Below, piece by piece: positions 1 through 64,000 of a stretch of DNA of 64,000 bases (within the stretch, counting starts at the first letter, position 1; the number at the start of each line of letters is the position of its first letter). Origin of the DNA: Acidobacteriota bacterium (GTDB taxonomy: Bacteria; Acidobacteriota; Terriglobia; Acidiferrales; UBA7541); the NCBI GenBank assembly GCA_003224085.1, contig QHYK01000044.1, positions 1-64,000 on the forward strand, given 5' to 3'. A program made the position numbers and the translations under genes. The notes beneath the pieces were generated by a model. The model made no database searches. It worked only from the letters and a program-made list of their open reading frames with translations, and was not told the origin of the DNA.

Positions 1-94
1 CACCTTGGGCGCCAGCGGTTTGTAGCAAGTGAAGTTAGGAACAAGGCTTGCAACTCAACGACTTACGTTCGCGACAAAGGGAAGTCAGGCTAGA

Positions 95-172
95 TTGCAT
101 ATCGAAAACTTCAAGAGCCTCCGCGACCTGGACCTTGAGTTGGGGTCCCCTCAATTTCCTCGTCGGACATTG
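95..172 (+). pseudogene. N-terminal remnant of an AAA-type ATPase
   Basis: Reading from the TTG at 95 gives LHIENFKSLRDLDLELG. A one-base frame change then continues as GPLNFLVG. This is the usual opening of RecF/SMC-like AAA_21 ATPases (IENFKSLRDLDLELGPLNVLVGPNGSGKS), but the Walker A residues that should follow LVG are gone (HCHLIR instead). Only about 26 codons are recognisable, so it is a dead fragment. The rest of 1-286 shows no gene. Confidence 0.4.
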
Positions 173-270
173 CCACCTCATTCGATCTCGACCGAGTAGC
201 TTCAACCTGTCCGTTCTTTTCAGCGTTTCATCAACAAAGTTCGCGCTTGCTGAGGCCCTTGGAAGGCCGG

Positions 271-288
271 GATCGCAATGTTGCGATC
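271..288 (-). terminator. Short palindrome at the CRTAC1 stop codon
   Basis: GATCGCAATGTTGCGATC has perfect 7-8 bp arms and overlaps the stop codon of the first CRTAC1 gene. There is no T-tract after it on the minus strand, so it is at best a weak terminator or a protein site. Confidence 0.2.
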
Positions 289-1993
289 ACGATTTGCCGA
301 ATTCGCGGCGGGAGGTGATGCCCTTTCCTTCGGTGACGGTGATCGTTGCGCCGGCGGGGATGGCGGAAAGACGGTCGAGTTGGCCGCTGGGCCAGCGAAT
401 TTCGATGGAGTCGGCTTTGTCGTGCTGCCCGAGGCCGAAGGTCAGGACGAGTTCGCTGGCGGAAAGATAGCTCAAGCCGCTGTGCAGCATCTTGGTTTGG
501 GTCTCGCCGCCAGCGGTGAGCTTTACAAGGGCGCCGATGCCGTCGCGATTAGACTTCGCGCCCAGGAGCTTGATGCGCAAGCCCCGGTTCGACGCGGCAG
601 CGCCCTTGGCTTCGTTGCGGAACAGGTAGACGGGGCCACCGTTGGTGGAGAGAAGTAGATCGAGGCGGCCGTCGTTATTGATGTCCGCATAGGCCGCGCC
701 GCGGCCGACGCGGGGAGAGGCGAATGCCGCGCTTAGCGATTTCGTGACTTCCTCGAACTTCCCTTTTCCGACGTTGCGGAAAAGATGCGGCGGCATAGCG
801 TATTTCACGTTGGCCTGCACGCGCTGAATGTCCGCATCAATGTGGCCGTTGTGGATAAAAACGTCGGGCCAGCCATCGAGATCGTAGTCAAAGAAGAAGC
901 ACCCGAAGCCGAGCGTGAGCAGCGAGGCGCGGCCGATTTCCGAGCGCGGCGCTTCGTCGACGAAGAGCCCTTTGCCTTCGTTGTGATAGAGCGAAACCAT
1001 CTGGTTCGAGAAATTGGTGATGAGCACGCTGGCGAAGCCGGAGTGATCGTAGTCGGCGGCGTCCACGCCCATACCCGCGCGGGCCACCCCGTCTTCGCTG
1101 AAGGCCACGCCGGCCACGACAGCTTTTTCGCTGAACGTTCCGTTGCCGTTGTTGCGGTAGAGCTTGTTGGGCTGCGTATCGTTGGAGAAAAGAAGATCGG
1201 GCCAGCCATCGTTGTCGTAATCGAGCACGGCGACACCGAGCGTCTTTGAAGTGGCGTCGCCGAGACCGGCCTTCTGCGTCACGTCTTCAAATGTGCCGTT
1301 GCCGCGGTTGTGCCACAGGCGCACGGCCGTGCCCTTGTACGATTCCGGCGTGCAATAGGATTTGCTCTTGCCGTCGAGCGTGCAGTAGAGGTCCGTCCCC
1401 GGCGTCCACTGAACGTAATTGCCGACGACGAGATCGAGGTGGCCGTCATTGTCGTAATCCACCCAGGCGGCGCTGGTGCTGAATTCTTTGGGTCCCTGCA
1501 AGCCGGCTTTTTGCGTGACATTGGTGAAGGTGCCGTTGCCATTGTTGTGAAAGAGATGGCTTTGCCCGTAGGCAGTGACGAAGAGATCGTCGTAGCCGTC
1601 GTTGTCGTAATCGCCGACGGCCACACCCATGCCGAAAAGCTCAATGTCGAGTCCGGCTTTGTGGGTGACGTCGGTGAAGGTGCCGTCGTGATTGTTGTGA
1701 TAGAGCTTGGGCGTCGAGTGCTTCTGAACGTGGCCGGGCCAGTCCGTGCCGTTGACCAGGAAAATGTCGGGCCAGCCGTCGTTGTCGTAGTCAATGAAGG
1801 CGACGCCAGGGCCCATGGTCTCGGGAAGATATTTCTTGCCGAAGGCACCGTTGTTGTGAACGAAGTGGATGCCGGCTTGTTGGGTGACGTCGCGGAATTG
1901 GATGGACGAGGATTCGGGCGGAGCGCCGCTTGACGTTTTCACAAGAAAAACAGTCAATACGAAGATGAGACTTCCGCAAAGCGAAAGATTCAC
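287..1993 (-). CDS. CRTAC1-family FG-GAP/VCBS repeat protein with C-terminal ASPIC/UnbV domain
   Basis: Secreted beta-propeller-like protein. The open frame reaches 2086, but the GTG at 1993 has GGAGG just upstream and begins directly with a signal peptide (NLSLCGSLIFVLTVFLVKTSSG), so I chose it. The body carries many calcium-binding-type repeats of the form DYDNDGWPDIFLVNG or DYDNDGYDDLFV, each followed by LYHNNGNGTF-like strands, as in the CRTAC1/ASPIC family. The C-terminal about 90 residues (NRDGIGALVKLTAGG to IEIRWPSG) match the UnbV/ASPIC domain. The molecular role of the family in bacteria is unknown; binding or display outside the cytoplasm is an inference. A second copy lies at 5885-7576, and the five-haem cytochrome sits between them. 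Confidence 0.85.
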   Translation of the reverse strand: MNLSLCGSLIFVLTVFLVKTSSGAPPESSSIQFRDVTQQAGIHFVHNNGAFGKKYLPETMGPGVAFIDYDNDGWPDIFLVNGTDWPGHVQKHSTPKLYHNNHDGTFTDVTHKAGLDIELFGMGVAVGDYDNDGYDDLFVTAYGQSHLFHNNGNGTFTNVTQKAGLQGPKEFSTSAAWVDYDNDGHLDLVVGNYVQWTPGTDLYCTLDGKSKSYCTPESYKGTAVRLWHNRGNGTFEDVTQKAGLGDATSKTLGVAVLDYDNDGWPDLLFSNDTQPNKLYRNNGNGTFSEKAVVAGVAFSEDGVARAGMGVDAADYDHSGFASVLITNFSNQMVSLYHNEGKGLFVDEAPRSEIGRASLLTLGFGCFFFDYDLDGWPDVFIHNGHIDADIQRVQANVKYAMPPHLFRNVGKGKFEEVTKSLSAAFASPRVGRGAAYADINNDGRLDLLLSTNGGPVYLFRNEAKGAAASNRGLRIKLLGAKSNRDGIGALVKLTAGGETQTKMLHSGLSYLSASELVLTFGLGQHDKADSIEIRWPSGQLDRLSAIPAGATITVTEGKGITSRREFGKS

Positions 1994-2113
1994 TATTCCT
2001 CCGTTTTTGAAACATTGGCCATTTTCCGAAACCAAGCAGCCGATTCCCCGCTCTGCCTGGATGCGGCAGGCGGGCTTGGAAGACAAATTGAGGTGTTGCT
2101 CATACGAAATGCG

Positions 2114-2680
2114 TTACTCGCGACCAACGCCGAGGGCGTCGGCAACGCGATTGATGTAGTTGAACCAGGACGCAATCAGCGTGATTTGCAGGATGCCTTT
2201 GTCGTCGAAACCGACGGCGCGGAGTCTGGCGTGATCATCCGGCGAACACCTCGTGGCGTCCTTGGTCAGTTTCACAACGTAATCGAGCATGGTGCGGTCC
2301 TGCTCGCTAATCGACGCGGTGCGGTAATCCTTCTTCAGCGCTTCGACCATCTCCTCGTTCAGCGTGACGCGACGCAGAAACTCTGCGTGGGAAACGATTC
2401 AATAATGGCAGCGGTTCGTGACCGACACCACGGTGGCAATCATCTCGTGCTGGTGGCGCTTCAGCGGCAAATCGGGCGACATCAGCGCGCCAAACGTGCT
2501 AAAGGCGTGAAAAAGCGCTTCGGGAATCAGCGTGTGACTCGCCACGATGCCCGCGGTCTCTCCGTCATTCACGGGATGCACGGGCGTGGCATATTCGATG
2601 GGATAGAGCTTTCGCTGCGACTCGATGGCGTCCTTGACGCACTGGTCGTCTTCCACGCGGGCTGTCTGGATCCAGGTCAT
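2114..2680 (-). CDS. AhpD-like peroxidase-related protein, probable selenoprotein (in-frame TGA = Sec94)
   Basis: Two open stretches, 2680-2402 and 2398-2114, lie in the same frame and are separated only by a TGA at 2399-2401. The joined 188-aa product matches the carboxymuconolactone decarboxylase/AhpD-like peroxidase-related family end to end: [12 protein letters not shown], then [20 protein letters not shown], then [10 protein letters not shown]-like and [12 protein letters not shown] segments, ending [13 protein letters not shown]. Family members have CxxC followed by His four residues after the second Cys. Here it is C91-H-Y-U94-I-V-S-H98, so the TGA replaces exactly the second redox Cys. 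A SECIS-like hairpin follows at the right distance (2372-2388). GAGG lies about 8 nt before the ATG. Predicted role: thiol/selenol peroxide or alkylhydroperoxide reduction. The alternative is a nonsense mutation. Confidence 0.8.
2372..2388 (-). promoter_or_regulatory. Bacterial SECIS-like stem-loop
   Basis: In the mRNA, 10 nt after the TGA at 2399-2401, ACGCAGA-GUU-UCUGCGU forms a perfect 7-bp stem with a GUU loop. The loop G is the 18th nucleotide after the UGA. Known bacterial SECIS elements have a short upper stem, a G among the first two loop positions, and about 16-37 nt between UGA and loop, so all three features fit. It lies inside the coding frame, as expected for bacteria. Confidence 0.7.
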
Positions 2681-2710
2681 TGTCAGTCCTCAGTTTTCAG
2701 TTGCAAGTTC

Positions 2711-5584
2711 TCAGTGGAACAAAGCCTTCTTTGGCTGAGCGGAAGTAAGTGCGACGCTGAAGTGTTCGTGAATCGGCTGGCGCTCGTTGTTGTCCGCAGG
2801 ATGCGTCTGCCGATACGGACCGGTGATAGCCTGCGCGGATTCATCGGCCTTGAACCGCAAGTAGCGCGCTTTGTGCTCTTCTGCTTTCTTGTCGTTGCCG
2901 AGGCCGTTGTAGCAGAGCATCAGATTGTAATGCGCCTGCAAATCTTCGGGATCGATGGCGAGAGTTTTTTCGAATTCGGCGACAGCGTCGGCGTACCCCT
3001 TTTCGAGGAAAAGGATGCGGCCGAGTTCATTGTGGACGACGCGGTCGCGCGGGAATTGCTCTAACACAGTTTTCAAATGGGTGATGGCGGCGTTGTAGTC
3101 GCCATCTTCCCGGAGAGCCTTGGCGTAGAAGAAATTGGTGCGCGCGAGCTGCGCATCGATGGCCAATGATTTTTCCAGAACTTTGCGCGCTCCTGCGGTG
3201 TCCCCTTCCTGCAAAAACACGCGGCCGATATTGGTCCAGCCGTCGGGATTTTGCGGATCGGCATCGGTGATTTTTTCGAATGCGGCGGCAGCAGCTTTCA
3301 GGTCGCCTTGCAGGAAGAGTCCGATGCCGTAATCGTTCCAGCGGGTCCAGTCATCCTTGACACTGATGGTCTTTGGCGGAGGTGCGGCGGCATTGCGCGG
3401 GAGAACGCGCAGAGTCTTTGTGTCTTCCGCGAGGACGGTGATTGCAAGATCGGGAATGGCTTTCACGTTGCCCGAGACGTTTGAAGTGTCTCCGGTGAAG
3501 GTGAACTTGCGATCGTCATAGTCTGGCGTGGTCTTGGCTGCAGGCGGCGTTGTGCTTGCATTGGCGGCAGTCAGTTTTGCTTCCAGCGCTTCCACACCGG
3601 CAAAAGAGAAATGCGTGTTGTACCAACTGAATTTGCGGTAGTTCAGCTTGGCGTGAAGCGTGATTTTGTCGCCGCAATTTTCCGGAACGTGCAGGCGATA
3701 GTGGGCGGTGTCCGCAGCCCCGGGCGGAATCAGATGTACGTAAACGACGGAGCGCGTAGCCCAGGCATTGCGCTTGTTGATGACGTTGCCGTGGCCGTCA
3801 ATTTGGAGGGAACGATAAAAATGCGCGCCCGGCTCGACGGGGCCTTTGCCGTTGTCCTCGACCTGGCCGCTCCAGAAAATCGTCTGGCCTTTTTCGTCGG
3901 TGGCTTGGAGTTCCAGCCAAACGTCGAAAGCATCGACAGTGCCGCCGGGGAAAAAATGGCCTACCTTGCGCGTGCGAACGACGACATCGACGCGAACATC
4001 GTCGCCGCGGCGCACGGCAGCGGCGGTGCGATCGATGGGAGCGGTAATCGCGCGAAGTTCACCTGCAGGCCCTTTCGGCAGCTCGGCTTCGGATTCTTCG
4101 CCGACGGCAAAAGTTGTGGAAAGTTCCTGTTTGCCTAGTTCGTTGTGAACGGGCGCGTGGGATTCCTTTCCTGCAGGAGAAATGGCAAAAATATCGACGG
4201 AGAGCTGCCTGTCCTGGAGAAATTTCTGGGCGAATTCGTATTGCGCTTCGTCCTGATTGGCGGTGGGCACGGCGGTATTCGCTCCGGGAAACCGATGCGA
4301 ATGCACCAAGCCATTGATGTTGCCGGCATCGTTCGAAGGCACCATCGGCATGTGGCAATCGGCGCAATTCATGGGGCTTTTCGGATAATAGAAAGCGCGC
4401 GCGCCCTGGCCGGAAACGCCGCTGGCTTGCCAGTTGTCGTATTCGTTGAAGCCGCGAATCCAGCGGTAGCGGTTCACAGGGACGTCGAGGTGGACTTTGT
4501 GGCAAGAAGAGCAGAATTCCGCGGTATCGGTGCGCATGAAGGGTTTCAGGAACGTGCGGCGGTGCGGCTCGGGATTGAGGCGCACGACAAAATCGTGGAG
4601 CTTGCGAATGACCGGGTTGTCGCTGGCGGCGAGCTCATGCAGTTTCGGGTATTCGAGGAAAAAGTCGCCCTGACCCATGGTGCTTTTCACTTCCACGATG
4701 CTGTGGCACATCAGGCAGCCTAGGCCGGCGCGCGCTTCGGGGCGATTCACGATTTGCTTGATGGGCGTGTCAAATAAGCCGCTGTAAAGCAGCGCGGGAT
4801 CGTGACAGCCGGCGCACCATTTCGACGAGCGCACGCCGGCGACTTCCTGCATGTACTCGATGCTCTTGCGATACCACTGATTGTTGAAGGAAGAAAAGTG
4901 GTGCATCGAGCTGTTCCACTGCGCATAAATGTCGGCGTGGCAGCGCTGGCAGGCGTCGGATTTCATGAAATATTGCGAGGGGATGTTGATGTCGTGCTTG
5001 GTCTGCGCGGAGCTGGGGAAGAATTTTCCGTTGGAGCCGTCACCCTCGCGGTCCATGGAGTCGGGAGGCATCAGCGGATTGATGATGCGATTGGCGCGTG
5101 CGTCGCGCCAGCCGCCTTCGCGTACGAACCAGAGGCCTCGGGAGACGGCAAAGGTCACGACGACAAGGGAGACAAATCGCAACGCTTGGCTTGCAGTGGT
5201 TTGCCCCAGCCAGCCCCTCGAATGGAGCCAGTCTGCCGAAAGCAAGAGCGAACCGACGACGCAAAGCGCAATATGAGCGTAGAGCCAATTCCAGAGATGA
5301 TGCGGCGTTCCCATTTTGATTAACGCGATGCCGAGAAGGGCACCGGCGGCGAGAAGGATCCAGCCGAAACGGGCCAGCGTGGTACTACTCCAAACGGGCG
5401 GAACCAGAAATGCGATAAGCAGCAGAAAGACGAGGACACCTACCGCAACGTGAAGCAAGTCGACCACGGCGTAAGTAATGGTGGCGGAGGGAAATCCGTA
5501 CAAATACACGGCGCTGAGAGCGAGCGGAATCAGAAAGCGGGACAACCAGCGCTTGGACAACTCAACGCGCATTGCAAGCCTCAT
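2711..5584 (-). CDS. Membrane-anchored five-haem c-type cytochrome with C-terminal TPR repeats
   Basis: A 957-aa protein. Residues about 15-160 contain four hydrophobic segments that anchor it in the inner membrane. Five CxxCH haem sites follow: C212QRCH, C257AGCH, C290LMCH, C358SSCH and C407ADCH, a layout like the cytochrome c554/multihaem families. Residues about 500-660 look like a beta-rich domain, and residues about 730-930 are TPRs (for example AAAAFEKITDADPQNPDGWTNIGRVFLQEGD). A second ATG at 5572 has GAGG six bases upstream and may be the true start. Likely a periplasmic electron-transfer or redox enzyme; the substrate is unknown. It is flanked by two CRTAC1 genes and the AhpD-like gene on the same strand, a grouping that suggests joint function. 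Confidence 0.85.
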   Translation of the reverse strand: MRLAMRVELSKRWLSRFLIPLALSAVYLYGFPSATITYAVVDLLHVAVGVLVFLLLIAFLVPPVWSSTTLARFGWILLAAGALLGIALIKMGTPHHLWNWLYAHIALCVVGSLLLSADWLHSRGWLGQTTASQALRFVSLVVVTFAVSRGLWFVREGGWRDARANRIINPLMPPDSMDREGDGSNGKFFPSSAQTKHDINIPSQYFMKSDACQRCHADIYAQWNSSMHHFSSFNNQWYRKSIEYMQEVAGVRSSKWCAGCHDPALLYSGLFDTPIKQIVNRPEARAGLGCLMCHSIVEVKSTMGQGDFFLEYPKLHELAASDNPVIRKLHDFVVRLNPEPHRRTFLKPFMRTDTAEFCSSCHKVHLDVPVNRYRWIRGFNEYDNWQASGVSGQGARAFYYPKSPMNCADCHMPMVPSNDAGNINGLVHSHRFPGANTAVPTANQDEAQYEFAQKFLQDRQLSVDIFAISPAGKESHAPVHNELGKQELSTTFAVGEESEAELPKGPAGELRAITAPIDRTAAAVRRGDDVRVDVVVRTRKVGHFFPGGTVDAFDVWLELQATDEKGQTIFWSGQVEDNGKGPVEPGAHFYRSLQIDGHGNVINKRNAWATRSVVYVHLIPPGAADTAHYRLHVPENCGDKITLHAKLNYRKFSWYNTHFSFAGVEALEAKLTAANASTTPPAAKTTPDYDDRKFTFTGDTSNVSGNVKAIPDLAITVLAEDTKTLRVLPRNAAAPPPKTISVKDDWTRWNDYGIGLFLQGDLKAAAAAFEKITDADPQNPDGWTNIGRVFLQEGDTAGARKVLEKSLAIDAQLARTNFFYAKALREDGDYNAAITHLKTVLEQFPRDRVVHNELGRILFLEKGYADAVAEFEKTLAIDPEDLQAHYNLMLCYNGLGNDKKAEEHKARYLRFKADESAQAITGPYRQTHPADNNERQPIHEHFSVALTSAQPKKALFH

Positions 5585-5884
5585 CGGAGCGGCGGTACGC
5601 CAGAAAAAAAGCGACCGGATGTCTGAGAAGCATCCGGCCGCGATTCAGTTTGGGGTGCCCCGAAGCAAGCCAAGGAATGGCTGAGCTGGAGGCGATGGTG
5701 CTAGTGAGCATGCTTATATTTTTCTGGCGCGAAAAGGGCAATACTGCGAATGCATTAGAAACCGCAAAATCATGCGAAATAATTAGAGTAGCGGCAATAC
5801 CACAAAACTATTAGAAGCCTACGTCGCTTGAGAAGCGTCCCGCCGCTTCAGCGCTAAAGCCCACCTCCTGAGAACACATATTTA
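5585..5884. other. 300-base intergenic region
   Basis: Lies between the stop of the second CRTAC1 gene and the start of the cytochrome gene. It must hold the cytochrome promoter, but I see no clear -35/-10 pair. A weak hairpin (GAAGCG/CGCTTC) lies near 5826-5850. No gene is visible. Confidence 0.5.
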
Positions 5885-7576
5885 TCAGAGGGGCTCTATG
5901 CCCTTTCCCTCCTTACACTTATAGGATTTTGAGGCTTGAAGGTCTCTGTATTCCTCGGTGCGGCCGCTGGGCCAGTTGATCACCACGCGGTCGATTTTGT
6001 CGCGCTTGGCTAAGCCGAAGGTGATTGGAAATTCGGATTGCGAAAGATAACTGGAGCCGCCGCGCACCATTCGCCATTGGTGAAGGTCCCCTGCGAATAC
6101 TTGCACGCTAGCGCCGATGGCATCGCGGTTGGATTTCGTGCCTACCAATTCGAATCGGATGCTGTGATTGCCGCCCAATTGATCGTTGCGAAATAGAACT
6201 GCAGGACCGTTGTTGGTGGTCATTAAAATGTCCAAATCGCCGTCGCCATCAAAGTCGCCGTAAGCCAGCCCCCGGCCAACGCGAGGCTTATCGAAGCCGC
6301 CGCCACCTTCTGCCGCCACGTCGCGGAATTCCCCATGCCCTTCGTTCAAGAAAAGTTGCGGCGGCTGCGCGTAGCCAACGTTTCCACGAATGTTGCGAAC
6401 GGTTTCGTCGATGTGGCCGTTGGCGACAGCAAGATCGAGAGCGCCATCCAGGTCGACGTCAAGGAACATGCAGCCGAACCCGAGCGTATTGCGTGAGGGC
6501 GCGCCGACGCCGGAAACGATGGAAACGTCGTCAAAAACTCCGGGGGCGGTCGCGCGATAAAGACCAATCATCTCGTTGTCGAAATTCGTGATGGCGATGC
6601 CGAGCTTGCCGGAGTTATCGAAATCTCCCACGTCTACACCCATCCCGGCGCGGGCTTTGCCTTCGGTGCTAAAGGCCAGCCCCGCTTCGATGGCCACGTC
6701 CTTGAATTTTCCATTGCGCAGGTTGCGGTAAAGCTTGTTCGGCTGCGTGTCGTTGGCGACGAGCAAATCGGGCCAACCGTCTTGGTCATAATCGAGCATG
6801 GCCACGCCGAGCGACTTCGAGCTGCTGTCAAAAATACCGCTGGTGGCGGTGACATCCTCGAAAGTTCCGTTGCCGCGATTGTGGAACAGCCAGCAGGTAT
6901 CGCCACGATACGCTTCCGGCGTGCAGTAGGATTTGTGAGTGCCGTCGAGGCTGCAAAACACGTCGTGTTCCGGGGACCAGCGAACATAATTGCAGACGAA
7001 AAGATCGAGGAAGCCGTCGCGGTCGTAGTCGAACCACAGTGCGGAAGTACTCAATCCTTGGCGGTCAAAAAGACCGCTCGAGTGCGTGACATCCACGAAA
7101 GTGCCTTTGCCCGTGTTGCGAAAGAGGTGGCTCTGGCCGACGCAAGAGATGAAAAGGTCGGGAAAGCCATCGTTGTTGTAGTCGCCAACGGCCACACCCA
7201 TTCCGTAAATTTCGATGTCGAGCCCAGCGGCTTTGGTGATGTCGGCAAAAGTGCCGTTGCGATTGTTGCGGTAGAGGCGCAGCATCGAGCGTTGGCGCTT
7301 GTGGCCGGGCCAGTCCATGCCGTTGAGGAGCACAATGTCCTGCCAGCCGTCGGCGTCGTAATCCAAGAAAGCGCAACCCGAGCCGAGGGTCTCGGGAAGC
7401 AGCTTGCCGCCGTAGGCGCCACTGTTGTGCATAAAACGAATTCCCGCGGCGTCGGTTACGTCGGTGAGGCGAAATCCTAGGTTCGAAGCGGGGGTTGCAA
7501 GTATGCCAGGAGGAAGGCCTGCAACTGCTGCCAAGCCTGAGCCCAGAGTTGTGAAAAGGAAATCGCGGCGGTTCAA
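5885..7576 (-). CDS. Tat-exported CRTAC1/ASPIC-UnbV FG-GAP repeat protein
   Basis: A 563-aa paralogue of the first CRTAC1 protein. It starts with a twin-arginine signal, MNRRDFLFTTLGSGLAAVAG, so it is exported folded, probably with bound metal. FG-GAP/VCBS repeats follow (DYDADGWQDIVLLNG, DYNNDGFPDLFISCVG, DFDGDGDLDILMTTNNG), then the ASPIC/UnbV C-terminus (NRDAIGASVQVFAG to VVINWPSGRTEEY). The ATG overlaps the stop of the response-regulator gene by four bases (ATGA), so the two are translationally coupled. The different export route (Tat here, Sec in the first copy) is notable. The role is unknown. Confidence 0.87.
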   Translation of the reverse strand: MNRRDFLFTTLGSGLAAVAGLPPGILATPASNLGFRLTDVTDAAGIRFMHNSGAYGGKLLPETLGSGCAFLDYDADGWQDIVLLNGMDWPGHKRQRSMLRLYRNNRNGTFADITKAAGLDIEIYGMGVAVGDYNNDGFPDLFISCVGQSHLFRNTGKGTFVDVTHSSGLFDRQGLSTSALWFDYDRDGFLDLFVCNYVRWSPEHDVFCSLDGTHKSYCTPEAYRGDTCWLFHNRGNGTFEDVTATSGIFDSSSKSLGVAMLDYDQDGWPDLLVANDTQPNKLYRNLRNGKFKDVAIEAGLAFSTEGKARAGMGVDVGDFDNSGKLGIAITNFDNEMIGLYRATAPGVFDDVSIVSGVGAPSRNTLGFGCMFLDVDLDGALDLAVANGHIDETVRNIRGNVGYAQPPQLFLNEGHGEFRDVAAEGGGGFDKPRVGRGLAYGDFDGDGDLDILMTTNNGPAVLFRNDQLGGNHSIRFELVGTKSNRDAIGASVQVFAGDLHQWRMVRGGSSYLSQSEFPITFGLAKRDKIDRVVINWPSGRTEEYRDLQASKSYKCKEGKGIEPL

Positions 7577-8202
7577 GGCAGACTCACCAGACCGTTGCGA
7601 ATCGCGTAGGTGACCAGTTCCGCGGTTTTGTGAATGCCGAGCGCATTCATGATGTTAGCGCGGTGCACGGCGACCGTATTCACGCTGAGATTCAAATCGG
7701 AGGCGATTTCCTTGTTCGATTTGCCGGCCACAATATGCTGGAGAATCTCGAGCTCGCGGGGCGTCAATCCGCCGCCGCGTTCGCCCTTGAGCGCGTCTTT
7801 ACGCGAAATCTGAGGATCGAGAACGGTCATGCCGGAGGCGATGCTTTTCACGGCGCTCACCAGGTCGAGGTCCATTGCGTTTTTTAGGACGTAACCGCGC
7901 GCACCAGCCTGCAGCGCCTGGTTCACGAGCGTTTCCTCGGAGTGCATACTCAACATCAGGATTCCCGCCTCGGGATGCGCTTCCAATATTTTTCGCGTGG
8001 CTTCGATGCCGCTCAATTCCGGCATGGCGCAATCCATGACGATGACGCGCGGGCGAAGGTCCGCCGCCAGGCGTACCGCTTCTTCGCCGTCGCTGGCTTC
8101 CGCGACGACGGAGATTGCCGGATCGTCTTCCAACATCCGACGAAAGCCGCGGCGGACCAATGCGTGGTCGTCGGCCAGCAGTACCGTTATTTTATGCGGC
8201 AT
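7573..8202 (-). CDS. NarL/FixJ-family response regulator
   Basis: A 209-aa protein. Residues 1-120 are a receiver domain with acidic pair D11-D12, phospho-acceptor D57 (VIVMDCAMPELSG) and a conserved Lys in GYVLKNAM. Residues about 148-205 are a LuxR-type helix-turn-helix (LTPRELEILQHIVAGKSNKEIA, NTVAVHRANIMNALG). It overlaps the kinase gene by 11 nt upstream and the Tat CRTAC1 gene by 4 nt downstream. This argues for one transcript and for control of the CRTAC1/cytochrome set, though no operator is defined. Confidence 0.93.
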   Translation of the reverse strand: MPHKITVLLADDHALVRRGFRRMLEDDPAISVVAEASDGEEAVRLAADLRPRVIVMDCAMPELSGIEATRKILEAHPEAGILMLSMHSEETLVNQALQAGARGYVLKNAMDLDLVSAVKSIASGMTVLDPQISRKDALKGERGGGLTPRELEILQHIVAGKSNKEIASDLNLSVNTVAVHRANIMNALGIHKTAELVTYAIRNGLVSLP

Positions 8203-9535
8203 GACTTTCCACTTTCTCCCGCGGAATGTGCAGACGGACTTGCGTGCCGCCTTGCGGGCGCGGCGTGACGGCCAGCGTTCCGCCGATCAACTCGGCGCGT
8301 TCGCGCATGGCGACCAAGCCGATTCCGCGTTGCATTTTCTCCGCCACGAATCCCGAGCCACGGTCCTCCACTTCAAGCTCCAATGAATCTCCAGAGTATT
8401 TCAGGCGAACCCAGGCATCGCGCGCGCCCGAGTGGCGGCTCACATTGTTCAGCGCTTCCTGGAGCACGCGATAGATGTGCACGCCGGCGCCCGGTTCGAC
8501 CGGAAAAGGCTTGCCGCTTTTCTCGTAATGCAACTCGATACCGGCCTGCCTTCCTACCGTGGGAATATACCAGTCCAGAGTGCTTTCCAGGCCGGCTTCT
8601 TCGAGCAAAACCGGATGCAGGGCCTGCGAAAGCGTCCTGATGTTGTTCAGAGTGATTTGCGCGATTTCTTGCACTTCTTTCAGGTCGCTATAAAGAGGAG
8701 TTCCCTCCCCTGCCTGTTTGCCGGCGCGGCGCAGCAGCGAGCCGATGGCAGTGAGCACTTGACCAAACTCATCGTGGAGTTCGCGCGAAATGTGCCGCAG
8801 CGTGGATTCCTGCGTGGAAATGAGTTTCTGGGCCAAATCGCTGCGTTGCTCGGAAAGATCGGCGAGACGAGCGAAAAGCCGGCGGTTGCTGCGGATGAGG
8901 TACAAGCTAGTCAGGACGATCGCGATTAGCGTTGCGGCAAGAAACAGATACAGCTGGCGCTGCACGCCGTTATAGATTTTCGCGATGCTCGCGGCCGCCT
9001 GCTCTTCGCCTTCATTATTTTCCACAAGGAGGCGCGAGACGGCGGTGCTGAGCGCCTGCTCGCGCGCCTGCAGGGTCAACCGAATCTGTTCGCGCGCCTC
9101 CGTCTTTTTGCCACTTTGAGCGAGCGCGAACATGCGGTTGACGGCGTCCCAGAACTGCGCGACAGATTGGGTAAGAAATTTTCGCTGGTTTGGCGTGCGG
9201 CTCGCGACGGCCAGACCCTCCTCAAGTTTCATCGCGGCGTCCAGATCCTGCCGGATGCGTTCGAATTGCGCGGTCCAAGCTGTCAGCGGATAGCGTTCGG
9301 TGGTGTCAAGCATGTCACGCATGGCGAGGGCGATGGAATTGAGATCATTTTCGATGCGCAACAATTGCAGCGAGTCTTTGCGATTGCGGTCCACCATTTC
9401 GCTCTGGAGTTCGCGGAGCCCGACGAGTTGTACGGTGATATAGAACGAGTAAGCTAACACCGCAGCTAGAGTGATGAGCAGGCCTAGAAGAAGCCGAGTT
9501 GTGGGTGAACGATGCGAAAAGGCGGCCTTTTGCAC
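8192..9535 (-). CDS. Membrane sensor histidine kinase (HisKA_3 type)
   Basis: A 447-aa protein. TM1 is about residues 17-36 and TM2 about 196-214. The roughly 160 residues between them are charged and helical, like a four-helix-bundle periplasmic sensor. After a short linker comes the HisKA_3 dimerisation helix with phospho-acceptor H254 in RELHDEFGQVLTAIG, then a HATPase domain with an N-box-like ALNNVSRHSGA and G-boxes DRGSGF and GIGLVAMRERA. It is the partner of the overlapping NarL-type regulator. The signal cannot be predicted; the adjacent haem and peroxidase-like genes suggest a redox cue (inference). Confidence 0.92.
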   Translation of the reverse strand: MQKAAFSHRSPTTRLLLGLLITLAAVLAYSFYITVQLVGLRELQSEMVDRNRKDSLQLLRIENDLNSIALAMRDMLDTTERYPLTAWTAQFERIRQDLDAAMKLEEGLAVASRTPNQRKFLTQSVAQFWDAVNRMFALAQSGKKTEAREQIRLTLQAREQALSTAVSRLLVENNEGEEQAAASIAKIYNGVQRQLYLFLAATLIAIVLTSLYLIRSNRRLFARLADLSEQRSDLAQKLISTQESTLRHISRELHDEFGQVLTAIGSLLRRAGKQAGEGTPLYSDLKEVQEIAQITLNNIRTLSQALHPVLLEEAGLESTLDWYIPTVGRQAGIELHYEKSGKPFPVEPGAGVHIYRVLQEALNNVSRHSGARDAWVRLKYSGDSLELEVEDRGSGFVAEKMQRGIGLVAMRERAELIGGTLAVTPRPQGGTQVRLHIPREKVESHAA

Positions 9536-9549
9536 GAGCTAAGGATACC

Positions 9550-10776
9550 TCAGGCGGCAGTTTGTTTTCGCAGCGATACCACGATGGCGATCATGGCGAT
9601 AGCAGCAGCCAGCGGAGCCAAAAGGCCCGCGCGCAAGCTTCCGGCATGTTTCGAAATAAATCCGACTGCGCCGGGCCCAGCAGAGCCACCGAGCGATGCC
9701 AGGGCAAAGAGGATGCCGCCAATGCGCTTGCCGCGCGGGCCATACCAGCGGGAAAACCACGCAATGTAAACCGGATAAACGCTCGCGCATCCCAAGCCGG
9801 CTAAAAAAACTGCAGACAGGGCCAGGTTCAGGCTGGTGGAGGCGATCAGTAAAGCGATTCCGGCGGCAGCCAGAGTCAGGGCGCCCAACACTATTTTTCT
9901 TTCCGAGACTCGCCGCAGCGCCAGCGGCGCGGAAATGCGGCCCAAGGTGAGTCCGGCGTAGAAAAACATAGGCGCGAGCGTGGTCACGCCGGTGATGCCA
10001 CTGACCAGGCGCTTAGCGTACTCGGCGGCCCAGATGCCAATGCCGTTTTCCATCCCCACGTAAATAAAAAACAACGCGGCCAGGGCAACAAAGACCATCC
10101 ATCCCCTGCCAAAGCGGGTTGCTTCCGATGTCTTTGCATTTTCTTGGTGCTGCTGCGCGCCAAATGGTGTGACCAAGAGACCGAGCGTAAGAAACCCGCC
10201 GAAAATTGCAAGACCATTCAGCATCCCCGGCAGAAAGTTGTGCCGCAGAGCCAGCGCGATCAAGGGCGAGCAGGCCATCGCGCCTGCGCCCCAGGTGAAA
10301 TTGAGCAAACTGAGGAGAGATGCGCTCTTTGTGCCTCCCAGTTCAGCGACGAACAAATTTGTCCCCGGAGTGATCAGCCCATAGCCCAGCCCAAATGCAG
10401 CCGTCGCTTCGAGAGCAACTCTGTGCGTGTCCGTGTTGAGACCGGCAAGACCGCCGCCCATCAGCGCATAACCTAAAACCAAGGCAGGACGATAGCCAGC
10501 CTTGGAAGCGATAGCGCTGGAGGCCAAGGTGCCTGCAAGAGCAGCTAAGAACTGAATTGTGGACAAGAGGCCCGCTTGTCCGTCATCGAGAGACCATCGA
10601 CGGATGAACACAGGGAGCATTGGACCAACAATCGTGGTTGCAATGCCGCTGAGCACGAAACCGGCAAATAGCAGGATCAAGAGGTTGCGTTGATCTTGAC
10701 CTTTGATACTTGCGGCGGTGCCTGCGGTGGCGCTTATCTTGGCGTTTGCCCCTTCACTTGCTGTCCGTTCACTCAT
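9550..10776 (-). CDS. Major facilitator superfamily transporter
   Basis: A 408-aa protein with about 12 hydrophobic segments. It starts with a short cytoplasmic tail, then LLILLFAGFVLSGIATTIVGPMLP. The Gly-rich loop after the second helix is visible, and the two halves are joined by a charged stretch (GAQQHQENAKTSEATRFGRG). The fold is FucP/YfkF-like, but the substrate is unknown. Divergently transcribed from the Gfo/Idh/MocA oxidoreductase with 119 bases between, so the two may share control and sugar-related substrates. Confidence 0.85.
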   Translation of the reverse strand: MSERTASEGANAKISATAGTAASIKGQDQRNLLILLFAGFVLSGIATTIVGPMLPVFIRRWSLDDGQAGLLSTIQFLAALAGTLASSAIASKAGYRPALVLGYALMGGGLAGLNTDTHRVALEATAAFGLGYGLITPGTNLFVAELGGTKSASLLSLLNFTWGAGAMACSPLIALALRHNFLPGMLNGLAIFGGFLTLGLLVTPFGAQQHQENAKTSEATRFGRGWMVFVALAALFFIYVGMENGIGIWAAEYAKRLVSGITGVTTLAPMFFYAGLTLGRISAPLALRRVSERKIVLGALTLAAAGIALLIASTSLNLALSAVFLAGLGCASVYPVYIAWFSRWYGPRGKRIGGILFALASLGGSAGPGAVGFISKHAGSLRAGLLAPLAAAIAMIAIVVSLRKQTAA

Positions 10777-10895
10777 TGGGGATAGGACATTCTGAAGGAC
10801 GCAGCCGCTTCAAGCAACTTTTGCCGGGAGAGATTTCCGCCACTTGCGATTTGAAAATTCGATACTCTGTAGCGTTCGTTTTACCGAAAACCTCC

Positions 10896-11939
10896 ATGAT
10901 TGATGTAGGACTCATCGGGTACGGTCTTGCGGGGCGAGCGTTTCACGCGCCAGTGATTGGCGCTGTGCCTGGACTGCGTCTGGCGGCGATTCTGCAGCGC
11001 ACGGGCAACGAAGCGGGGGAGAAATATCCGCACGTTCGGATTGTGAGAAGCCTAGAGGAGTTGCTGGCCATCCCCGAGCTTCGCCTGGTGGTAATCGCCA
11101 CACCCAATGACACGCATTATTCCTTGGCGAGGCAGTGCCTTGAAGCAGGGCGAGACGTGGTTGTGGATAAGCCGTTCACCACGACGTTGAAGGAAGCACA
11201 GCTGTTGGTGGAATTTGCCAAGAACGCCGGACGGTTGATTACGGTTTATCAGAATCGGCGGTACGACGGCGATTTTCAGGCGGTTCGAAAGCTGTTGGCC
11301 GAGGGAACACTTGGGCGCATCGTGCGGTTCGAAACGAATTATGACCGGTACCGCCCGCAACTGAAACCGGGAGCATGGCGCGAGACGACGCGGGCAGGGA
11401 GCGGGATTCTCTTTGACATTGCGCCGCACCTCATCGATCACGCACTCGTCTTATTTGGACTGCCAGAAGCGGTGACCGCGGACGTTCGGATCGAGCGGGA
11501 ACAGGCAGTTGCCGACGATGCGTTCGACATCATGTTTCACTATGCGCGCGGGATGCGCGCGGTGCTGCGCTCGAGCATTTTGGCCGCTGCACCGCGGCCG
11601 CGCTTTGTCTTGCATGGTACGCAAGGCAGTTTCCTAAAGCAAACGATCGATCCACAAGAAAACAATTTGCGGCACGGAAACATTCCCGCCAAGGGGCCGT
11701 GGGGAGCGGAGCCGGAAGGAAATTGGGGCGTGCTTACCATTCCGGATGGGGACAATTGTATGCAGCGGCGCATTCCTTCGGCGAACTGCGATTTTCGCGA
11801 TTACTACGCGAATGCGCGCGACGCTCTGCTGGGAAAAGCTGAGGCGGCCGTCAGCGCGCAATGGGCGTTGAACGTGATGAGGCTGCTGGAAATGGCGCGG
11901 GAGAGCAGCGAAACACGCCGCACAATTCCGTGGAATTGA
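10896..11939 (+). CDS. Gfo/Idh/MocA-family NAD(P)-dependent oxidoreductase
   Basis: The open frame begins at 10710, but MIDVGLIGYGLAGRAFHAPV at 10896 is the normal family N-terminus, so I start there (347 aa). GYGLAG is the Rossmann dinucleotide site. VVDKPFTTTLKEA is the family EKP-type motif carrying the catalytic-site Lys. GILFDIAPHLIDHALVLFG is the conserved substrate-side motif. These enzymes oxidise or reduce sugars, inositols or related polyols; the exact substrate is not predictable. There is no strong Shine-Dalgarno upstream. Confidence 0.88.
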   Translation: MIDVGLIGYGLAGRAFHAPVIGAVPGLRLAAILQRTGNEAGEKYPHVRIVRSLEELLAIPELRLVVIATPNDTHYSLARQCLEAGRDVVVDKPFTTTLKEAQLLVEFAKNAGRLITVYQNRRYDGDFQAVRKLLAEGTLGRIVRFETNYDRYRPQLKPGAWRETTRAGSGILFDIAPHLIDHALVLFGLPEAVTADVRIEREQAVADDAFDIMFHYARGMRAVLRSSILAAAPRPRFVLHGTQGSFLKQTIDPQENNLRHGNIPAKGPWGAEPEGNWGVLTIPDGDNCMQRRIPSANCDFRDYYANARDALLGKAEAAVSAQWALNVMRLLEMARESSETRRTIPWN

Positions 11940-11953
11940 TTAGCCTGAGGAAA

Positions 11954-12352
11954 TTAGTGCACGGACAACGTGACGTCATATTTCGCGTTGCAATTGTCTG
12001 CTGGATCGTCCGTGATCGCTTTCGAGACCGTTCCGCTCTTAATGGTGAACTCGAGCGGTTTCTTGGGCATATTGGGCAAGCCGGTGACGCTGGCTTTGCC
12101 GTCGCTGTTCGTGCCGACCTCGAGCTCGGTCTTCCGCTTGCTGAAGAATCCGTACTTAATGAGGACGTGAATCTTGGCGTTGTAGATAGGCTTGTCCGAG
12201 CCATCTCTCACGGTGAAATCCGCGCGGCAGGAACCGAGACCGCCGTCCACGGCGGGAATCTGCGGCGATTGGGCGGCGAGCAAGGCACCGCAGAGAAAAA
12301 GAGAAACTGCCGAGCAAAGAAAGCGAACTGAGCGGAGTTGGCCGAACCGCAT
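11954..12352 (-). CDS. Small secreted protein with a carboxypeptidase-regulatory-like domain
   Basis: I chose the ATG at 12352 because GGAGGTG sits nine bases upstream and a signal peptide follows (FLCSAVSLFLCGALLAAQ). The mature part, about 105 aa, reads CRADFTVRDGSDKPIYNAKIHV and then NSDGKASVTGLP, like an Ig-like CarboxypepD_reg fold. Two Cys (GSCRAD and DNCNAK) could form a disulfide. Function unknown. Convergent with the oxidoreductase gene (14 bases apart) and divergent from rpe. Confidence 0.75.
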   Translation of the reverse strand: MRFGQLRSVRFLCSAVSLFLCGALLAAQSPQIPAVDGGLGSCRADFTVRDGSDKPIYNAKIHVLIKYGFFSKRKTELEVGTNSDGKASVTGLPNMPKKPLEFTIKSGTVSKAITDDPADNCNAKYDVTLSVH

Positions 12353-12463
12353 TTTTGTTACACCTCCTTCACGAAAACCATACGCTCGCAAAGCCGGAGT
12401 TGCAATTCCGCACAGCGAGAAGCTCTTGCGTTCGGCGTTTTCGGCAACCCGCTCGCGTTCGCG

Positions 12464-12469
12464 TATAAT
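12464..12469 (+). promoter_or_regulatory. Possible -10 box for rpe
   Basis: TATAAT lies 39 bases before the rpe ATG. The -35 is poor (TTCGGC about 18 bases upstream), so this is only a candidate. Confidence 0.35.
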
Positions 12470-12507
12470 CGGCGTTGTCCCGGGAAGGAAAGGAGCAGGC
12501 CCCGCTC

Positions 12508-13188
12508 ATGACCATTGAACTCGTCCCGTCGATACTCTCTGCAAACTTTGCGCGGCTCGCCGACGATGCGAAAGCCGCGTTGGATGGCGGCGGCACAGTG
12601 CTGCACCTGGACGTGATGGACGGCCACTTCGTGCCGAACATCACGATTGGGCCGCCGGTGGTGGCGTCGCTACGGAAAGCGCTTCCCGATGTGACGTTCG
12701 ACTGCCACCTGATGATCGAAAATCCCGACAATTTCATTCCAGCGTTTGCAGAAGCGGGCGCAAACTGGATTTCGGTGCACCAAGAAGCTTGTGTGCACCT
12801 CCATCGGACGCTACAACTGATTGAAGAGCACGGATGCAGGTCCGGGGTAGTGATCAACCCCGCTACGCCGGTTCACACCCTGGACGAAGTCCTGGACATG
12901 GTGCACCACGTCCTGGTGATGAGCGTGAATCCCGGGTTCGGCGGACAAAGGTTCATCCCGTGGTCACTCAACAAGATCAAGACGCTTGCGGAAGTGCGCG
13001 AAACTCTGGGCATGTCCTACCGCATCGAAGTGGACGGGGGCGTGGCTGTCGATACGGTGGGCGACATCGTGCGAGCGGGCGCCGAACTCCTCGTCGCGGG
13101 AAACGCGGTCTTCGGCCGCGGCGACATTCGTGAGAACGCGAAAAAACTGCTGGGAGCCGCCCGCGCGGCCATGCTTACGCGAGCTTGA
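12508..13188 (+). CDS. rpe: Ribulose-phosphate 3-epimerase
   Basis: Interconverts D-ribulose 5-phosphate and D-xylulose 5-phosphate in the non-oxidative pentose phosphate pathway. A TTG at 12475 opens the frame, but MTIELVPSILSANFARL at 12508 is the family N-terminus (226 aa). Metal and catalytic motifs are intact: HLDVMDGHFVPN, FDCHLMI, VNPGFGGQ and EVDGGV. It stands apart from, and on the opposite strand to, the main pentose phosphate operon at 15-25 kb. Confidence 0.95.
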   Translation: MTIELVPSILSANFARLADDAKAALDGGGTVLHLDVMDGHFVPNITIGPPVVASLRKALPDVTFDCHLMIENPDNFIPAFAEAGANWISVHQEACVHLHRTLQLIEEHGCRSGVVINPATPVHTLDEVLDMVHHVLVMSVNPGFGGQRFIPWSLNKIKTLAEVRETLGMSYRIEVDGGVAVDTVGDIVRAGAELLVAGNAVFGRGDIRENAKKLLGAARAAMLTRA

Positions 13189-13395
13189 CGACTCCCCACG
13201 CCTAAAGACGGGGGATTCCTCGGAGTTACTATGCGACATGGCCACACACTCCCTTGGCTTTGGGCCACGAAGCTCAGAAATTTTGGCAGGCGCATTCTTG
13301 TTATGAAAAAGTTTGGCGGCGACGGCGGATACGCCGCCGGTAGACACGATGCCGGTTAGCATTAGAGCGATACTGGGAAAGCATTCGGGGCACAC
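12964..13395 (-). CDS. Small CPxC membrane protein with a runaway C-terminus
   Basis: The GTG at 13395 has GGAGG eight bases upstream. The product starts MCPECFPSIALMLTGIVSTG, a CPxC motif plus one hydrophobic segment with an STGG turn, then GVSAVAAKLF. This resembles a widespread family of about 60-aa membrane proteins (MCPxC, TSTGG). Only about the first 50-60 residues look real. The frame then runs through an IS200/IS605-like hairpin and antisense across the 3' end of rpe, so the original stop was probably lost. Function unknown. Confidence 0.45.
   Translation of the reverse strand: MCPECFPSIALMLTGIVSTGGVSAVAAKLFHNKNAPAKISELRGPKPRECVAMSHSNSEESPVFRRGESSSSRKHGRAGGSQQFFRVLTNVAAAEDRVSRDEEFGARSHDVAHRIDSHAPVHFDAVGHAQSFAHFRKRLDLVE
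13191..13219 (-). mobile_element. Possible IS200/IS605-type end hairpin remnant
   Basis: On the minus strand GGAATCCCCCGTCTTTAGGC followed by GTGGGGAGT resembles the subterminal hairpin at the right end of IS1341/IS605 elements. No tnpA or tnpB is nearby, so it would be a scar. The call rests on pattern memory only. Confidence 0.35.
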
Positions 13396-13490
13396 GGGTT
13401 CTGCCTCCAACCGAAAAATACGCGATCACTCCTTGCCGAGACGGGGCGCAACATGCCTGCCGCAGGTGGGCGCGCCCTTACAAACCTCGG

Positions 13491-14012
13491 TCAGGCCACC
13501 TGCGCTTTCTGCATGAAAAGCGGAGGCTCATCAGCGCTGGGTCCCCAACTAGCGGGGACAGCCACATTCAGCAGGCGCAAGTAAACGCAAAACTGGCCAC
13601 GATGCTGGTACCAGTGGCTGAACATGACGTCGCGCAGAAACTGACCGCGCGGTTGTGCAAGAACTTCGTGCCCCTTGCTAACCATGCGCCACGTTTCGTT
13701 CATGTGGGCGTCATCGAATTTGGGCAGCAAGTCGCGAACGGCCACAATGTTTTCGTCGAAGGTTTTCAGAATTTCCTGGCGGCTCGAGGGTTGCGGGAAG
13801 CCGGCGAACTGGGGCGCTTGCGCCGGATTGTTCTGCACGAAGCGAATGACGCCCCCGGGAATGAAAGCGAGATGGTAGGCGAGTTGCCCGGCGGACATGG
13901 ATTTTTCGTGCGGCTTCCAGGTCAACTTGTCTTCCGGCAGGCGCTCCAAAAATCGACGTGTAATGGGGGCTTGTGTTTCGAACTCCGCAAGCAGTGATTG
14001 TGCCATGGTCAT
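13491..14012 (-). CDS. DinB-family protein
   Basis: The start at 14012 has AAGGAG seven bases upstream (173 aa). A four-helix DinB/YfiT-type fold is indicated by LLAEFETQAPITRRFLERLP, WKPHEKSMSAGQLAYHLAFI and FLRDVMFSHWYQHRGQFCVYLRLL. The metal-site histidines expected in the family are visible in the AYHLA and SHWYQHRGQ segments. Members act as metal-dependent thiol-S-transferases or have no known role. It lies downstream of a minus-strand ArsR-SRPBCC pair. Confidence 0.82.
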   Translation of the reverse strand: MTMAQSLLAEFETQAPITRRFLERLPEDKLTWKPHEKSMSAGQLAYHLAFIPGGVIRFVQNNPAQAPQFAGFPQPSSRQEILKTFDENIVAVRDLLPKFDDAHMNETWRMVSKGHEVLAQPRGQFLRDVMFSHWYQHRGQFCVYLRLLNVAVPASWGPSADEPPLFMQKAQVA

Positions 14013-14061
14013 CGCGGTTCTCCTTTTTGCTGTCAAATGATATCGCGGAAAGACACAAGCC

Positions 14062-14535
14062 TCACCGAATGGCCGCCGATTTAGAGCGGCCCGATTCCGC
14101 GCGCTTGCAAGCGTTTTCCAGAATATAGTTCCACCCCTTCACCACGCCTGTTCTGTGCTCGTCCGTAATCAGCCCGAAACCCGAGTGACGGAACTTGATC
14201 ACGGTTACGCCGTTCTCTTCGCTGAGGCGGTATTGCACGTTATTAGCGACCGGATACGACATGAAAAGAGGTCCGGCAATTTCCAGCAGCGTAGGTTTCT
14301 TGATAGCTTGCACCACGCCCCAGAAATGGCCGTTGCCTTCGCCGAGATCGCGGAACCACCGCCCTCCAGGCCAGGGTTCGAGCTTCATGGGCAGGGGCGT
14401 GCCTTCGGGCGTTTCGCTGTATGGGCCAAGCTGCTCGAGCAACGCCGTGAACGTCGTATCAAGCGACGCTCGGACGCGGATTTCTTGGTTCACAGATAAC
14501 GACAAGCTTTCAATTCCGGGAACGGTCAGGGTCAT
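14062..14535 (-). CDS. SRPBCC-domain (START-like) protein
   Basis: A 157-aa protein of the AHSA1/SRPBCC helix-grip fold: EIRVRASLDTTFTALLEQLG, PGGRWFRDLGEGNGHFWGVV and GVVKGWNYILENACKRAE. The ATG overlaps the end of the ArsR regulator by 26 nt. ArsR-SRPBCC pairs are common in soil bacteria and are usually co-transcribed. Ligand unknown. Confidence 0.82.
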   Translation of the reverse strand: MTLTVPGIESLSLSVNQEIRVRASLDTTFTALLEQLGPYSETPEGTPLPMKLEPWPGGRWFRDLGEGNGHFWGVVQAIKKPTLLEIAGPLFMSYPVANNVQYRLSEENGVTVIKFRHSGFGLITDEHRTGVVKGWNYILENACKRAESGRSKSAAIR

Positions 14536-14899
14536 GTTTTCTCCTTTGCGAGTTTTGACTGGAATCCGAATCGCGGTCCGTTTGGGCTTCGGCGCGCTCT
14601 TTGATGCGGTTCAATTGATGGCCCCAAAAACGCTCGAAGGTGCTGGTCCACTCGTAGAGAGGACGGATGGCTTCCGCGTTGGTGCGATATAACATCCGTC
14701 GGCCGTCGCGTCGCACGTTGACCAAGCCGACCTCTCGAAGCACGCGAAGATGCTTCGAGACAGAAGGCTGCTCCAGATTCAGGCGGTCCACAATATCGCC
14801 AACCGGGCGTTCCCGGAGCGCGAGAAAGTTGAGAATCTCGCGACGACGCGGTTCGGCGACCGCGTTGAAGGCATCGGAAGTGGTGGCTGCCCTGGGCAC
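14510..14899 (-). CDS. ArsR-family transcriptional regulator
   Basis: Winged-helix repressor: AFNAVAEPRRREILNFLALR, then PSVSKHLRVLREVGLVNVRR and RRMLYRTNAEAIRPLYEW. No metal-site cysteine cluster is visible, so it is the SdpR/PenI-like ArsR type usually paired with SRPBCC proteins. The frame is open to 15019, but a promoter (-35 at 14930-14935, -10 at 14906-14911) ends seven bases before a GTG at 14899. The N-terminus there (MPRAATTSDAFNAV) is typical, so I start there. It may be leaderless. Other starts are the ATGs at 14914 and 14920. Confidence 0.85.
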   Translation of the reverse strand: MPRAATTSDAFNAVAEPRRREILNFLALRERPVGDIVDRLNLEQPSVSKHLRVLREVGLVNVRRDGRRMLYRTNAEAIRPLYEWTSTFERFWGHQLNRIKERAEAQTDRDSDSSQNSQRRKHDPDRSRN

Positions 14900-14905
14900 G
14901 CCTCG

Positions 14906-14935
14906 ATAATACATTCCCATATAGGAATATGTCAA
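14906..14935 (-). promoter_or_regulatory. Promoter with overlapping palindromic operator for the ArsR-SRPBCC pair
   Basis: Minus strand: TTGACA, 18-base spacer, TATTAT. The spacer holds a near-perfect palindrome at 14913-14928 (ATTCCTATATGGGAAT, one mismatched pair), well placed for auto-repression by the ArsR protein. The -10 ends seven bases before the GTG at 14899. Confidence 0.65.
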
Positions 14936-15062
14936 GCCAAATTTTGAAGCTGGAAACTTGAAAGTCGAAAGGAGAAAAAACACCCCGAGGGCAGGCGTGC
15001 TAGGGCCCCGCGCATACACTTGGACGCCGGGACTGCCGCTGCCAAAAGAAATGGAGCTTGGC

Positions 15063-16142
15063 CTAAGCGACTGTAACTTCAGGGCTTAGGTACACGTCCT
15101 GAATGGCGTTCAGGAGCTGGACGCCTTCTTTCATCGGACGCTGAAAGGCCTTGCGCCCAGAAATGAGGCCGGTGCCGCCGGCACGCTTATTGATCACCGC
15201 CGTGGCGACCGCTTCTTCGAAGTCGTTTAGGCCGGAAGCGCCCCCGCTATTGATTAGGCCCGCGCGCCCCATATAGCAATTTGCTACCTGATAGCGGCAG
15301 AGGTCAATCGGATGATCGCTGGTCAGTTCGGAATAGATGCGCTTGTCAAACTTCCCGTAGCTCGCGCCATTGGAATTCAAAGCGAGGTAGCCGCCGTTAT
15401 TTTCTGCCAGTTTCTGCTTGATGATGTCGGCTTCGATGGTCACACCGAGATGATTCGCCTGCCCCGTCAGGTCAGCAGAAAGGTGATAGTCCTTGTCCTT
15501 CTTGAAAGCGCTATTACGCAGATAACACCACAAGACGGTAGCCATTCCAAGTTCGTGGGCGTGCGCAAAAACTTGGGAGATTTCGACGATCTGGCGCGTG
15601 CTGTGGTCGGAGCCGAAATAAATCGTCGCGCCGACCGCAGCAGCGCCCATATCGTAAGCTTGCTGCACGGTGCCAAAGAGAACTTGGTCGAAGCGGTTAG
15701 GAAAGGTCAGCAGTTCGTTGTGATTAATCTTCACAATGAAGGGAATCTTGTGCGCGTATTTGCGCGCTACAGAGCCGAGCACACCGAAGGTCGAGGCGAC
15801 CGCGTTGCATCCGCCTTCGATGGCCAGCTTGACGATATTCTCTCCGTCAAAATAATCGGGATTCTTCGCGAAGCTGGCGCCGCCGGAGTGTTCGATGCCC
15901 TGGTCCACGGGCAAAATGGAAAGATAGCCGGTGCCGCGGAGCCGCCCGTGCCCGAACATCCTTTGAAGATTGGTAAGCACGCGGACGTTGCGGTCAGAAA
16001 CTGCATAAACGCGGTCGATGAAATCCGGACCCGGAAGATTGAGGCGCTCTTTGGGGATTTTAGGCGACTTAAATCCCAACAGCGAGTCGGTTTTTGCACC
16101 AAGGTAGGTTTCGATTCTTCCAACACTTACGGTCGTGGCCAT
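15063..16142 (-). CDS. fbaB: Class I fructose-bisphosphate aldolase (DhnA/FbaB type)
   Basis: Cleaves fructose 1,6-bisphosphate to dihydroxyacetone phosphate and glyceraldehyde 3-phosphate through a Schiff base. The start at 16142 has GAAGGAG upstream (359 aa); the open frame from 16211 overlaps pgl. Motifs: [45 protein letters not shown] and the C-terminal [15 protein letters not shown] typical of FbaB. It is the last gene of the carbon operon, 14 bases after pgl. Confidence 0.93.
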
Positions 16143-16156
16143 GACGAGCTCCTTCT

Positions 16157-16915
16157 CTACTCTCGAATGCCCTTTGATAGCATGCTTCCGGCAGCGGTGT
16201 CCACCAGCCAAAGCAGCTTTCCATTCTTCGGCTGGAGCAGTTGGGCGGGTAGCTGCTCCGGTTCGTACGGGCCTTCCAGCACGCCCTTCAGTGCGAGCGC
16301 CTTATCCGCACCGGTCACCATGAACAGGATCTCCGCGGCAGCACAAGCAGCGGGCGCGGTCAGCGTGATGCGTTCCGCGAACAGCTTGCCGACCCAGTTG
16401 CTAACGGCGATGCGCCCGTCCGCATGTAACGCTTTGGTTCCGGGGAAGAGGGAAAGCGTGTGGCCTTCATTGCCCATTCCGGCAAGTAAAAGATCGAAAC
16501 GCGGAAGCTCGCCGGATTTCAAATGAAAATGCGATGTGATGGCCTCCTCATATTCGCGGGCGGCTTGTTCGGTATCCGGATACTCTCCTTTAATGCGGGT
16601 GACTTGGTTTTCTTTCAGCAGAACCTTGGAAAGCATCGTTTCCGTGGCCATGCGGAAATTGCTGTCTGGGTGGCCGGGACCGACGTGCCGTTCGTCGCCG
16701 AAGAACACGAACATTTTATCCCAGGGGACCTGCGAACGCAGCACCGGATCCGTAACCAGCAAATTGTAAAGCGCTCTCGGAGTCGAGCCTCCGGCCAGTG
16801 CAACGTAAAAGACGCTTCTCTGGCGAACGGCTGCCGCGGCGGCCTGAACGAATTCTTGCGCGGCACTCTTGGCGACAGCTTCGCCATCGGCCAGGATTCG
16901 GATCTCTCGTTCCAC
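16157..16915 (-). CDS. pgl: 6-phosphogluconolactonase
   Basis: Hydrolyses 6-phosphogluconolactone, the second step of the oxidative pentose phosphate pathway. The open frame runs to 17230, but that part is antisense-like overlap of zwf. The GTG at 16915 lies just after the zwf stop with GAAGGAAAC before it, giving [19 protein letters not shown] (252 aa). Motifs: [34 protein letters not shown] and [17 protein letters not shown]. Located 13 bases after zwf. Confidence 0.93.
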
Positions 16916-16928
16916 TCGCGTTTCCTTC

Positions 16929-18509
16929 TCAGGTGGCGATTTGGGCTTTTGCCGGAACGGCGATGTACCCGCCTTTGTCGATTTCATCTTCGCCCATGCG
17001 GCGCCACGAGCGGCCGTCTTTTTGGAGCAGCTCTTCCGCTTCGGCCGGGCCCCACGAGCCTGCAGCATAATTGGGGAATCCTCGGGGCGGCAGCGCGTGC
17101 CACAAGTCGAGAATAGGCTGGATGACACTCCAGCCGGCTTCGACCATGTCGGCGCGTTGAAAAAGCGTAGCGTCGCCCGCCATGCAATCGCGTAGCAAGC
17201 GTTCGTAACCAGTGCTGTGCTCGGTTCCAAAATAGGTCCGGTAGTCGAAATCCATGTTGACCAACCCGAGCTTCATGACCGAGCCAGGAACCTTTGCGCC
17301 AAAACTCAACGAAATACCCTCGTCCGGCTGAATGTGAATGACCAAGCGGTTGGTCTCGAGGTTTCGAACGCTCGTGTTGCGGAAAAGCACGAAAGGCGTA
17401 CGGCGAAACTGGATGACGATCTCCGTCATGCGCCGCGCCAGGCGCTTGCCGGTGCGAAGATAAAAAGGCACGCCCGCCCAACGCCAGTTGTCGATGAGCA
17501 GCTTCATGGCGACAAATGTTTCCGTGTTCGAATCGGCCGCGACGTCCGGTTCACTGCGATAGCCCACGACGCGCTGGCCGTCAATCGTGCCGCTTCCATA
17601 TTGGCCGCGCACCATGTTGGTGAGTACCTCTTCCGGACTCCAGGGCTGAATGGCATGAAGCACTTCGGCCTGCTTGTTGCGGACTTCGTCGGCTTCAAAA
17701 GAAATAGGCGGCTCCATGGCGGTCATGGTGAGCAACTGGAAGAGATGATTTGGCACCATGTCGCGAAGCGCTCCTGCGGTCTCGTAAAACGCGCCGCGAT
17801 GTTCCACGCCAACACTCTCCGCGGCGGTGATTTGCACGTGGTCCACGTAATTGCGGTTCCAGAGCGGCTCGATGATGTTGTTGGAAAAGCGAAAAACCAT
17901 CACGTTTTGTACGGTCTCTTTGCCCAAATAGTGATCGATGCGGTAAATCTGCTTTTCCGTGAGAACCTGCTTCAACTCCTGGTTGAGCTGTTTGGCCGAA
18001 GCCAAATCATGGCCAAAGGGTTTTTCCACGATAACGCGCGACCAGCGGTGCTCTTCCTCCTTTGACAAGCAGCACTGGCCCAGCATTTTTACAATGGGCG
18101 AGAAGAAGCGGGGCGCGACGGCCAAATAAAAAAGACGGTTTCCGAGCGTGTCGTGCTTCTTGTCAGCCTCGGCGATTTGCGCCTCGAGCCGCTTATACGC
18201 ATCCGCGTCCAGGAAATCGCCTTTCACGTAGTAAATCCGCTCGACCATCCATTCCCAGATTTTTGGATCGATCGGCGACGCAGCGACCCTGGGAATGCCT
18301 TCGGCCAGGGATTTCCTAAAGCTTTCCGTGTCGAACTCGTTTCCCGCGAATCCTATAATCGCAAACTGCTTCGGCAGGAGGTTTTCCTGAACCAGATTGC
18401 AAAGTGCAGGGATCAACTTGCGCCGGGTCAAGTCACCCGTCGCGCCAAAAATCGTCATCACGCAAGGAGCGGCTGACGAATTCGTCTCCGGATGGTCGTA
18501 GTTCATCAC
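16929..18509 (-). CDS. zwf: Glucose-6-phosphate 1-dehydrogenase
   Basis: NADP-dependent oxidation of glucose 6-phosphate to 6-phosphogluconolactone. The 526-aa length is normal. Nucleotide site [19 protein letters not shown]; catalytic substrate motif [39 protein letters not shown] in the beta+alpha domain. Upstream of pgl and downstream of gnd on the same strand. Confidence 0.97.
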
Positions 18510-18552
18510 TTAGGATCCCTCTAACAGCGCCAAAAAGAAACTTCCGCGGTTC

Positions 18553-19572
18553 TTAATGGCCCGCCTTCTTCTCGATGTGCCCGCCGAACTGGAACCGCAT
18601 TGCGGATAACACCTTGGCCGCGAAATCATCTTCGCCGCGTGACGTAAAGCGCTGATATAAAGATGCGCTGAGCACGGGGGCGGGTGCAGTCGATTCGATG
18701 GCCGCGAGAATGGTCCAGCGGCCTTCGCCGGAATCCGAAACGCGGCCGGAGAAGCGCTCGAGCGTCGGCTGCTCCAGCAAAGAAATCGCCGTGAGATCCA
18801 GCAGCCACGAGGCAACTACGCTTCCGCGGCGCCACACTTCCGCGATGTCCGCGAGATTGAAATCGTACTGATAATGCTCGGGATTGCGGAGCGGCGTGGT
18901 TTCCGCATCCGTCTCGCGATGGGACTTGCCAGCGTTGGCGTGCTTCAAAATGTTCAGGCCTTCAGCGTAAGCTGCCATCAAGCCATATTCGATTCCGTTG
19001 TGAACCATCTTCACAAAATGTCCGGCACCCGAAGGGCCGCAGTGCAAGTAGCCTTCTTCCGCGGTGCCGCCCGCTTTTTCGCGGCCAGGCGTGCGAGGCA
19101 CGTCGCCACGGCCAGGCGCCAGCGTCTTGAAGACGGGATCGAGACGCTTCACAACCGCCGTTTCGCCTCCAATCATCTGGCAATAGCCACGCTCGAGGCC
19201 CCAGACGCCGCCGCTGGTGCCCACGTCACAGTAGTGCAAGCCTTTCGAGGAGAGTTCTTTTGCGCGGCGGATATCGTCGATGTAATAAGAATTTCCGCCG
19301 TCAATCACCACGTCATCTTTGTCGAGGTTGCCGACCAGATCGTGCAGCGTGGCATCCACAACGGCCGCAGGCACCATAAGCCAAATTGCCCGCGGCTTTT
19401 GCAATTTGCCGACGAAATCGTCGAGCGATGTTGAGCCGGTCGCCCCTTCGGCGGAAAGCTGTTTCACCGATTCGGCGCTACGATCGTACACCACGCATTT
19501 GTGGCCGCCCTTTTGCAGGCGCCGCACCATGTTGGCCCCCATCCTGCCGAGCCCGATCATCCCCAATTGCAT
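18553..19572 (-). CDS. gnd: 6-phosphogluconate dehydrogenase, decarboxylating (short form)
   Basis: Oxidatively decarboxylates 6-phosphogluconate to ribulose 5-phosphate. A 339-aa, YqeC-type short enzyme. N-terminal Rossmann motif [35 protein letters not shown] and [20 protein letters not shown]; catalytic-region [20 protein letters not shown]. The short form often prefers NAD, but this cannot be fixed from sequence alone. 43 bases upstream of zwf and 48 bases after pgi. Confidence 0.93.
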
Positions 19573-19620
19573 CGTGTGTGCTCCTCGCCGATCGGCGTGA
19601 AAGAGGTTTGTCCCCGTTCG

Positions 19621-21336
19621 TTAGGCAACCGCTTTTTGCACGGCTTTGGATAGTGTGGCAAGCGCCGTCTTCAAGTTTTTGCCGAGATGGACACGCAATG
19701 CGCGGCGGCCCCTTTCCGCGAGGACAGCGAAATCACCGCGGGCCTGCGCCGCCTTGACCACTCCGAAGGTGTACTTCTGCCCGGGAACCGGCAAATCTTT
19801 TGCGTCGTCGCAGGTGATTTGCAGAAACACCCCGCTGTTAGGCCCGCCTTTGTAGGCTTGGCCGGTGGAGTGAAGGAAGCGTGGACCAAATCCGAGAACT
19901 GTAGCGACTTTCTTCTTGTCGCGCACCACGTGACGGATGGCCTGCAGCGCTTTCTCATTTTCTGAATTCATCGGGATGTAGCCGAGCACGGCAAAGTAAT
20001 CGCCAGCCTTGAGCCGGCTGAGATGCCTCTTTAGAACCGCAGCAGCATTCAAGCCACCGTGAATCGCCGCAACGTTTTTCTCATCGGCGAAGAACTGGAT
20101 GCCGCTCGCCTCAAAGAAAGGCACCTCGGCAGGCAGCTTGCCCTTGGCTTGGTATTCGCTGGTCAGTTTCCGCGTCTCGACCTTGCTGGCCTCGACGTCG
20201 GGCTGATTGAAGGCGTTGATGCCGAGGATAGAACCCGCAACCGCCGTGGCGATTTCCCAGCGGAAAAACTCCTGCCCCAGCGCGCAAACATGGTCAACAC
20301 TGATGCTGACGACTGGGTGCCCGGCTTTTTCGAGCGCCATCACGGCAGCGTCCTGCGCCCTGTTGGGTTTCGTTGCCAGGCGCAAATAAGCAAACACGCG
20401 ATCGTTGCCGTAAGCGGAGGGCCTCGCGAGGCGTTCGCGATCCACCGGAATGATGCCCTTCCCGCTTTTTCCAGTAGATTCGGCGATCAATTGCTCGAGC
20501 CACGCGCCGAGGTCATGAATTCCCGGGGAGGCAATGATGGTGAGCTTGTCGCGTCCCTGCGTCGCGGCCACACCGAGAATCGCTCCCAAAATGACGCCCG
20601 GATTCTCGTGCGCTGCCGAATTTGGGCCGCAGGCAGCGACCATTTCCTGTGCCGTTTGCAAAAATTGTTCCACGTCCAAGCCCATGATCGCCGCGGGCAC
20701 CATGCCGAAATTCGACAACGCGGAATAGCGCCCGCCGATGCTCGGGACACCAAAGAAGATTTCGCGGAACTTGTCAGCCACGGCAACTTCCTGCATGTGC
20801 GACCCGGGATCAGTGATAGCCACAAAGCGGTTCCCTGCCTCTTTCTCGCCCACTTTGGCCTTCACGCGCTCGAAGAAGTATTGCTTGTAAATGTTGGGCT
20901 CAAGCGTGCTGCCGGACTTGCTCGAGACGATACAAAGAGCGCTCTTGAGGTCCAGTTTCTCTTCAATGGATTTGATCTGTACGGGATCGGTGGAATCCAG
21001 AACGTGAAGTTCGGGAAATCCTTTTATCTTCCCAAACGTCATGCGCAGGACTTCCGGACAAAGGCTTGACCCTCCCATTCCCAGAAGCAGTGCATGCTTG
21101 AAGCGCGATTTCTGCACGTCTTCGGCAATTCTCCGGAAGGCGTCTACGTGCGTGAGTTGCTGGTCGACAATGTGCAGCCAGCCCAGCCAGTTGCTTTCAT
21201 CGGTCCGCGTCCAGAGCGACGCGTCCTTCTTCCAGAGGCGCGCAACTTTATTGTTTTTTCGCCAGTCCTCGAGCGAGGCGGCCACTGCATTGGCAAGTTC
21301 GTCCGGTAGTGTGCTGGTCTGCTTGTTCACGCTCAC
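19621..21336 (-). CDS. pgi: Glucose-6-phosphate isomerase
   Basis: Interconverts glucose 6-phosphate and fructose 6-phosphate. A 571-aa protein of the kind found fused to transaldolase in other bacteria. SIS motifs: HALLLGMGGSSLCPEVLRM, CIVSSKSGSTLEPNIYKQY, VGSILGINAFNQPDVE. It begins with GTG at 21336, overlapping the transaldolase stop by four bases (GTGA). Starts MSVNKQTSTLPDELANAV. Unfused but coupled here. Confidence 0.93.
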   Translation of the reverse strand: MSVNKQTSTLPDELANAVAASLEDWRKNNKVARLWKKDASLWTRTDESNWLGWLHIVDQQLTHVDAFRRIAEDVQKSRFKHALLLGMGGSSLCPEVLRMTFGKIKGFPELHVLDSTDPVQIKSIEEKLDLKSALCIVSSKSGSTLEPNIYKQYFFERVKAKVGEKEAGNRFVAITDPGSHMQEVAVADKFREIFFGVPSIGGRYSALSNFGMVPAAIMGLDVEQFLQTAQEMVAACGPNSAAHENPGVILGAILGVAATQGRDKLTIIASPGIHDLGAWLEQLIAESTGKSGKGIIPVDRERLARPSAYGNDRVFAYLRLATKPNRAQDAAVMALEKAGHPVVSISVDHVCALGQEFFRWEIATAVAGSILGINAFNQPDVEASKVETRKLTSEYQAKGKLPAEVPFFEASGIQFFADEKNVAAIHGGLNAAAVLKRHLSRLKAGDYFAVLGYIPMNSENEKALQAIRHVVRDKKKVATVLGFGPRFLHSTGQAYKGGPNSGVFLQITCDDAKDLPVPGQKYTFGVVKAAQARGDFAVLAERGRRALRVHLGKNLKTALATLSKAVQKAVA

Positions 21337-22502
21337 GCGCGGGCTCCGGCGGTTTTCCCCACGGCATCCAGCAGGGTTTTGAAGGCATCCGAGAACAGTT
21401 TCACGCCGTCCGCAAGCAGCTTGTCCGTGATTTCTTTCATCGAGATTCCCGCCTTGGCGAGATCGGCCATGGTTTTGGCCGCGCCTTCTACATTTTCCGT
21501 CAGGCTTGAGCGCAAACGCCCATGATCGCGGAAAGCGTCAAAGGTTGCCGGCGGAATCGTGTCCACGGTGTCCGCACCAATCAGTTCTTCGACGTAAAGC
21601 ACATCGCGATACTTGGGATTCTTCGTGCTCGTGCTGGCCCATAGAAGCCGCTGCGTCTGCGCCCCCTTGGCCGCGAGAGCTTTCCAGCGTGGCCCGCCAA
21701 AAAGTTCCTGGTATTTCTTGTAAGTCAGCCGCGCATTGGCGATGGCCACTTGGCCGCGGAGACTTTCAAGAAGAGCTTGCTGTCCCGCGTCCACGCCGGC
21801 CTTGAGTTTTTCATCGATGACGCTGTCAACGAGAGTGTCAATACGGCTGACAAAGAAACTGGCCACGCTGGCGATGTGGCTGATGTCCTGGCCCTTCGCG
21901 GCACGCGCTTCGAGCGCGGAAAGAAATGCCTCCGCGACTTTTTCATATACCGATTGCGCGAACAGCAGAGTGATATTGATATTGATGCCTTCTTCGAGGC
22001 ATTGCCGTATCGCGGGAAGGCCTTCCGGCGTGCCGGGGATCTTGACCATCACATTCGGGCGGTTCACACCCTTCCACAAGCGGTGCGCTTCCGCGATGGT
22101 GGCTTTTGTGTCGTAACCCAGAAAAGGCGAAACCTCGATGCTGACGTAGCCGTCGCGGCGGTTTGTCTCCTGGTAGACCGGGCGGAAGATGTCGCATGCG
22201 TCTTGAATGTCGCGGAACGCGATTTTTTCAAAAACTCCGTTGGCATCGAGGTTCTTCGCCTCGGGGGACTTCAGAATGTCGTCATATAGATTGCTGCCTG
22301 TGATCGCTTTCTCGAAAATCGCCGGGTTGGAGGTCATCCCGCGCAGTCCGTCGTTATCTATGTATTTTTTTAATTGCCCGCTGGTGAGCAGATCCCGGCG
22401 GACGTAATCCATCCAGGGCGACTGGCCGTACGCCAGCAAGCCCTTCAGCGGATTTGTGTCTTCTCCCTTAGCGATGTTGGGAAGAGTGGTTGTCGTCGTC
22501 AT
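21333..22502 (-). CDS. tal: Transaldolase
   Basis: Transfers a dihydroxyacetone unit between sugar phosphates in the non-oxidative pentose phosphate pathway. AAGGAG precedes the ATG at 22502 (389 aa); the open frame from 22535 is longer. Motifs: GLRGMTSNPAIFEKAI; Schiff-base lysine in RPNVMVKIPGTPEG; GININITLLFAQSVYEKVAE; ASVASFFVSRIDTLVD. The long Tal subtype that occurs as Tal-Pgi fusions. The stop overlaps the pgi start. Confidence 0.95.
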   Translation of the reverse strand: MTTTTTLPNIAKGEDTNPLKGLLAYGQSPWMDYVRRDLLTSGQLKKYIDNDGLRGMTSNPAIFEKAITGSNLYDDILKSPEAKNLDANGVFEKIAFRDIQDACDIFRPVYQETNRRDGYVSIEVSPFLGYDTKATIAEAHRLWKGVNRPNVMVKIPGTPEGLPAIRQCLEEGININITLLFAQSVYEKVAEAFLSALEARAAKGQDISHIASVASFFVSRIDTLVDSVIDEKLKAGVDAGQQALLESLRGQVAIANARLTYKKYQELFGGPRWKALAAKGAQTQRLLWASTSTKNPKYRDVLYVEELIGADTVDTIPPATFDAFRDHGRLRSSLTENVEGAAKTMADLAKAGISMKEITDKLLADGVKLFSDAFKTLLDAVGKTAGARA

Positions 22503-22585
22503 GGTTGGTTCTCCTTCAACCCAAAAACTCATCAAGCCTTTATTCTAAGCCTAGGAAAGAGGAGCGCTCCATGCTCCCGAAGCTC

Positions 22586-23056
22586 CTATACCTTCACCTT
22601 CGCGCCCGCCCCAAATTTTGCTTCGAGTGCCTTGATTTTTCCAAGCCGCCGAACATGGCGCTCTTCGCTGGTAAATTTTGCTCCCAGGAATGCCTTCACC
22701 AAATCTTCGGCCAGTTTCTCACCCACGACGCGCGAGCCGAGAACCAGCACGTTGATATCATCGTGCTCCACGCCCTGGTGCGCCGAGTACGTGTCGTGAC
22801 ACATGCCAGCGCGAATGCCCATCAGCTTGTTCGCAGCGACGCTCGCACCCACGCCACTGCCGCAAATCAGCACGCCGCGTTCGGCTTTTCCATCAAGCAC
22901 GGCTCGACCAACAGCTTCGGCAAAATCCGGATAGTCGGAGGGGTTCTCATTGAATGCGCCCACATCCAGCACTTCATGTCCTAAAGAGCGCAGGAAATCC
23001 CCCATCGCAACCTTGAGGGCAAAGCCTGCGTGATCCGACCCAATCACCAGCTTCAT
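22586..23056 (-). CDS. rpiB: Ribose-5-phosphate isomerase B
   Basis: Interconverts ribose 5-phosphate and ribulose 5-phosphate. The start is the ATG at 23056 ([18 protein letters not shown]), seven bases after the tkt stop (156 aa). RpiB signatures: [10 protein letters not shown], the active-site Cys in [18 protein letters not shown], and [20 protein letters not shown]. The C-terminal extension is short, as in most RpiB. Confidence 0.95.
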
Positions 23057-23063
23057 CAGAGGC

Positions 23064-25130
23064 TCACTTCTGCAAAACTTCGCGGGCAGCGGCAACCATA
23101 TTGTCCGCGCTGAAACCGAATTTTTTCAGCAGATCCTTCAACGGAGCAGACGCACCGAAGCTGTGCATGCCAAGGATTTTACCTTTTGCCCCGGTGTAGC
23201 GTTCCCAGCCGAAAGTCGCGCCCATTTCCACGGCTACTCGCGCAGTGACGTCCGGCGGAAGTACGCTCGCCTTGTAAGCAGGGTCTTGTTTCTCAAAGAG
23301 CTCCCAACAAGGCATGCTCACGACTCTGGCTTTGATGGCTTCGGCTTTGAGCCTTTCGTACGCATCTACGCAAAGCGACACCTCGCTGCCGCTGGCCATT
23401 AAAATCACATCGGGCTTCCCTCCCCCGGCGTCCGCTAAAATATACGCGCCTTTCGCGACGCCCGAAGCGGGGGTGTATTTAGTCCGGTCAAGCGTCGGCA
23501 CCGCCTGCCGCGTCAGCACTAAACTGCAAGGCCCATGGGTGTGTTGCAGGATAACCTTGTACGCCTCCACTACCTCGTTCGCATCGCCCGGGCGGAGAAC
23601 CATCATGTTCGGCATGGCGCGCAGAGAAGCCAATTGCTCGACGGGTTGGTGCGTCGGGCCATCTTCCCCAAGGGCAATCGAGTCGTGCGTGAAAATGTAA
23701 ATAGCCGGAATCTCCATCAGCGCGCCCAAGCGCATGCTGGGCCGCATGTAATCGCTGAAATTGAAAAAGGTGCCGCTGAACGCGCGCAGTTTACATAAGG
23801 TCATCCCGTTGATGGCGGCGCCCATGGCGTGTTCACGCACGCCAAAGTGAATGTTCCGCCCGCGATACTGGTGGGGAAGAAACTCTCCGGCGCCGTCAAA
23901 CGTAAGGTTCGTTTTATTGGATTTTGCCAGGTCCGCGGAACCGCCAATGAGCCAGGGAATATTCTTCGCCAGCGTGTTGAGCACTTTTCCCGAGGATTCG
24001 CGCGTGGCAATGCCTTTGGGATCGGCCGGGAAACTCGGCAAGCCTTTGTCCCAGCCGTCGGGCAATTTCCCCGTCAGCATTCGGTTGATCTGATCCGCTT
24101 CCGGCGGAAATTGCTTTTTGTACTCCTCAAATTTGTTTCGCCACGCCGCATGCGCTTGTGCGCCGCGCTTGCCCACGCCGTTTTTGAACTGATCATAGAC
24201 GCCGTCTGGAACCAAGAACTTGGCGTCTTCCGGCCAGCCGTAATTTCTCTTCACCAACTTGACTTCGGCTTCGCCAAGAGGTTCCCCATGGGCCTCGTAG
24301 GAATCCTGTTTGTGCGGCGAGCCGTAGCCAATATGGCTGTCAACGATAATAAGCGTCGGCCGATCCTTTGTCTTGAGGAAATTTTCATACGCGTGTGCCA
24401 GCATCTCGAGGTCGTTGGCGTCGGTAACGCGCGTCACGTTCCACCCATAGCCCGCAAATCTTGTCGCTACGTCTTCGCTGAACGACCATTCCGCCGGGCC
24501 GTCCAGCGTCACGCGATTGTTGTCGTATACCCAGCAAAGATTCGAGAGCTTCAGGTGTCCTGCAAGCGAAGCCGCTTCACACGCCACACCTTCCATCAAG
24601 TCACCGTCTCCGCAAACTGCGTAAACATTGAAATCGAAAATCTCGAAGCCCGGCCGATTGTAATTCTCTCCCAGCCATTTGCTCGCAATGGCCATGCCCA
24701 CGCTGTTACCGGCGCCTTGCCCCAGCGGACCGGTTGTCGTCTCCACGCCCGTCGTCAGATGCGATTCAGGATGCCCCGGCGTCCGGCTATCAATTTGCCG
24801 GAACCGCTTAATCTCCTCCATGGATACCGCAAGATCGTTGGTTGCTGCGCCCTTGGAATTCACCAGGCGCACGCCGGCAAGATGCAGCGTCGCATACAGC
24901 AGCATGGAAGCATGACCCGCGGAGAGCACAAAGCGGTCGCGGTTTGGCCACGTGGGGTCCGCTGGGTTATAACGCAAATATTTCTGCCAAAGTGAATAAA
25001 CCACCGGCGCAAGCCCCATTGGCGCGCCCGGGTGGCCGGCATTTGCTTGCTGGACCGCATCGATAGCCAGCGTGCGGATGGTATTGATGCTAAGGAGATC
25101 GACGTCGACTTGACTCTTTACCTGACTCAC
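23064..25130 (-). CDS. tkt: Transketolase
   Basis: Thiamine-diphosphate enzyme transferring two-carbon units. The frame is open to 25541, but the GTG at 25130 has CAGGAG upstream and starts [20 protein letters not shown] as expected (688 aa). Motifs: [23 protein letters not shown] site [20 protein letters not shown]...[34 protein letters not shown]. First gene of the roughly 10-kb operon tkt-rpiB-tal-pgi-gnd-zwf-pgl-fbaB. Confidence 0.96.
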
Positions 25131-25197
25131 TTTCGCTCCTGTTGCGGGCAGGAGGGCACCCGCAAGATTTAGATGCGCCGGGGCACGGCGTGGGTGA

Positions 25198-25220
25198 CGG
25201 GATTTTACGACAAAATCCCG
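25198..25220. promoter_or_regulatory. Perfect hairpin in the tkt leader
   Basis: CGGGATTTT-ACGAC-AAAATCCCG forms a 9-bp perfect stem with a 5-nt loop, 68 bases upstream of the tkt GTG. There is no T-tract on either side, so it is more likely a leader structure or operator than a terminator. Confidence 0.4.
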
Positions 25221-25258
25221 ATGGCTGCTCGCTTGACGTTCAACGTTCTTCTGCCGAT

Positions 25259-25302
25259 GCCCGGGTGGCGGAATGGCAGACGCTGAGTTCTTAAAATCCT
25301 TA
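25259..25302 (+). tRNA. 5' fragment of tRNA-Leu (partial, non-functional)
   Basis: Bases 25258-25287 are identical to the 5' side of the intact tRNA-Leu at 37275-37304. After two mismatches the next 11 bases (25290-25300, anticodon loop and start of the 3' stem) also match. The sequence then diverges: there is no variable arm, T arm or acceptor 3' end. A tRNA-derived scar, probably an integration-site remnant. Confidence 0.75.
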
Positions 25303-25448
25303 ACACGTGTGCAAGCAAATCTTTTGCCATCATAGAACACGCGTAGAATGTATCTGTTAGTCCAACAAACCTGCGGATACTTCTCGCCCTTTCTTAGAAA
25401 ATTGGGACGGAATTGGGAGAAGTACCTCGTTTGTGGTGGCATCGGTCG

Positions 25449-25711
25449 ATGAAAAAGCACGACGACTGGCGCAGCGCGTCTGTGTTCACTCAGCCTGGAA
25501 CAACGGCCGCCACCCCTTCGGCCGCGCAGTCGAAGAAACAAGCACTCCTGGTCGATCCAAAAAATGCAGCTGAGATCCTCGGAATTCCGATCGCAGCGGT
25601 CCGCCGGTTGATCGCAGAAGATCGATTGCCGGCCATTCGGGCAGGCCGCGGTGGAAGTTTTGGATTGCTAGCTGGACCGCAATAGAGAAGTCCGCAGAAC
25701 GAATTCGATGA
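25449..25711 (+). pseudogene. Excisionase-like helix-turn-helix (HTH_17) protein, frameshifted
   Basis: MKKHDDWRSA opens a frame containing LLVDPKNAAEILGIPIAAVR, then RLIAEDRLPAIRAGR, the MerR-like DNA-binding fold of excisionases. In frame it ends GGSFGLLAGPQ (stop 25685). One base over, the sequence continues RWKFWIASWTAIEKSAERIR and stops at 25709-25711, the family-like tail after GR-RW. So a one-base shift near 25650 breaks it. It lies 150 bases from the tRNA-Leu fragment, where an excisionase would be expected in an integrated element. Confidence 0.6.
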
Positions 25712-25726
25712 CGCTCCACACCAAAC

Positions 25727-25996
25727 TCAACGGCAAGCTGCCAGCATTTTGTATTCCTCAGCCGCGTCCGCCCATTCTTGGATCTCAGCCGGCGTCAAAA
25801 ACTGCATATTGTCCTTGGTCAACATCCGGCCAGTCTTGATGGTCGCATAGATCTTCTCTGGGGCCACACCGGTCTTGAGGCCGGCGATAACGATCTCTCG
25901 CATCACGTCGGCCGTTCGGGTATCGTTTTCAGATTCGAACTGAGTGAAAGCTTTGGCAATAAGCGGATTGAAATGCAGAAGTTCTCTGTCGGTCAT
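25727..25996 (-). CDS. Hypothetical protein, 89 aa
   Basis: Starts MTDRELLHFNPLIAKAFTQF, with AGGGTAG upstream. A helical, charged protein with no cysteine cluster or membrane segment. The C-terminal MLTKDNMQFLTPAEIQEWAD looks like a short helical hairpin. I do not recognise the family. It lies among small genes just inside the tRNA-Leu fragment and is plausibly part of the same accessory block. Confidence 0.55.
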   Translation of the reverse strand: MTDRELLHFNPLIAKAFTQFESENDTRTADVMREIVIAGLKTGVAPEKIYATIKTGRMLTKDNMQFLTPAEIQEWADAAEEYKMLAACR

Positions 25997-26076
25997 GCGG
26001 CTACCCTATTTCAGACATTTTGCCACAAAGCTAGCTCCGAGGGGGTTGTTGTTGTTGCGCCAACACACTCAGGAGC

Positions 26077-26304
26077 TTACCGACAGTCTGTCGAATCCTT
26101 CGTCATATGCTGGGCAGCATCGTAGCGTTTTCCAGGATGCCAACGATGCCAGTCCTCTACCGATTCCGCCGAAAGCAGCTCCATCCGGACGAACAGGTCC
26201 ACGGGAGCAACGAATCCCCTTTCTCGAAGGAGATCCTCAGTGGCTTTCACGGTTCGAGCGTAATACCGATCCTGGCGGTAATTTGCCAGAGTGATTTTCT
26301 TCAC
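26077..26304 (-). CDS. Small conserved-type protein of unknown function (75 aa)
   Basis: The GTG at 26304 has GGAAGG eight bases upstream and starts KKITLANYRQDRYYARTVKA, followed by FVAPVDLFVRMELLSAESVE and DWHRWHPG. This resembles a family of about 90-aa proteins opening with ITLAKYRKD and ending in a DWRxGRVPYLERV-like segment. The tail here (KRYDAAQHMTKDSTDCR) does not match, so the C-terminus may be lost. The longer frame to 26508 has no coding character. Function unknown. Confidence 0.5.
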   Translation of the reverse strand: MKKITLANYRQDRYYARTVKATEDLLRERGFVAPVDLFVRMELLSAESVEDWHRWHPGKRYDAAQHMTKDSTDCR

Positions 26305-26593
26305 CGGAGCGTCCTTCCAAAGCCTCTGCCCCACCGTGGGAGTAGTGGGAGTTGATGATCGAGAATAGAGGCACTCACCTCCCGGGGGTGGCCATCTCGC
26401 CCGGAGTGCCGCGCAACGGGATGAGGTTACCCTTTCAGTTTTGGGAACGCAAATAAATGGCCGTGGGGCCAGCCTGGGCATGAAACGCGGCTTTCGAGTC
26501 TCCTCCACTGATTCGCAGCAAAGACCCGTTAACTGTGATGCTCTGAAAGAGACAAATCTTCGAATTGCTCCCTCACATTGGACAAAGCGGCTC

Positions 26594-27880
26594 TCAACGT
26601 TGCGATGCCAGGTTCTCGAAGAGAAACAGGCCGGATTTTCCGGCGACGACTATGTCCTGATCACCATCCCCATCAATATCCACTACAGCGATTTGCATCC
26701 CTCCGCCGGTGCGCGTGCTGTAGTCCAGAACATGCCTCTTCCACTGTACGGCGCCATCCGCCATGATTCGCTCGTACCAGTAGACTCCGAGCGGCTCATT
26801 GGCGCCGGGATCATGGTCATGCGCATAGTAGCGTTTGCCGGTGACCACTTCGCGTCGTCCGTCGCCATTCAGATCCACCAGGGTCAGCGCATGCGCCTGC
26901 GACCAGCTATTGTCGATCAAATGCTTCTTCCACACGCGATCGCCCCGGGCATCTTTTGTTTGCTCATACCAGAAGATGCCGTAGTCGTGAGCCAGGCTAG
27001 TGATCAGGTCGGGCAACCCATCGCCGTTCACGTCTTCCGTGTAGATGAATCCCGTGGCGCCCAACTCAAACTCGGGATGAAAGGTCCAGGCACCTTTCCT
27101 CGGGTCTGGTGGAGCCTCAAACCACCCCTGAGGCGTGATAATGTCCGTGCGTCCATCCCCGTTGACATCGCCCGCTCCGATCCCGTGCCCGTAACTTCTG
27201 GGACTGATCTCATGTCGCCTCCACGGGTCTGGAGCGCCGCGTTCCGCCAGTTCATACCACGTCAAGGGGAACTCCCGCTTGCCGAACTGAGGCAAAAGCT
27301 GAAGCGGTTGACCGGTATTCAGGATATCCACCAAAAAGACAAACTCTACCGGAGAGCCCGACTCGATCAGGTGTTCTCGCCAGGCGCCGCCGGATTTGCC
27401 GGGATTCTCCCACCAGGTCAGAGGCTTCGACCAATAGGAACAGCTGACGATATCCGGATAGCCGTCGTGGTTCACATCGATAGCCAGGTCGCTCAGGTCC
27501 TCCAGGTAGTCGAACGTATAGGACAAGTCCCTGAATTTGTGCTTGACGAAGCGCGGGCCGACACCGGCTTCCGGAGGTCCTTGCTCGAACCAGTTCTCGC
27601 CGGAGATGATGTCAAGCCTGCCGTCCCCATTCATGTCGGCGACGGCAACCGTTTCGCTCATTCCCAGATCAAGCGTATGTTTGCGGAAAGGGATGGCGTC
27701 GTCCCCCGCGGGTACCGTGGCGATAGGGATGTAGCGGTCCGGCTCTTTGCGCGGGGGGACCACCGAGCCGTTTTGTCGCGTATGCTTCTGGCCTGGCGCA
27801 TGAGCGAAAACAGCGGCAGGAACAATTGCGCCCACTGATTTCAGGAACTGCCTTCGTCCGCGCTTTCTGTCTTCATGCAA
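26594..27880 (-). CDS. Tat-exported FG-GAP/VCBS repeat protein
   Basis: A 428-aa protein. A twin-arginine signal (GRRQFLKSVGAIVPAAVFAH) near the N-terminus is followed by metal-binding repeats: VADMNGDGRLDIISGENWFE, DVNHDGYPDIVSCS, DVNGDGRTDIITPQGWFE, DLNGDGRREVVTGKRYYAHD, DIDGDGDQDIVVAGKSGLFL. The predicted start is TTG two bases after the upstream epimerase stop; no in-frame ATG is available. No ASPIC domain. Probably a periplasmic seven-bladed propeller. Last gene of the GMC-oxidoreductase cluster. Confidence 0.82.
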   Translation of the reverse strand: MHEDRKRGRRQFLKSVGAIVPAAVFAHAPGQKHTRQNGSVVPPRKEPDRYIPIATVPAGDDAIPFRKHTLDLGMSETVAVADMNGDGRLDIISGENWFEQGPPEAGVGPRFVKHKFRDLSYTFDYLEDLSDLAIDVNHDGYPDIVSCSYWSKPLTWWENPGKSGGAWREHLIESGSPVEFVFLVDILNTGQPLQLLPQFGKREFPLTWYELAERGAPDPWRRHEISPRSYGHGIGAGDVNGDGRTDIITPQGWFEAPPDPRKGAWTFHPEFELGATGFIYTEDVNGDGLPDLITSLAHDYGIFWYEQTKDARGDRVWKKHLIDNSWSQAHALTLVDLNGDGRREVVTGKRYYAHDHDPGANEPLGVYWYERIMADGAVQWKRHVLDYSTRTGGGMQIAVVDIDGDGDQDIVVAGKSGLFLFENLASQR

Positions 27881-27882
27881 CG

Positions 27883-28764
27883 TCAGTGTACCTCGCGCGC
27901 AGCCGGTTTCGTACGGACATCGATCTCCTGGTTCAACGCCTTGACGAACCGAAGCCCTTCGCGCGCAAGTTCGTCGCCTGAAGGGGCGAGATCGCGCCAG
28001 ATGGCCGCTGCCGCAGCGAGCTCCGGCTCGGGCTGCGCAAAAGATTCAATCGTCATCCAGCCGTCGTACCCCATCTCCTTTAACGCCAAGAGAATGCCTG
28101 GCCAGTCGTTGTGTCCTGTACCGGGAGTGCCTCGATCATTTTCCGAGATATGCACGTGTCCAAGCTCCTTGGCTACGGCGCGAAGAGAATTGGCAGGGTG
28201 TTTTTCTTCGATGTTTGCATGGAAGGTGTCGAAATGTATCAGCACATTCGGCTCGCCCACATCGTGAACCAATTGAGACGCGTCGCTCAGAGTGTTGAGG
28301 AAATAGGTCTCAAAACGATTGAGCGGTTCAACGCAAAGGGTGATGCCAAACCCGCGGGCTCGCCCGGCGGCAGCGCGTAGGCCTTCCAGGGCTAGTTTCC
28401 ACTCCTCTTCAGTTCTGCGCCTTCCACTCATCGAGCCTAGAGCCGCATAGAGCGGGCCACAAATAACTTTGCCTCCGAGCTCTGCCGTACGCTCAATGCA
28501 TTGCTTCAAGAACTCGCCTCCGCGAGCACGTACCTGTCGATGCGCATCGATCAGGTTGGCCTCGCGTGGCAAGACGCTACAGGTGGTACACTCGAGGCCG
28601 ACTTCATCCAGGGCTCGCCTGACGGCCCGAATGTTGGCAGGCTCGCTCGGGGACAAAAAGAGTTCGACCCCGTCGAAACCCCACTCCCGGATACGAGAAA
28701 AAAGCCCCGCATGTTGTTCGGTTATCCGCGTGGTCCACACCATGGTGTTGACGCCGTACTTCAT
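27883..28764 (-). CDS. Sugar phosphate isomerase/epimerase (xylose isomerase-like TIM barrel)
   Basis: A 293-aa protein similar to D-tagatose/D-psicose 3-epimerases: MKYGVNTMVWTTRITEQHAG, GFDGVELFLSPSE, and metal-ligand regions LCVEPLNRFETYFLNT (Glu), LIHFDTFHANIEEK (Asp, His), GHVHISENDRGTPGTGHNDW and WMTIESFAQPEPEL (Glu). Likely epimerises a ketose; the substrate is not predictable. The ATG overlaps the upstream gluconate-dehydrogenase-type gene by four bases. Confidence 0.88.
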   Translation of the reverse strand: MKYGVNTMVWTTRITEQHAGLFSRIREWGFDGVELFLSPSEPANIRAVRRALDEVGLECTTCSVLPREANLIDAHRQVRARGGEFLKQCIERTAELGGKVICGPLYAALGSMSGRRRTEEEWKLALEGLRAAAGRARGFGITLCVEPLNRFETYFLNTLSDASQLVHDVGEPNVLIHFDTFHANIEEKHPANSLRAVAKELGHVHISENDRGTPGTGHNDWPGILLALKEMGYDGWMTIESFAQPEPELAAAAAIWRDLAPSGDELAREGLRFVKALNQEIDVRTKPAAREVH

Positions 28765-29384
28765 GTCCGCGATCCTTCGTGTCCGTCGGAAAGATCGCTT
28801 GGCGCGCGCGGCTGTGGCGCCTGCTGCGCCTTTTCTCTTTGCTCAGCCGCCTGGTTGCTGCCACCGATCTCATTGAGGGGACAGCCCGGAAAAGCACTGA
28901 GATAGGCGTTCCCCTGGTACTGCAAATCCTGGTGGATGCCGATGGCCGAGGTATAGTACCCATTCACCGTCATATGCTTGAGAGTTTGAAAGAAGCGCTC
29001 CAGGTCCGTAGTCGGGTGGTCCTCGTGGGCAGCTGCTTTGGCAAGGGCCTCGGCAAGCGAGGATTTTCGGGCCTCCACTTGCATTTGCTTCAGGCCCTCG
29101 CGCCAATGCTGTTGTTCCTCCCTGCTGCCGGTCGAAACCATCCGATCTGCGAACAGGCTCACCTCAGCCGCTTTCGCGCCGGGTGAGTGATTATCGGCGG
29201 GAATAATCATTTCCATAAGCTCGTCGAGCAGTTCTTTTTCGTCTGCGGTAAAGAACCGCAACTTGTCGTCGCTCGGAAGCCGGCCCGCACTCGCAGGTGC
29301 ATGGCCTAGAGCAGATCCGAGGGCGTCGAGTTTCGGGGCAAGAGCGCCGATCGCCGCGATTTTGATGGCTGTCCTTCGTCTCAT
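28761..29384 (-). CDS. Gluconate 2-dehydrogenase subunit 3-family protein
   Basis: GGAG precedes the ATG at 29384 (207 aa). The N-terminus, MRRRTAIKIAAIGALAPKL, looks like an export signal. FFTADEKELLDELMEMIIPA and GAKAAEVSLFADRM are the family core, and TVNGYYTSAIGIHQDLQYQG the conserved C-terminal motif. These small subunits accompany GMC-type dehydrogenases and help export them; the GMC gene lies 77 bases upstream. The last about 30 residues are low-complexity and may be extra. Confidence 0.85.
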   Translation of the reverse strand: MRRRTAIKIAAIGALAPKLDALGSALGHAPASAGRLPSDDKLRFFTADEKELLDELMEMIIPADNHSPGAKAAEVSLFADRMVSTGSREEQQHWREGLKQMQVEARKSSLAEALAKAAAHEDHPTTDLERFFQTLKHMTVNGYYTSAIGIHQDLQYQGNAYLSAFPGCPLNEIGGSNQAAEQREKAQQAPQPRAPSDLSDGHEGSRT

Positions 29385-29461
29385 CCTAGCTCCAAGTTTC
29401 CTTCCAGCGCAGTGCCCGAAGTTCCAGATTCCTGAAGCGTTGCTGGCTCGCGCAACGAGAT

Positions 29462-31084
29462 CTAAAGTTGGCTGCGGCGCCTTTGGTCCTTGATGTAGTC
29501 CGCCGCCCGAAGCGAGAGCGCCATGATCGTGAGCGTGGGATTCTTCTCGCTGGAGGTGGTGAAACAGCTTCCGTCGGTCACGAAGAGATTTTTCACTTCG
29601 CGCGCCTGGCAAAAGCTGTTCAGGACGGAGGTCTTGGGATTTTTGCCCATGCGGATTGTGCCCACTTCATGACTGGCAAAGCCGCTGGGGGCTTGGCTGG
29701 AGTCTGGAAAAGCCTCCCCCTTTAAATTTGAGCAAATTTCCATCAGGCTGCGATTCTTGTCGCGCCAAAGGGCCAAATCGTTCTCGCCAAATCGGAAATG
29801 AACTATCGGAATAGGGATGCCGTACTCGTCGGTATGCTGGGGCGCCACGGTTACGCGGTTTTCCGGGCGGGCTTCGACTTTCCCAAATGCGCCAAGCATC
29901 AGGTAGCCCGGTTGCATCCGGCGGACGCGTTCCTTATAGGCGGCGCCGTAGCCAACAAGCCGCGCTGCGTGACGGGGAAACATGTAGCCCGAAAAATTGA
30001 CCTGAAATCCCCAGCCGCCCGCGTAGTCTTTTTTTCCGGCGAGATGATTGTACCGTGGAATGTAAACGTGGTCTGTGGCTCCGTCTTGGTTGAACGGGGG
30101 AACGCCCTCCAGTTCCTGGAGATAGATATCCGCGCCTCCTCCTAGGTGACCGTGAAGATAGCGCCCCACGACACCGTTAGAGTTGGCCAGGCCGTTCGGA
30201 TGCTGCGGCGACCGCGAATTCAAAAGCAGCCTGGCCGATTCAACCGTCGCACAACAAACAACCACGACCTTCGCTTTTACCTCCTGCTCCTGCTTGGTTC
30301 GTGTGTCAACAAAACGCACGCCCCGCGCGAGCCCCGCCTGGTTCACCAGGATTTCACGAGCGAGAGCGTTTTGGCGGAGCTTGAAGTTCCCGGTCCTTTG
30401 CGCCTTCGGCAACATGGCCACGGCGCTGTTGAATATCGCCCCCACATCACATCCGTCCATGCAGTGGCCGCAGTAGTGACATGGCGGGCGACCGTCATAG
30501 ACGACGGTGACGACGGCTTTGCGCACCGAAATGAGAGGAATCCCCATGCTCTGGGTTGTCCGATGCAAGATCTGTTCGCTGCAGCGCCACGGAAGGGGAG
30601 GCAGATAGTGTTTCCCTGCAGGCACGATCTCGAGCCCGTCGTCCCGGCCGCAAACGCCAATCATCCGCTCCACTCGCTCATAATAAGGTTCCAGCTCGTC
30701 GTAGGTCAGCGGCCAATCTTCTTCGATGCCGTTCATCGACCATTCCTTGAAGTCCCGCGCTGCATAGCGGAGCACTACGGCATTCCAATGCACCGTCCTG
30801 CCCCCTACCACACGTATCCGGTCCACACTCACTTGATCCGAGCCTTCATAGCGAATCGAGGTGGACACCTTCCCTTGGTAGAAGGGCGCCTGCTTCTCGC
30901 CGCGAAACCCGCGGTAGGGCAATTCGTAAGGCCACTTATGCGACAGGAACTTCGTCAGTGGCACTTCTCCACCGGCTTCGAGCAGGATGACTTTCGCTCC
31001 ACCCTCGCATAGCTCTTTGGCCATCACACCTCCAGCGGCTCCCGAGCCAATAATGCAAACGTCGTAAGATGGAAGCTCGCTCAA
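29462..31084 (-). CDS. GMC-family oxidoreductase (gluconate/fructose dehydrogenase-type flavoprotein)
   Basis: A 540-aa protein. FAD-binding Rossmann motif YDVCIIGSGAAGGVMAKELC; GGRTVHWNAVVLRYAARDF; a Cys pattern CHYCGHCMDGCDVGAIF, often seen in this subgroup; and C-terminal ASHEVGTIRMGKNPKTSVLN, then LFVTDGSCFTTSSEKNPTLT with the catalytic His region. Oxidises an alcohol group of a sugar or sugar acid, probably in the periplasm with the subunit 3-type partner downstream. No haem subunit is present here. Confidence 0.88.
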   Translation of the reverse strand: MSELPSYDVCIIGSGAAGGVMAKELCEGGAKVILLEAGGEVPLTKFLSHKWPYELPYRGFRGEKQAPFYQGKVSTSIRYEGSDQVSVDRIRVVGGRTVHWNAVVLRYAARDFKEWSMNGIEEDWPLTYDELEPYYERVERMIGVCGRDDGLEIVPAGKHYLPPLPWRCSEQILHRTTQSMGIPLISVRKAVVTVVYDGRPPCHYCGHCMDGCDVGAIFNSAVAMLPKAQRTGNFKLRQNALAREILVNQAGLARGVRFVDTRTKQEQEVKAKVVVVCCATVESARLLLNSRSPQHPNGLANSNGVVGRYLHGHLGGGADIYLQELEGVPPFNQDGATDHVYIPRYNHLAGKKDYAGGWGFQVNFSGYMFPRHAARLVGYGAAYKERVRRMQPGYLMLGAFGKVEARPENRVTVAPQHTDEYGIPIPIVHFRFGENDLALWRDKNRSLMEICSNLKGEAFPDSSQAPSGFASHEVGTIRMGKNPKTSVLNSFCQAREVKNLFVTDGSCFTTSSEKNPTLTIMALSLRAADYIKDQRRRSQL

Positions 31085-31582
31085 CGTGTTCCTTCCCGAC
31101 CGACGGCGAGGGCATGGGAATTCTGATCAGCAGAGATGACCCATGGTTTTTCGCTTTCGAAATTCTGAATGAACTGAGACCGTGAACCTGCCACCGCAGG
31201 TGCACCGCACAAAAAGACCAACCGGCGAACCCCATTCCACTGCATGGCCTGCCGATCATAGCAAACTAACTCTGAGGAACGGAAGAAAACGCTCAGGTTG
31301 GCGGCGAGGGACACTTTGAGACGGAGATGGACCGAGCTTCGCCCGCGGACGTCGACAAGAATCGCGGTTTTCGCCTAGGTTCCCTCGCAACATCAGATAA
31401 CCGAGATATGCGGAGACTGGCTCGTTGCCGTTGGCAGCCATGAAACTGACGCTCTCTTTTTTCTCAGTAGTAGAAGAATCGTTTACCGATTCGAGCCGCG
31501 CATCCCAATCGCTAGGATCGTGTGAACACAGGCCCTTGTAGAAGTACAAGGTAGACTCGCCCTGAAGGCTGGAGCAACCCTC
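31085..31582. other. About 500 bases without a recognisable gene
   Basis: Minus-strand open stretches exist (31256-31549, 97 codons), but none has a good ribosome site or recognisable motif. Probably the leader of the GMC operon plus decayed sequence. Confidence 0.4.
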
Positions 31583-32785
31583 TCAAGTCATCCAGGAGAG
31601 AACCCCGCGCAGATCGATGGTTCCAGTGGAAACTGTGCCTCGCGGCAGAGTCGGTGAAATCGCAATGGCTTCCTGGTGATTTTCGAACCACGCCAGAAAG
31701 AGGGACTTTTCTGATCCTGGCAGCCGCTGCTGGTTGATCCAGTTATAGTAAGCACCCATATCTGCGTCCACGAGCGAGCCGACCGGATCTAGTTCCACCT
31801 GCTCGGCACTCGGGGACAGCATTTCGTTCATGGGTTTTTGCCGCCGCCGAGGACCAAAACGGGCAAGCACCGTCAGCGGCTGGGCGCGTCGAAGCGCTTC
31901 TCGCGCGGCCCATTGTACAAAGCTCGTGCTGAAGATCTGCGTTCCGGAGGCTTCCGTTAACAACTTAATCCGGAACCGATCAAGAGCCGGGTCACCGCCA
32001 GAGGCCCCCAAATCCGCTGGCTGCAATTGGGCCATCAGCGTGCGCAGGGCCTCAGGACCCATGCCCCTTTTCTGCGTCTCGGCATGGATTCTCGCCAAAA
32101 TCGTTGCACGAACCTGCTCCATGGCCTTATAAGAAACACAGATGACTTCCGAAGGATGGGGAAGCGCCTCTCCCCCGTCGATATACCAATGGGCGTAAGG
32201 GGCGGGACTCGAGCGAGCCCGCGCTGCAACGGCCTCAAGCAGATGCTGGAGACCGTTTTGGGGATTGACGGCACTGAAGTAGGCGCCATAGGGGCGCAGT
32301 TTTCGAAAAAGCGGCCCTGGCGCAACATCTACTCCCTGACCAATCACTGCGATTCCGAAACGGGGCGATGCCGGCAATTCTGGTGCGACCGCCGTGCGCA
32401 ACCTATCCGCGTAGCTTAGGGCGGCGTGGCGAAACGCATCCATCTGGTGGGTCGCCCAAAGGTGGGCGGAAAGCTGCTCTACAAATTGCGCCGGGGAAGT
32501 GACCCAGTCCGACTTTTCGAGGCTTTCCGACAGCCTGATTTCCGTAAATTCTTGAAACCAGAACCGAAGGCTCTGCTGCGAAAGGGAGCGCAGGTTGGCA
32601 AGTTCCTTCTCTAGGAGCCTGCGCTCTACGGGAAACTTGAAATCGAACTCGATCACTTCCCGCAACAGGTTAGGAAGGAAGCTCAGGGGCAATCGCCGGA
32701 ACGTGTCCAGATAATCGAGCGCCAGCTTCCTCGCCTCCGGAGGATAACCGCTGAACTGTTCGGGCTTTAGGTCTTCCGGGCGCAT
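31583..32785 (-). CDS. Conserved-looking protein of unknown function (400 aa)
   Basis: Soluble, no signal peptide. It begins MRPEDLKPEQFSGYPPEARK. The N-terminal 130 residues are helical, around a WFQEFTEIRLSESL segment. The middle has an alpha/beta part with RFGIAVIGQGVDVAP, AHWYIDGGEALPH and ARIHAETQKRG. The C-terminus ends ADMGAYYNWINQQRLPGSEK, then FLAWFENHQEAIAISPTLPR. I do not recognise the family. It starts 4 bases after the Tat alkaline-phosphatase-fold gene, so the two are co-transcribed and may act together. Confidence 0.7.
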   Translation of the reverse strand: MRPEDLKPEQFSGYPPEARKLALDYLDTFRRLPLSFLPNLLREVIEFDFKFPVERRLLEKELANLRSLSQQSLRFWFQEFTEIRLSESLEKSDWVTSPAQFVEQLSAHLWATHQMDAFRHAALSYADRLRTAVAPELPASPRFGIAVIGQGVDVAPGPLFRKLRPYGAYFSAVNPQNGLQHLLEAVAARARSSPAPYAHWYIDGGEALPHPSEVICVSYKAMEQVRATILARIHAETQKRGMGPEALRTLMAQLQPADLGASGGDPALDRFRIKLLTEASGTQIFSTSFVQWAAREALRRAQPLTVLARFGPRRRQKPMNEMLSPSAEQVELDPVGSLVDADMGAYYNWINQQRLPGSEKSLFLAWFENHQEAIAISPTLPRGTVSTGTIDLRGVLSWMT

Positions 32786-32789
32786 AGGC

Positions 32790-33989
32790 CTACAGAACCT
32801 CGGTAATCGGCTTGCCCCTGGAAAGCGAGGCGGTGAATCCCATCAGGGAGCCGAGAGTGGGAACCAGGTCAATGCTGTCGACCGGCCGGTCGTACACCAC
32901 GCCCCCACGTATGCCGGAGCCTAGGGCCATCATCCAAGTGGTTCGGGAAATGACGTCCCCTGTCCGGTGGTGCTGAAACCCGTTCCCGCCGGCGTCTTCG
33001 TCGGAATCCCGGCCGAAATCCGGAAGTATAAACAGAGTGGTCTTACCCGCATATTCGGGCTCGCTCTGGACGGCCTTCCAGAGTTCCGCGCACAGGCGAT
33101 CGGTCCGACGGATTCCTTCGATGTATAGGGAGTACGCTCCTGCATGCGCGATGTCGATATCGTGCAAGGTAACCCAGAGCAGGCTCGGCGCGAACTGCCG
33201 CATCAATTGCCGGACAATATATACGGAAAGTTCGTCCGGGCTCGAAAGCGTCAGCGCGTGCGCCCGGAAGTCATCCACCGAAAGCTTCAGGATCGTCTCC
33301 ATTTGCTCCAGCTCAAAGGTATTCCCGCCGAGCTCCGGCGCATACAGCGGTGTTTCGTAGCTGTCGCGAAGCAAATGTCCGTAATCGCCCCGGCCGGAAG
33401 TGGCCGCGCCCAACAAATACTTGGGCAGGATCACCTGGGCTCCCCAACCGGGAGCGAATGAGCGGTGGCTGCTCTCGCCGATGCGATTAAATCCATTACT
33501 GGGAGCAACGACCCACGCGTCCGAAGCCGGCCTCTTCAGTGCTTTCCGAAAGTACTCGAATACCGTGGGAGATTCCGGGGGGAGCGCCGCAAAGTTATTT
33601 ATGGTTTCGTAGACACCCGTCGCCAAGCTTGCGGTAGCAACGTAGTGCCCGAGTATTCCCCGGTTGACCACCTGGGTGAAAAACGCCGACTGCGGGATGA
33701 GCTCGCGCATCAGGTGGGGAATGTTTTCCTGACCTTCCGGCGCAAAAGTCTCCTGATCGCGCGCCCCGCCGCCGAAGGTGATCACCACCACCTTCCTCCT
33801 GGAGGGAGATCCGAAACCAAGGGGAGCGGAACGCAACAGGGCGGACCCCAGGGCCACTCCGGTCGCAGAGCGCAGAAACTCTCGCCGGTCGAACGCAACT
33901 AGCCGGGCGAGTTCGCAAAGATGGCCCCCTCTCGCCGAGCTCCGCCAAGCGGGGCGGGTTGTCAGTCGAAATGAGGAGGGCAGCGTCAT
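32790..33989 (-). CDS. Tat-exported alkaline-phosphatase-fold (sulfatase/DUF1501-like) protein
   Basis: About 399 aa. The twin-arginine motif AFDRREFLRSATGVALGSAL lies at residues about 33-52, after an unusually long N-region. The core resembles the alkaline-phosphatase superfamily: VVVITFGGGARDQETF at the nucleophile-loop position (no obvious Ser/Cys nucleophile), VTLHDIDIAHAGAYSLYIEG, TTLFILPDFGRDSDED and HHRTGDVIS. The likely metal-binding D/H residues are present in the C-terminal half. Whether it is catalytic is uncertain. Four bases before the 400-aa unknown gene. Confidence 0.72.
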   Translation of the reverse strand: MTLPSSFRLTTRPAWRSSARGGHLCELARLVAFDRREFLRSATGVALGSALLRSAPLGFGSPSRRKVVVITFGGGARDQETFAPEGQENIPHLMRELIPQSAFFTQVVNRGILGHYVATASLATGVYETINNFAALPPESPTVFEYFRKALKRPASDAWVVAPSNGFNRIGESSHRSFAPGWGAQVILPKYLLGAATSGRGDYGHLLRDSYETPLYAPELGGNTFELEQMETILKLSVDDFRAHALTLSSPDELSVYIVRQLMRQFAPSLLWVTLHDIDIAHAGAYSLYIEGIRRTDRLCAELWKAVQSEPEYAGKTTLFILPDFGRDSDEDAGGNGFQHHRTGDVISRTTWMMALGSGIRGGVVYDRPVDSIDLVPTLGSLMGFTASLSRGKPITEVL

Positions 33990-34129
33990 GGGCAATTCAG
34001 CTACTCTGGCAGAAAGTAGGCCATGGGGAAACCAGTGTCCAGCCGCGGCAACTGTGCGGCAAGCGAAATCACCCGCAGCGCGGCGCCCGAGCGAACAACG
34101 AAATCGATGAGATTGGGGTTTGCCATAGG

Positions 34130-34514
34130 AATCCTTCTTTGCGGAATAGACAAATTGCCGAATCTCTGCCCGCTGCTTGTCGAGTTCAGAGAGACGCTGC
34201 TCGCGGAGGCGCTGATAAACATTGAATCCCTCCTGGGAAGATCTTTTTCACCCGTTCGGACGTAGGCCTGGGCCAGCCGGTAATGCACGTCGGCCAAATC
34301 TGAATTGCGTTCCCGCGCACGCAAATACTCCAGAATTGGGAAGCAGCTTTTCGAATTTGGCGGCCGCATCAGGATAGTCCTGCTTCGCATTGGGCGACGC
34401 GGCCTGAAAGTCGAGGTCAAGATCCTGCCGGTGAGCCCCGCCCGGAGAAGGCGTGGATAGGCGGACGCCAAGAAGCGACAACGCCGAAGTCAAAATCCAG
34501 GCCCTGAGATTCAC
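34130..34514 (-). pseudogene. Secreted TPR protein, broken by at least two frameshifts
   Basis: Three frames must be joined: a signal peptide and start (MNLRAWILTSALSLLGVRLS to DAAAKFEKLLPN), then EYLRARERNSDLADVHYRLA...QAYVRTGEKD (a TPR), then VYQRLREQRLSELDKQRAEI...RQFVYSAKK. All three parts are typical of a periplasmic TPR protein that often accompanies this kind of gene cluster. Shifts fall near 34325 and 34235, and sequence between TPRs seems deleted. Confidence 0.65.
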
Positions 34515-34614
34515 AATATCGTTATCGTATCACTCGATCCGCCCCGAGGATTGCGAGCAAGGAAACTGCAAGGCCTTCCAATGGAAGCCCTTGCCGGGGT
34601 GAACATGACGACGC

Positions 34615-34870
34615 TTAATAGTAAAACTTAACTGCGAACTGGATCTGGCGCGGGTCGTAGGGCGCGTCGCGGGTCGAGCCGATCTCGCCAAACGTGCTCT
34701 TCGGACTAGTGTTCGTGAAGTCAGTCGATCCGGCAATGACTACGACACCATTGCCGCCAAATCCGGGTGCGTTGAAGTTCAGGTGGTTGAATATGTTGAA
34801 AAACTCCGTTCCGCAGCTCAGTCCGTTGTTGATTCCTGCGGCTGTAGGTGACGGGCAACTGAGCCTGATA
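34615..34870 (-). pseudogene. C-terminal remnant of an Oar-like TonB-dependent receptor
   Basis: One frame reads NGLSCGTEFFNIFNHLNFNAP..., then GEIGSTRDAPYDPRQIQFAV...KFYY and stop. This is the classic C-terminal end of acidobacterial CarboxypepD_reg/TonB receptors (EFFNVFNHxNFxxP, STRDxRQIQFALK, aromatic last residue). Such receptors are over 1000 aa, so more than 90 percent is missing. The remaining bases up to 35250 show no gene. Confidence 0.7.
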
Positions 34871-35260
34871 GGCTGCCCCCCTGAAGAGTGCTAATCCAGA
34901 CGATTTCCCATCCTCGGACGAGTTTATCAGTCGCGCCACTCGCACCCGACATAAAACGCTTTCCGAGCGGAAGAGTGGCGATGTTAATAATCCATATGTG
35001 GGATTGGCCGCTATAACCGTTCTGTCGGTTCGAGGCGTCGGCTCAGAAGTCACCGATTCACGCGAGGAATTCTGTGGTCACGCTCATATTTCGCATGGCG
35101 TAGGTGAGGCTTGAAGCCGCGCCACGCTTGCGTATTCGGGCGCTGAGTGCCAAGGCGAAGTTACTACTTGAACCGACGCCTGATGCTTAAACTTGGACCG
35201 GAAGTCAGATCGAGATTGAGGTGCAACCCCAAAATTGAAGCTCTGCGCTGACGTCTCATC

Positions 35261-35491
35261 CCGGAACCTGAAAAGGCGTTACTCGATTGGATCTACTTGA
35301 CCCGGCAGGAAGGACTTCCTACGCCTTTCGACGAACTACAGCTCCAGTTTGTCAATGCTGCAAAACTCAGAAAGTACGCGGAGCGGTTTCCTCGTACGGT
35401 TCAGGCAGCGATAAAAGACCTTTTGCTTGAAAAAGCTTCCCGTTGGAAGAACCCGGCCACCTGCGACAAAACAAGGGGCGAGCGTCGCTAA
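35261..35491 (+). pseudogene. C-terminal fragment of an AbiEi-like antitoxin/transcription factor
   Basis: Reads PEPEKALLDWIYLTRQEGLP, then FDELQLQFVNAAKLRKYAER...FPRTVQAAIKDLLLEKA. PEKALLDxxYL followed by a helical tail is the signature of the type IV AbiEi antitoxin / abortive-infection regulator family. The N-terminal wHTH is absent, the frame is closed just upstream (TGA at 35249) and no AbiEii-type nucleotidyltransferase follows. A remnant inside the accessory block. Confidence 0.6.
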
Positions 35492-35541
35492 GATGATGCG
35501 CGGTCACTCAACACTCTTGCTCCAAAGAACACTTGCCCTCG

Positions 35542-36063
35542 TTATGCGCTAAGTTGCCCTGACTCGTGTTTTCCGGCGATCCCTAGTTGCCCTTGCACCT
35601 GCCGGCTTAGTTCTTCAGGGTTTGCGATCCGGCTAAACGACTCCGTTGTTCCCCCGGTGCCCCGCACAATCACATCCCCATACCCAAGCATTCTGCCCAA
35701 CGCCGACTCATCGACGCCCACGCTTTCAACTTTTGAGAGGGTCACTTCAATTGTCTTTCGAGAGATGAGGCCGGTCTTAATGAGCACGCGCTTGTTTGAA
35801 ACTGCCACTTCTGTGGCGCTTTTCTTTATCAGCCCGCCACTGACAGAAATCGCAGCAGCAGTGAGAAGCAGGACGCCAACAAAAATCATCCCGCCATAAG
35901 AAACGTCTTTGCCACTCGCCTCGTAGCCGCCAATGACAAACACTAGCCCAATGCTGCCCAGGAGCAAGCCAACAACCAGAGGTCGAACCAAAACGATCCA
36001 GTGGAGGCGGCTTTCATACACAACGGTTTCGCCAGGTACTAGATTCCGCTCGATATAGCCCAT
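35542..36063 (-). CDS. PH-domain (bPH_2/YdbS-like) membrane protein
   Basis: GAGGAG lies before the ATG at 36063 (173 aa): MGYIERNLVPGETVVYESRL. Two TM helices (residues about 22-45 and 57-78) are followed by the bacterial PH domain: TEVAVSNKRVLIKTGLISRK, TIEVTLSKVESVGVDESALG and MLGYGDVIVRGTGGTTESFS. Such proteins sit in the inner membrane; the function is mostly unknown. It lies within the tRNA-Leu-bounded block. Confidence 0.88.
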   Translation of the reverse strand: MGYIERNLVPGETVVYESRLHWIVLVRPLVVGLLLGSIGLVFVIGGYEASGKDVSYGGMIFVGVLLLTAAAISVSGGLIKKSATEVAVSNKRVLIKTGLISRKTIEVTLSKVESVGVDESALGRMLGYGDVIVRGTGGTTESFSRIANPEELSRQVQGQLGIAGKHESGQLSA

Positions 36064-36124
36064 TATGCTCCTCGATGGAATATCGCCGATTATTGCCAAG
36101 GCCAAGGAACGCGATTGGCACGAT

Positions 36125-37045
36125 TTATCCTGTTTTCATTCTCAGCGTCCAAGGCTCTAGCGCCAGCAGTTCGGAGTATTGGGGGTCCTCATCCGGGCAG
36201 AAAATGAACCTAGGAGCGCTCCGAATAATCCCTTCCTTCAGGCTCAGGGTCTTTTCTATGTCTAGCATCTTGGCCTTCATAGCGGGAAGCGACCCCGGAA
36301 GCGCCCCCCTCAATGCGTTGGCTTCTTGTTCTTTACCGGCACTGACTAGTTCTGTCCATTTGCGCTCTCGTTCGAAATCATGAGTGATGAGCAGGAACCT
36401 TGAACCCGGATGATCTGAGGTAACCAACGCCGTGCCGTTTCTTGCAGTCACGAGCGTCCACTGCATTTCGGCCAGAATTGGCACAAACTCCTCTGCCTGC
36501 ATCATTACGTCAAGACTCAGCACCGGATTGACCTGAATCTCGAATGCGTCCTCCTCGACACTCTTGCGCAGGTCCTCCGCCGTAACCCCATAGTCCTTTC
36601 CTTGCTCTTTTAATTTCGCTAGACCTTCTTCGATGGCGCCCGGCGCGCGCGCCATCAAAAGCATCGTTTGTTTAATGATTTTCCCGGCAATTTGCTCAAT
36701 GCCGCCCCTTTGCAACGGAGTTCTCAATTCCTGAAATGAAATCCAGCGCGTAAGAGCGATTCGCTCCTCCCAAGAAGGCTGCTCGTTCGAAGTGGCAAGC
36801 TTCCGCACAACTGCCATCGCGGGCGACTCGACCTTCTCGTCCAAAAATTGTTCAATTGTGTCGTCGAACGTGCCGTCCTGGCGTGTTACTGCGTAGAAGA
36901 TGTCCCGCAAGAGCGCATTCGCCGTCTCCAATTCATCGGGCGTCAGCATTCGGTTTGGCATAGAGCAAAGTACCATCGTGCAACAAAAACGTCGCGATCC
37001 CGTGGATTCTACCACGCGCAAAAAGTGTGGGGCTTTCCTCGGCAA
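36125..37045 (-). CDS. DUF4238-like protein, N-terminus uncertain
   Basis: LLRDIFYAVTRQDGTFDDTI, RWISFQELRTPLQRGGIEQI and ALVTSDHPGSRFLLITHDFE resemble the middle and C-terminal parts of DUF4238 proteins (NAxxERDFY, RTP, SDxP). The family normally begins with an HHYVPQFYLRxF motif, which is not clearly present; the 30-40 residues before MPNRMLTPDELETANALL look unlike the family. Start options are the TTG at 37045 and the ATGs at 36976 and 36958, with no good ribosome site. Possibly truncated at the 5' end. Function unknown. Confidence 0.5.
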   Translation of the reverse strand: MPRKAPHFLRVVESTGSRRFCCTMVLCSMPNRMLTPDELETANALLRDIFYAVTRQDGTFDDTIEQFLDEKVESPAMAVVRKLATSNEQPSWEERIALTRWISFQELRTPLQRGGIEQIAGKIIKQTMLLMARAPGAIEEGLAKLKEQGKDYGVTAEDLRKSVEEDAFEIQVNPVLSLDVMMQAEEFVPILAEMQWTLVTARNGTALVTSDHPGSRFLLITHDFERERKWTELVSAGKEQEANALRGALPGSLPAMKAKMLDIEKTLSLKEGIIRSAPRFIFCPDEDPQYSELLALEPWTLRMKTG

Positions 37046-37046
37046 G

Positions 37047-37199
37047 TTAGAGGATTTTTCGGACCACGCGGTCGATGTCAGCCAGTACCTCTTTCAAATT
37101 GCGACGTACGAAGGCACGCTGCCGCGCGAGTGAAGTGTCGGCTGGAAAGCCGGGCGATTTCACAATAGCGGCCGCATCCTTGCGAGCCTTCTCGCCCAA
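37047..37199 (-). pseudogene. Possible C-terminal coding fragment next to tRNA-Leu
   Basis: Minus strand reads LGEKARKDAAAIVKSPGFPA, then RRNLKEVLADIDRVVRKIL and stop. The helical, charged composition looks protein-coding, and the frame stays open a little further upstream (ELKTAPEE) without an ATG or GTG. Only a weak TTG start is available. Possibly a gene cut by insertion at the tRNA. Family not recognised. Confidence 0.3.
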
Positions 37200-37275
37200 T
37201 TCTTCTGGGGCCGTTTTGAGTTCTACCGCGAAACCGAATCAAACTCAGTTTGTGCTATGTTTTAGACCTGCCTGT

Positions 37276-37363
37276 GCCCGGGTGGCGGAATGGCAGACGC
37301 TGAGGACTTAAAATCCTCCGAGGATTTTTCCTCATGAGGGTTCGACTCCCTCCCCGGGCACCA
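37276..37363 (+). tRNA. tRNA-Leu (anticodon TAA)
   Basis: Acceptor stem GCCCGGG/CCCGGGC with discriminator A and encoded CCA; D arm GGCGGAATGGCAGACGC; anticodon arm GAGGA-CTTAAAA-TCCTC (anticodon TAA, reads UUA); long variable arm; T arm GAGGGTTCGACTCCCTC. Full length, 88 nt. Its 5' half is duplicated at 25259. Confidence 0.97.
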
Positions 37364-37429
37364 GTTTATTCTTTCAGCTCAACACCCGTCAGCAGATGAG
37401 AGATTCAGACTGACCGCGGGTTGCAAAAG

Positions 37430-37451
37430 AGGGGAGCCGAAAGGCTCCCCT
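37430..37451 (-). terminator. Hairpin downstream of the PilZ gene
   Basis: AGGGGAGCC-GAAA-GGCTCCCCT, a perfect 9-bp stem with a stable tetraloop. On the minus strand it is followed by CTTTTGC, so it probably ends the PilZ transcript. On the plus strand it lies 66 bases after the tRNA. Confidence 0.5.
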
Positions 37452-37554
37452 AGATTGCGACCGTACTTTAGTGGACAGGCGCGGCGCGTTGTTCTGGCGT
37501 AGATTTGATCGAGCTTTGGTCTGCCCTCAGAGAGAACTGGCAGAGGCTTTCTTT

Positions 37555-38216
37555 TCAAACTCTCAGCAGGCGTTGCAGCAACCGCTGGAGCACTACCCTG
37601 TCATTTGAACCGACATTCGTGAATTCGACGCCCATGCCTTTGCCGGCTCCGACGCTTCGAACAATGGCCTCTGCCGTCACGCTTCCACCGGGAACTTCAA
37701 ACGCCAATCGAACATTTGTACCCACGCGTGGTGGATTTGGCACGCAAATGAAAAACACCGGCCATTCCGAGCGTCCCTATACGGGAAGTTTGGTGCTCAC
37801 CCCCGCCGTGCCAAGCCGCCCACATTCCCTTGGGCAGTGCAATCCGTTCGAAGCGGCGCTTCCTGCTCGAATCCTCTTGATCGGAAGGTTGGGAATGGGC
37901 GGGCAGCCGTTCTAGCCATCGTGACAATCGGGCTCGGTCGTCTGGCTGCATGGCAATAATTTCAATGCCCATGCCTCGCCGAGCGAGCACACTTCGCACA
38001 ACAGCCCTTGCCCGGACCTCCCCGTGGTCTACATCGAAGAGCACTCGAATCGTGGTTCCTACCTGCGGAGGGTAATTCGTAGAGATGAACAAACCGCCAA
38101 GCCCCATCGTTATCCACGCGTGATACGCACCTTTGACTTGGGCCCTGCCATGCGACAACCCAGCCCTTCGGAGTCTTGACTCTCGCATAGCGGCGCTCGG
38201 CGGTTGAGCCGGGCAT
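37555..38216 (-). pseudogene. Tandem PilZ-domain protein with two frameshifts
   Basis: Three frames join into one two-domain protein. First MPGSTAERRYARVKTPKGWV, then HAWITMGLGGLFISTNYPPQ to DDRARLSRWLERL (domain 1), then KRRFERIALPKGMWAAWHG to TLGMAGV, and finally FFICVPNPPRVGTNVRLAFE to VLQRLLQRLL (domain 2). Both domains keep the basic RRxxR-type start but have TMGLGG or TLGMAG where canonical PilZ has (D/N)xSxxG, so cyclic-di-GMP binding is doubtful. Shifts fall near 38140 and 37750. If these are consensus errors, the gene is intact. Confidence 0.7.
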
Positions 38217-38377
38217 CAATCAGTCACCAAAATTCAGGCTACTCAAGAAACAAGGGTTTGGGTCACGGGTTGCTCTAAGACTAAATCGCGGCTTGGCGCA
38301 ATGTGAATCGAGGTTACGCTCAGAGGTTTCGTCCGGAACGATTACACCCATTCATCTATTGATAACTCTCGATATTT

Positions 38378-39700
38378 TCAAATCGGCCGTACCAACCCCT
38401 GCTCCGTCGCGCGGGTGTTGCGCACAAGCAATAAGACCAGAATCATCCCCACAAACGGAACAAGTCCCGCGACGGCGACGATTTTGTCGAAGGAATGAGC
38501 TGGGAACGCTCGACTGGCGTCGGAAAAATATCCGATCAGCTCAAACGCAATAATCGTCCCAATCCCAGCCCCCGTTCCGCTTAATCCGCTCACCGAGGCC
38601 ACGGCACCACCGGTAAAGAGGTCTGACGGCAAAACGTTAGCAATGGTCGAAAACGCCGCATAACAAAAAGTCGCCAATGCGAACAACGCCGCGATCGCAG
38701 CCAGATTCACCGCTAAAATCGTGGGAATGAGCAAAGTCACGCCAATTCCTCCAAAGACCACCAGCACCTTGCGCGCGGCACCGAGCGGCCAGCCGCGCTT
38801 GATCAAGTATCCCGACGCCGCCCCTCCAAAAAAGTTGCCCAAATCCGAGCCGACAAAAGGAATCCAGATCACGATCAAGCTGCTCTTCAGCGAAATCCCC
38901 TTCGCCAGCAAATAAAGCGGAAACCAATCCACAATGAAGAACCAGACCGGGTCGGTCAAGGCCTTGGCAAAAATCACTCCCCAGGTTTGCGGCAATTTCA
39001 AAAGGGCACTCCATCCGGAGTGGCTTTCAGCCGAAGCCTCGATTCCGGCGGTCTCGCCAAGAATCATCTGCTGTTCCCTGGGCCCAATGCGCGGATGCTG
39101 CCCGGGAAGGTAATACATGCGCCGCCAAACGAATAGCCAAACAAAGCCCAGCAGTCCCGGAATCACAAATGCCGGTCTCCATCCCCACCGGAAATAGATT
39201 GGCAAGATGATGAACGGTGCAATGGCCCCGCCGATGGACGACCCGCTATCGAACAGTGCCGCCGCCAGTCCGCGCTCACGTCTTGGAAACCATTCCGAAA
39301 CCGCCTTGGTCGCGCCAGGCCAATTGGCGGACTCGCCCGCTCCGAGGAGAAGTCGAAACACCGCAAAGCTGTAAAACCCACGCGCCAGCGATGTGGCGAC
39401 AGAGACCACGGAGTACCACAAAACGGAGACGCTCAGACCCCGCCGGGTGCCCACGCGGTCAATCAGCCTTCCGCACACGGTCTGGCCAACCGAATAAGCA
39501 ATTCGAAAGCTAATCAGCAAATTCGCATAATCGGTGTTCGTCCAGTGATAGTCCGCCTTGAGGTACGGAGCGAGCAGCGCCAGCGTTTGCCTGTCGATGT
39601 AATTGATGACCGTGGACGCAAACAGCAATCCTCCAATCCACCACCTTAAATGAGGAATGGGTGGTACTCCCCGAGAAAACGGTTGATCGGGTGCTGACAT
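38378..39700 (-). CDS. MFS transporter of the anion:cation symporter (hexuronate-like) family
   Basis: A 440-aa protein with 12 hydrophobic segments. NYIDRQTLALLAPYLKADYH after TM1, GAGESANWPGATKAVSEWFP in the TM4-5 loop, and ERGLAAALFDSGSSIGGAIA are typical of ACS-family carriers such as ExuT/GudP. Likely imports a sugar acid. Upstream of and on the same strand as nothing else close; nagB lies 57 bases upstream and reads in the same direction, so co-transcription is likely. Confidence 0.88.
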   Translation of the reverse strand: MSAPDQPFSRGVPPIPHLRWWIGGLLFASTVINYIDRQTLALLAPYLKADYHWTNTDYANLLISFRIAYSVGQTVCGRLIDRVGTRRGLSVSVLWYSVVSVATSLARGFYSFAVFRLLLGAGESANWPGATKAVSEWFPRRERGLAAALFDSGSSIGGAIAPFIILPIYFRWGWRPAFVIPGLLGFVWLFVWRRMYYLPGQHPRIGPREQQMILGETAGIEASAESHSGWSALLKLPQTWGVIFAKALTDPVWFFIVDWFPLYLLAKGISLKSSLIVIWIPFVGSDLGNFFGGAASGYLIKRGWPLGAARKVLVVFGGIGVTLLIPTILAVNLAAIAALFALATFCYAAFSTIANVLPSDLFTGGAVASVSGLSGTGAGIGTIIAFELIGYFSDASRAFPAHSFDKIVAVAGLVPFVGMILVLLLVRNTRATEQGLVRPI

Positions 39701-39757
39701 TTCTTTCTAAGGGCCTTCTCCGCGGCGGAGCGCTGCCGTGCTCGCTCCAGGCTCTTT

Positions 39758-40519
39758 TTACCCAGACTTGGCTGTTCCCGGGCTCAATAAGGAAGCGGAA
39801 TCCCTGTCGAGATAAACCGTCGCATTCGAATGCGTGCGCAAGATGGACGCAGGTGCCATCGGGCTGATTTCGCCTTCGAAGCAGGATTTCACCGCCCGCG
39901 CCTTGCGAGCCTCCGGCACCGTCACAAGGATCTCCTTGGCCCGCAAAATTTGACGGATGGACATGGAGATGGCCCTCGCCGGGACATCCTCCAATTTAGC
40001 GAACCATCCCTCGCCCACTTGCTGCCGTCGACAGGCCTCGTCGAGACCCACCAAAATATACGGCTCATCTGTATCAAAATCCGCCGGAGGATCGTTGAAC
40101 GCCAGGTGCCCGTTCTCGCCAATCCCCGCAAAAAGAATGTCCACCGGCTTGGAAATCAATTCCCTGCCGACTTCTTTTGCCACCGCGCGCGGATCACGCT
40201 CGCCATCCAACAGATGCTGTTGCGTGATTCCAGTTTTATGAATCAGCCGTTCGAAGAGATACTTGCGAAAACTGGCAGGGTGTGTAATCGGTAAGCCGAC
40301 GTATTCGTCCAGGTGAAAAAGCTCGACGCGTCCCCAATGAATGTCCGGCGCACTGGTCAGGCATTGCAGAAACTCAATTTGAGAAGTACCGGTAGCCGCC
40401 ACGATACGCGCCCGCCCCTTGTCGCGGATCATGGCGCGAAGAGATTTCGCAGCGTGCTCGGCGGCCGTTTGGCTCATCGCCTGTTTGTCTCCAAGAATCT
40501 TGATCCGCAATTTCGGCAT
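39758..40519 (-). CDS. nagB: Glucosamine-6-phosphate deaminase
   Basis: Converts glucosamine 6-phosphate to fructose 6-phosphate and ammonia. A 253-aa protein. Active-site Asp region [40 protein letters not shown] with the catalytic His; [20 protein letters not shown] and a conserved [13 protein letters not shown] near the end. No allosteric C-terminal module of the E. coli type. Next to an ACS-type transporter. Confidence 0.93.
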
Positions 40520-40627
40520 CCTTGTTATCTATTTTCTATTCAGCAAAGAACATGGCTTGCTGGAAAAACCGGAAGCCTACACCACCGTGTGCGAATTTCC
40601 AAGGAATGCTTTCAATCAAAAAAATGA

Positions 40628-40672
40628 AAAGGGCGGAACCGGTTCGCGCTCTCGCGCTCAGTTCCGTCCTTT
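40628..40672. terminator. Long hairpin between nagB and the DUF6152 gene
   Basis: A 12-bp stem (AAAGGGCGGAAC with GTTCCGTCCTTT, one G-T pair) encloses a loop with an inner CGCG-CTCT-CGCG hairpin. Minus-strand flank TTTTCATTTTTT is T-rich, plus-strand tail only TTTG. It could be a bidirectional terminator or a leader structure of the 40798 gene. Confidence 0.4.
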
Positions 40673-40797
40673 GATCTGGAGAAGATGCGGACTCTGCTAG
40701 GCTATCATTTCAAGGTTAAGCGAGTACCCAGGCCCAGAAACGGATGCCCATCATGAAGTGGAAGCGAAGCGCTTGTTGCGACGGACCGAGGACGGCA

Positions 40798-41190
40798 ATG
40801 AACACTAGATGGAGAGCCGCCCTTCTCCTTCTATTGATGGTGACGGCAGTTTTGCTTGCCGTGCCTTCGTTGCGCGGCCATCACGGCCTGGCACAGTTTG
40901 ATACCAAGCATCCGGTGAGGCTACAAGGGACCGTTACCGATTTCCGGTTGGTCAATCCCCATGCATATATTTATGCGGACGTGAAAGACGAGCAAGGTAA
41001 GGTCAGAAACTGGAAACTCGAGTTAGGGAGTCTCGGAATGTTGACGCGATTCGGCGGCTGGACTCGTGACACCGTGCGGCGTGGAGACCAAATCACCGTG
41101 GAAGGCTTTCCCGCCAAAGACGGCTCGGCTTACGCGTCTTTGGCCACCGTCCAGCTTTCCAACGGCAAAGTACTGTCGGCGGCCCCATAG
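40798..41190 (+). CDS. Secreted DUF6152-family protein
   Basis: The start at 40798 has CGAGGAC upstream (130 aa), followed by a signal peptide (AALLLLLMVTAVLLAVPSLR). The mature protein begins GHHGLAQFDTKHPVRLQGTV, then VNPHAYIYADVKDEQGKVRN and WTRDTVRRGDQITVEGFPAK, typical of DUF6152: a small beta-barrel beginning with HH. Function unknown. Two bases before the next membrane gene, so the two form an operon. Confidence 0.85.
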   Translation: MNTRWRAALLLLLMVTAVLLAVPSLRGHHGLAQFDTKHPVRLQGTVTDFRLVNPHAYIYADVKDEQGKVRNWKLELGSLGMLTRFGGWTRDTVRRGDQITVEGFPAKDGSAYASLATVQLSNGKVLSAAP

Positions 41191-41192
41191 AC

Positions 41193-41684
41193 ATGCCCGA
41201 CCTGCAGGCCCTGTGCAAGTGGCTCGATCAGACGGCGGTGGGCGCGGCCGTTCGAGAGTCGTTGTGGCTGTTCCCAGCGATCGAAACTCTGCATCTACTT
41301 GGGATGGCGGCGCTAGTAGGGACCGTGACAGTCCTCGATTTGCGGCTCCTGGGATGGGCGATGCGGCGGGAGCGCGTTTCGGCTCTGGCGGGAATGCTCC
41401 TCCCCTGGGCTTGGGCAGCATTTGCAGTGCAAGTGGTTACCGGCACGCTGCTGTTTTCATCGGAAGCGGTCAAGGTCTGCAGCAATCCTGCGTTTCGACT
41501 GAAGATGGTCTTGATTTTTGTGGCTGGCGTGCACGCGTTCATTTTCCACTGGTTCGTCTATCGAGATGTCGCGAACTGGGATGACAGAGCACTCTTGCCC
41601 ATGAAGGCGAAAATTTCAGGTTTTGTTTCGATTCTGCTATGGGTTGGAATTGTAGCCGCCGGACGCTTTATCGGGTTTGTGTGA
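41193..41684 (+). CDS. DUF6644-like four-helix membrane protein
   Basis: A 163-aa protein: short N-terminus with LCKWLDQTAVGAAVRESLWL, then about four TM helices (LFPAIETLHLLGMAALVGTV, MLLPWAWAAFAVQVVTGTLL, KMVLIFVAGVHAFIFHWFVY, ISGFVSILLWVGIVAAGRFI). His residues in helices 1 and 3 could bind a cofactor. This family regularly follows DUF6152 genes in Acidobacteriota. Function unknown. Confidence 0.82.
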   Translation: MPDLQALCKWLDQTAVGAAVRESLWLFPAIETLHLLGMAALVGTVTVLDLRLLGWAMRRERVSALAGMLLPWAWAAFAVQVVTGTLLFSSEAVKVCSNPAFRLKMVLIFVAGVHAFIFHWFVYRDVANWDDRALLPMKAKISGFVSILLWVGIVAAGRFIGFV

Positions 41685-41790
41685 GCCAGCCACACTGCCT
41701 TCTTGAACGGTCAAATTGGAAACATCGTAGGCTCTGGCGGTGTCTATTTCATGGGGCCTGTCTGCTTGAAACTGAGGAGGATGACGACCT

Positions 41791-42372
41791 ATGAACAAAC
41801 GTATTTTGGTTTTCCTCGCCGCGTGTTCGATTGCCGCTCGAGCCGCGCAAGTGGCCAATTCTCCCCCATTGGCTAAGTCTACCGGAGTTCAAGGACCACA
41901 GTCCTCAAGGTCATCGTCGGCCCCATCGGGGGAAAGCACCAGCCCACAGTCGTTTGAGGGCACTTGGCAAGGCGCCTGGCACGGCTATGGCGCTGTAAAT
42001 CATGAACCAGGGTCACAATCGTCGTTGACTGTCACGCTCACGGTGAAGGCTGGAGGCGCTGGCAAACTTTCAGGTATCACCTCGACCAGCTCATGGCAGC
42101 ACCAACCGGTACAAAATCCACGTCCTTCGCTTGGCGCACCACCGCCACCTCCCGCCCCGCCCCCACCGCCGCTGCCAACCCCACCGCCGAGCGGAAAGAT
42201 ACTCAATCCACGAACCGAGGGACACACGTTTGTATTCGAAGTCAAAGGCCCCGACGCCAAACTGGTCGATTTCCGACTGAGTCTTCAGGGCCCGGATGGA
42301 GGAACCTTGAGCGTGACAATTCCAACCCATTTGCGGGTCTACCCGGAATTTCGCATGAAACGTACGGGGTGA
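41791..42372 (+). CDS. Secreted protein with a polyproline segment
   Basis: A 193-aa protein. Signal peptide MNKRILVFLAACSIAARAAQ. A Ser/Pro-rich linker is followed by SFEGTWQGAWHGYGAVNHEP and SLTVTLTVKAGGAGKLSGIT, a polyproline stretch at residues about 112-135, and HTFVFEVKGPDAKLVDFRLS to the end. The beta-rich parts look like a lipocalin-like ligand or lipid-binding fold interrupted by the Pro linker. Family not recognised. Confidence 0.75.
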   Translation: MNKRILVFLAACSIAARAAQVANSPPLAKSTGVQGPQSSRSSSAPSGESTSPQSFEGTWQGAWHGYGAVNHEPGSQSSLTVTLTVKAGGAGKLSGITSTSSWQHQPVQNPRPSLGAPPPPPAPPPPPLPTPPPSGKILNPRTEGHTFVFEVKGPDAKLVDFRLSLQGPDGGTLSVTIPTHLRVYPEFRMKRTG

Positions 42373-42438
42373 TCCTGGGCACTAAATCCGCCTCACGGGC
42401 ATCCAAAGCAATTAGAATTGCTTTCCAGGAGGTCGTTT

Positions 42439-43782
42439 ATGCTCCGCCGGGTGCTGTTCCTCTTGACACTTCCTGTAATTCTTTCTTTTCTTCGGCTGTC
42501 GGCAGCTGGCGCCCAGCAAGTAATTCCCGAAACCCCCGCCGGCCATACGCTAAGAGCATGGCTTGATGCCTTCAACAACGGCGACCGTGCGGTGGAGGAA
42601 AAATACCTCCAAACCTACGATCACACGCGCTCTCTCGACGAGGAAATGCGCTTCCGCGGCGTGACGGGTGGGTTCGTGCTTCTCCAAATCATCAAAAGCG
42701 ACCCGCGGAGCGTTGCATTCATGGTGAAGGAGCGCAACAGCGAAACCATGGCTGTCGGCAAGATGGAAGTGAAACCCGGCGACCCCGCGATGGTGGCCAG
42801 TTTCTCTCTCCGCGCGGTTCCTCCCGGCACAAAACTAACCGACCTCAATTTCAAAGTCGACCCCGCCACCCGCGCCAAGGTCATCGACGGCACTGTCGCC
42901 GCTCTCAACGAATCTTATGTCTTCCCGGAAACCGCCAAAAAGATGGAAGAGGCTGTCAGGGCCCACCAGAAGAAAGGGGACTACGATTCCATTACCGATG
43001 GCGACGACTTCGCCAAGCGCCTAACCGACGATTTTCAGGCGGTCAGCCACGACAAGCATTTGCGTGTCATGTTCAGTGCCACGCCCATGCCGGATATGGA
43101 GGCTCAGCTCCCCGACCCCAATCACGAAGCCGAACACCGCAAAGAGATGGAGCGTTTGAATTGCGGCTTCAATAAAGCGGATATTCTCGAAGGCAACGTG
43201 GGTTATCTGAAGTTCGATTTCTTTGCCGACCCTCGGATCTGCGGACGCACGGTTGTAGCGGCGATGAGTTTCCTCGCCAACACGGACGCCATCATCTTCG
43301 ACCTGCGGGAGAACGGAGGCGGCGACCCCAAGATGGTCTCCTTGGTTTCGACCTATCTGTTCGCCGAGCGGACCCATCTCAACGATTTGTGGACGCGCAA
43401 GGGCGACATCACCGATCAGTATTGGACGCTTCCGTATGTACCCGGCAAGCGCCTGGACGGCAAGCCCGCGTTTGTCCTGACGTCTTCCAACACCTTTTCC
43501 GGCGGAGAGGAGTTCACCTATAACCTAAAAACTCTCAAACGCGCCACCATCGTTGGCGAGACCACGGGCGGCGGCGCTCACCCGGTGCGCGGGCACCGCA
43601 TCACCGAGCATTTCTCGATTGGCGTGCCCTTCGCTCGCGCCATAAATCCCATCACGCACACGAACTGGGAAGGCACTGGCGTTGAGCCCGACGTCAAAGT
43701 CCCCGCCGCCGATGCTTTGACCACCGCCAAGAAGCTCGCCGCAGAAAAGCTCGCCGCGAAGCCCGCCGCGCAGGAAAAGTGA
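42439..43782 (+). CDS. S41-family peptidase (C-terminal processing protease-like)
   Basis: AGGAGG precedes the ATG at 42439 (447 aa). Signal peptide FLLTLPVILSFLRLSAAGAQ. Residues about 20-140 are a DUF3887-like accessory domain; the protease core follows: VGYLKFDFFADPRICGRTVV, DAIIFDLRENGGGDPKMVSL and FVLTSSNTFSGGEEFTYNLK, with the catalytic Ser in SxTFSGGEE and a downstream Lys; then TTGGGAHPVRGHRITEHFSI. No PDZ domain, as in the IRBP/Tricorn-like branch. An exported protease or peptide-binding protein. Confidence 0.9.
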   Translation: MLRRVLFLLTLPVILSFLRLSAAGAQQVIPETPAGHTLRAWLDAFNNGDRAVEEKYLQTYDHTRSLDEEMRFRGVTGGFVLLQIIKSDPRSVAFMVKERNSETMAVGKMEVKPGDPAMVASFSLRAVPPGTKLTDLNFKVDPATRAKVIDGTVAALNESYVFPETAKKMEEAVRAHQKKGDYDSITDGDDFAKRLTDDFQAVSHDKHLRVMFSATPMPDMEAQLPDPNHEAEHRKEMERLNCGFNKADILEGNVGYLKFDFFADPRICGRTVVAAMSFLANTDAIIFDLRENGGGDPKMVSLVSTYLFAERTHLNDLWTRKGDITDQYWTLPYVPGKRLDGKPAFVLTSSNTFSGGEEFTYNLKTLKRATIVGETTGGGAHPVRGHRITEHFSIGVPFARAINPITHTNWEGTGVEPDVKVPAADALTTAKKLAAEKLAAKPAAQEK

Positions 43783-43817
43783 AACTGCACAACGCCGTAG
43801 GCGCGTCACCTCTGAGG

Positions 43818-43836
43818 CCAGTCCGTCAGGACTGGG
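43818..43836. repeat. Hairpin after the S41 peptidase gene
   Basis: CCAGTCC-GTCA-GGACTGG with extra GAG/CTC pairs outside. No T-tract. May act as a terminator or REP-like unit. Confidence 0.35.
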
Positions 43837-43951
43837 CTCCGGAGCAAACGAATCATGAGCGCCGTGGGTGCGACCCCATGGCGGCGTCCTTCGGGATGGC
43901 ATCTTCGTTTTGGAGTGCGACGGCTTGACGCCGCTTTGTCTCCCTGTGTGG

Positions 43952-43975
43952 GAGTCGGAGCTTTGGCTCCGACTC
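43952..43975. repeat. Perfect 10-bp hairpin
   Basis: GAGTCGGAGC-TTTG-GCTCCGACTC in the noncoding region after the S41 gene. No T-tract, REP-like. The rest of 43783-44570 shows only the regulator fragment listed next. Confidence 0.35.
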
Positions 43976-44170
43976 AAAAGCCGCCTCGCCCACCCCTGTC
44001 GTTCCGAGCGGAGCAGGCCGACGGCACAAATGGGTGGTGGAGGGCTTGCTGTCTTCCAGGTGCGGAATCACTTCCAATGCGCCGCCCGGTTCCCCAAACG
44101 CCGACAGTCATTGCATGGGCGGGGAGCGGGGGGACAGAGCGAACGTTTTCGCAAGTGCCCGAGGATGTCT

Positions 44171-44330
44171 TCACGAGCGCGTCGGCGAGGCCGGCTGTTC
44201 TTCTTCTCCGTGCACCAGCCCAAACTTCTTCATCTTGTAGCGCAGCGCGTCGCGGCTGATGTCCAGCAGCTTGGTTGCTTTGATCTGATTCCCGTGCGAC
44301 TGCGGCAGCGCCATTTCGAATCGATTGCGG
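44171..44330 (-). pseudogene. C-terminal HTH fragment of a sigma-54-type (NtrC-like) activator
   Basis: Minus strand reads FEMALPQSHGNQIKATKLLD then ISRDALRYKMKKFGLV, ending EQPASPTRS and stop. This is the Fis/HTH_8 domain that ends NtrC-family regulators (ALxxxxGNxxxAAxLLGISRxTLRYKMKKxGL). No AAA+ domain or GAFTGA motif is found upstream, so it is a leftover. Confidence 0.6.
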
Positions 44331-44572
44331 CCGCTCTATCTCCGCACGATTTTCCGCTCCCACGAGCGGGATGATCGCCTTCCATTGCCAGCCAAGCGAT
44401 GGGCCTTTGCCAAGTGGATGAGGTTCTTCCACGCCAACATTCGATAGGACTCTGGCAAGAACCTTCGAGGCCATATTTGTCCAAGCAGTTCTGACGAGAC
44501 AAATACGGTCCGCGCTTTAAAAAGCCCGCTTCAGAAGGCGGCCGCTACACGAAGAACGCAGGCTCCCAACGT

Positions 44573-45013
44573 TTAGCTCTGCTTGAGCAGAAGGCGCAAA
44601 TGTTTGACGGCGCGCTCCGCGTCCTCGCGGAAGTGCAAGGCGTCGAACTGGAATGACTTCAGCCAAACACGCAGCCTGCCTCCAAAGGGGAAAAGCAGGA
44701 CTTGCTGCGCCGCAGAAACTGTCCCTGCTGTCTTCGTGACCGTTGGGGCCAACCACAGAACCATCGCCCGCACGATGGGCATGGCGCGCCTGCCCTGCTG
44801 CGCCGTCCGGGTCGCAACGTAAACCACGGCGCGCGCGTAAAGGATCCACGCTGCCACAGCAATGCCTGCCATCACCAACAGAACGAGAAACGCCATGGCA
44901 AACAGCAGGAATGCAAAAAACAGTTCTTGGAAGTAAAAAGACTGGAAAGCGAGGACGAGGACCGGGAGCCCGCACAACGCTATCAACGTACGCCGCTTAG
45001 CCTGTGCTGTCAT
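44573..45013 (-). CDS. Hypothetical inner-membrane protein (146 aa)
   Basis: Starts MTAQAKRRTLIALCGLPVLV. Two or three TM segments lie in the first 75 residues (TLIALCGLPVLVLAFQSFYF and FAFLLFAMAFLVLLVMAGIA). The soluble C-terminus is basic: LLFPFGGRLRVWLKSFQFDA, then FREDAERAVKHLRLLLKQ. Not recognised. It stands alone between decayed sequence and a DinB gene. Confidence 0.65.
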   Translation of the reverse strand: MTAQAKRRTLIALCGLPVLVLAFQSFYFQELFFAFLLFAMAFLVLLVMAGIAVAAWILYARAVVYVATRTAQQGRRAMPIVRAMVLWLAPTVTKTAGTVSAAQQVLLFPFGGRLRVWLKSFQFDALHFREDAERAVKHLRLLLKQS

Positions 45014-45122
45014 GGCCCATTGTGCCTCCGGCTCTCCTATTTTTTAGATGCAGCAAAAGGGGTTCTAGTACCGTGACCGGCAATCTACCCTAGATTTACG
45101 AAGAAATCCACCTAAAGATTTT

Positions 45123-45144
45123 CCCCCTCCCCGTCCCTGTCCCC
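45123..45144 (-). other. G-quadruplex-type motif
   Basis: Minus strand has four G runs (4, 3, 4 and 5 G) separated by 1-3 bases, in the 270-base gap between the DinB gene and the membrane protein. The rest of 45014-45284 shows nothing else. Confidence 0.35.
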
Positions 45145-45284
45145 GTCGCCGCAATTACTAAGTCTTTCTTGCAAATCGAAATCCTCCGCAAACAGCGGAT
45201 GACTCAACGCAAGCAGTAAAACTGTCTTGAGCCATCTTAAGTTTGTTAACACGCAAAAGAAGCTGGAATCGTGTTCTGGTTTTG

Positions 45285-45893
45285 TCAGCGGTCGGGGCGC
45301 TCGGTGACAGATTTTCCGCCGGCGCCAGGTAATGCTCTCTTCGCTCCTCCGGCTGGTTCGGCGGTGAGGAGCGCCTCGACGCTGTCGTAGGCGTAAATCG
45401 TGGGCGCGTGGTTTTGCATCAGGCCGCCGGTATCGGCGGTCGGGCCGTAGTTGCTGTGCAAGTCGCGCCCAAGCATTCGCAGCATGGCCATCTGCTGCCC
45501 GCGGTGGTGCGCGGTATGAGCGACTCTCCGCACCATGACCCAGGCGCGGGAACGCGGGACGTCGAAGAATCTCGTTTGCGATTCCCACCATGACTCTTCT
45601 TTTCCTTTGACCGCGGCCAAGCGCTTGGCGCTGTCTTCCGCGTAACGAGAGATGAATTCCATGCGCGATTCCGTTTTTGGCAGCGGCGGCGCACCTACGT
45701 CGATTCCGAGGATGTTCATGAACCAGAGGTTTTCGCTCACGCACTGATGCACCATCTGCTCGCGCACACTGCGCCCCCGCGGATCGCCTTGGCGCGGCCG
45801 CACGGGCAAATCTTCGTCGCGGAACTCGCTCCACACGCTCAGCACTTTGATGCGTTCTGTCTCGTAAGTCCCGACCAGAAAGTCGTAACGCAT
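45285..45893 (-). CDS. DinB-family protein
   Basis: AAGGAGG precedes the ATG at 45893 (202 aa): MRYDFLVGTYETERIKVLSV. DinB fold: VREQMVHQCVSENLWFMNIL, RYAEDSAKRLAAVKGKEESW and VRRVAHTAHHRGQQMAMLRM, with the three His expected for a metal site (H in MVHQC, HTAHHRGQQ). Most similar in layout to DinB/DUF664 damage-inducible proteins. The C-terminal about 25 residues are a loose tail. Confidence 0.85.
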   Translation of the reverse strand: MRYDFLVGTYETERIKVLSVWSEFRDEDLPVRPRQGDPRGRSVREQMVHQCVSENLWFMNILGIDVGAPPLPKTESRMEFISRYAEDSAKRLAAVKGKEESWWESQTRFFDVPRSRAWVMVRRVAHTAHHRGQQMAMLRMLGRDLHSNYGPTADTGGLMQNHAPTIYAYDSVEALLTAEPAGGAKRALPGAGGKSVTERPDR

Positions 45894-46141
45894 GCGCGCC
45901 TCCTTGTTCGTGGAGCGAATTCGAGGTGCATTTTCCCTGGCACAAACGCGCCAGTCAATTTCACCTGAATTCCGAAGTTGAAGAGACATCCCTCCGCCGG
46001 GATGACCGGTTGGGTGGTCTCCAAGCAGGACAAAATCCTGCTCCTGCTTTAGCGAAGTTGGATTTTCCACGCAGGACGCGCACAACACCAAAAGGAGAGG
46101 CTACTTTGTCGCGTGGCCTTATCCTAGAATTCAGCCTAGCT

Positions 46142-47005
46142 TCAAAACGGGAAGCGCACGGAGAAGATTCCGTTGTGATTGTTCGCGTGGAAATGCGTGG
46201 TGGCGATTTGGAAACCTCCGCCGACAGTGAATGCCAGCCTCTTCCAGAGGTGCATTCTGCCGATGACCAGGCCCGGGGTCATGAAGACTTGCGTCTTCCC
46301 ATCGTTCGTACCGTCCTGGAAATGCGTGTAGTTTACTTCCACTTCGGGCCAAAACCTGCGGTAGAGGCGATATTGAAAGGCATTGTTCCAGGGATAGGTG
46401 TGCCCAATCCTTGCTTCGTTACCCGTCGGCAGCGTTGCGCCGAACGTGCCTTGGACGTCGAACGCTCCCAAGCCCTTTCCATAAGCAATGGTGGGCGTGA
46501 TGATAGCGTTAGTCGCGCCGTTCTTGTACTGCCCTGTGGGGGCGGTCATTTGGAAGAAAGCTGCCAGGATATAGTTCCCGCGCTCTTGGTTCCCCGAGAG
46601 AATCCGGTATTTCACCAGTAAGCCCCAATCGCCAAATCCATCTTTCACTAGAGGATTGTTGTGGACGATGTAGGCGGGCGGAGCGACAAGAATGACTTCC
46701 ACGCGCTCCCTGGGGATCAGCTCGAGGCCCTTTGCGCCGCCGTAGTTCTCCGTGGCAACGCCGGCATTGTTGGTTTGCCAGAAGATATCGTAGCGAAATT
46801 CTTCTTCGAGACGCGGGGTTGTGGTGGCCAACGGGGTGACCCAACGCGGCTGCTCGGCCTGGGTTTGGTCGACCCGGCGAAACCAATTGTCGAAAAATCC
46901 CGAATCGCTTCCAGCGCTCGGGTTCGTGGTGCTTTGTGGCTGGGAAGGAACTGCGAGTGAAACAACGGCCAGGAGCAACAGGAAGCTATTGCGGCCAATG
47001 ATCAT
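46142..47005 (-). CDS. Outer-membrane beta-barrel (Phenol_MetA_deg-like transporter)
   Basis: A 287-aa protein with signal peptide LLLLAVVSLAVPSQPQS. Alternating strands: RLEEEFRYDIFWQTNNAG, ERVEVILVAPPAYIVHNN, GFGDWGLLVKYRILSGNQ, YILAAFFQMTAPTGQYKNG, DVQGTFGATLPTG, and last strand HNGIFSVRFPF ending in the outer-membrane C-terminal Phe. This matches the MetA-pathway-of-phenol-degradation family, predicted to move hydrophobic compounds. The substrate is unknown. Confidence 0.8.
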   Translation of the reverse strand: MIIGRNSFLLLLAVVSLAVPSQPQSTTNPSAGSDSGFFDNWFRRVDQTQAEQPRWVTPLATTTPRLEEEFRYDIFWQTNNAGVATENYGGAKGLELIPRERVEVILVAPPAYIVHNNPLVKDGFGDWGLLVKYRILSGNQERGNYILAAFFQMTAPTGQYKNGATNAIITPTIAYGKGLGAFDVQGTFGATLPTGNEARIGHTYPWNNAFQYRLYRRFWPEVEVNYTHFQDGTNDGKTQVFMTPGLVIGRMHLWKRLAFTVGGGFQIATTHFHANNHNGIFSVRFPF

Positions 47006-47346
47006 GTTTTCCCCCTTGGCGCGAGAAGCCTCGCTGGCGGAAGCCGTGCCGTTTGTTTTGCGTCAAATGCTCAGGGTGCACACAATAATACGGATAGAAA
47101 CAAGAAATCAAATCATATTAATACGACTCAGCGAAAAACGCGGCCACTACGAAAATCGCCAAAAATTCACTTTCAGTCCGAAAATTAGGAACTGTCTGGC
47201 CACACAAGCGCCTAAACGAAGAGATGGCGGGAAACCTTTAAGATCCTCGGCGAAGCCCGTGAACATACCGGGAATCTCCGTCGTGAGAGATGAGCCAAAC
47301 TGTTATCATGCGCGTCTAAGTTGAGAAACTTTTGCCGGAGAAGGCC
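47006..47346. other. 340-base divergent intergenic region
   Basis: Lies between the barrel gene (minus) and the DUF1349 gene (plus). AT-rich around 47080-47120, with a minus-strand TATTAT near 47083-47088 as a possible -10 for the barrel gene; no convincing -35. No gene seen. Confidence 0.4.
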
Positions 47347-48042
47347 ATGAACTCCAATCGCCGCCAATTCCTGACTTCCGCGTCCGTGCTCAGTTGTGCC
47401 GCCCTTTGCCGAGATGTGGCTCTCGCCAATGACGTAGGTTCGCTTGTCTCACCGGCCATAAGCCTAGCCGCCAACTCGGAACTTTCCGGCAGAGCGCTGC
47501 TTGCCAAGATGAAATGGCTCAATGAACCGGCCTCCGCCAAACACTCTGGTGATCAGTTCATCGTCACCACGAAACCCAAAACGGACTATTGGCAGAAGAC
47601 TTTCTACGAATACGTCACCGATAACGGGCACTTCTTCTATCTGGCCGTGAATGGCGATTTCACTTTGGAGAGCCGCGTCGCGGGAAAATATGCCGCGCTG
47701 TACGACCAGGCGGGCTTAATGGTGCGCATCGACGCCGGTAATTGGGTGAAGTGCGGGCTCGAACTCGTAGACGGCATCGGCCATGCCAGCGTGGTCGTGA
47801 CGCGCGAATTTTCCGATTGGTCCACGGTTCGCGGGATCACCACGAAGGAACCGCTGTGGTGGCGCATGGTTCGAAAAGGCTCTTCGCTTGAAGTTCTTTA
47901 TTCTCTCGACGGCAAGCACTTCATCTCGACACGCCTCGGCTATCTTTCCGTGCAAGCTTCTGTCGATGCCGGAATCGCGTGCTGTTCGCCCGAGGACACG
48001 GGCTTCGACGCAACCTTCGAGGAAGTCCGCCTGACGCGATAG
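47347..48042 (+). CDS. Tat-exported DUF1349 (concanavalin-like) protein
   Basis: GGAGAAGG lies before the ATG at 47347 (231 aa). Twin-arginine signal SNRRQFLTSASVLSCAALC. The DUF1349 domain follows: TKPKTDYWQKTFYEYVTDNG, YAALYDQAGLMVRIDAGNWV, KCGLELVDGIGHASVVVTRE, RMVRKGSSLEVLYSLDGKHF. A jelly-roll sugar-binding-type fold. YesU/regulation-of-enolase-1-like proteins share it. Substrate unknown. Confidence 0.87.
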   Translation: MNSNRRQFLTSASVLSCAALCRDVALANDVGSLVSPAISLAANSELSGRALLAKMKWLNEPASAKHSGDQFIVTTKPKTDYWQKTFYEYVTDNGHFFYLAVNGDFTLESRVAGKYAALYDQAGLMVRIDAGNWVKCGLELVDGIGHASVVVTREFSDWSTVRGITTKEPLWWRMVRKGSSLEVLYSLDGKHFISTRLGYLSVQASVDAGIACCSPEDTGFDATFEEVRLTR

Positions 48043-48092
48043 CGGACTCGCGAGTCTCACGGCCCATTTTGCACTTTCGAGAGGTCTGCTAA

Positions 48093-48659
48093 ATGAGAAT
48101 AGTTCTGGCTTCGGAGTCGCCGTTTCGCCAGCGGGCGTTGGACATGCTTGGTCTCGCGTATGAAGTGCGTCCAAGCAGAATTAATGAAAAAGCTATAAGA
48201 GACAACGATCCCGCTCGCTTGACACGCAGGCTGGCGGAGGCAAAGGCACTATTGGTCGCGAGCGAGCATCGGGATGCCGTGGTCGTTTCCGGGGACGCCG
48301 TGGCGGCGAAGAACGGCAGGATTTATGAGAAGCCGGGCAGCGCGGAGGAAGCGGCAGAATTTCTCAGAGAGCTTTCCGCCAGTGAATTCCAGTTTGTCAC
48401 GGCGCTTGCGGTGTTTCACTCCCGGATCCGGAAGATGCTGTCGGCCGTTGAAACTTCCAATATCTCTTTTCGGCCGCTCATCGAACGTGAAATCCAGGAA
48501 TACATTCGCAAATACCCGGTATTGAGTTATGCGGGCGCTTTTGAGAGCGACGCCGTGCTGTTTTTCGCAGACCGGATTTCGGGCGGCTATAACTTTGTCA
48601 CGGCCCTGCCTGTCAGCCCGTTGATCGTTTTTCTTCGCGAGCAAGGCGTTGATATCTAA
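48093..48659 (+). CDS. maf: Maf-family nucleotide pyrophosphatase
   Basis: Hydrolyses non-canonical or specific NTPs to NMP. A 188-aa protein. N-terminus IVLASESPFRQRALDMLGLA matches the Maf SxSPRRxELL motif; VVVSGDAVAAKNGRIYEKPG holds the catalytic Asp; YPVLSYAGAFESDAVLFFAD replaces the common GKAGGYxIQG element. The missing AGGY-type loop suggests the divergent, house-cleaning branch rather than the dTTP/UTP-specific YhdE type. Next to a methyltransferase gene 18 bases on. Confidence 0.85.
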   Translation: MRIVLASESPFRQRALDMLGLAYEVRPSRINEKAIRDNDPARLTRRLAEAKALLVASEHRDAVVVSGDAVAAKNGRIYEKPGSAEEAAEFLRELSASEFQFVTALAVFHSRIRKMLSAVETSNISFRPLIEREIQEYIRKYPVLSYAGAFESDAVLFFADRISGGYNFVTALPVSPLIVFLREQGVDI

Positions 48660-48677
48660 ATACGATTGCGAGACTCG

Positions 48678-49484
48678 ATGACCAACACGCGCTACGTGCA
48701 CGGATACTCCACTCGCGAATGGGAGCGGCTCACCGACCAGGCAAACGCTCTAAGCGAATTGCTCCACCAGGACACCACGTGCCCGGCGGGGAGCGTGGTT
48801 CTGGAGTGCGGCTGCGGCACGGGGGCGCAGACGGTTTTCCTCGCTTCGCGGAACCCTGAGGCGCGCATTGTGTCGGTTGACGTTTCGGCGGCGTCCCTCG
48901 AACAGGCGCGCCGGCGTATACAAGCTGCCGGACAGCGCAATGTCGAATTTCACCAGGCGAGTATCTTCGAGCTGCCCTTTGACGACGCGCACTTTGACCA
49001 TGCTTTCCTGTGTTTTGTGCTCGAGCACCTCGCGGAGCCTGCCACGGCTCTTAAGGCTGTCCAGCGAGTCCTGCGGCGTGAGGGAAGCATTACAGTGATC
49101 GAAGGAGATCATGGCTCCTGGTTCTGCTACCCGCAGACGGCGGAGGCGTCTCGCGCGGTCCAGTGCCTGGTCGAAGTTCAAGCCAAGCTAGGCGGCGACT
49201 CGCTGATAGGGCGCCGTCTCTATCCGCTGCTCTTGGAGACGGGCTTCCGCGAAGTGCGGGTGAGCCCGCGAACCGTTTATGTGGACAGCAGCCGTCCCGG
49301 ACTGGTGGAGAGCGTTTTCAAGAACACGTTCATTGCGATGGTCGAGGGCGTCCGCGATCAGGCTCTTTCGCTCGGGCTCATCGATGAACGAACCTGGTAC
49401 AAAGGGATTGCTGACCTGCACCGGGCAACAAAAAGGGACGGAACCTTCTGCTACACGTTCTTCAAGGCCGTCGCCACGCGGTGA
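48678..49484 (+). CDS. Class I SAM-dependent methyltransferase
   Basis: Starts at the ATG at 48678 (MTNTRYVHGYSTREWERLTD; a TTG at 48666 is also open); 268 aa. Motif I VVLECGCGTGAQTVFLASRN, acidic SVDVSAASLEQARRRI, FELPFDDAHFDHAFLCFVLE, EHLAEPATALKAVQRVLRRE. The YSTREWERL opening is seen in UbiE/small-molecule methyltransferases. Substrate unknown. Probably co-transcribed with maf. Confidence 0.88.
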   Translation: MTNTRYVHGYSTREWERLTDQANALSELLHQDTTCPAGSVVLECGCGTGAQTVFLASRNPEARIVSVDVSAASLEQARRRIQAAGQRNVEFHQASIFELPFDDAHFDHAFLCFVLEHLAEPATALKAVQRVLRREGSITVIEGDHGSWFCYPQTAEASRAVQCLVEVQAKLGGDSLIGRRLYPLLLETGFREVRVSPRTVYVDSSRPGLVESVFKNTFIAMVEGVRDQALSLGLIDERTWYKGIADLHRATKRDGTFCYTFFKAVATR

Positions 49485-49690
49485 ATCAGAAGGGTGAGGA
49501 GACCTTTCCCTTCTGGCGATGCCGCGCGCAAGCGAGCATCACATGGATTTGTCCGGATCGCTAGTTTATTTCATCCCTGTTGACACCGCTGGCCCACAGG
49601 AGTATTACCGTCATTGCGCATGGCTCTACCGAGCCCGAGCTCCCTCCCGTTTCTGTGCGCGCATGTCAAAAAATCTTCTAGGAGGCAATT

Positions 49691-50182
49691 ATGAGTCCCG
49701 TCCGTCCAATTCCTGAGGGGTATCACTCTGTCGTTCCCTATCTGACCTGCAAGAACACCGCGAAGGCCATTGATTTTTACAAATCTGTTTTCGGGGCTAC
49801 GGAAGTCATGCGAATGATGGGTCCCGACGGCAAAATCGGCCATGCCGAACTTAAGATCGGCGATTCTCACGTTTTTCTCTCGGACGAATTCCCCGGCATG
49901 AACAGCGCGCCGACACCGGGCGTCAAGAATGCTTGCGGAATCTTCCTTTATTTGGAGAATGTGGATGCTGCTTTCAATCGCGCGGTCGCGGCGGGCGCCA
50001 AGGTGGATATGCCGCTCGAGAATCAGTTTTGGGGCGACCGGTACGGAAAAATCACCGATCCCTTCGGCCATCAGTGGGGACTGTCACAGCATATAGAGGA
50101 CGTTGCGCCCGCCGAAATGGAACGGCGCTCTAAAGAATGGCAAGCGAAAATGGCCAAAGCGGCCGCCGCGGGCAAAAGCTAA
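49691..50182 (+). CDS. VOC-family (glyoxalase/PhnB-like) protein
   Basis: AGGAGG precedes the ATG (163 aa). Paired beta-alpha-beta-beta-beta units: GYHSVVPYLTCKNTAKAIDF...YKSVFGATEVMRM, then CGIFLYLENVDAAFNRAVAA and WGDRYGKITDPFGHQWGLSQ. The DPFGHxW motif is typical of PhnB-like members. C-terminal helical tail. May bind a metal and a small substrate. Monocistronic with a strong terminator. Confidence 0.9.
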   Translation: MSPVRPIPEGYHSVVPYLTCKNTAKAIDFYKSVFGATEVMRMMGPDGKIGHAELKIGDSHVFLSDEFPGMNSAPTPGVKNACGIFLYLENVDAAFNRAVAAGAKVDMPLENQFWGDRYGKITDPFGHQWGLSQHIEDVAPAEMERRSKEWQAKMAKAAAAGKS

Positions 50183-50209
50183 CTGTTTGCAATTCATTGA
50201 GCTACGAAA

Positions 50210-50245
50210 GAAGCCTCCCGGCTCTGGCCGGGAGGCTTCTTTTTT
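50210..50245 (+). terminator. Strong intrinsic terminator after the VOC gene
   Basis: GAAGCCTCCCGGC-TCTG-GCCGGGAGGCTTC, a perfect 13-bp stem, then TTTTTT. The clearest rho-independent terminator in the window. Confidence 0.93.
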
Positions 50246-50362
50246 GGAGAAATTTGAAGCTGCGGGAATGACTTTGGGACTTGGGTATCGTCCATCCCAT
50301 CGGTGGACTCGGCGAAGTGGGACCACTCTTAGACCAAGAATAATTTCGGAACCGAGGTCGGG

Positions 50363-52711
50363 ATGGAGGGCAACAAGATGTCTCTCTGGACGCGCGGGAA
50401 GGACATTTGGCTGAGGATCAAAGCTTGGTGGTCGAAAAACTGGACGCTAATTCGTCCGGGGCCGGAGGTCCGGCGCGGAGCGGTGTGGGGAACGCTTGCT
50501 GCGGCGGCAGCGTGCGTGTTGATCGGCGGGATGTATCTGTGCACGGGATTCGGCCGCGCGTTCGACTTTGCGTTTGCGATCTTGTTTGCGGCTCTTTGCA
50601 TTCCGTTGACTGCGCTGGGCGTGGCCTTGCTGCTGACGATTCTGGGCAAGCTGCCCAGGTGGGCCGCGGGATGGGTCATCGGATCCTGCGTGGTGGTCCG
50701 GATGCTGTGGGGGCCTCTGGAGCTCGGAATTCCTATGGCCATTGTGGTGGGGTTGGTGGAGGGGGTCCTGGGCGCGACGATTGCGACGTTCGTGGCGGGA
50801 GGGCTTGGGCAAGCGGCACTACGAAAGAAGATTCTCGTTTCGCTGCTCTTTGCCGGTGGGGTTGCGGGCAATGTGTATTTCGTTTGGCTTTTCGTACATC
50901 CTGGCTCGATGGATAAGCTCACGGAGTGGAAGCCGCCAGCGGAATCCATGCCGGCAAAATTGGCGGTGGAGAATCCCGGCGTGAATGGACCGTATCGCGT
51001 GCAGAAACTCTTCTATGGAGTGGGGAACGACATTCGGCGGCCGGAATATGGAAGTTCCGTGGCGGTCAAGACGCACACAGTGGATGCTTCGGGGTTTTTC
51101 AAGGATTTCAAAGGGTGGAAGCGCTGGGCGCGGAAAAAGTATTGGGGATTTGACGTAGATAAGCTGCCATTGAATGCGCGCGTGTGCTACCCCGAGGGAG
51201 CAGGGCCTTTTCCGCTGGCCTTGATTGTGCACGGAAATCACCGTATGAGCGAATTTTCCGATCCCGGTTACGAATATCTGGGTGAATTGTTAGCGAGCCG
51301 CGGATTCATTCTTGTCTCGATTGACGAGAATTTCGTGAACGCTGGCTTGTTTCACGATCCGCCGTTGAAACCGGGCAGCGCGGTGCGGGGCTGGTTGCTG
51401 CTCGAGCACCTGAAATTGTGGAAGGAGTGGAACCAAACGGCGGGCATTCCGTTTCAGGGCAAAGTCGACTTGACGCGGATCGCGTTGATGGGACATTCGC
51501 GAGGGGGAGAAGCCGCGGCGACGGCGGCGGCGTTTAATCGAATGAAATACTATCCCGACGACGCGAATATCAAGTTCGATTATGGATTCGCGATCAAGGC
51601 GGTGGTGGCGATTGCGCCGGCGGATGGCCAGTACAAACCCGCCGAGCAGCACCGCTGGATTCAGGACGTAAGCTACCTTACGTTGCAGGGCGCGCACGAC
51701 GCCGACGTTTCGTCGTTCATGGGCAGCCGGCAGTGGGACCACGTGAAGTACACGGAACCGAGGCCGTGGTTCAAGGCCGAGGTTTACGCCTACCGCGCAA
51801 ATCACGGACAGTTCAACACCGTGTGGGGCCGGGATGATGTGGGCAAACCGCTTAGCTGGCTGTGGAATTTCAAGCCCTTGATGCCGGGTGAGGAGCAGCG
51901 GCTCATCTTAAAGACGTACATTTCGGCGTTCTTGGAAGCCACGCTACTGGAACGGCGCGAGTATCTTCCTTTGTTCCAAGACTGGCGCGTGGGGCGGGAG
52001 TGGCTGCCGGAGACTCTTTATGTGAACCGATATCAGGATGCGTCGTACGTGTCGCTGGCGTCTTTTCAGGAAGATGCGGACCTAACTACGACGACAGCAC
52101 CCGGCGGAAGCATCCAGGGAGAAAACTTGTCGGTATGGCATGAAGGCCACATCCCGTGGCGCCAAGGCGATCGCGACTACAACGGCGTGTTTCTCGGATG
52201 GAATCGCGCCAAGGACGCTCCGGCAGCGACGTACACATTGACCTTGCCCACAGGAGCTGCGGCGAAATGGCAGTTGGGTGAAAGCTCGACGATCGAGCTT
52301 TCGGTAGCGGCGTTGGATGAAGACGCTCCCCTTCCGGGGAAGAAGACGGAAGAAGAGAAAAAGAAAAACGAACAGGAAGACAAGTCAAAGAAAGAACGAG
52401 AGTCGCCGGATTTCACAATAGAACTAGTGTCCAGCGATGGGACGACGGCCAGTGCGCCAGTCAGCAGATTCATGGTGATCGAGCCGCCCTTTAAAGAAAA
52501 ATTCGCGAAACTCGATGTCATCGATGAGAAAGGATATGAAAAAGATTGGGAGCCAGTGTTTCAGACGGTGCGCATACCGTTGACAGCGGTTCAGACGCCG
52601 AATGGGGCGAAACGGTTTGATCCGGGAAAGCTCACCGCCGTGAGGCTGAAATTTGACCGGACGGCAATGAGTGAGATTTGCATTAGCGGAATCGGGTTTG
52701 GGAAGCGCTAA
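50363..52711 (+). CDS. Large membrane-anchored alpha/beta hydrolase
   Basis: A 782-aa protein. Residues about 35-180 carry five or more TM helices (VWGTLAAAAACVLIGGMYLC, AFAILFAALCIPLTALGVAL and others). A soluble alpha/beta-hydrolase domain follows: PFPLALIVHGNHRMSEFSDP (oxyanion region), the nucleophile elbow ALMGHSRGGEAAATAAAF (Ser), and a later His likely in RANHGQFNTVW, as in chlorophyllase/PAF-acetylhydrolase-like esterases. Residues about 560-780 are a beta-rich C-terminal domain with a Lys/Glu-rich insert near 640-680. The substrate is unknown; a lipid or ester is plausible. A second ATG at 50378 has GGAGG upstream. Confidence 0.85.
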   Translation: MEGNKMSLWTRGKDIWLRIKAWWSKNWTLIRPGPEVRRGAVWGTLAAAAACVLIGGMYLCTGFGRAFDFAFAILFAALCIPLTALGVALLLTILGKLPRWAAGWVIGSCVVVRMLWGPLELGIPMAIVVGLVEGVLGATIATFVAGGLGQAALRKKILVSLLFAGGVAGNVYFVWLFVHPGSMDKLTEWKPPAESMPAKLAVENPGVNGPYRVQKLFYGVGNDIRRPEYGSSVAVKTHTVDASGFFKDFKGWKRWARKKYWGFDVDKLPLNARVCYPEGAGPFPLALIVHGNHRMSEFSDPGYEYLGELLASRGFILVSIDENFVNAGLFHDPPLKPGSAVRGWLLLEHLKLWKEWNQTAGIPFQGKVDLTRIALMGHSRGGEAAATAAAFNRMKYYPDDANIKFDYGFAIKAVVAIAPADGQYKPAEQHRWIQDVSYLTLQGAHDADVSSFMGSRQWDHVKYTEPRPWFKAEVYAYRANHGQFNTVWGRDDVGKPLSWLWNFKPLMPGEEQRLILKTYISAFLEATLLERREYLPLFQDWRVGREWLPETLYVNRYQDASYVSLASFQEDADLTTTTAPGGSIQGENLSVWHEGHIPWRQGDRDYNGVFLGWNRAKDAPAATYTLTLPTGAAAKWQLGESSTIELSVAALDEDAPLPGKKTEEEKKKNEQEDKSKKERESPDFTIELVSSDGTTASAPVSRFMVIEPPFKEKFAKLDVIDEKGYEKDWEPVFQTVRIPLTAVQTPNGAKRFDPGKLTAVRLKFDRTAMSEICISGIGFGKR

Positions 52712-52740
52712 CCTCAGAGTGGAGAGAACTGCATGATTGC

Positions 52741-53590
52741 CACCACGTATTCGTGGCCGACCGTCCTGGGGCTGATCGAGTCGCCCATGGCCGCAGGCTG
52801 CGGCTATTGGACCCGACCATGGAATGGCGGACGATTGTCGGGGTGATCGGGGATGTGCGCCACGACGGCCAGGATAGCGGGGCTAACCCGGAAACCTACT
52901 TGCCGGATTCGCAAATTCCGTTTTCGGGGTTGGACATGACCTTGACCGTTCGGACGGCCATCGCACCGCTCGCATTATCTTCAGCGATTCGCAGCGCGGT
53001 CCAATCCATCAACCCCGATCAACCGGTTTACGATATCAATCGGCGAGCCCCGATCTCGCGCTCTGCTGCTTAGCGGATTTGCCATTATCGCAGTGATTTC
53101 GGCCTCGATCGGCATTTACGGCGTAATGACATATGGGGTCGGGAGCCGCATGCTCGGACTGCGAGCCGCGCTAGGCGCGGACCCGGGCGTGCTGACGCGG
53201 CTCGTTTTGCGGCAGGCGGGAATCGTGGCCGCGACCGCGATCATCGGGCTCATCGGCGCGGGCGCTCTGCTACGGCTGGCGCGCAGCCTGCCGTACGGAG
53301 TCGGGGCCATAGATGTCGCGACGTCCACGCTGCCAGCGCTGCTGTTATTCGGAGTCACGCTCGGCGCGGCATATGTTCCCGCGCGCAGAGCTGCGCGCGT
53401 CGATCCCACAACCGTGTTGCTGAAGAGTAGCCGTTCACGGCCTGCGCGCCCATTATTACCGATTCGTTCGGTCCATATGAGAGTGACCATCGACCATTTG
53501 CGGGCGGCGTGCGCCCAGGCGCCGAATGATGATCGCGCGGCATGCGATTACGCGTCCGCATTATGGGCGCGCGGCGAAAATCGGGCTTAG
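52741..53590 (+). pseudogene. Decayed ADOP/MacB-type permease, C-terminal part
   Basis: The first frame holds VAHGRRLRLLDPTMEWRTIV, GVIGDVRHDGQDSGANPETY and AVQSINPDQPVYDIN. After a deletion and frame change comes SRALLLSGFAIIAVISASIG, IYGVMTYGV and GAAYVPARRAARVDPTTVL. This order is exactly the C-terminal half of acidobacterial duplicated orphan permeases (FtsX domain). The N-terminal about 450 residues and the segment between the halves are missing. The tail after 53430 does not belong to the family. Confidence 0.75.
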
Positions 53591-53820
53591 GACCTCACAA
53601 CGCGAGGGGGTAACGTGATAAGGGTCCCGATGTTTGACGTTTTGTGTGGTTAATGCGGAAGGGCACCAGTAATCATAATTAGAGTCACGCGTGCGCGCGA
53701 CGCAAGTCACGGGAACGGTGGGTGAGAAAGCTTGCCGGGGCAGAATTCACTTGTAAAACGCGGTGTGCGCGGAATTGCTTAACAGTCCTAGCCAAAAGGC
53801 CGCAAGCCCGGAAGAAATCT
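53591..53820. other. 230-base region without a gene
   Basis: Between the ADOP remnant and the convergent methyltransferase gene. No promoter, hairpin or coding signal is seen. Confidence 0.4.
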
Positions 53821-54687
53821 TCACTTCTTTCGAAAGAGACAAACGCCGGACCAGGGCCGGTTTCCTGCTGGCTGCTTACTTTCAGGCCAATGGCCAAGCA
53901 GCCGCAAGAAGAACGGCGGCCGCTTGAATTGAGTAGCGGTCTTCAGGATTCCTTTCACTTCCGTCGGCTCCCAGCCATGGGCTTTGAAGAAATCAGGTCC
54001 TTCCGCAGGGGCGAATTTGAAAGGCGCCCCGATTTCGCTCAAGTGCTTGCCCGTGGTTTTCTGCATCATTCTGAGAAGTCCGGGTGAGGCTATGTCCAAA
54101 ATCCAACCGTGAAAATTCGTGCCGCCGGCTAGATCGTTGGCGAGAACGCCAACTTCGTCCGCGCTCAAATAAATGAGCAATCCTTCGGTCAACACTAAGA
54201 TTTTCTGCGCGCGGCGGTTGAGTTCCTCAAAGAGCGTTCGCCGCGCGTTGCCGTCGGCCAAATCCAGTCGAATTCTTTGGAGCGTGCAGGTCGGCGTCTC
54301 GTTCGCAAGAATCTCTTCTTTGTACGCGAGGATTTCCGGCAAATCGACTTCCAGCCATTGCAACGATGCGGCCAGCTTCATGCGATAGGGACGCGCATCC
54401 AAGCCTGCTGCGAGATTTAAGACCAGGTCCACGCCTTGCTTCAGCTCTTGTTCGATAAAACGGTCGAAGAGGTACGTTCGCGTGACCCAGGCCCAGGCGT
54501 GCTTGTTGCCATCGGGGAGGGTATTGGCAATGTCTACGCCGTGTTGTCCGCACAAACGCCGAGCATACCGATCGCGGAAGATCGCGTCCGGCCGCTCTGT
54601 TTCTCGCGCGCGAAAGTATGCCGCCCACCGCGCTGTATCGGAAATGTTGCGCGCTACTTGAGGCTGCGCAGTTTGTGTTTTGGCCAT
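53821..54687 (-). CDS. LCM-family (PPM1-like) SAM-dependent methyltransferase
   Basis: A 288-aa protein, GAGGAAC before the ATG. Typical opening NISDTARWAAYFRARETERP then DAIFRDRYARRLCG; SAM motif DLVLNLAAGLDARPYRMKLA; WLEVDLPEILAYKEEILANE; ILVLTEGLLIYLSADEVGVL. This is the class found in Mycobacterium and Acidobacteriota (TIGR00027-like), thought to methylate carboxyl groups of small molecules. Substrate unknown. Confidence 0.92.
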   Translation of the reverse strand: MAKTQTAQPQVARNISDTARWAAYFRARETERPDAIFRDRYARRLCGQHGVDIANTLPDGNKHAWAWVTRTYLFDRFIEQELKQGVDLVLNLAAGLDARPYRMKLAASLQWLEVDLPEILAYKEEILANETPTCTLQRIRLDLADGNARRTLFEELNRRAQKILVLTEGLLIYLSADEVGVLANDLAGGTNFHGWILDIASPGLLRMMQKTTGKHLSEIGAPFKFAPAEGPDFFKAHGWEPTEVKGILKTATQFKRPPFFLRLLGHWPESKQPAGNRPWSGVCLFRKK

Positions 54688-54797
54688 GAGTCTTGTTCCT
54701 CAGGAAATGACAGGCACTTGCCTCTCTGGGCTCGTCGTTAGTCTGACGCAACCGCGTGAAGTTGGGCGGGAAAAAGTTCTAGCAAGGTGCGCGCGAC

Positions 54798-55721
54798 TCA
54801 CTCCAGCGGCCAGAGCCAGGCAGCACCGCGCACGCCGCTGGAATCTCCGTGTTTTGCGGGAACCAGAGGCGTGTCCGCTTCTTTTCCAAAAACATATTTT
54901 GCCAGCCGTCCCGGAACATTTTTGTAGATGCGCGACATTTGCGAAGCGCCTCCGCCCATCACGATCACGTCGGGGTCGAGCAGATTGATGACCCCGGACA
55001 GCCCGCGCGTCAGCCGGTCTTCGAAGCGCTCCAACGCCGCCAGGGCCGCGGGTTCTCCAGCTTCGCTTCTCGCGAGAATCTCGGGCCCGTGAAGAGAAAT
55101 GGTTGTTGCGCGCTCGTAGTCTTTCTCAAGGCCGGTCCCGGAAATCCACGTTTCGATGCAGCCGTTTTTCCCGCAGTAGCAGGGGGGCCCGGGAAATTCC
55201 TCCGCGCGCATCCAAGGGAGAGTGTTGTGCCCCCATTCGCCGGCAACGCCATTCGAACCGCCGTGGACGCGGCCATCCACGGCGATTCCGCCGCCGCAGC
55301 CCGTGCCAAGAATCACCCCCAAGACGATATGTTTGCCGGCTCCCGCTCCGTCTGTGGCTTCGGAAACCGCGAGGCAATTCGCATCGTTCGCGCAACGAAC
55401 TTCACGGCTGAGGGCCCGGCTTAAATCTTTGTCAAAGGGCTTTCCGTTAAGCCAGGTGGAATTCGCATTCTTAACGAGACCGGTTCGCGTGGAAACGGTT
55501 CCTGGGATTCCCACACCCACGCTTCCGACGCGGCCAAGTTGCTTCTCCATTTCCTTCACGCCATCCGCAATGGCGCGCACGGTGGCCTCGTAATCGAATC
55601 GCGGGGTGGGGATACGGTGCCGGTGCAATTCGACGCCGTCACGTTCGAGGGCGACGAACTCGATTTTTGTTCCCCCAAGATCCACGCCAATGCGAACGGA
55701 ATCTCGTTTCTGAACAGCCAT
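54798..55721 (-). CDS. ROK-family sugar kinase (glucokinase/fructokinase-like)
   Basis: Phosphorylates a hexose with ATP. The start at 55721 ([20 protein letters not shown]; 307 aa) is preferred over 55751. Phosphate motif [14 protein letters not shown]; catalytic Asp in [20 protein letters not shown]; adenosine side [23 protein letters not shown] zinc-type motif [22 protein letters not shown] metal His. [15 protein letters not shown] near the end. The exact sugar (glucose, fructose or mannose) is not fixed by sequence. Confidence 0.92.
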
Positions 55722-55878
55722 CGTGCGCGTCCCCTTTCGAACGGAGAGCATTCTACCTTGCGGGCTTGAATTCGGAAGTCAAAAGCAGATCCCTCCGGGA
55801 TGACAATGGTGGACCTCCATCCGGCTCCTGCCTTTGCTTCGGGCGCAAGGAAGCCCGGTGTGGTAGCATTTCGGAAGT

Positions 55879-57204
55879 TTGACGCCTAACGCCAAGAAGG
55901 ATGCCGCGCTTTTCCCGGTTCTCGTTTTATTTGCTGTAAACATCCTGAACTTCTACGACCGGCTGGTTCCGGGAGCGCTGGTCGAGCCGATCCGCAAAGA
56001 ATTTCACCTGAGCGACACGCAAATCGGCCTGTTGGGAAGCATATTTATTTGGCCGTACGCGGTCATTGGGATGCTGATGGGGCGCCTGGCGGATTCGGGG
56101 AGCCGCAAGAAACTGCTGGCATGGGGATTGGCCGTGTGGGCATCCCTGACCGCCTGCGCCGCGATGGCTGCCAATTATTCGATGGTGCTGTTTTCACGCC
56201 TGGGCGTGGGCCTGGGAGAAGCGACGTGCGCGCCGGCGGCGACGAGCTGGCTGGGTGATCTTTATCCGCCAGCAAAGCGTTCGCGCGTCCTGGCCCTGTT
56301 CATGCTCGGCGTGCCCATCGGCAGTGCGATGGCTGCCTTTTTCAGCGGAGTGATGGCCCAGGCCTACGGATGGCGGGCTGCAATGGCGCTGGCCGGAGCG
56401 CCGGCAGTGCTGCTGGTTCCGGCGTTGCTCATGATGCAGGAACCGCAGCGCGGGGCCAGTGAAGCGCTGCGCGGCGCAGGGCCGCGCACATCGGTGTGGA
56501 CCCTTCTCCGCCTAAAAACACTTTGGTGGATCATCGCATCCGGCGTTTTTCTCAATTTTAATTTGTACGCCATCGCCACATTCTTGCAGGCGTTCCTGAG
56601 CCGCGTGCACGGCTTGTCACTGGCATCGTCCGGCACTGCAACAGGTGTGGTGTATTTAATCGGAGGGTTGGGCGGAGGCCTGAGCGCGGGATACTTGGGC
56701 GATGCCATCGTCCAGCGGAGGAAGGATGGGCGTATGCTTTGCGCGGCGGCGGCGGCTTTAATCGCTGTGCCGCTCTCCAGTCTCGCCATCCTGCGGCCTG
56801 CCGGATCATTGCCCACCGCGATTGTTTTCTTCGTGCTCACTTATGGGGCGCTAACCACGTACTACGGGTTTGTGTACTCCGCCATCCAGGACATCGTGGC
56901 GCCTAATCAGCGTGGAATCGCCATGGCCATCTACTTCATGGCCATGTACCTGTGCGGAGCCTCCTTTGGCCCGCTCCTGACGGGGCATCTGAGCGACCGG
57001 CTGGCGCACCGCGCGGCGGCTTTGGCGGGTTCGCCGGTCGTGACCGAAGCTTTTCGGGCGGTCGGACTGCAGCAAGCCATGCTGGTTATTCCGATTCTTT
57101 CCGCCGCGCTGGCCGGGGTGCTCTACATGGGCTCCCGGACCATTGCTTCCGACATCGCCCGGCGTGAATCCTTCGCTCTCGAACCCGCGCTTGACTCTAA
57201 CTAG
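55879..57204 (+). CDS. MFS transporter (spinster-like)
   Basis: A 441-aa protein with 12 hydrophobic segments. The TTG start at 55879 has GGAAG just upstream. VLFAVNILNFYDRLVPGALV, LADSGSRKKLLAWGLAVWAS (motif A), GLGEATCAPAATSWLGDLYP and PNQRGIAMAIYFMAMYLCGA match the Spns/ACS-like group of MFS carriers. Substrate unknown. Divergent from the ROK kinase, 157 bases away, so the two could belong to one sugar-use unit (inference). Confidence 0.87.
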   Translation: MTPNAKKDAALFPVLVLFAVNILNFYDRLVPGALVEPIRKEFHLSDTQIGLLGSIFIWPYAVIGMLMGRLADSGSRKKLLAWGLAVWASLTACAAMAANYSMVLFSRLGVGLGEATCAPAATSWLGDLYPPAKRSRVLALFMLGVPIGSAMAAFFSGVMAQAYGWRAAMALAGAPAVLLVPALLMMQEPQRGASEALRGAGPRTSVWTLLRLKTLWWIIASGVFLNFNLYAIATFLQAFLSRVHGLSLASSGTATGVVYLIGGLGGGLSAGYLGDAIVQRRKDGRMLCAAAAALIAVPLSSLAILRPAGSLPTAIVFFVLTYGALTTYYGFVYSAIQDIVAPNQRGIAMAIYFMAMYLCGASFGPLLTGHLSDRLAHRAAALAGSPVVTEAFRAVGLQQAMLVIPILSAALAGVLYMGSRTIASDIARRESFALEPALDSN

Positions 57205-57263
57205 TTTGAGATTGCTTTGAAAATGTGGGCAACAAACAAAAATGCTGCAACTGACGGATGAAG

Positions 57264-58052
57264 CTACTGCGTGAGGAAGAGGCGACTGGCGTTCACGAGC
57301 GCGGTGAAGTCGGCGGCAATTTTCGCGGCCACTTTCTTGAGTTCTTCTTCACCGGGATCGCGAGACACCTCGAAGCGCTCCGCCGGTGCGTAAGAAGTCA
57401 CCGTGATGACGGGGCCGTGGCGTGGGTCAGGGGCGGGGGGATCGGCCAATGCGTAGAGGGGCTGCTCTGGCCGGGCGAGACTGTTGACGCCGACATAGAG
57501 AATCAGATTGGGACCTACAGGTTCCCCACCGACCAGCAGACGGCGCGCGCGATTCTGCTCATCAGCCTCGGCAAAAACGCCGCGAATCCGCACACCCTGT
57601 TCCGGAAGGACCGCGCTAGAAGGAAGACGCCGCGCGTTGTAGCCCGCCTGCGTGAGAGCCCGAATAATATTCTCCGATACCGCGTTGACCAGCGCGTTGG
57701 CCTGATCGGCGGGACTATCTTCCGTGGAAGTGCCCGAGGAATCAGGCGTTTGCGTTGCTGAGCCGGAAGCCGGGACCGAGGGTGTTGTTCTTGGGACTCC
57801 GGAAGGAGACCGTGAAGCGCTTCTAGTGCGGGAAGGCGGGGACGTGCGCGTTGCGGGCTTAGGTGGCGACTCGCGGTGAACCACGTCCAAATCGAAATCG
57901 CTAACATAAACGGTCATTGCTCCGGCAGGCGCGGCAGTTGCTGACGGCGGCGGGGAAGGATTCGGGTCGGGCGGCGCTTGCTGAGGACTCGCATAGGCAG
58001 TCCTGCACAAGGAGATAAAAACGAAAAGAATCCAAGGGCGAAAAAACTTCAT
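57264..58052 (-). CDS. DUF4410-domain exported protein
   Basis: GAGGAAC precedes the ATG at 58052 (262 aa). Signal peptide FFRPWILFVFISLCRTAYA. A long Pro/Ser/Thr-rich, unstructured segment (residues about 20-120) surrounds MTVYVSDFDLDVV. The conserved part is SENIIRALTQAGYNARRL, GVRIRGVFAEADEQNRARRL, LYVGVNSLARPEQPLYAL and KKVAAKIAADFTALVNASRL, as in DUF4410. Probably periplasmic or a surface protein; no lipobox seen. Role unknown. Confidence 0.82.
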   Translation of the reverse strand: MKFFRPWILFVFISLCRTAYASPQQAPPDPNPSPPPSATAAPAGAMTVYVSDFDLDVVHRESPPKPATRTSPPSRTRSASRSPSGVPRTTPSVPASGSATQTPDSSGTSTEDSPADQANALVNAVSENIIRALTQAGYNARRLPSSAVLPEQGVRIRGVFAEADEQNRARRLLVGGEPVGPNLILYVGVNSLARPEQPLYALADPPAPDPRHGPVITVTSYAPAERFEVSRDPGEEELKKVAAKIAADFTALVNASRLFLTQ

Positions 58053-58213
58053 GTCGTTCCTCAAAACGCGAAATTTGACAATAGTTAGATGAGAGCGGGC
58101 TGAGAACTGCCACATTTTGTACCAGATGAACGCACGCAAATTATACCAGATGAAGTCATGGAAAAGCGGGGTGCCCTTACCGCCCAAATCGCAAGGAACT
58201 GCTCAAAATGACG

Positions 58214-59713
58214 TCAGGATGGATTAAGGATTTGGCGCGTGGCTGGATAGACGCGCCGGAATGCGGCGTAGCTAGCCTTGAGAATAGCGACCGCCGCGGG
58301 TTGCGGTTCGATGCGCGAGGCAACGCGCACCGCCGCCGCGCAAGCGGCATCTGCGGAAGGCCAGATGCCCGCGCCAACGGCAGCGAGAAGCGCTGCGCCG
58401 TAAGCCGCCCCCTCTTCGGCTTCCACGATTTCGACCGAATGGCCATAGACATCCGCCTGTATCTGCCGCCAAAGAGGCGAGCGCGCGCCGCCCCCACCAA
58501 GGCGCACGCTGTTTACCGGAACATTCATCTCCTGAAATAGCGTAAAAGTATCGCGGAGGCTGAACGCCACGCCCTCGAGGATGGCGCGCACGATGTGGCC
58601 ACGAGTGTGCGAAGCGGTGAGGCCTACGAGCGCGCCGCGGGCACTGCCGTCGAGATGCGGCGTGCGCTCGCCCATCAAATACGGCGTCCAGAGAAGACCA
58701 TCGGAGCCAGGAGGGATCTTGCCAGCTTCCGCGGTGAGTTGGTCATAGGATGCCGCCGTGCCGTTGGATCTGCCAGTGAACGTGTCGCGAAACCAGCGCA
58801 ATGACAGACCGGCAGCTTGCGTCACGCCCATGACGTGCCAGCGGCCGGGAATCGCGTGGCAAAACGTGTGCACGCGGCCGCGAGAATCGAGCGCAGGGCG
58901 ATCCGTGGCTGCAAAAACCACTCCAGACGTGCCAATGGTGGCGCTGACAGTCCCGGGAGAGACTATGCCCATGCCGACCGCGCCAGCGGCTTGATCGCCT
59001 GCACCAGCCACTACCGGTGTGCCGGCTGCGAGCCCACTTGCCGCCGCGCCCTCCGCAGAAACTTTCGCGCAAACATCGGGTGATTCGTAAGCCGTTGGCA
59101 AGAGGCTTTCGTCAAGCGCTGCCGCATCCAGCATTTCCGAGGACCACCGCCGATGAGATACATCGAGCAGCAAAGTGCCAGAAGCATCGGCCATGTCCGT
59201 GGCGCGTTCACCGGTGAGGCAAAAGCGCACATAGTCCTTGGGAAGCAGAAGGTACCGCACGCGCTTCCAGTTCTCCGGTTCGTTTTCGCGGACCCAAAGA
59301 ATTTTCGTGAGCGTGAAGTTGGGGAGCGCGGGGTTGCAGGTGAGCTGAATCAGACGCTGCAAGCCAAGAGCCTTGGTAAGGTCGTGGCCTTGCTTTTCGG
59401 TGCGCACGTCGCACCAGATCAGCGCGGGACGAACGATGTTTCCCTTCTCATCGAGAAGGACTGCGCCATGCATTTGGCCGGAGAAACCCACGCACGCGAT
59501 GTCTTTCCCCGTGAGTTTCGCGTCCCCTAGCGCCTTGCGCACCGCGATGCAAGTGGCGCGCCACCAATCTTCGGGCTGCTGCTCAGCCCAGCCAATCTGC
59601 GGAGAAGCAAACGGCTGATGGTCTTCTGTAGCGGAAGAAACGAGACGACCGTTTTGATCGATGACAATCGCGCGCGTGCCGCCCGTTCCGACGTCAATCC
59701 CCAGGACGTGAAT
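58214..59713 (-). CDS. xylB: Xylulokinase with a non-standard start (ATT) or lost start codon
   Basis: Phosphorylates D-xylulose to xylulose 5-phosphate, feeding the pentose phosphate pathway. From the ATT at 59713 the frame gives the complete family N-terminus, HVLGIDVGTGGTRAIVID and FASPQIGWAEQQPEDWWRAT, and about 499 aa in total, the normal length. The first ATG/GTG/TTG codon is the GTG at 59542, which would delete the phosphate-binding loop. An in-frame TGA lies four codons before the ATT, and GAGGGGG sits at ribosome-site distance. Other motifs: GFSGQMHGAVLLDEKG, DASGTLLLDVSHRRW, GAGDQAAGAVGMGI. Either ATT initiates or the start is mutated. Confidence 0.85.
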   Translation of the reverse strand: MHVLGIDVGTGGTRAIVIDQNGRLVSSATEDHQPFASPQIGWAEQQPEDWWRATCIAVRKALGDAKLTGKDIACVGFSGQMHGAVLLDEKGNIVRPALIWCDVRTEKQGHDLTKALGLQRLIQLTCNPALPNFTLTKILWVRENEPENWKRVRYLLLPKDYVRFCLTGERATDMADASGTLLLDVSHRRWSSEMLDAAALDESLLPTAYESPDVCAKVSAEGAAASGLAAGTPVVAGAGDQAAGAVGMGIVSPGTVSATIGTSGVVFAATDRPALDSRGRVHTFCHAIPGRWHVMGVTQAAGLSLRWFRDTFTGRSNGTAASYDQLTAEAGKIPPGSDGLLWTPYLMGERTPHLDGSARGALVGLTASHTRGHIVRAILEGVAFSLRDTFTLFQEMNVPVNSVRLGGGGARSPLWRQIQADVYGHSVEIVEAEEGAAYGAALLAAVGAGIWPSADAACAAAVRVASRIEPQPAAVAILKASYAAFRRVYPATRQILNPS

Positions 59714-59851
59714 AAAGCCCCCTCAAGGACTTCGGGATAGAATTGCGGGAATCATCATCATATTCATTCACGCGGGGATGGCAAGAGACGGGTTCTTCCC
59801 AACGCCATCGTTGCGAGAAGAGGCCGTTCTGAACAGTGTGAAAAGAACGAG

Positions 59852-61060
59852 CTAGGCCACGGCGTCGGTCACAAGGAAGAGAGGATGCTTGTCGAAACTG
59901 GCATAGTGCGGCCGAAGGCGGTCGATGTTGTATTGCTCTTTGACGTTGACGACCTTCTTGGTAGCAGTGACAGTTTCGAGAGGAATATTGTCGTAGTGAC
60001 CGTTCTTCAGCACCACCAGGCGGCCGCTCACATTTTTTAAAAGCAGATCAAGAGCCAGATTGCCGTAAGCCATGGGAGCAATGCAGTCAATCGCGTCCGG
60101 ATACCCGCAGCGTACAAGGTAGCCGAGCTTCTGGTTGATGACGTCAATTTTCTTGCCGTTATTGAACTTCGCCGAGAGATCGCGCACCTTTTCCGCGACG
60201 ATGTCGCCGATGCCGCCCAGCTTCTTGTGGCCGTAAGCGTCGGTCTCCGCGCCTTCGAAGACCATTTCGCCGCCTTCAAACATCGCCCCTTCCGAGACAA
60301 GCACAATCGAATACCGGCTGGGATTTTTGCGGCGGTCTTCCACCAACAGTTCCGTAAGGCGTTCGATGTTGAACTTGAATTCGGGAATGACGCAGCGGTT
60401 CGCCGCGCCCGCCATGGTAGGGAGCATGGCGGTGAAGCCGGCGTAGCGGCCAAAAACTTCCAGCACCATGAATCGCTCGTGAGAGCCGGCTGAAGTGCGC
60501 AGGCTGTTGACCATCTGAATCGTGCGCGACACGCAGGTGCTGAAGCCGATGCAATAGTCCGTGCCGGGCACGTCGTTGTCCATCGTCTTGGGGATGCCGA
60601 TGACGCGGAATCCTTCTTTATGCAGGCGGACTCCGTAGCTCAGCGTGTCATCGCCGCCGATAGGAATTACCGTATCAATGCCCAGCCAGGCAAGGTTTTT
60701 TAGAACTTCCGAGGTGAGATCGTTCTTTTCGGCGGTGTATTTGCTTTTCAACTGCTCCGGCACCGTGGACTTGCCCACGCGCGCCGGATTCGTCCGCGAG
60801 GAATGAAGGAAAGTGCCGCCCGTGCGCCCCACGCGATCCACAGTTTCTTCATCAAGCAGGAAGAAGTTGTCGGAGTTGTCGTAGTCCTTCTCGCGGACCA
60901 TATCGACCAGGCCCGCCCATCCGTGGCGAATGCCAATGACCTGATAGCCTTCGCGAAGCGCTCGGAGAGTGACGGCGCGAATGGCCGGATTGAGGCCGGG
61001 AACGTCGCCGCCCCCGGTGAGGATGCCGATGACTCCCTTCTTGGTCTTCACGTGTGCCAT
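59852..61060 (-). CDS. pfp: 6-phosphofructokinase, PPi-dependent type
   Basis: Phosphorylates fructose 6-phosphate. A 402-aa protein. GILTGGGDVPGLNPAIRAVT is the phosphate-donor loop. The donor signature at residues 135-138 is GGDDT rather than the GGDGS of ATP enzymes, and residues 157-163 read PKTMDND with Lys; both are associated with pyrophosphate use. SHERFMVLEVFGRYAGFTAM is the substrate motif. PPi preference is inferred from these residues. It would give reversible glycolytic flux alongside the pentose phosphate operon. Confidence 0.9.
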   Translation of the reverse strand: MAHVKTKKGVIGILTGGGDVPGLNPAIRAVTLRALREGYQVIGIRHGWAGLVDMVREKDYDNSDNFFLLDEETVDRVGRTGGTFLHSSRTNPARVGKSTVPEQLKSKYTAEKNDLTSEVLKNLAWLGIDTVIPIGGDDTLSYGVRLHKEGFRVIGIPKTMDNDVPGTDYCIGFSTCVSRTIQMVNSLRTSAGSHERFMVLEVFGRYAGFTAMLPTMAGAANRCVIPEFKFNIERLTELLVEDRRKNPSRYSIVLVSEGAMFEGGEMVFEGAETDAYGHKKLGGIGDIVAEKVRDLSAKFNNGKKIDVINQKLGYLVRCGYPDAIDCIAPMAYGNLALDLLLKNVSGRLVVLKNGHYDNIPLETVTATKKVVNVKEQYNIDRLRPHYASFDKHPLFLVTDAVA

Positions 61061-61232
61061 GAATCGCTAAAACGCCTTTTCGTGAGATGCGGAACAGAGA
61101 ATTATCCACTTTGCCGCGAAATTTAGAAAGGGCTGGAGGAACGATTCGTTTCTCAACAGAGAGGAATCCAGAAATTCGATCAGAGCCAGGTTTGGGTATT
61201 CGTGCTTGCCTTAGGAAAGAATGCGAAACTCC

Positions 61233-61443
61233 TCAGGCAGCGGCAATTTGGCGGTGAAGAACCAGCAATTGTTCAGAGCGCAAGGCAAGACTCGCGTAAG
61301 TGCGACCATTGTCGTCGCTAAACTCGACCCTCAAATACGCCTGAGGCCAGGGACTCTACAACTGTGCCGACTTGGCCACGAATAAGCTTAGAGGCTGGCT
61401 GGTCCTCCAGCAACCCGACCACATCAAGCAGCTTCGCTGACAT
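61233..61443 (-). pseudogene. DUF4926 protein with a one-base frameshift
   Basis: AAGGAG precedes the ATG at 61443. MSAKLLDVVGLLEDQPASKL then IRGQVGTVVESLASGVFE is the DUF4926 core. The frame then stops early (GRV, stop 61318). With one base removed from the GGG run near 61331 it continues VEFSDDNGRTYASLALRSEQ to a stop at 61233, the expected family C-terminus. The start lies 12 bases after the end of the DUF6883 remnant, so the two form a pair. Confidence 0.7.
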
Positions 61444-61454
61444 ATCTCTACTCC

Positions 61455-61796
61455 TTACAGCACATAACAACTGATCAGCCGGGGGAACCCTTCCCCCGAC
61501 AAAACAATCCAAGAACTTCGGACCAGGGCTTTCCCTAAAGGGCCTTCTAATTCAAAGTCTATCACCTAGCGTCCATAGGCATCGCGATGGTCGCGATGGC
61601 TTGGGATGGCGTCAAGTTGTATAGCGGCCTGAACCAAGGCCTTTCGCAGAATTTGTGCGTTTTGCGCAGTGATTGCAAGAACGGCCGCGAATACACGAGC
61701 TTTGCGTCGCCCTCGTAGGTGTCCGCTGTTTAGACAATAGTCGCCCAGCTGCTTCAGACCCCACCTCACGGCGAGGCCCTTGCGCTTCGCTGTCAC
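61455..61796 (-). pseudogene. DUF6883 protein interrupted by an in-frame TAG
   Basis: From a GTG at 61796, LGDYCLNSGHLRGRRKARVF and AAVLAITAQNAQILRKALVQ are DUF6883-like (DYLLxPxHPxGRxKAxFF). The frame reads RDAYGR, then TAG at 61566-61568 where the family has Y in YGxRYVVDF, then VIDFELEGPLGKALVRSSWI to a stop at 61455. The TAG is therefore a nonsense change in an otherwise complete gene. Pairs of DUF6883 and DUF4926 genes occur in many bacteria; a toxin-antitoxin-like role is only a guess. Confidence 0.62.
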
Positions 61797-61869
61797 TTCA
61801 CCTCTATCAGGTTGTGAAGAGGACTTGCACTTCCAGGCAATCGGACATGCTCGGCGTACCGAAAGGTAA

Positions 61870-61891
61870 AGGGCGGATCGCAGTCCGCCCT
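61870..61891 (-). terminator. Probable terminator of the HAD gene
   Basis: AGGGCGGA-TCGCAG-TCCGCCCT, a perfect 8-bp stem, 37 bases after the HAD stop on the minus strand. The T-run following it is weak (TTTACCTTT). Confidence 0.5.
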
Positions 61892-61927
61892 CTCCGACCC
61901 CAACATTAAGAACTATAAACTGGTGTT

Positions 61928-62737
61928 TTAGGACGCCGGCGTAGCCGCCATGGGCTCCGCCGATTCCTGAATCGTCAGCATGTCGGTGCGCACTTTTTCC
62001 CATTCGAGCAATGTGAGCCCTTGCGAAGCGAAGAACTTCCGGATTTTGGCGGAATCCCAATTCAAGACTTTTTCCATCACCGGGACAAGCACGCTCATCG
62101 CATTGTCGCTGAGCACCGTGCGCTTCGCGACGCGCGTGATGAACCTGGCCTCACTCACCGCGATGGTCAAGCCGTCGTATTGATTGACGTGCATCATCAC
62201 CGGCAAGTCGGAACTACCGTCGCCCATGTAAATAATCTGGTCGTGGCTGATGCCGAGGCTCGCGCGAAGCTCTTCGAGCACAGTGATCTTTCCCCAGCCC
62301 GCCGAAGCTCGAATGATGGAATGCACTTCGCCGGCTTCGTTGTACCGGAACCGCGTGCCGAAGATATGATCCGGCGCAACGATCCCTTCGAGCGCCGATT
62401 GAATAATCTCTTGAGGCGCGGCGGAGATCACGTTGAAATGAAATTTGCAGCCTTCGCCAAGGGTGTCGAGTGCGCGCGCGAATAGCGCCACGTCGTGCTT
62501 CAGGCGAATGCGCTTTCCGGTCTCGACGAGATGCTCCCGCCGCACGTGGCGAAAATCCGGATCATGCAGTATGAGATAGCTCAGCTCCGCGCCCTGTTGA
62601 ACCAGGTTGATCTCCGCCAAGCCTTTGACTTTGTCGTGAAACCCGTGAAAACCGATGAGCTCGCTCAGCACCACACCAGAGTCGTTGAAACTAAGTGTCT
62701 GGTCGAAATCGCTGGCCAGCAAGTAGTGTTTCACCAT
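61928..62737 (-). CDS. HAD-superfamily phosphatase
   Basis: AAAGGAG precedes the ATG at 62737 (269 aa). HAD motif [21 protein letters not shown] (DxDxT with Gln in place of the common Gly), motif II region [19 protein letters not shown], and motif [22 protein letters not shown] (GDGxxD). The cap is helical. The PSP/MtnX-like branch of phosphatases is plausible; substrate unknown. The C-terminal tail ends [10 protein letters not shown]. Confidence 0.85.
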
Positions 62738-62944
62738 GTAGTAGGACTCCTTTGTTCCCTTCCTGCTAGGGTTTGATTGACTCTGGGAAGCCCGCACCCC
62801 TCTACGAACACCTTAACTGAGTTATCCCCAGAATCCCGCACGAATTATTTTGATGGGCGCGATGCGATAAAAATGTGAACCATTCATTATACCTCAGCTT
62901 AGATGCGACGTGGCGATAAGAGGTTAGAAAGAAAGGAGATGCGT
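62738..62944. other. Intergenic region upstream of the HAD gene
   Basis: Between the HAD gene (minus) and a short plus-strand open frame. AT-rich near 62850-62895. No clear promoter pair. Confidence 0.35.
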
Positions 62945-63193
62945 ATGCAAAAAAGACACGGAACCGTAGAAATTACCTGGCACAAAAGAGGTAGCAAAAG
63001 CGAACAGAAAAACAAGGCAGCGCTTGTCGTATTTCAAGTTTCTCCGAAATCCCACCAACTGAACCCTTTTTCTTATCCGCAAAACACTTCCAGTCGCGCT
63101 CGGAATCAACGGCGCGGCCCTTTCTTGCTTCGCGCCATCTTCGCCAGCGTTCGAGTAAATTCTTTCAGGGTCTCCGGCACGGGCTCGCTGTAG
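62945..63193 (+). CDS. Possible small protein (82 aa), doubtful
   Basis: An excellent ribosome site (AAAGGAG, 7-base spacing) precedes the ATG, giving MQKRHGTVEITWHKRGSK and a basic sequence. The last 29 codons run antisense over the ArsR gene and look non-coding. Only the first about 50 residues could be real. No known family. Confidence 0.3.
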   Translation: MQKRHGTVEITWHKRGSKSEQKNKAALVVFQVSPKSHQLNPFSYPQNTSSRARNQRRGPFLLRAIFASVRVNSFRVSGTGSL

Positions 63194-63399
63194 ACAAACT
63201 GTCCGTTGCGTCGGCAGGTAATCAATCCTGCTTCGCTCAGGATTTTCAAATGGTGCGAAACCGTGGCCGGGGTAATCCCGCGCATCGAGACAATTTCTCC
63301 GCAATTCATTTGCTTGCCACGGCAAATGGACTCAAAGATTCGCAGGCGCGTCTCGCCGGCCAGGGCTTTGGAGATTTTCTCGATTTGCGAGCGGTCCAT
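63106..63399 (-). CDS. ArsR-family transcriptional regulator
   Basis: A 97-aa winged-helix protein: QIEKISKALAGETRLRIFES, CRGKQMNCGEIVSMRGITPA, TVSHHLKILSEAGLITCRRN then GQFVYSEPVPETLKEF. Two Cys in the CRGKQMNC segment near the alpha3 region could be a thiol or metal switch, but no clear CVC metal box is seen. Divergent from the SDR gene 194 bases away, which it may control. Confidence 0.9.
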   Translation of the reverse strand: MDRSQIEKISKALAGETRLRIFESICRGKQMNCGEIVSMRGITPATVSHHLKILSEAGLITCRRNGQFVYSEPVPETLKEFTRTLAKMARSKKGPRR

Positions 63400-63593
63400 A
63401 TAAGAACAGCCCCCGAGCCTGGCCGGAGTCTAACCAATTGCAGCCTCCACCGCCAGCCGGAATATTCCCGCATCGAAAAAGTTCAAACTGGCTGTAACCG
63501 TATACTTCGATAGCCATCTAATTATCAAAAGCTCGGAGGCCGGGCGGACATCCGGGGAAGCTGGCCTCTAAAAACGGAACAACGGAGACCAAC

Positions 63594-64000
63594 ATGAGCA
63601 GCACAAAGAGATTGCAAGGGAAAGTAGCAGTCGTAACGGGCGGTAACAGCGGCATCGGGCTGGCTTCGGCGAAGCGCCTGCAGGAAGAGGGCGCCCGGGT
63701 GGCCATCTCGGGACGCAACAAGAAGACGCTCGACGAGGCCGTGAAGACCATCAGCAACGGCGTTGTGGCCGTCCAGGCCGACGTGTCCAAGCTCTCGGAT
63801 GTGGACAAGTTGTATTCGGAAGTTTCGAAGAAGCTTGGAAAAATTGACGTTCTGTTCGTGAACGCGGGGGTCGCGAAGTTTGCTCCGCTTGCTGAAACTC
63901 CCGAAACCCTGTTCGACGAACAATTCGACACCAACATCAAGGGAGCTTACTTCACCGTCCAGAAAGCGATTCCTTTCCTGAATGACGGGGCATCGATCAT
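63594..64000 (+). CDS. SDR-family oxidoreductase, 5' part (runs off the window)
   Basis: CGGAGACC precedes the ATG at 63594. 135 codons are visible: MSSTKRLQGKVAVVTGGNSG then IGLASAKRL (TGGNSGIG cofactor motif), VAVQADVSKLSDV, DVLFVNAGVAKFAPLAETP (NAG motif) and DTNIKGAYFTVQKAIPFLND. A classical short-chain dehydrogenase. The catalytic SYK part lies beyond the window. Possibly controlled by the divergent ArsR gene. Confidence 0.92.
   Translation, partial: MSSTKRLQGKVAVVTGGNSGIGLASAKRLQEEGARVAISGRNKKTLDEAVKTISNGVVAVQADVSKLSDVDKLYSEVSKKLGKIDVLFVNAGVAKFAPLAETPETLFDEQFDTNIKGAYFTVQKAIPFLNDGASI

Follow-up and report, generated by a model that had tools for sequence, protein, structure and literature searches.

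The window analysed here is the whole stretch of 64,000 nucleotides at positions 1 to 64,000 of contig QHYK01000044.1 from an Acidobacteriota bacterium. It contains a cluster of minus-strand genes, one of which carries an in-frame TGA. The features of the cluster are listed below.

7573..9535, minus strand: two-component genes upstream of the cluster, a response regulator with a GerE/LuxR-type domain and a histidine kinase
5885..7576, minus strand: second FG-GAP/UnbV_ASPIC protein, upstream of the cytochrome
2711..5584, minus strand: cytochrome c554-like protein with five CxxCH motifs (counted by eye) and TPR repeats, the upstream neighbour and a lineage-specific partner
2687..2691, minus strand: probable ribosome-binding site GAGGA, 6 nt 5' of the ATG
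2114..2680, minus strand: predicted AhpD-like (TIGR01926) selenoprotein gene, 188 codons plus stop, with ATG at 2680 and TAA at 2116-2114
2399..2401, minus strand: in-frame TGA, codon 94, at the second position of CxxU and predicted to be read as selenocysteine
2372..2388, minus strand: bacterial SECIS hairpin with a 7-bp stem and a GUU apical loop at 2381-2379, assigned from its fold, its conservation and the SECIS rules
287..2086, minus strand: FG-GAP/UnbV_ASPIC repeat protein, the downstream neighbour, whose listed TTG start may be too far upstream

The gene order in the window is histidine kinase, response regulator, FG-GAP/ASPIC, cytochrome, selenoprotein and FG-GAP/ASPIC, all on the minus strand, and 30 nt separate the TGA stop of the cytochrome gene from the start of the selenoprotein gene. 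A preliminary description had placed the AhpD-like gene at 2114-2680, as two same-frame stretches parted by one TGA at the second Cys of a CxxC motif, with His at position 98. These coordinates are correct, with the gene on the minus strand. Translation of 2680-2114 gave a 188-residue AhpD-like protein whose only internal stop is the codon-94 TGA, in the motif C91-H-Y-U94, and with H98 in place.

The same description had claimed a family match over the full length. Most close relatives did align over residues 1-188 or 1-187, but the TIGR01926 profile (peroxidase-related enzyme; 112.9 bits, cut-off 81.8) covered residues 53-185. The Pfam CMD profile was also matched (36.5, cut-off 23), and TIGR00777 stayed below its threshold (21.2 bits, cut-off 191.95). 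Two further profiles of AhpD-related (seleno)proteins, whose names mark possible selenoproteins, were considered and rejected as families for the window protein, which scored far under both cut-offs: NF041238 (AhpD_rel_CFYUT; 55 bits, cut-off 175) and NF053654 (GroundWater_YciW; 33.8 bits, cut-off 310). Similarity to both was detectable in all 28 members scanned.

The closest solved sequences were 2pfx, 3c1l, 2oyo and 6k40, and a search with an AlphaFold model returned the same peroxidase-related AhpD-type entries as the best fold matches; with 2prr, these solved proteins are the best matches to the window protein by sequence and fold. The two aligned chains, 2pfx and 3c1l, have Cys at the site where the window protein would have Sec. 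The model itself was moderate (pLDDT 75, pTM 0.69), with block 91-100, which holds the CxxU site, averaging 70 and 28 residues under 50, among them segments 1-4 and 32-52.

Immediately downstream of the TGA lies a hairpin, ACGCAGA-GUU-UCUGCGU, which begins 10 nt past the TGA and has its loop G 17-18 nt from it. Bacterial SECIS elements have been described by a loop of 3-9 nt, a stem of 4-16 bp, a G in the first two loop positions, a distance of 16-37 nt between this G and the UGA, and a minimum free energy of at most -7.5 (PMC13188914). The hairpin falls within these rules, with a 3-nt GUU loop, G at the first loop position, 7 bp and -8.8 kcal/mol for the 19-nt hairpin. The perfect 7-bp GUU-loop hairpin proposed earlier was confirmed on sequence and fold. 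In folding energy the wider region is unremarkable (z -1.12, equalled or bettered by 31 of 200 shuffles), whereas the conservation of TGA and hairpin codons described below exceeds what chance would give. When a narrow pattern for this SECIS was scanned over the window's own genome, the selenoprotein gene was the sole match.

To follow the TGA and the hairpin among relatives, we used two genome sets. A homologue at E 1e-10 or better was found in 83 of 151 genomes, the window's own included. From this match list 39 close orthologues were hand-picked for high identity and E 2e-50 or better, excluding genome G075 as fragmentary; each had one TGA in its main matched piece (G001 and G026 match in two pieces). 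A species-level genome collection yielded 232 confirmed places, of which 80 loci were analysed. All 110 close loci fetched had TGA at codon 94 and none had Cys, and C91-x-Y-U94 was found in every one, as in the CxxU motif of the AhpD-like TIGR01926 family; these 110 include duplicates from two overlapping searches of the same species, and 81 loci (the window plus 80) remained after overlap was removed. The search design did not disfavour versions with Cys, because the query carried Cys at position 94 and no pattern spanned codon 94. Every close orthologue examined uses the Sec codon.

Codons 98-103 (His-Ala-Glu-Phe-Leu-Arg), which span the hairpin, were nearly frozen at synonymous sites in the 81 loci: CAC in 81, GCA in 80, GAG in 81, TTT in 81, CTG in 80 and CGT in 76. 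Synonymous entropy ratios were 0-0.17 at these codons, compared with a mean of 0.89 and a lowest value of 0.39 elsewhere (103 scored codons, each with the same residue in at least 80% of rows). Codon 104, just beyond the stem, varied freely; the Mann-Whitney test (p 0.0007) was computed on the seven codons 98-104 and so includes it. Outside the hairpin, the most biased scored codon was the Tyr codon before the TGA (window 2402-2404), which was TAT in 75 of 81 loci, and the codon of Y175 was almost as biased, toward TAC.

More distant relatives were represented by 40 hand-chosen second-tier rows with 29-47% identity, mostly the best-scoring ones and some weaker, down to E 7e-13. At the site corresponding to codon 94, 32 of these had TGA, seven had Cys and one had Trp. 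In the 32 TGA rows, 184 of 224 stem pairs were kept, while 2000 shuffles, uncorrected for relatedness, gave a mean of 167.8 and a maximum of 178. Sliding the partner strand kept at most 62.5% of pairs, compared with 82.1% at the true register. The fourth stem pair alternates between C-G and G-C among these relatives, and the stem shows compensatory change. All seven pairs were kept in 20 of the 32 rows; the other 12 fail at this register, and at least one, L133, forms its hairpin in a shifted position.

Sequence downstream of the TGA is under purifying selection. Excluding the hairpin codons, the median dN/dS relative to the window was 0.18 before the TGA and 0.10 after it, taken over the comparisons with finite values (68 of 80 before, 57 of 80 after; the 12 and 23 saturated at synonymous sites were dropped). 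Coding constraint is present on both sides of a conserved UGA, as in a selenoprotein gene. In principle, a frame with a recoded stop could yield two products, and the TGA might then serve as a selenium-dependent switch for conditional truncation that releases a functional 93-residue protein when selenium is scarce. Such a short form would stop just before U94, with neither H98 nor the rest of the second half, and selection after the TGA is at least as strong as before it, so we regard this switch as very improbable.

The TGA could also be a real stop, in an AhpD-like gene that has decayed or been truncated, or an artefact of assembly. TGA does terminate six of the seven neighbouring genes checked, and the fragmentary relatives in G075 (G075:C105 and G075:C151, 66-75% identity), possibly a copy undergoing decay in a different genus of the family, include one piece with TGA and an extra TAA. 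Random residues or further stops in sister species, which the preliminary description had named as evidence against a selenoprotein, were not seen in the 110 loci; the alignment it had proposed, to see Cys or Sec at position 94, gave TGA in every one of them. The presence of the same TGA at all these loci from many assemblies, the low dN/dS past it and the nearly frozen synonymous sites of the hairpin leave these readings next to no chance.

For the selenocysteine machinery, the preliminary description had pointed to selA, selB, selC and selD, counting a lack of selB or selC against itself. All four were found in the source genome (6.8 Mb, 97% complete): selC (tRNA-Sec) with anticodon TCA at 66.4 bits, selB at 352.9 bits (cut-off 242), selA at 561 bits and selD at 344.5 bits over profile positions 17-309. 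SelD is split by a contig break between C18 (18906-19085, locus L124) and C89 (10929-11843, locus L122) of this genome, G000. The N-terminal piece, at the contig end, has a TGA in its active-site motif (VKAAG-U-AAK), and both contig ends read the same stretch after it; SelD thus looks cut by the assembly and is probably a second selenoprotein of the genome.

Among the 39 genomes with a close orthologue, tRNA-Sec was found in 35 and selA in 38; the numbers for the other 112 genomes were 80 and 89 (one-sided Fisher p 0.014 and 0.004). The four orthologue genomes with no tRNA-Sec match are 63-86% complete, and one of them, G025, also had no selA match. Neither marker was found in 17 of the 151 genomes, among which only G025 has an orthologue.

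Alternatively, the TGA could be read as Trp or Cys through suppression or a changed code. One second-tier relative (L149, G116:C29:44600-45700), in a genome with a tRNA-Sec match, carries TGG (Trp) at the position of TGA in its sister rows, possibly a loss of Sec with no change to Cys, and a CMD paralogue in the window's own genome (L127, G000:C13:52297-52536) has Trp for the second Cys in a similar motif (CAYW). However, the use of TGA as terminator by the neighbouring genes, the full set of selA, selB, selC and selD, and a conserved hairpin within the published SECIS rules argue against such a reading, which we consider extremely improbable.

The selenoprotein reading of the preliminary description is strongly supported by the Sec machinery, the conserved TGA, the conservation and covariation of the hairpin, and purifying selection after the TGA. 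Judged from these sequence comparisons, the product of the gene is almost certainly a genuine selenoprotein belonging to the AhpD-like TIGR01926 family, a judgement separate from that on enzyme activity. A pseudogene, a local error or a changed code is very unlikely.

CxxU AhpD-like selenoproteins were already known in bacteria, as the preliminary description had stated. A 2026 review lists 'AhpD-like protein, TIGR01926, CxxU' as a selenoprotein family (PMC13188914), and the same example accession is entered as COG2128 in PMC9312934. AhpD-like COG2128 CxxU selenoproteins were represented by 27 sequences in PMC1088965, and 'AhpD-like 1' was listed with 299 in PMC2398784, which also covers AhpD-like COG2128 CxxU selenoproteins. 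For Acidobacteria, three families and four selenoproteins were counted in PMC1794560, and one acidobacterium with three known selenoproteins was reported in PMC12013277. The window gene shares with the known family (TIGR01926 / COG2128) a CxxU motif with Sec second and a SECIS straight after the UGA. Its subfamily differs in being centred on Acidobacteriota, in its own gene neighbours and in a hairpin that is almost invariant. Our literature search, in which an unnamed subfamily is a difficult target and which did not extend to supplementary files, found no paper on this subfamily and none linking either the permease described below or the term 'peroxidase-related enzyme' with selenocysteine.

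The gene is a well-supported addition to a known selenoprotein family. Proteins of this kind were known before, and the present analysis contributes the near-frozen state of the hairpin, its covariation and the permease context. A gene caller that treats TGA as stop would end the gene at codon 94, so that annotation may show as truncated what is a conserved redox protein in soil bacteria. The deep orthologue set, with its nearly frozen hairpin codons and compensatory changes, makes this gene a clean reference for predicting SECIS elements in Acidobacteriota.

The likely chemistry can be approached through the active site. The proton relay of AhpD comprises Glu118, Cys130, His132, Cys133 and His137, and its equivalents in PA0269 are Glu36, Cys48, Tyr50, Cys51 and His55 (PMC3141380). 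E79, C91, Y93, position 94 and H98 were invariant in 28 aligned members, so the Glu, Cys, His/Tyr, Cys, His set is retained with the same spacing as in AhpD of M. tuberculosis and PA0269 of P. aeruginosa, with Sec standing where these two carry the second Cys. Seven second-tier rows carry Cys94, and in these position 91 is occupied by Ser (five) or Asp (two); position 94 is therefore the retained chalcogen.

The following course can be proposed. SelB with Sec-tRNA would decode the UGA of codon 94, steered by the hairpin just downstream, to give a 188-residue, mostly helical protein of the CMD/AhpD fold. By homology, the U94 selenolate would take the place of AhpD Cys133, with E79, C91, Y93 and H98 filling the other relay places. 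By analogy with AhpD chemistry, U94 would then attack a peroxide or another oxidised substrate, C91 would resolve the product by forming a selenenylsulfide, and reduction would presumably come from a cellular thiol donor.

To our knowledge the TIGR01926 family has been little characterised, and for this reason its enzyme activity is something we infer. Peroxidase-type activity appears the most likely of several thiol reactions. The same CxxU site could instead belong to a selenoprotein that is no peroxidase, such as a thiol/disulfide reductase, a dehalogenase-like enzyme or a redox adaptor, and to this we give an appreciable though minority probability. It is favoured by the debrominase Bmp8 among the fold matches (6ohj, E 6.3e-3), by the description of AhpD as an adaptor protein for AhpC (PMC3141380) and by neighbours that differ from lineage to lineage; the retention of all five relay positions at the same spacing speaks against it, as does PA0269, which has the same Glu/Cys/Tyr/Cys/His set and reduces H2O2, though weakly (PMC3141380).

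The preliminary description had tied the gene to a five-haem cytochrome and a two-component system. Counted as lower bounds, with some loci short, the cytochrome was immediately upstream in 19 of 80 related loci, an FG-GAP gene immediately downstream in 17 of 80, and a gene of a permease cluster (cluster 1, L052-L101) immediately upstream in 21 of 80. The link to these genes is weak, and a general functional tie to the cytochrome is not supported, as the comparison finds the cytochrome in the near clade only. Since neighbours change with lineage, the cytochrome and two-component genes are no general clue to function.

The permease-cluster gene overlaps the selenoprotein start in 15 of the 21 loci (L070, with a masked start, was set aside), in eight of them by 4 nt. 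L084, the sole cluster member scanned, is an APC-type amino-acid permease; the others were grouped with it by blastp clustering. As labelled, the 21 loci comprise nine from Pyrinomonadaceae/Blastocatellia/gp4 Acidobacteria, three from Gemmatimonadota, one from Latescibacterota and eight from other Acidobacteria. Lineage-specific neighbours, chiefly this overlapping permease-like gene, offer a lead on the substrate of AhpD-like selenoproteins. We suggest, as a speculative and rather unlikely possibility, that the gene belongs to a Sec-fixed soil subfamily that has changed operons and acquired varied partners, including the APC-type permease gene, with the stop codon of which the selenoprotein gene often overlaps. 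It might then perform a selenium-dependent step tied to the import of an amino-acid or thiol substrate, not general peroxide defence.

In a tree of 121 rows, quick and midpoint-rooted with a long-branch warning, the 81 close members formed one group (SH-aLRT 98), and the residue at position 94 required three changes. As labelled, the 81 include four Gemmatimonadota and one each of KSB1, Latescibacterota and Planctomycetota, and the gene may possibly have been transferred between phyla. A plasmid search gave 240 records, every one under 60% identity. One locus labelled Betaproteobacteria (L049, contig CAJCHZ010000047.1) groups within the window's own acidobacterial clade and has coordinates matching G006:C47, from the same genus; it is probably a mislabelled record. 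Near the gene, 14 loci (L090-L118) have a recurrent cluster of large proteins, of which one scanned member is AMP-binding/acyltransferase, and another cluster, repeat-rich and TPR-like by eye, occurs in nine loci of the same range.
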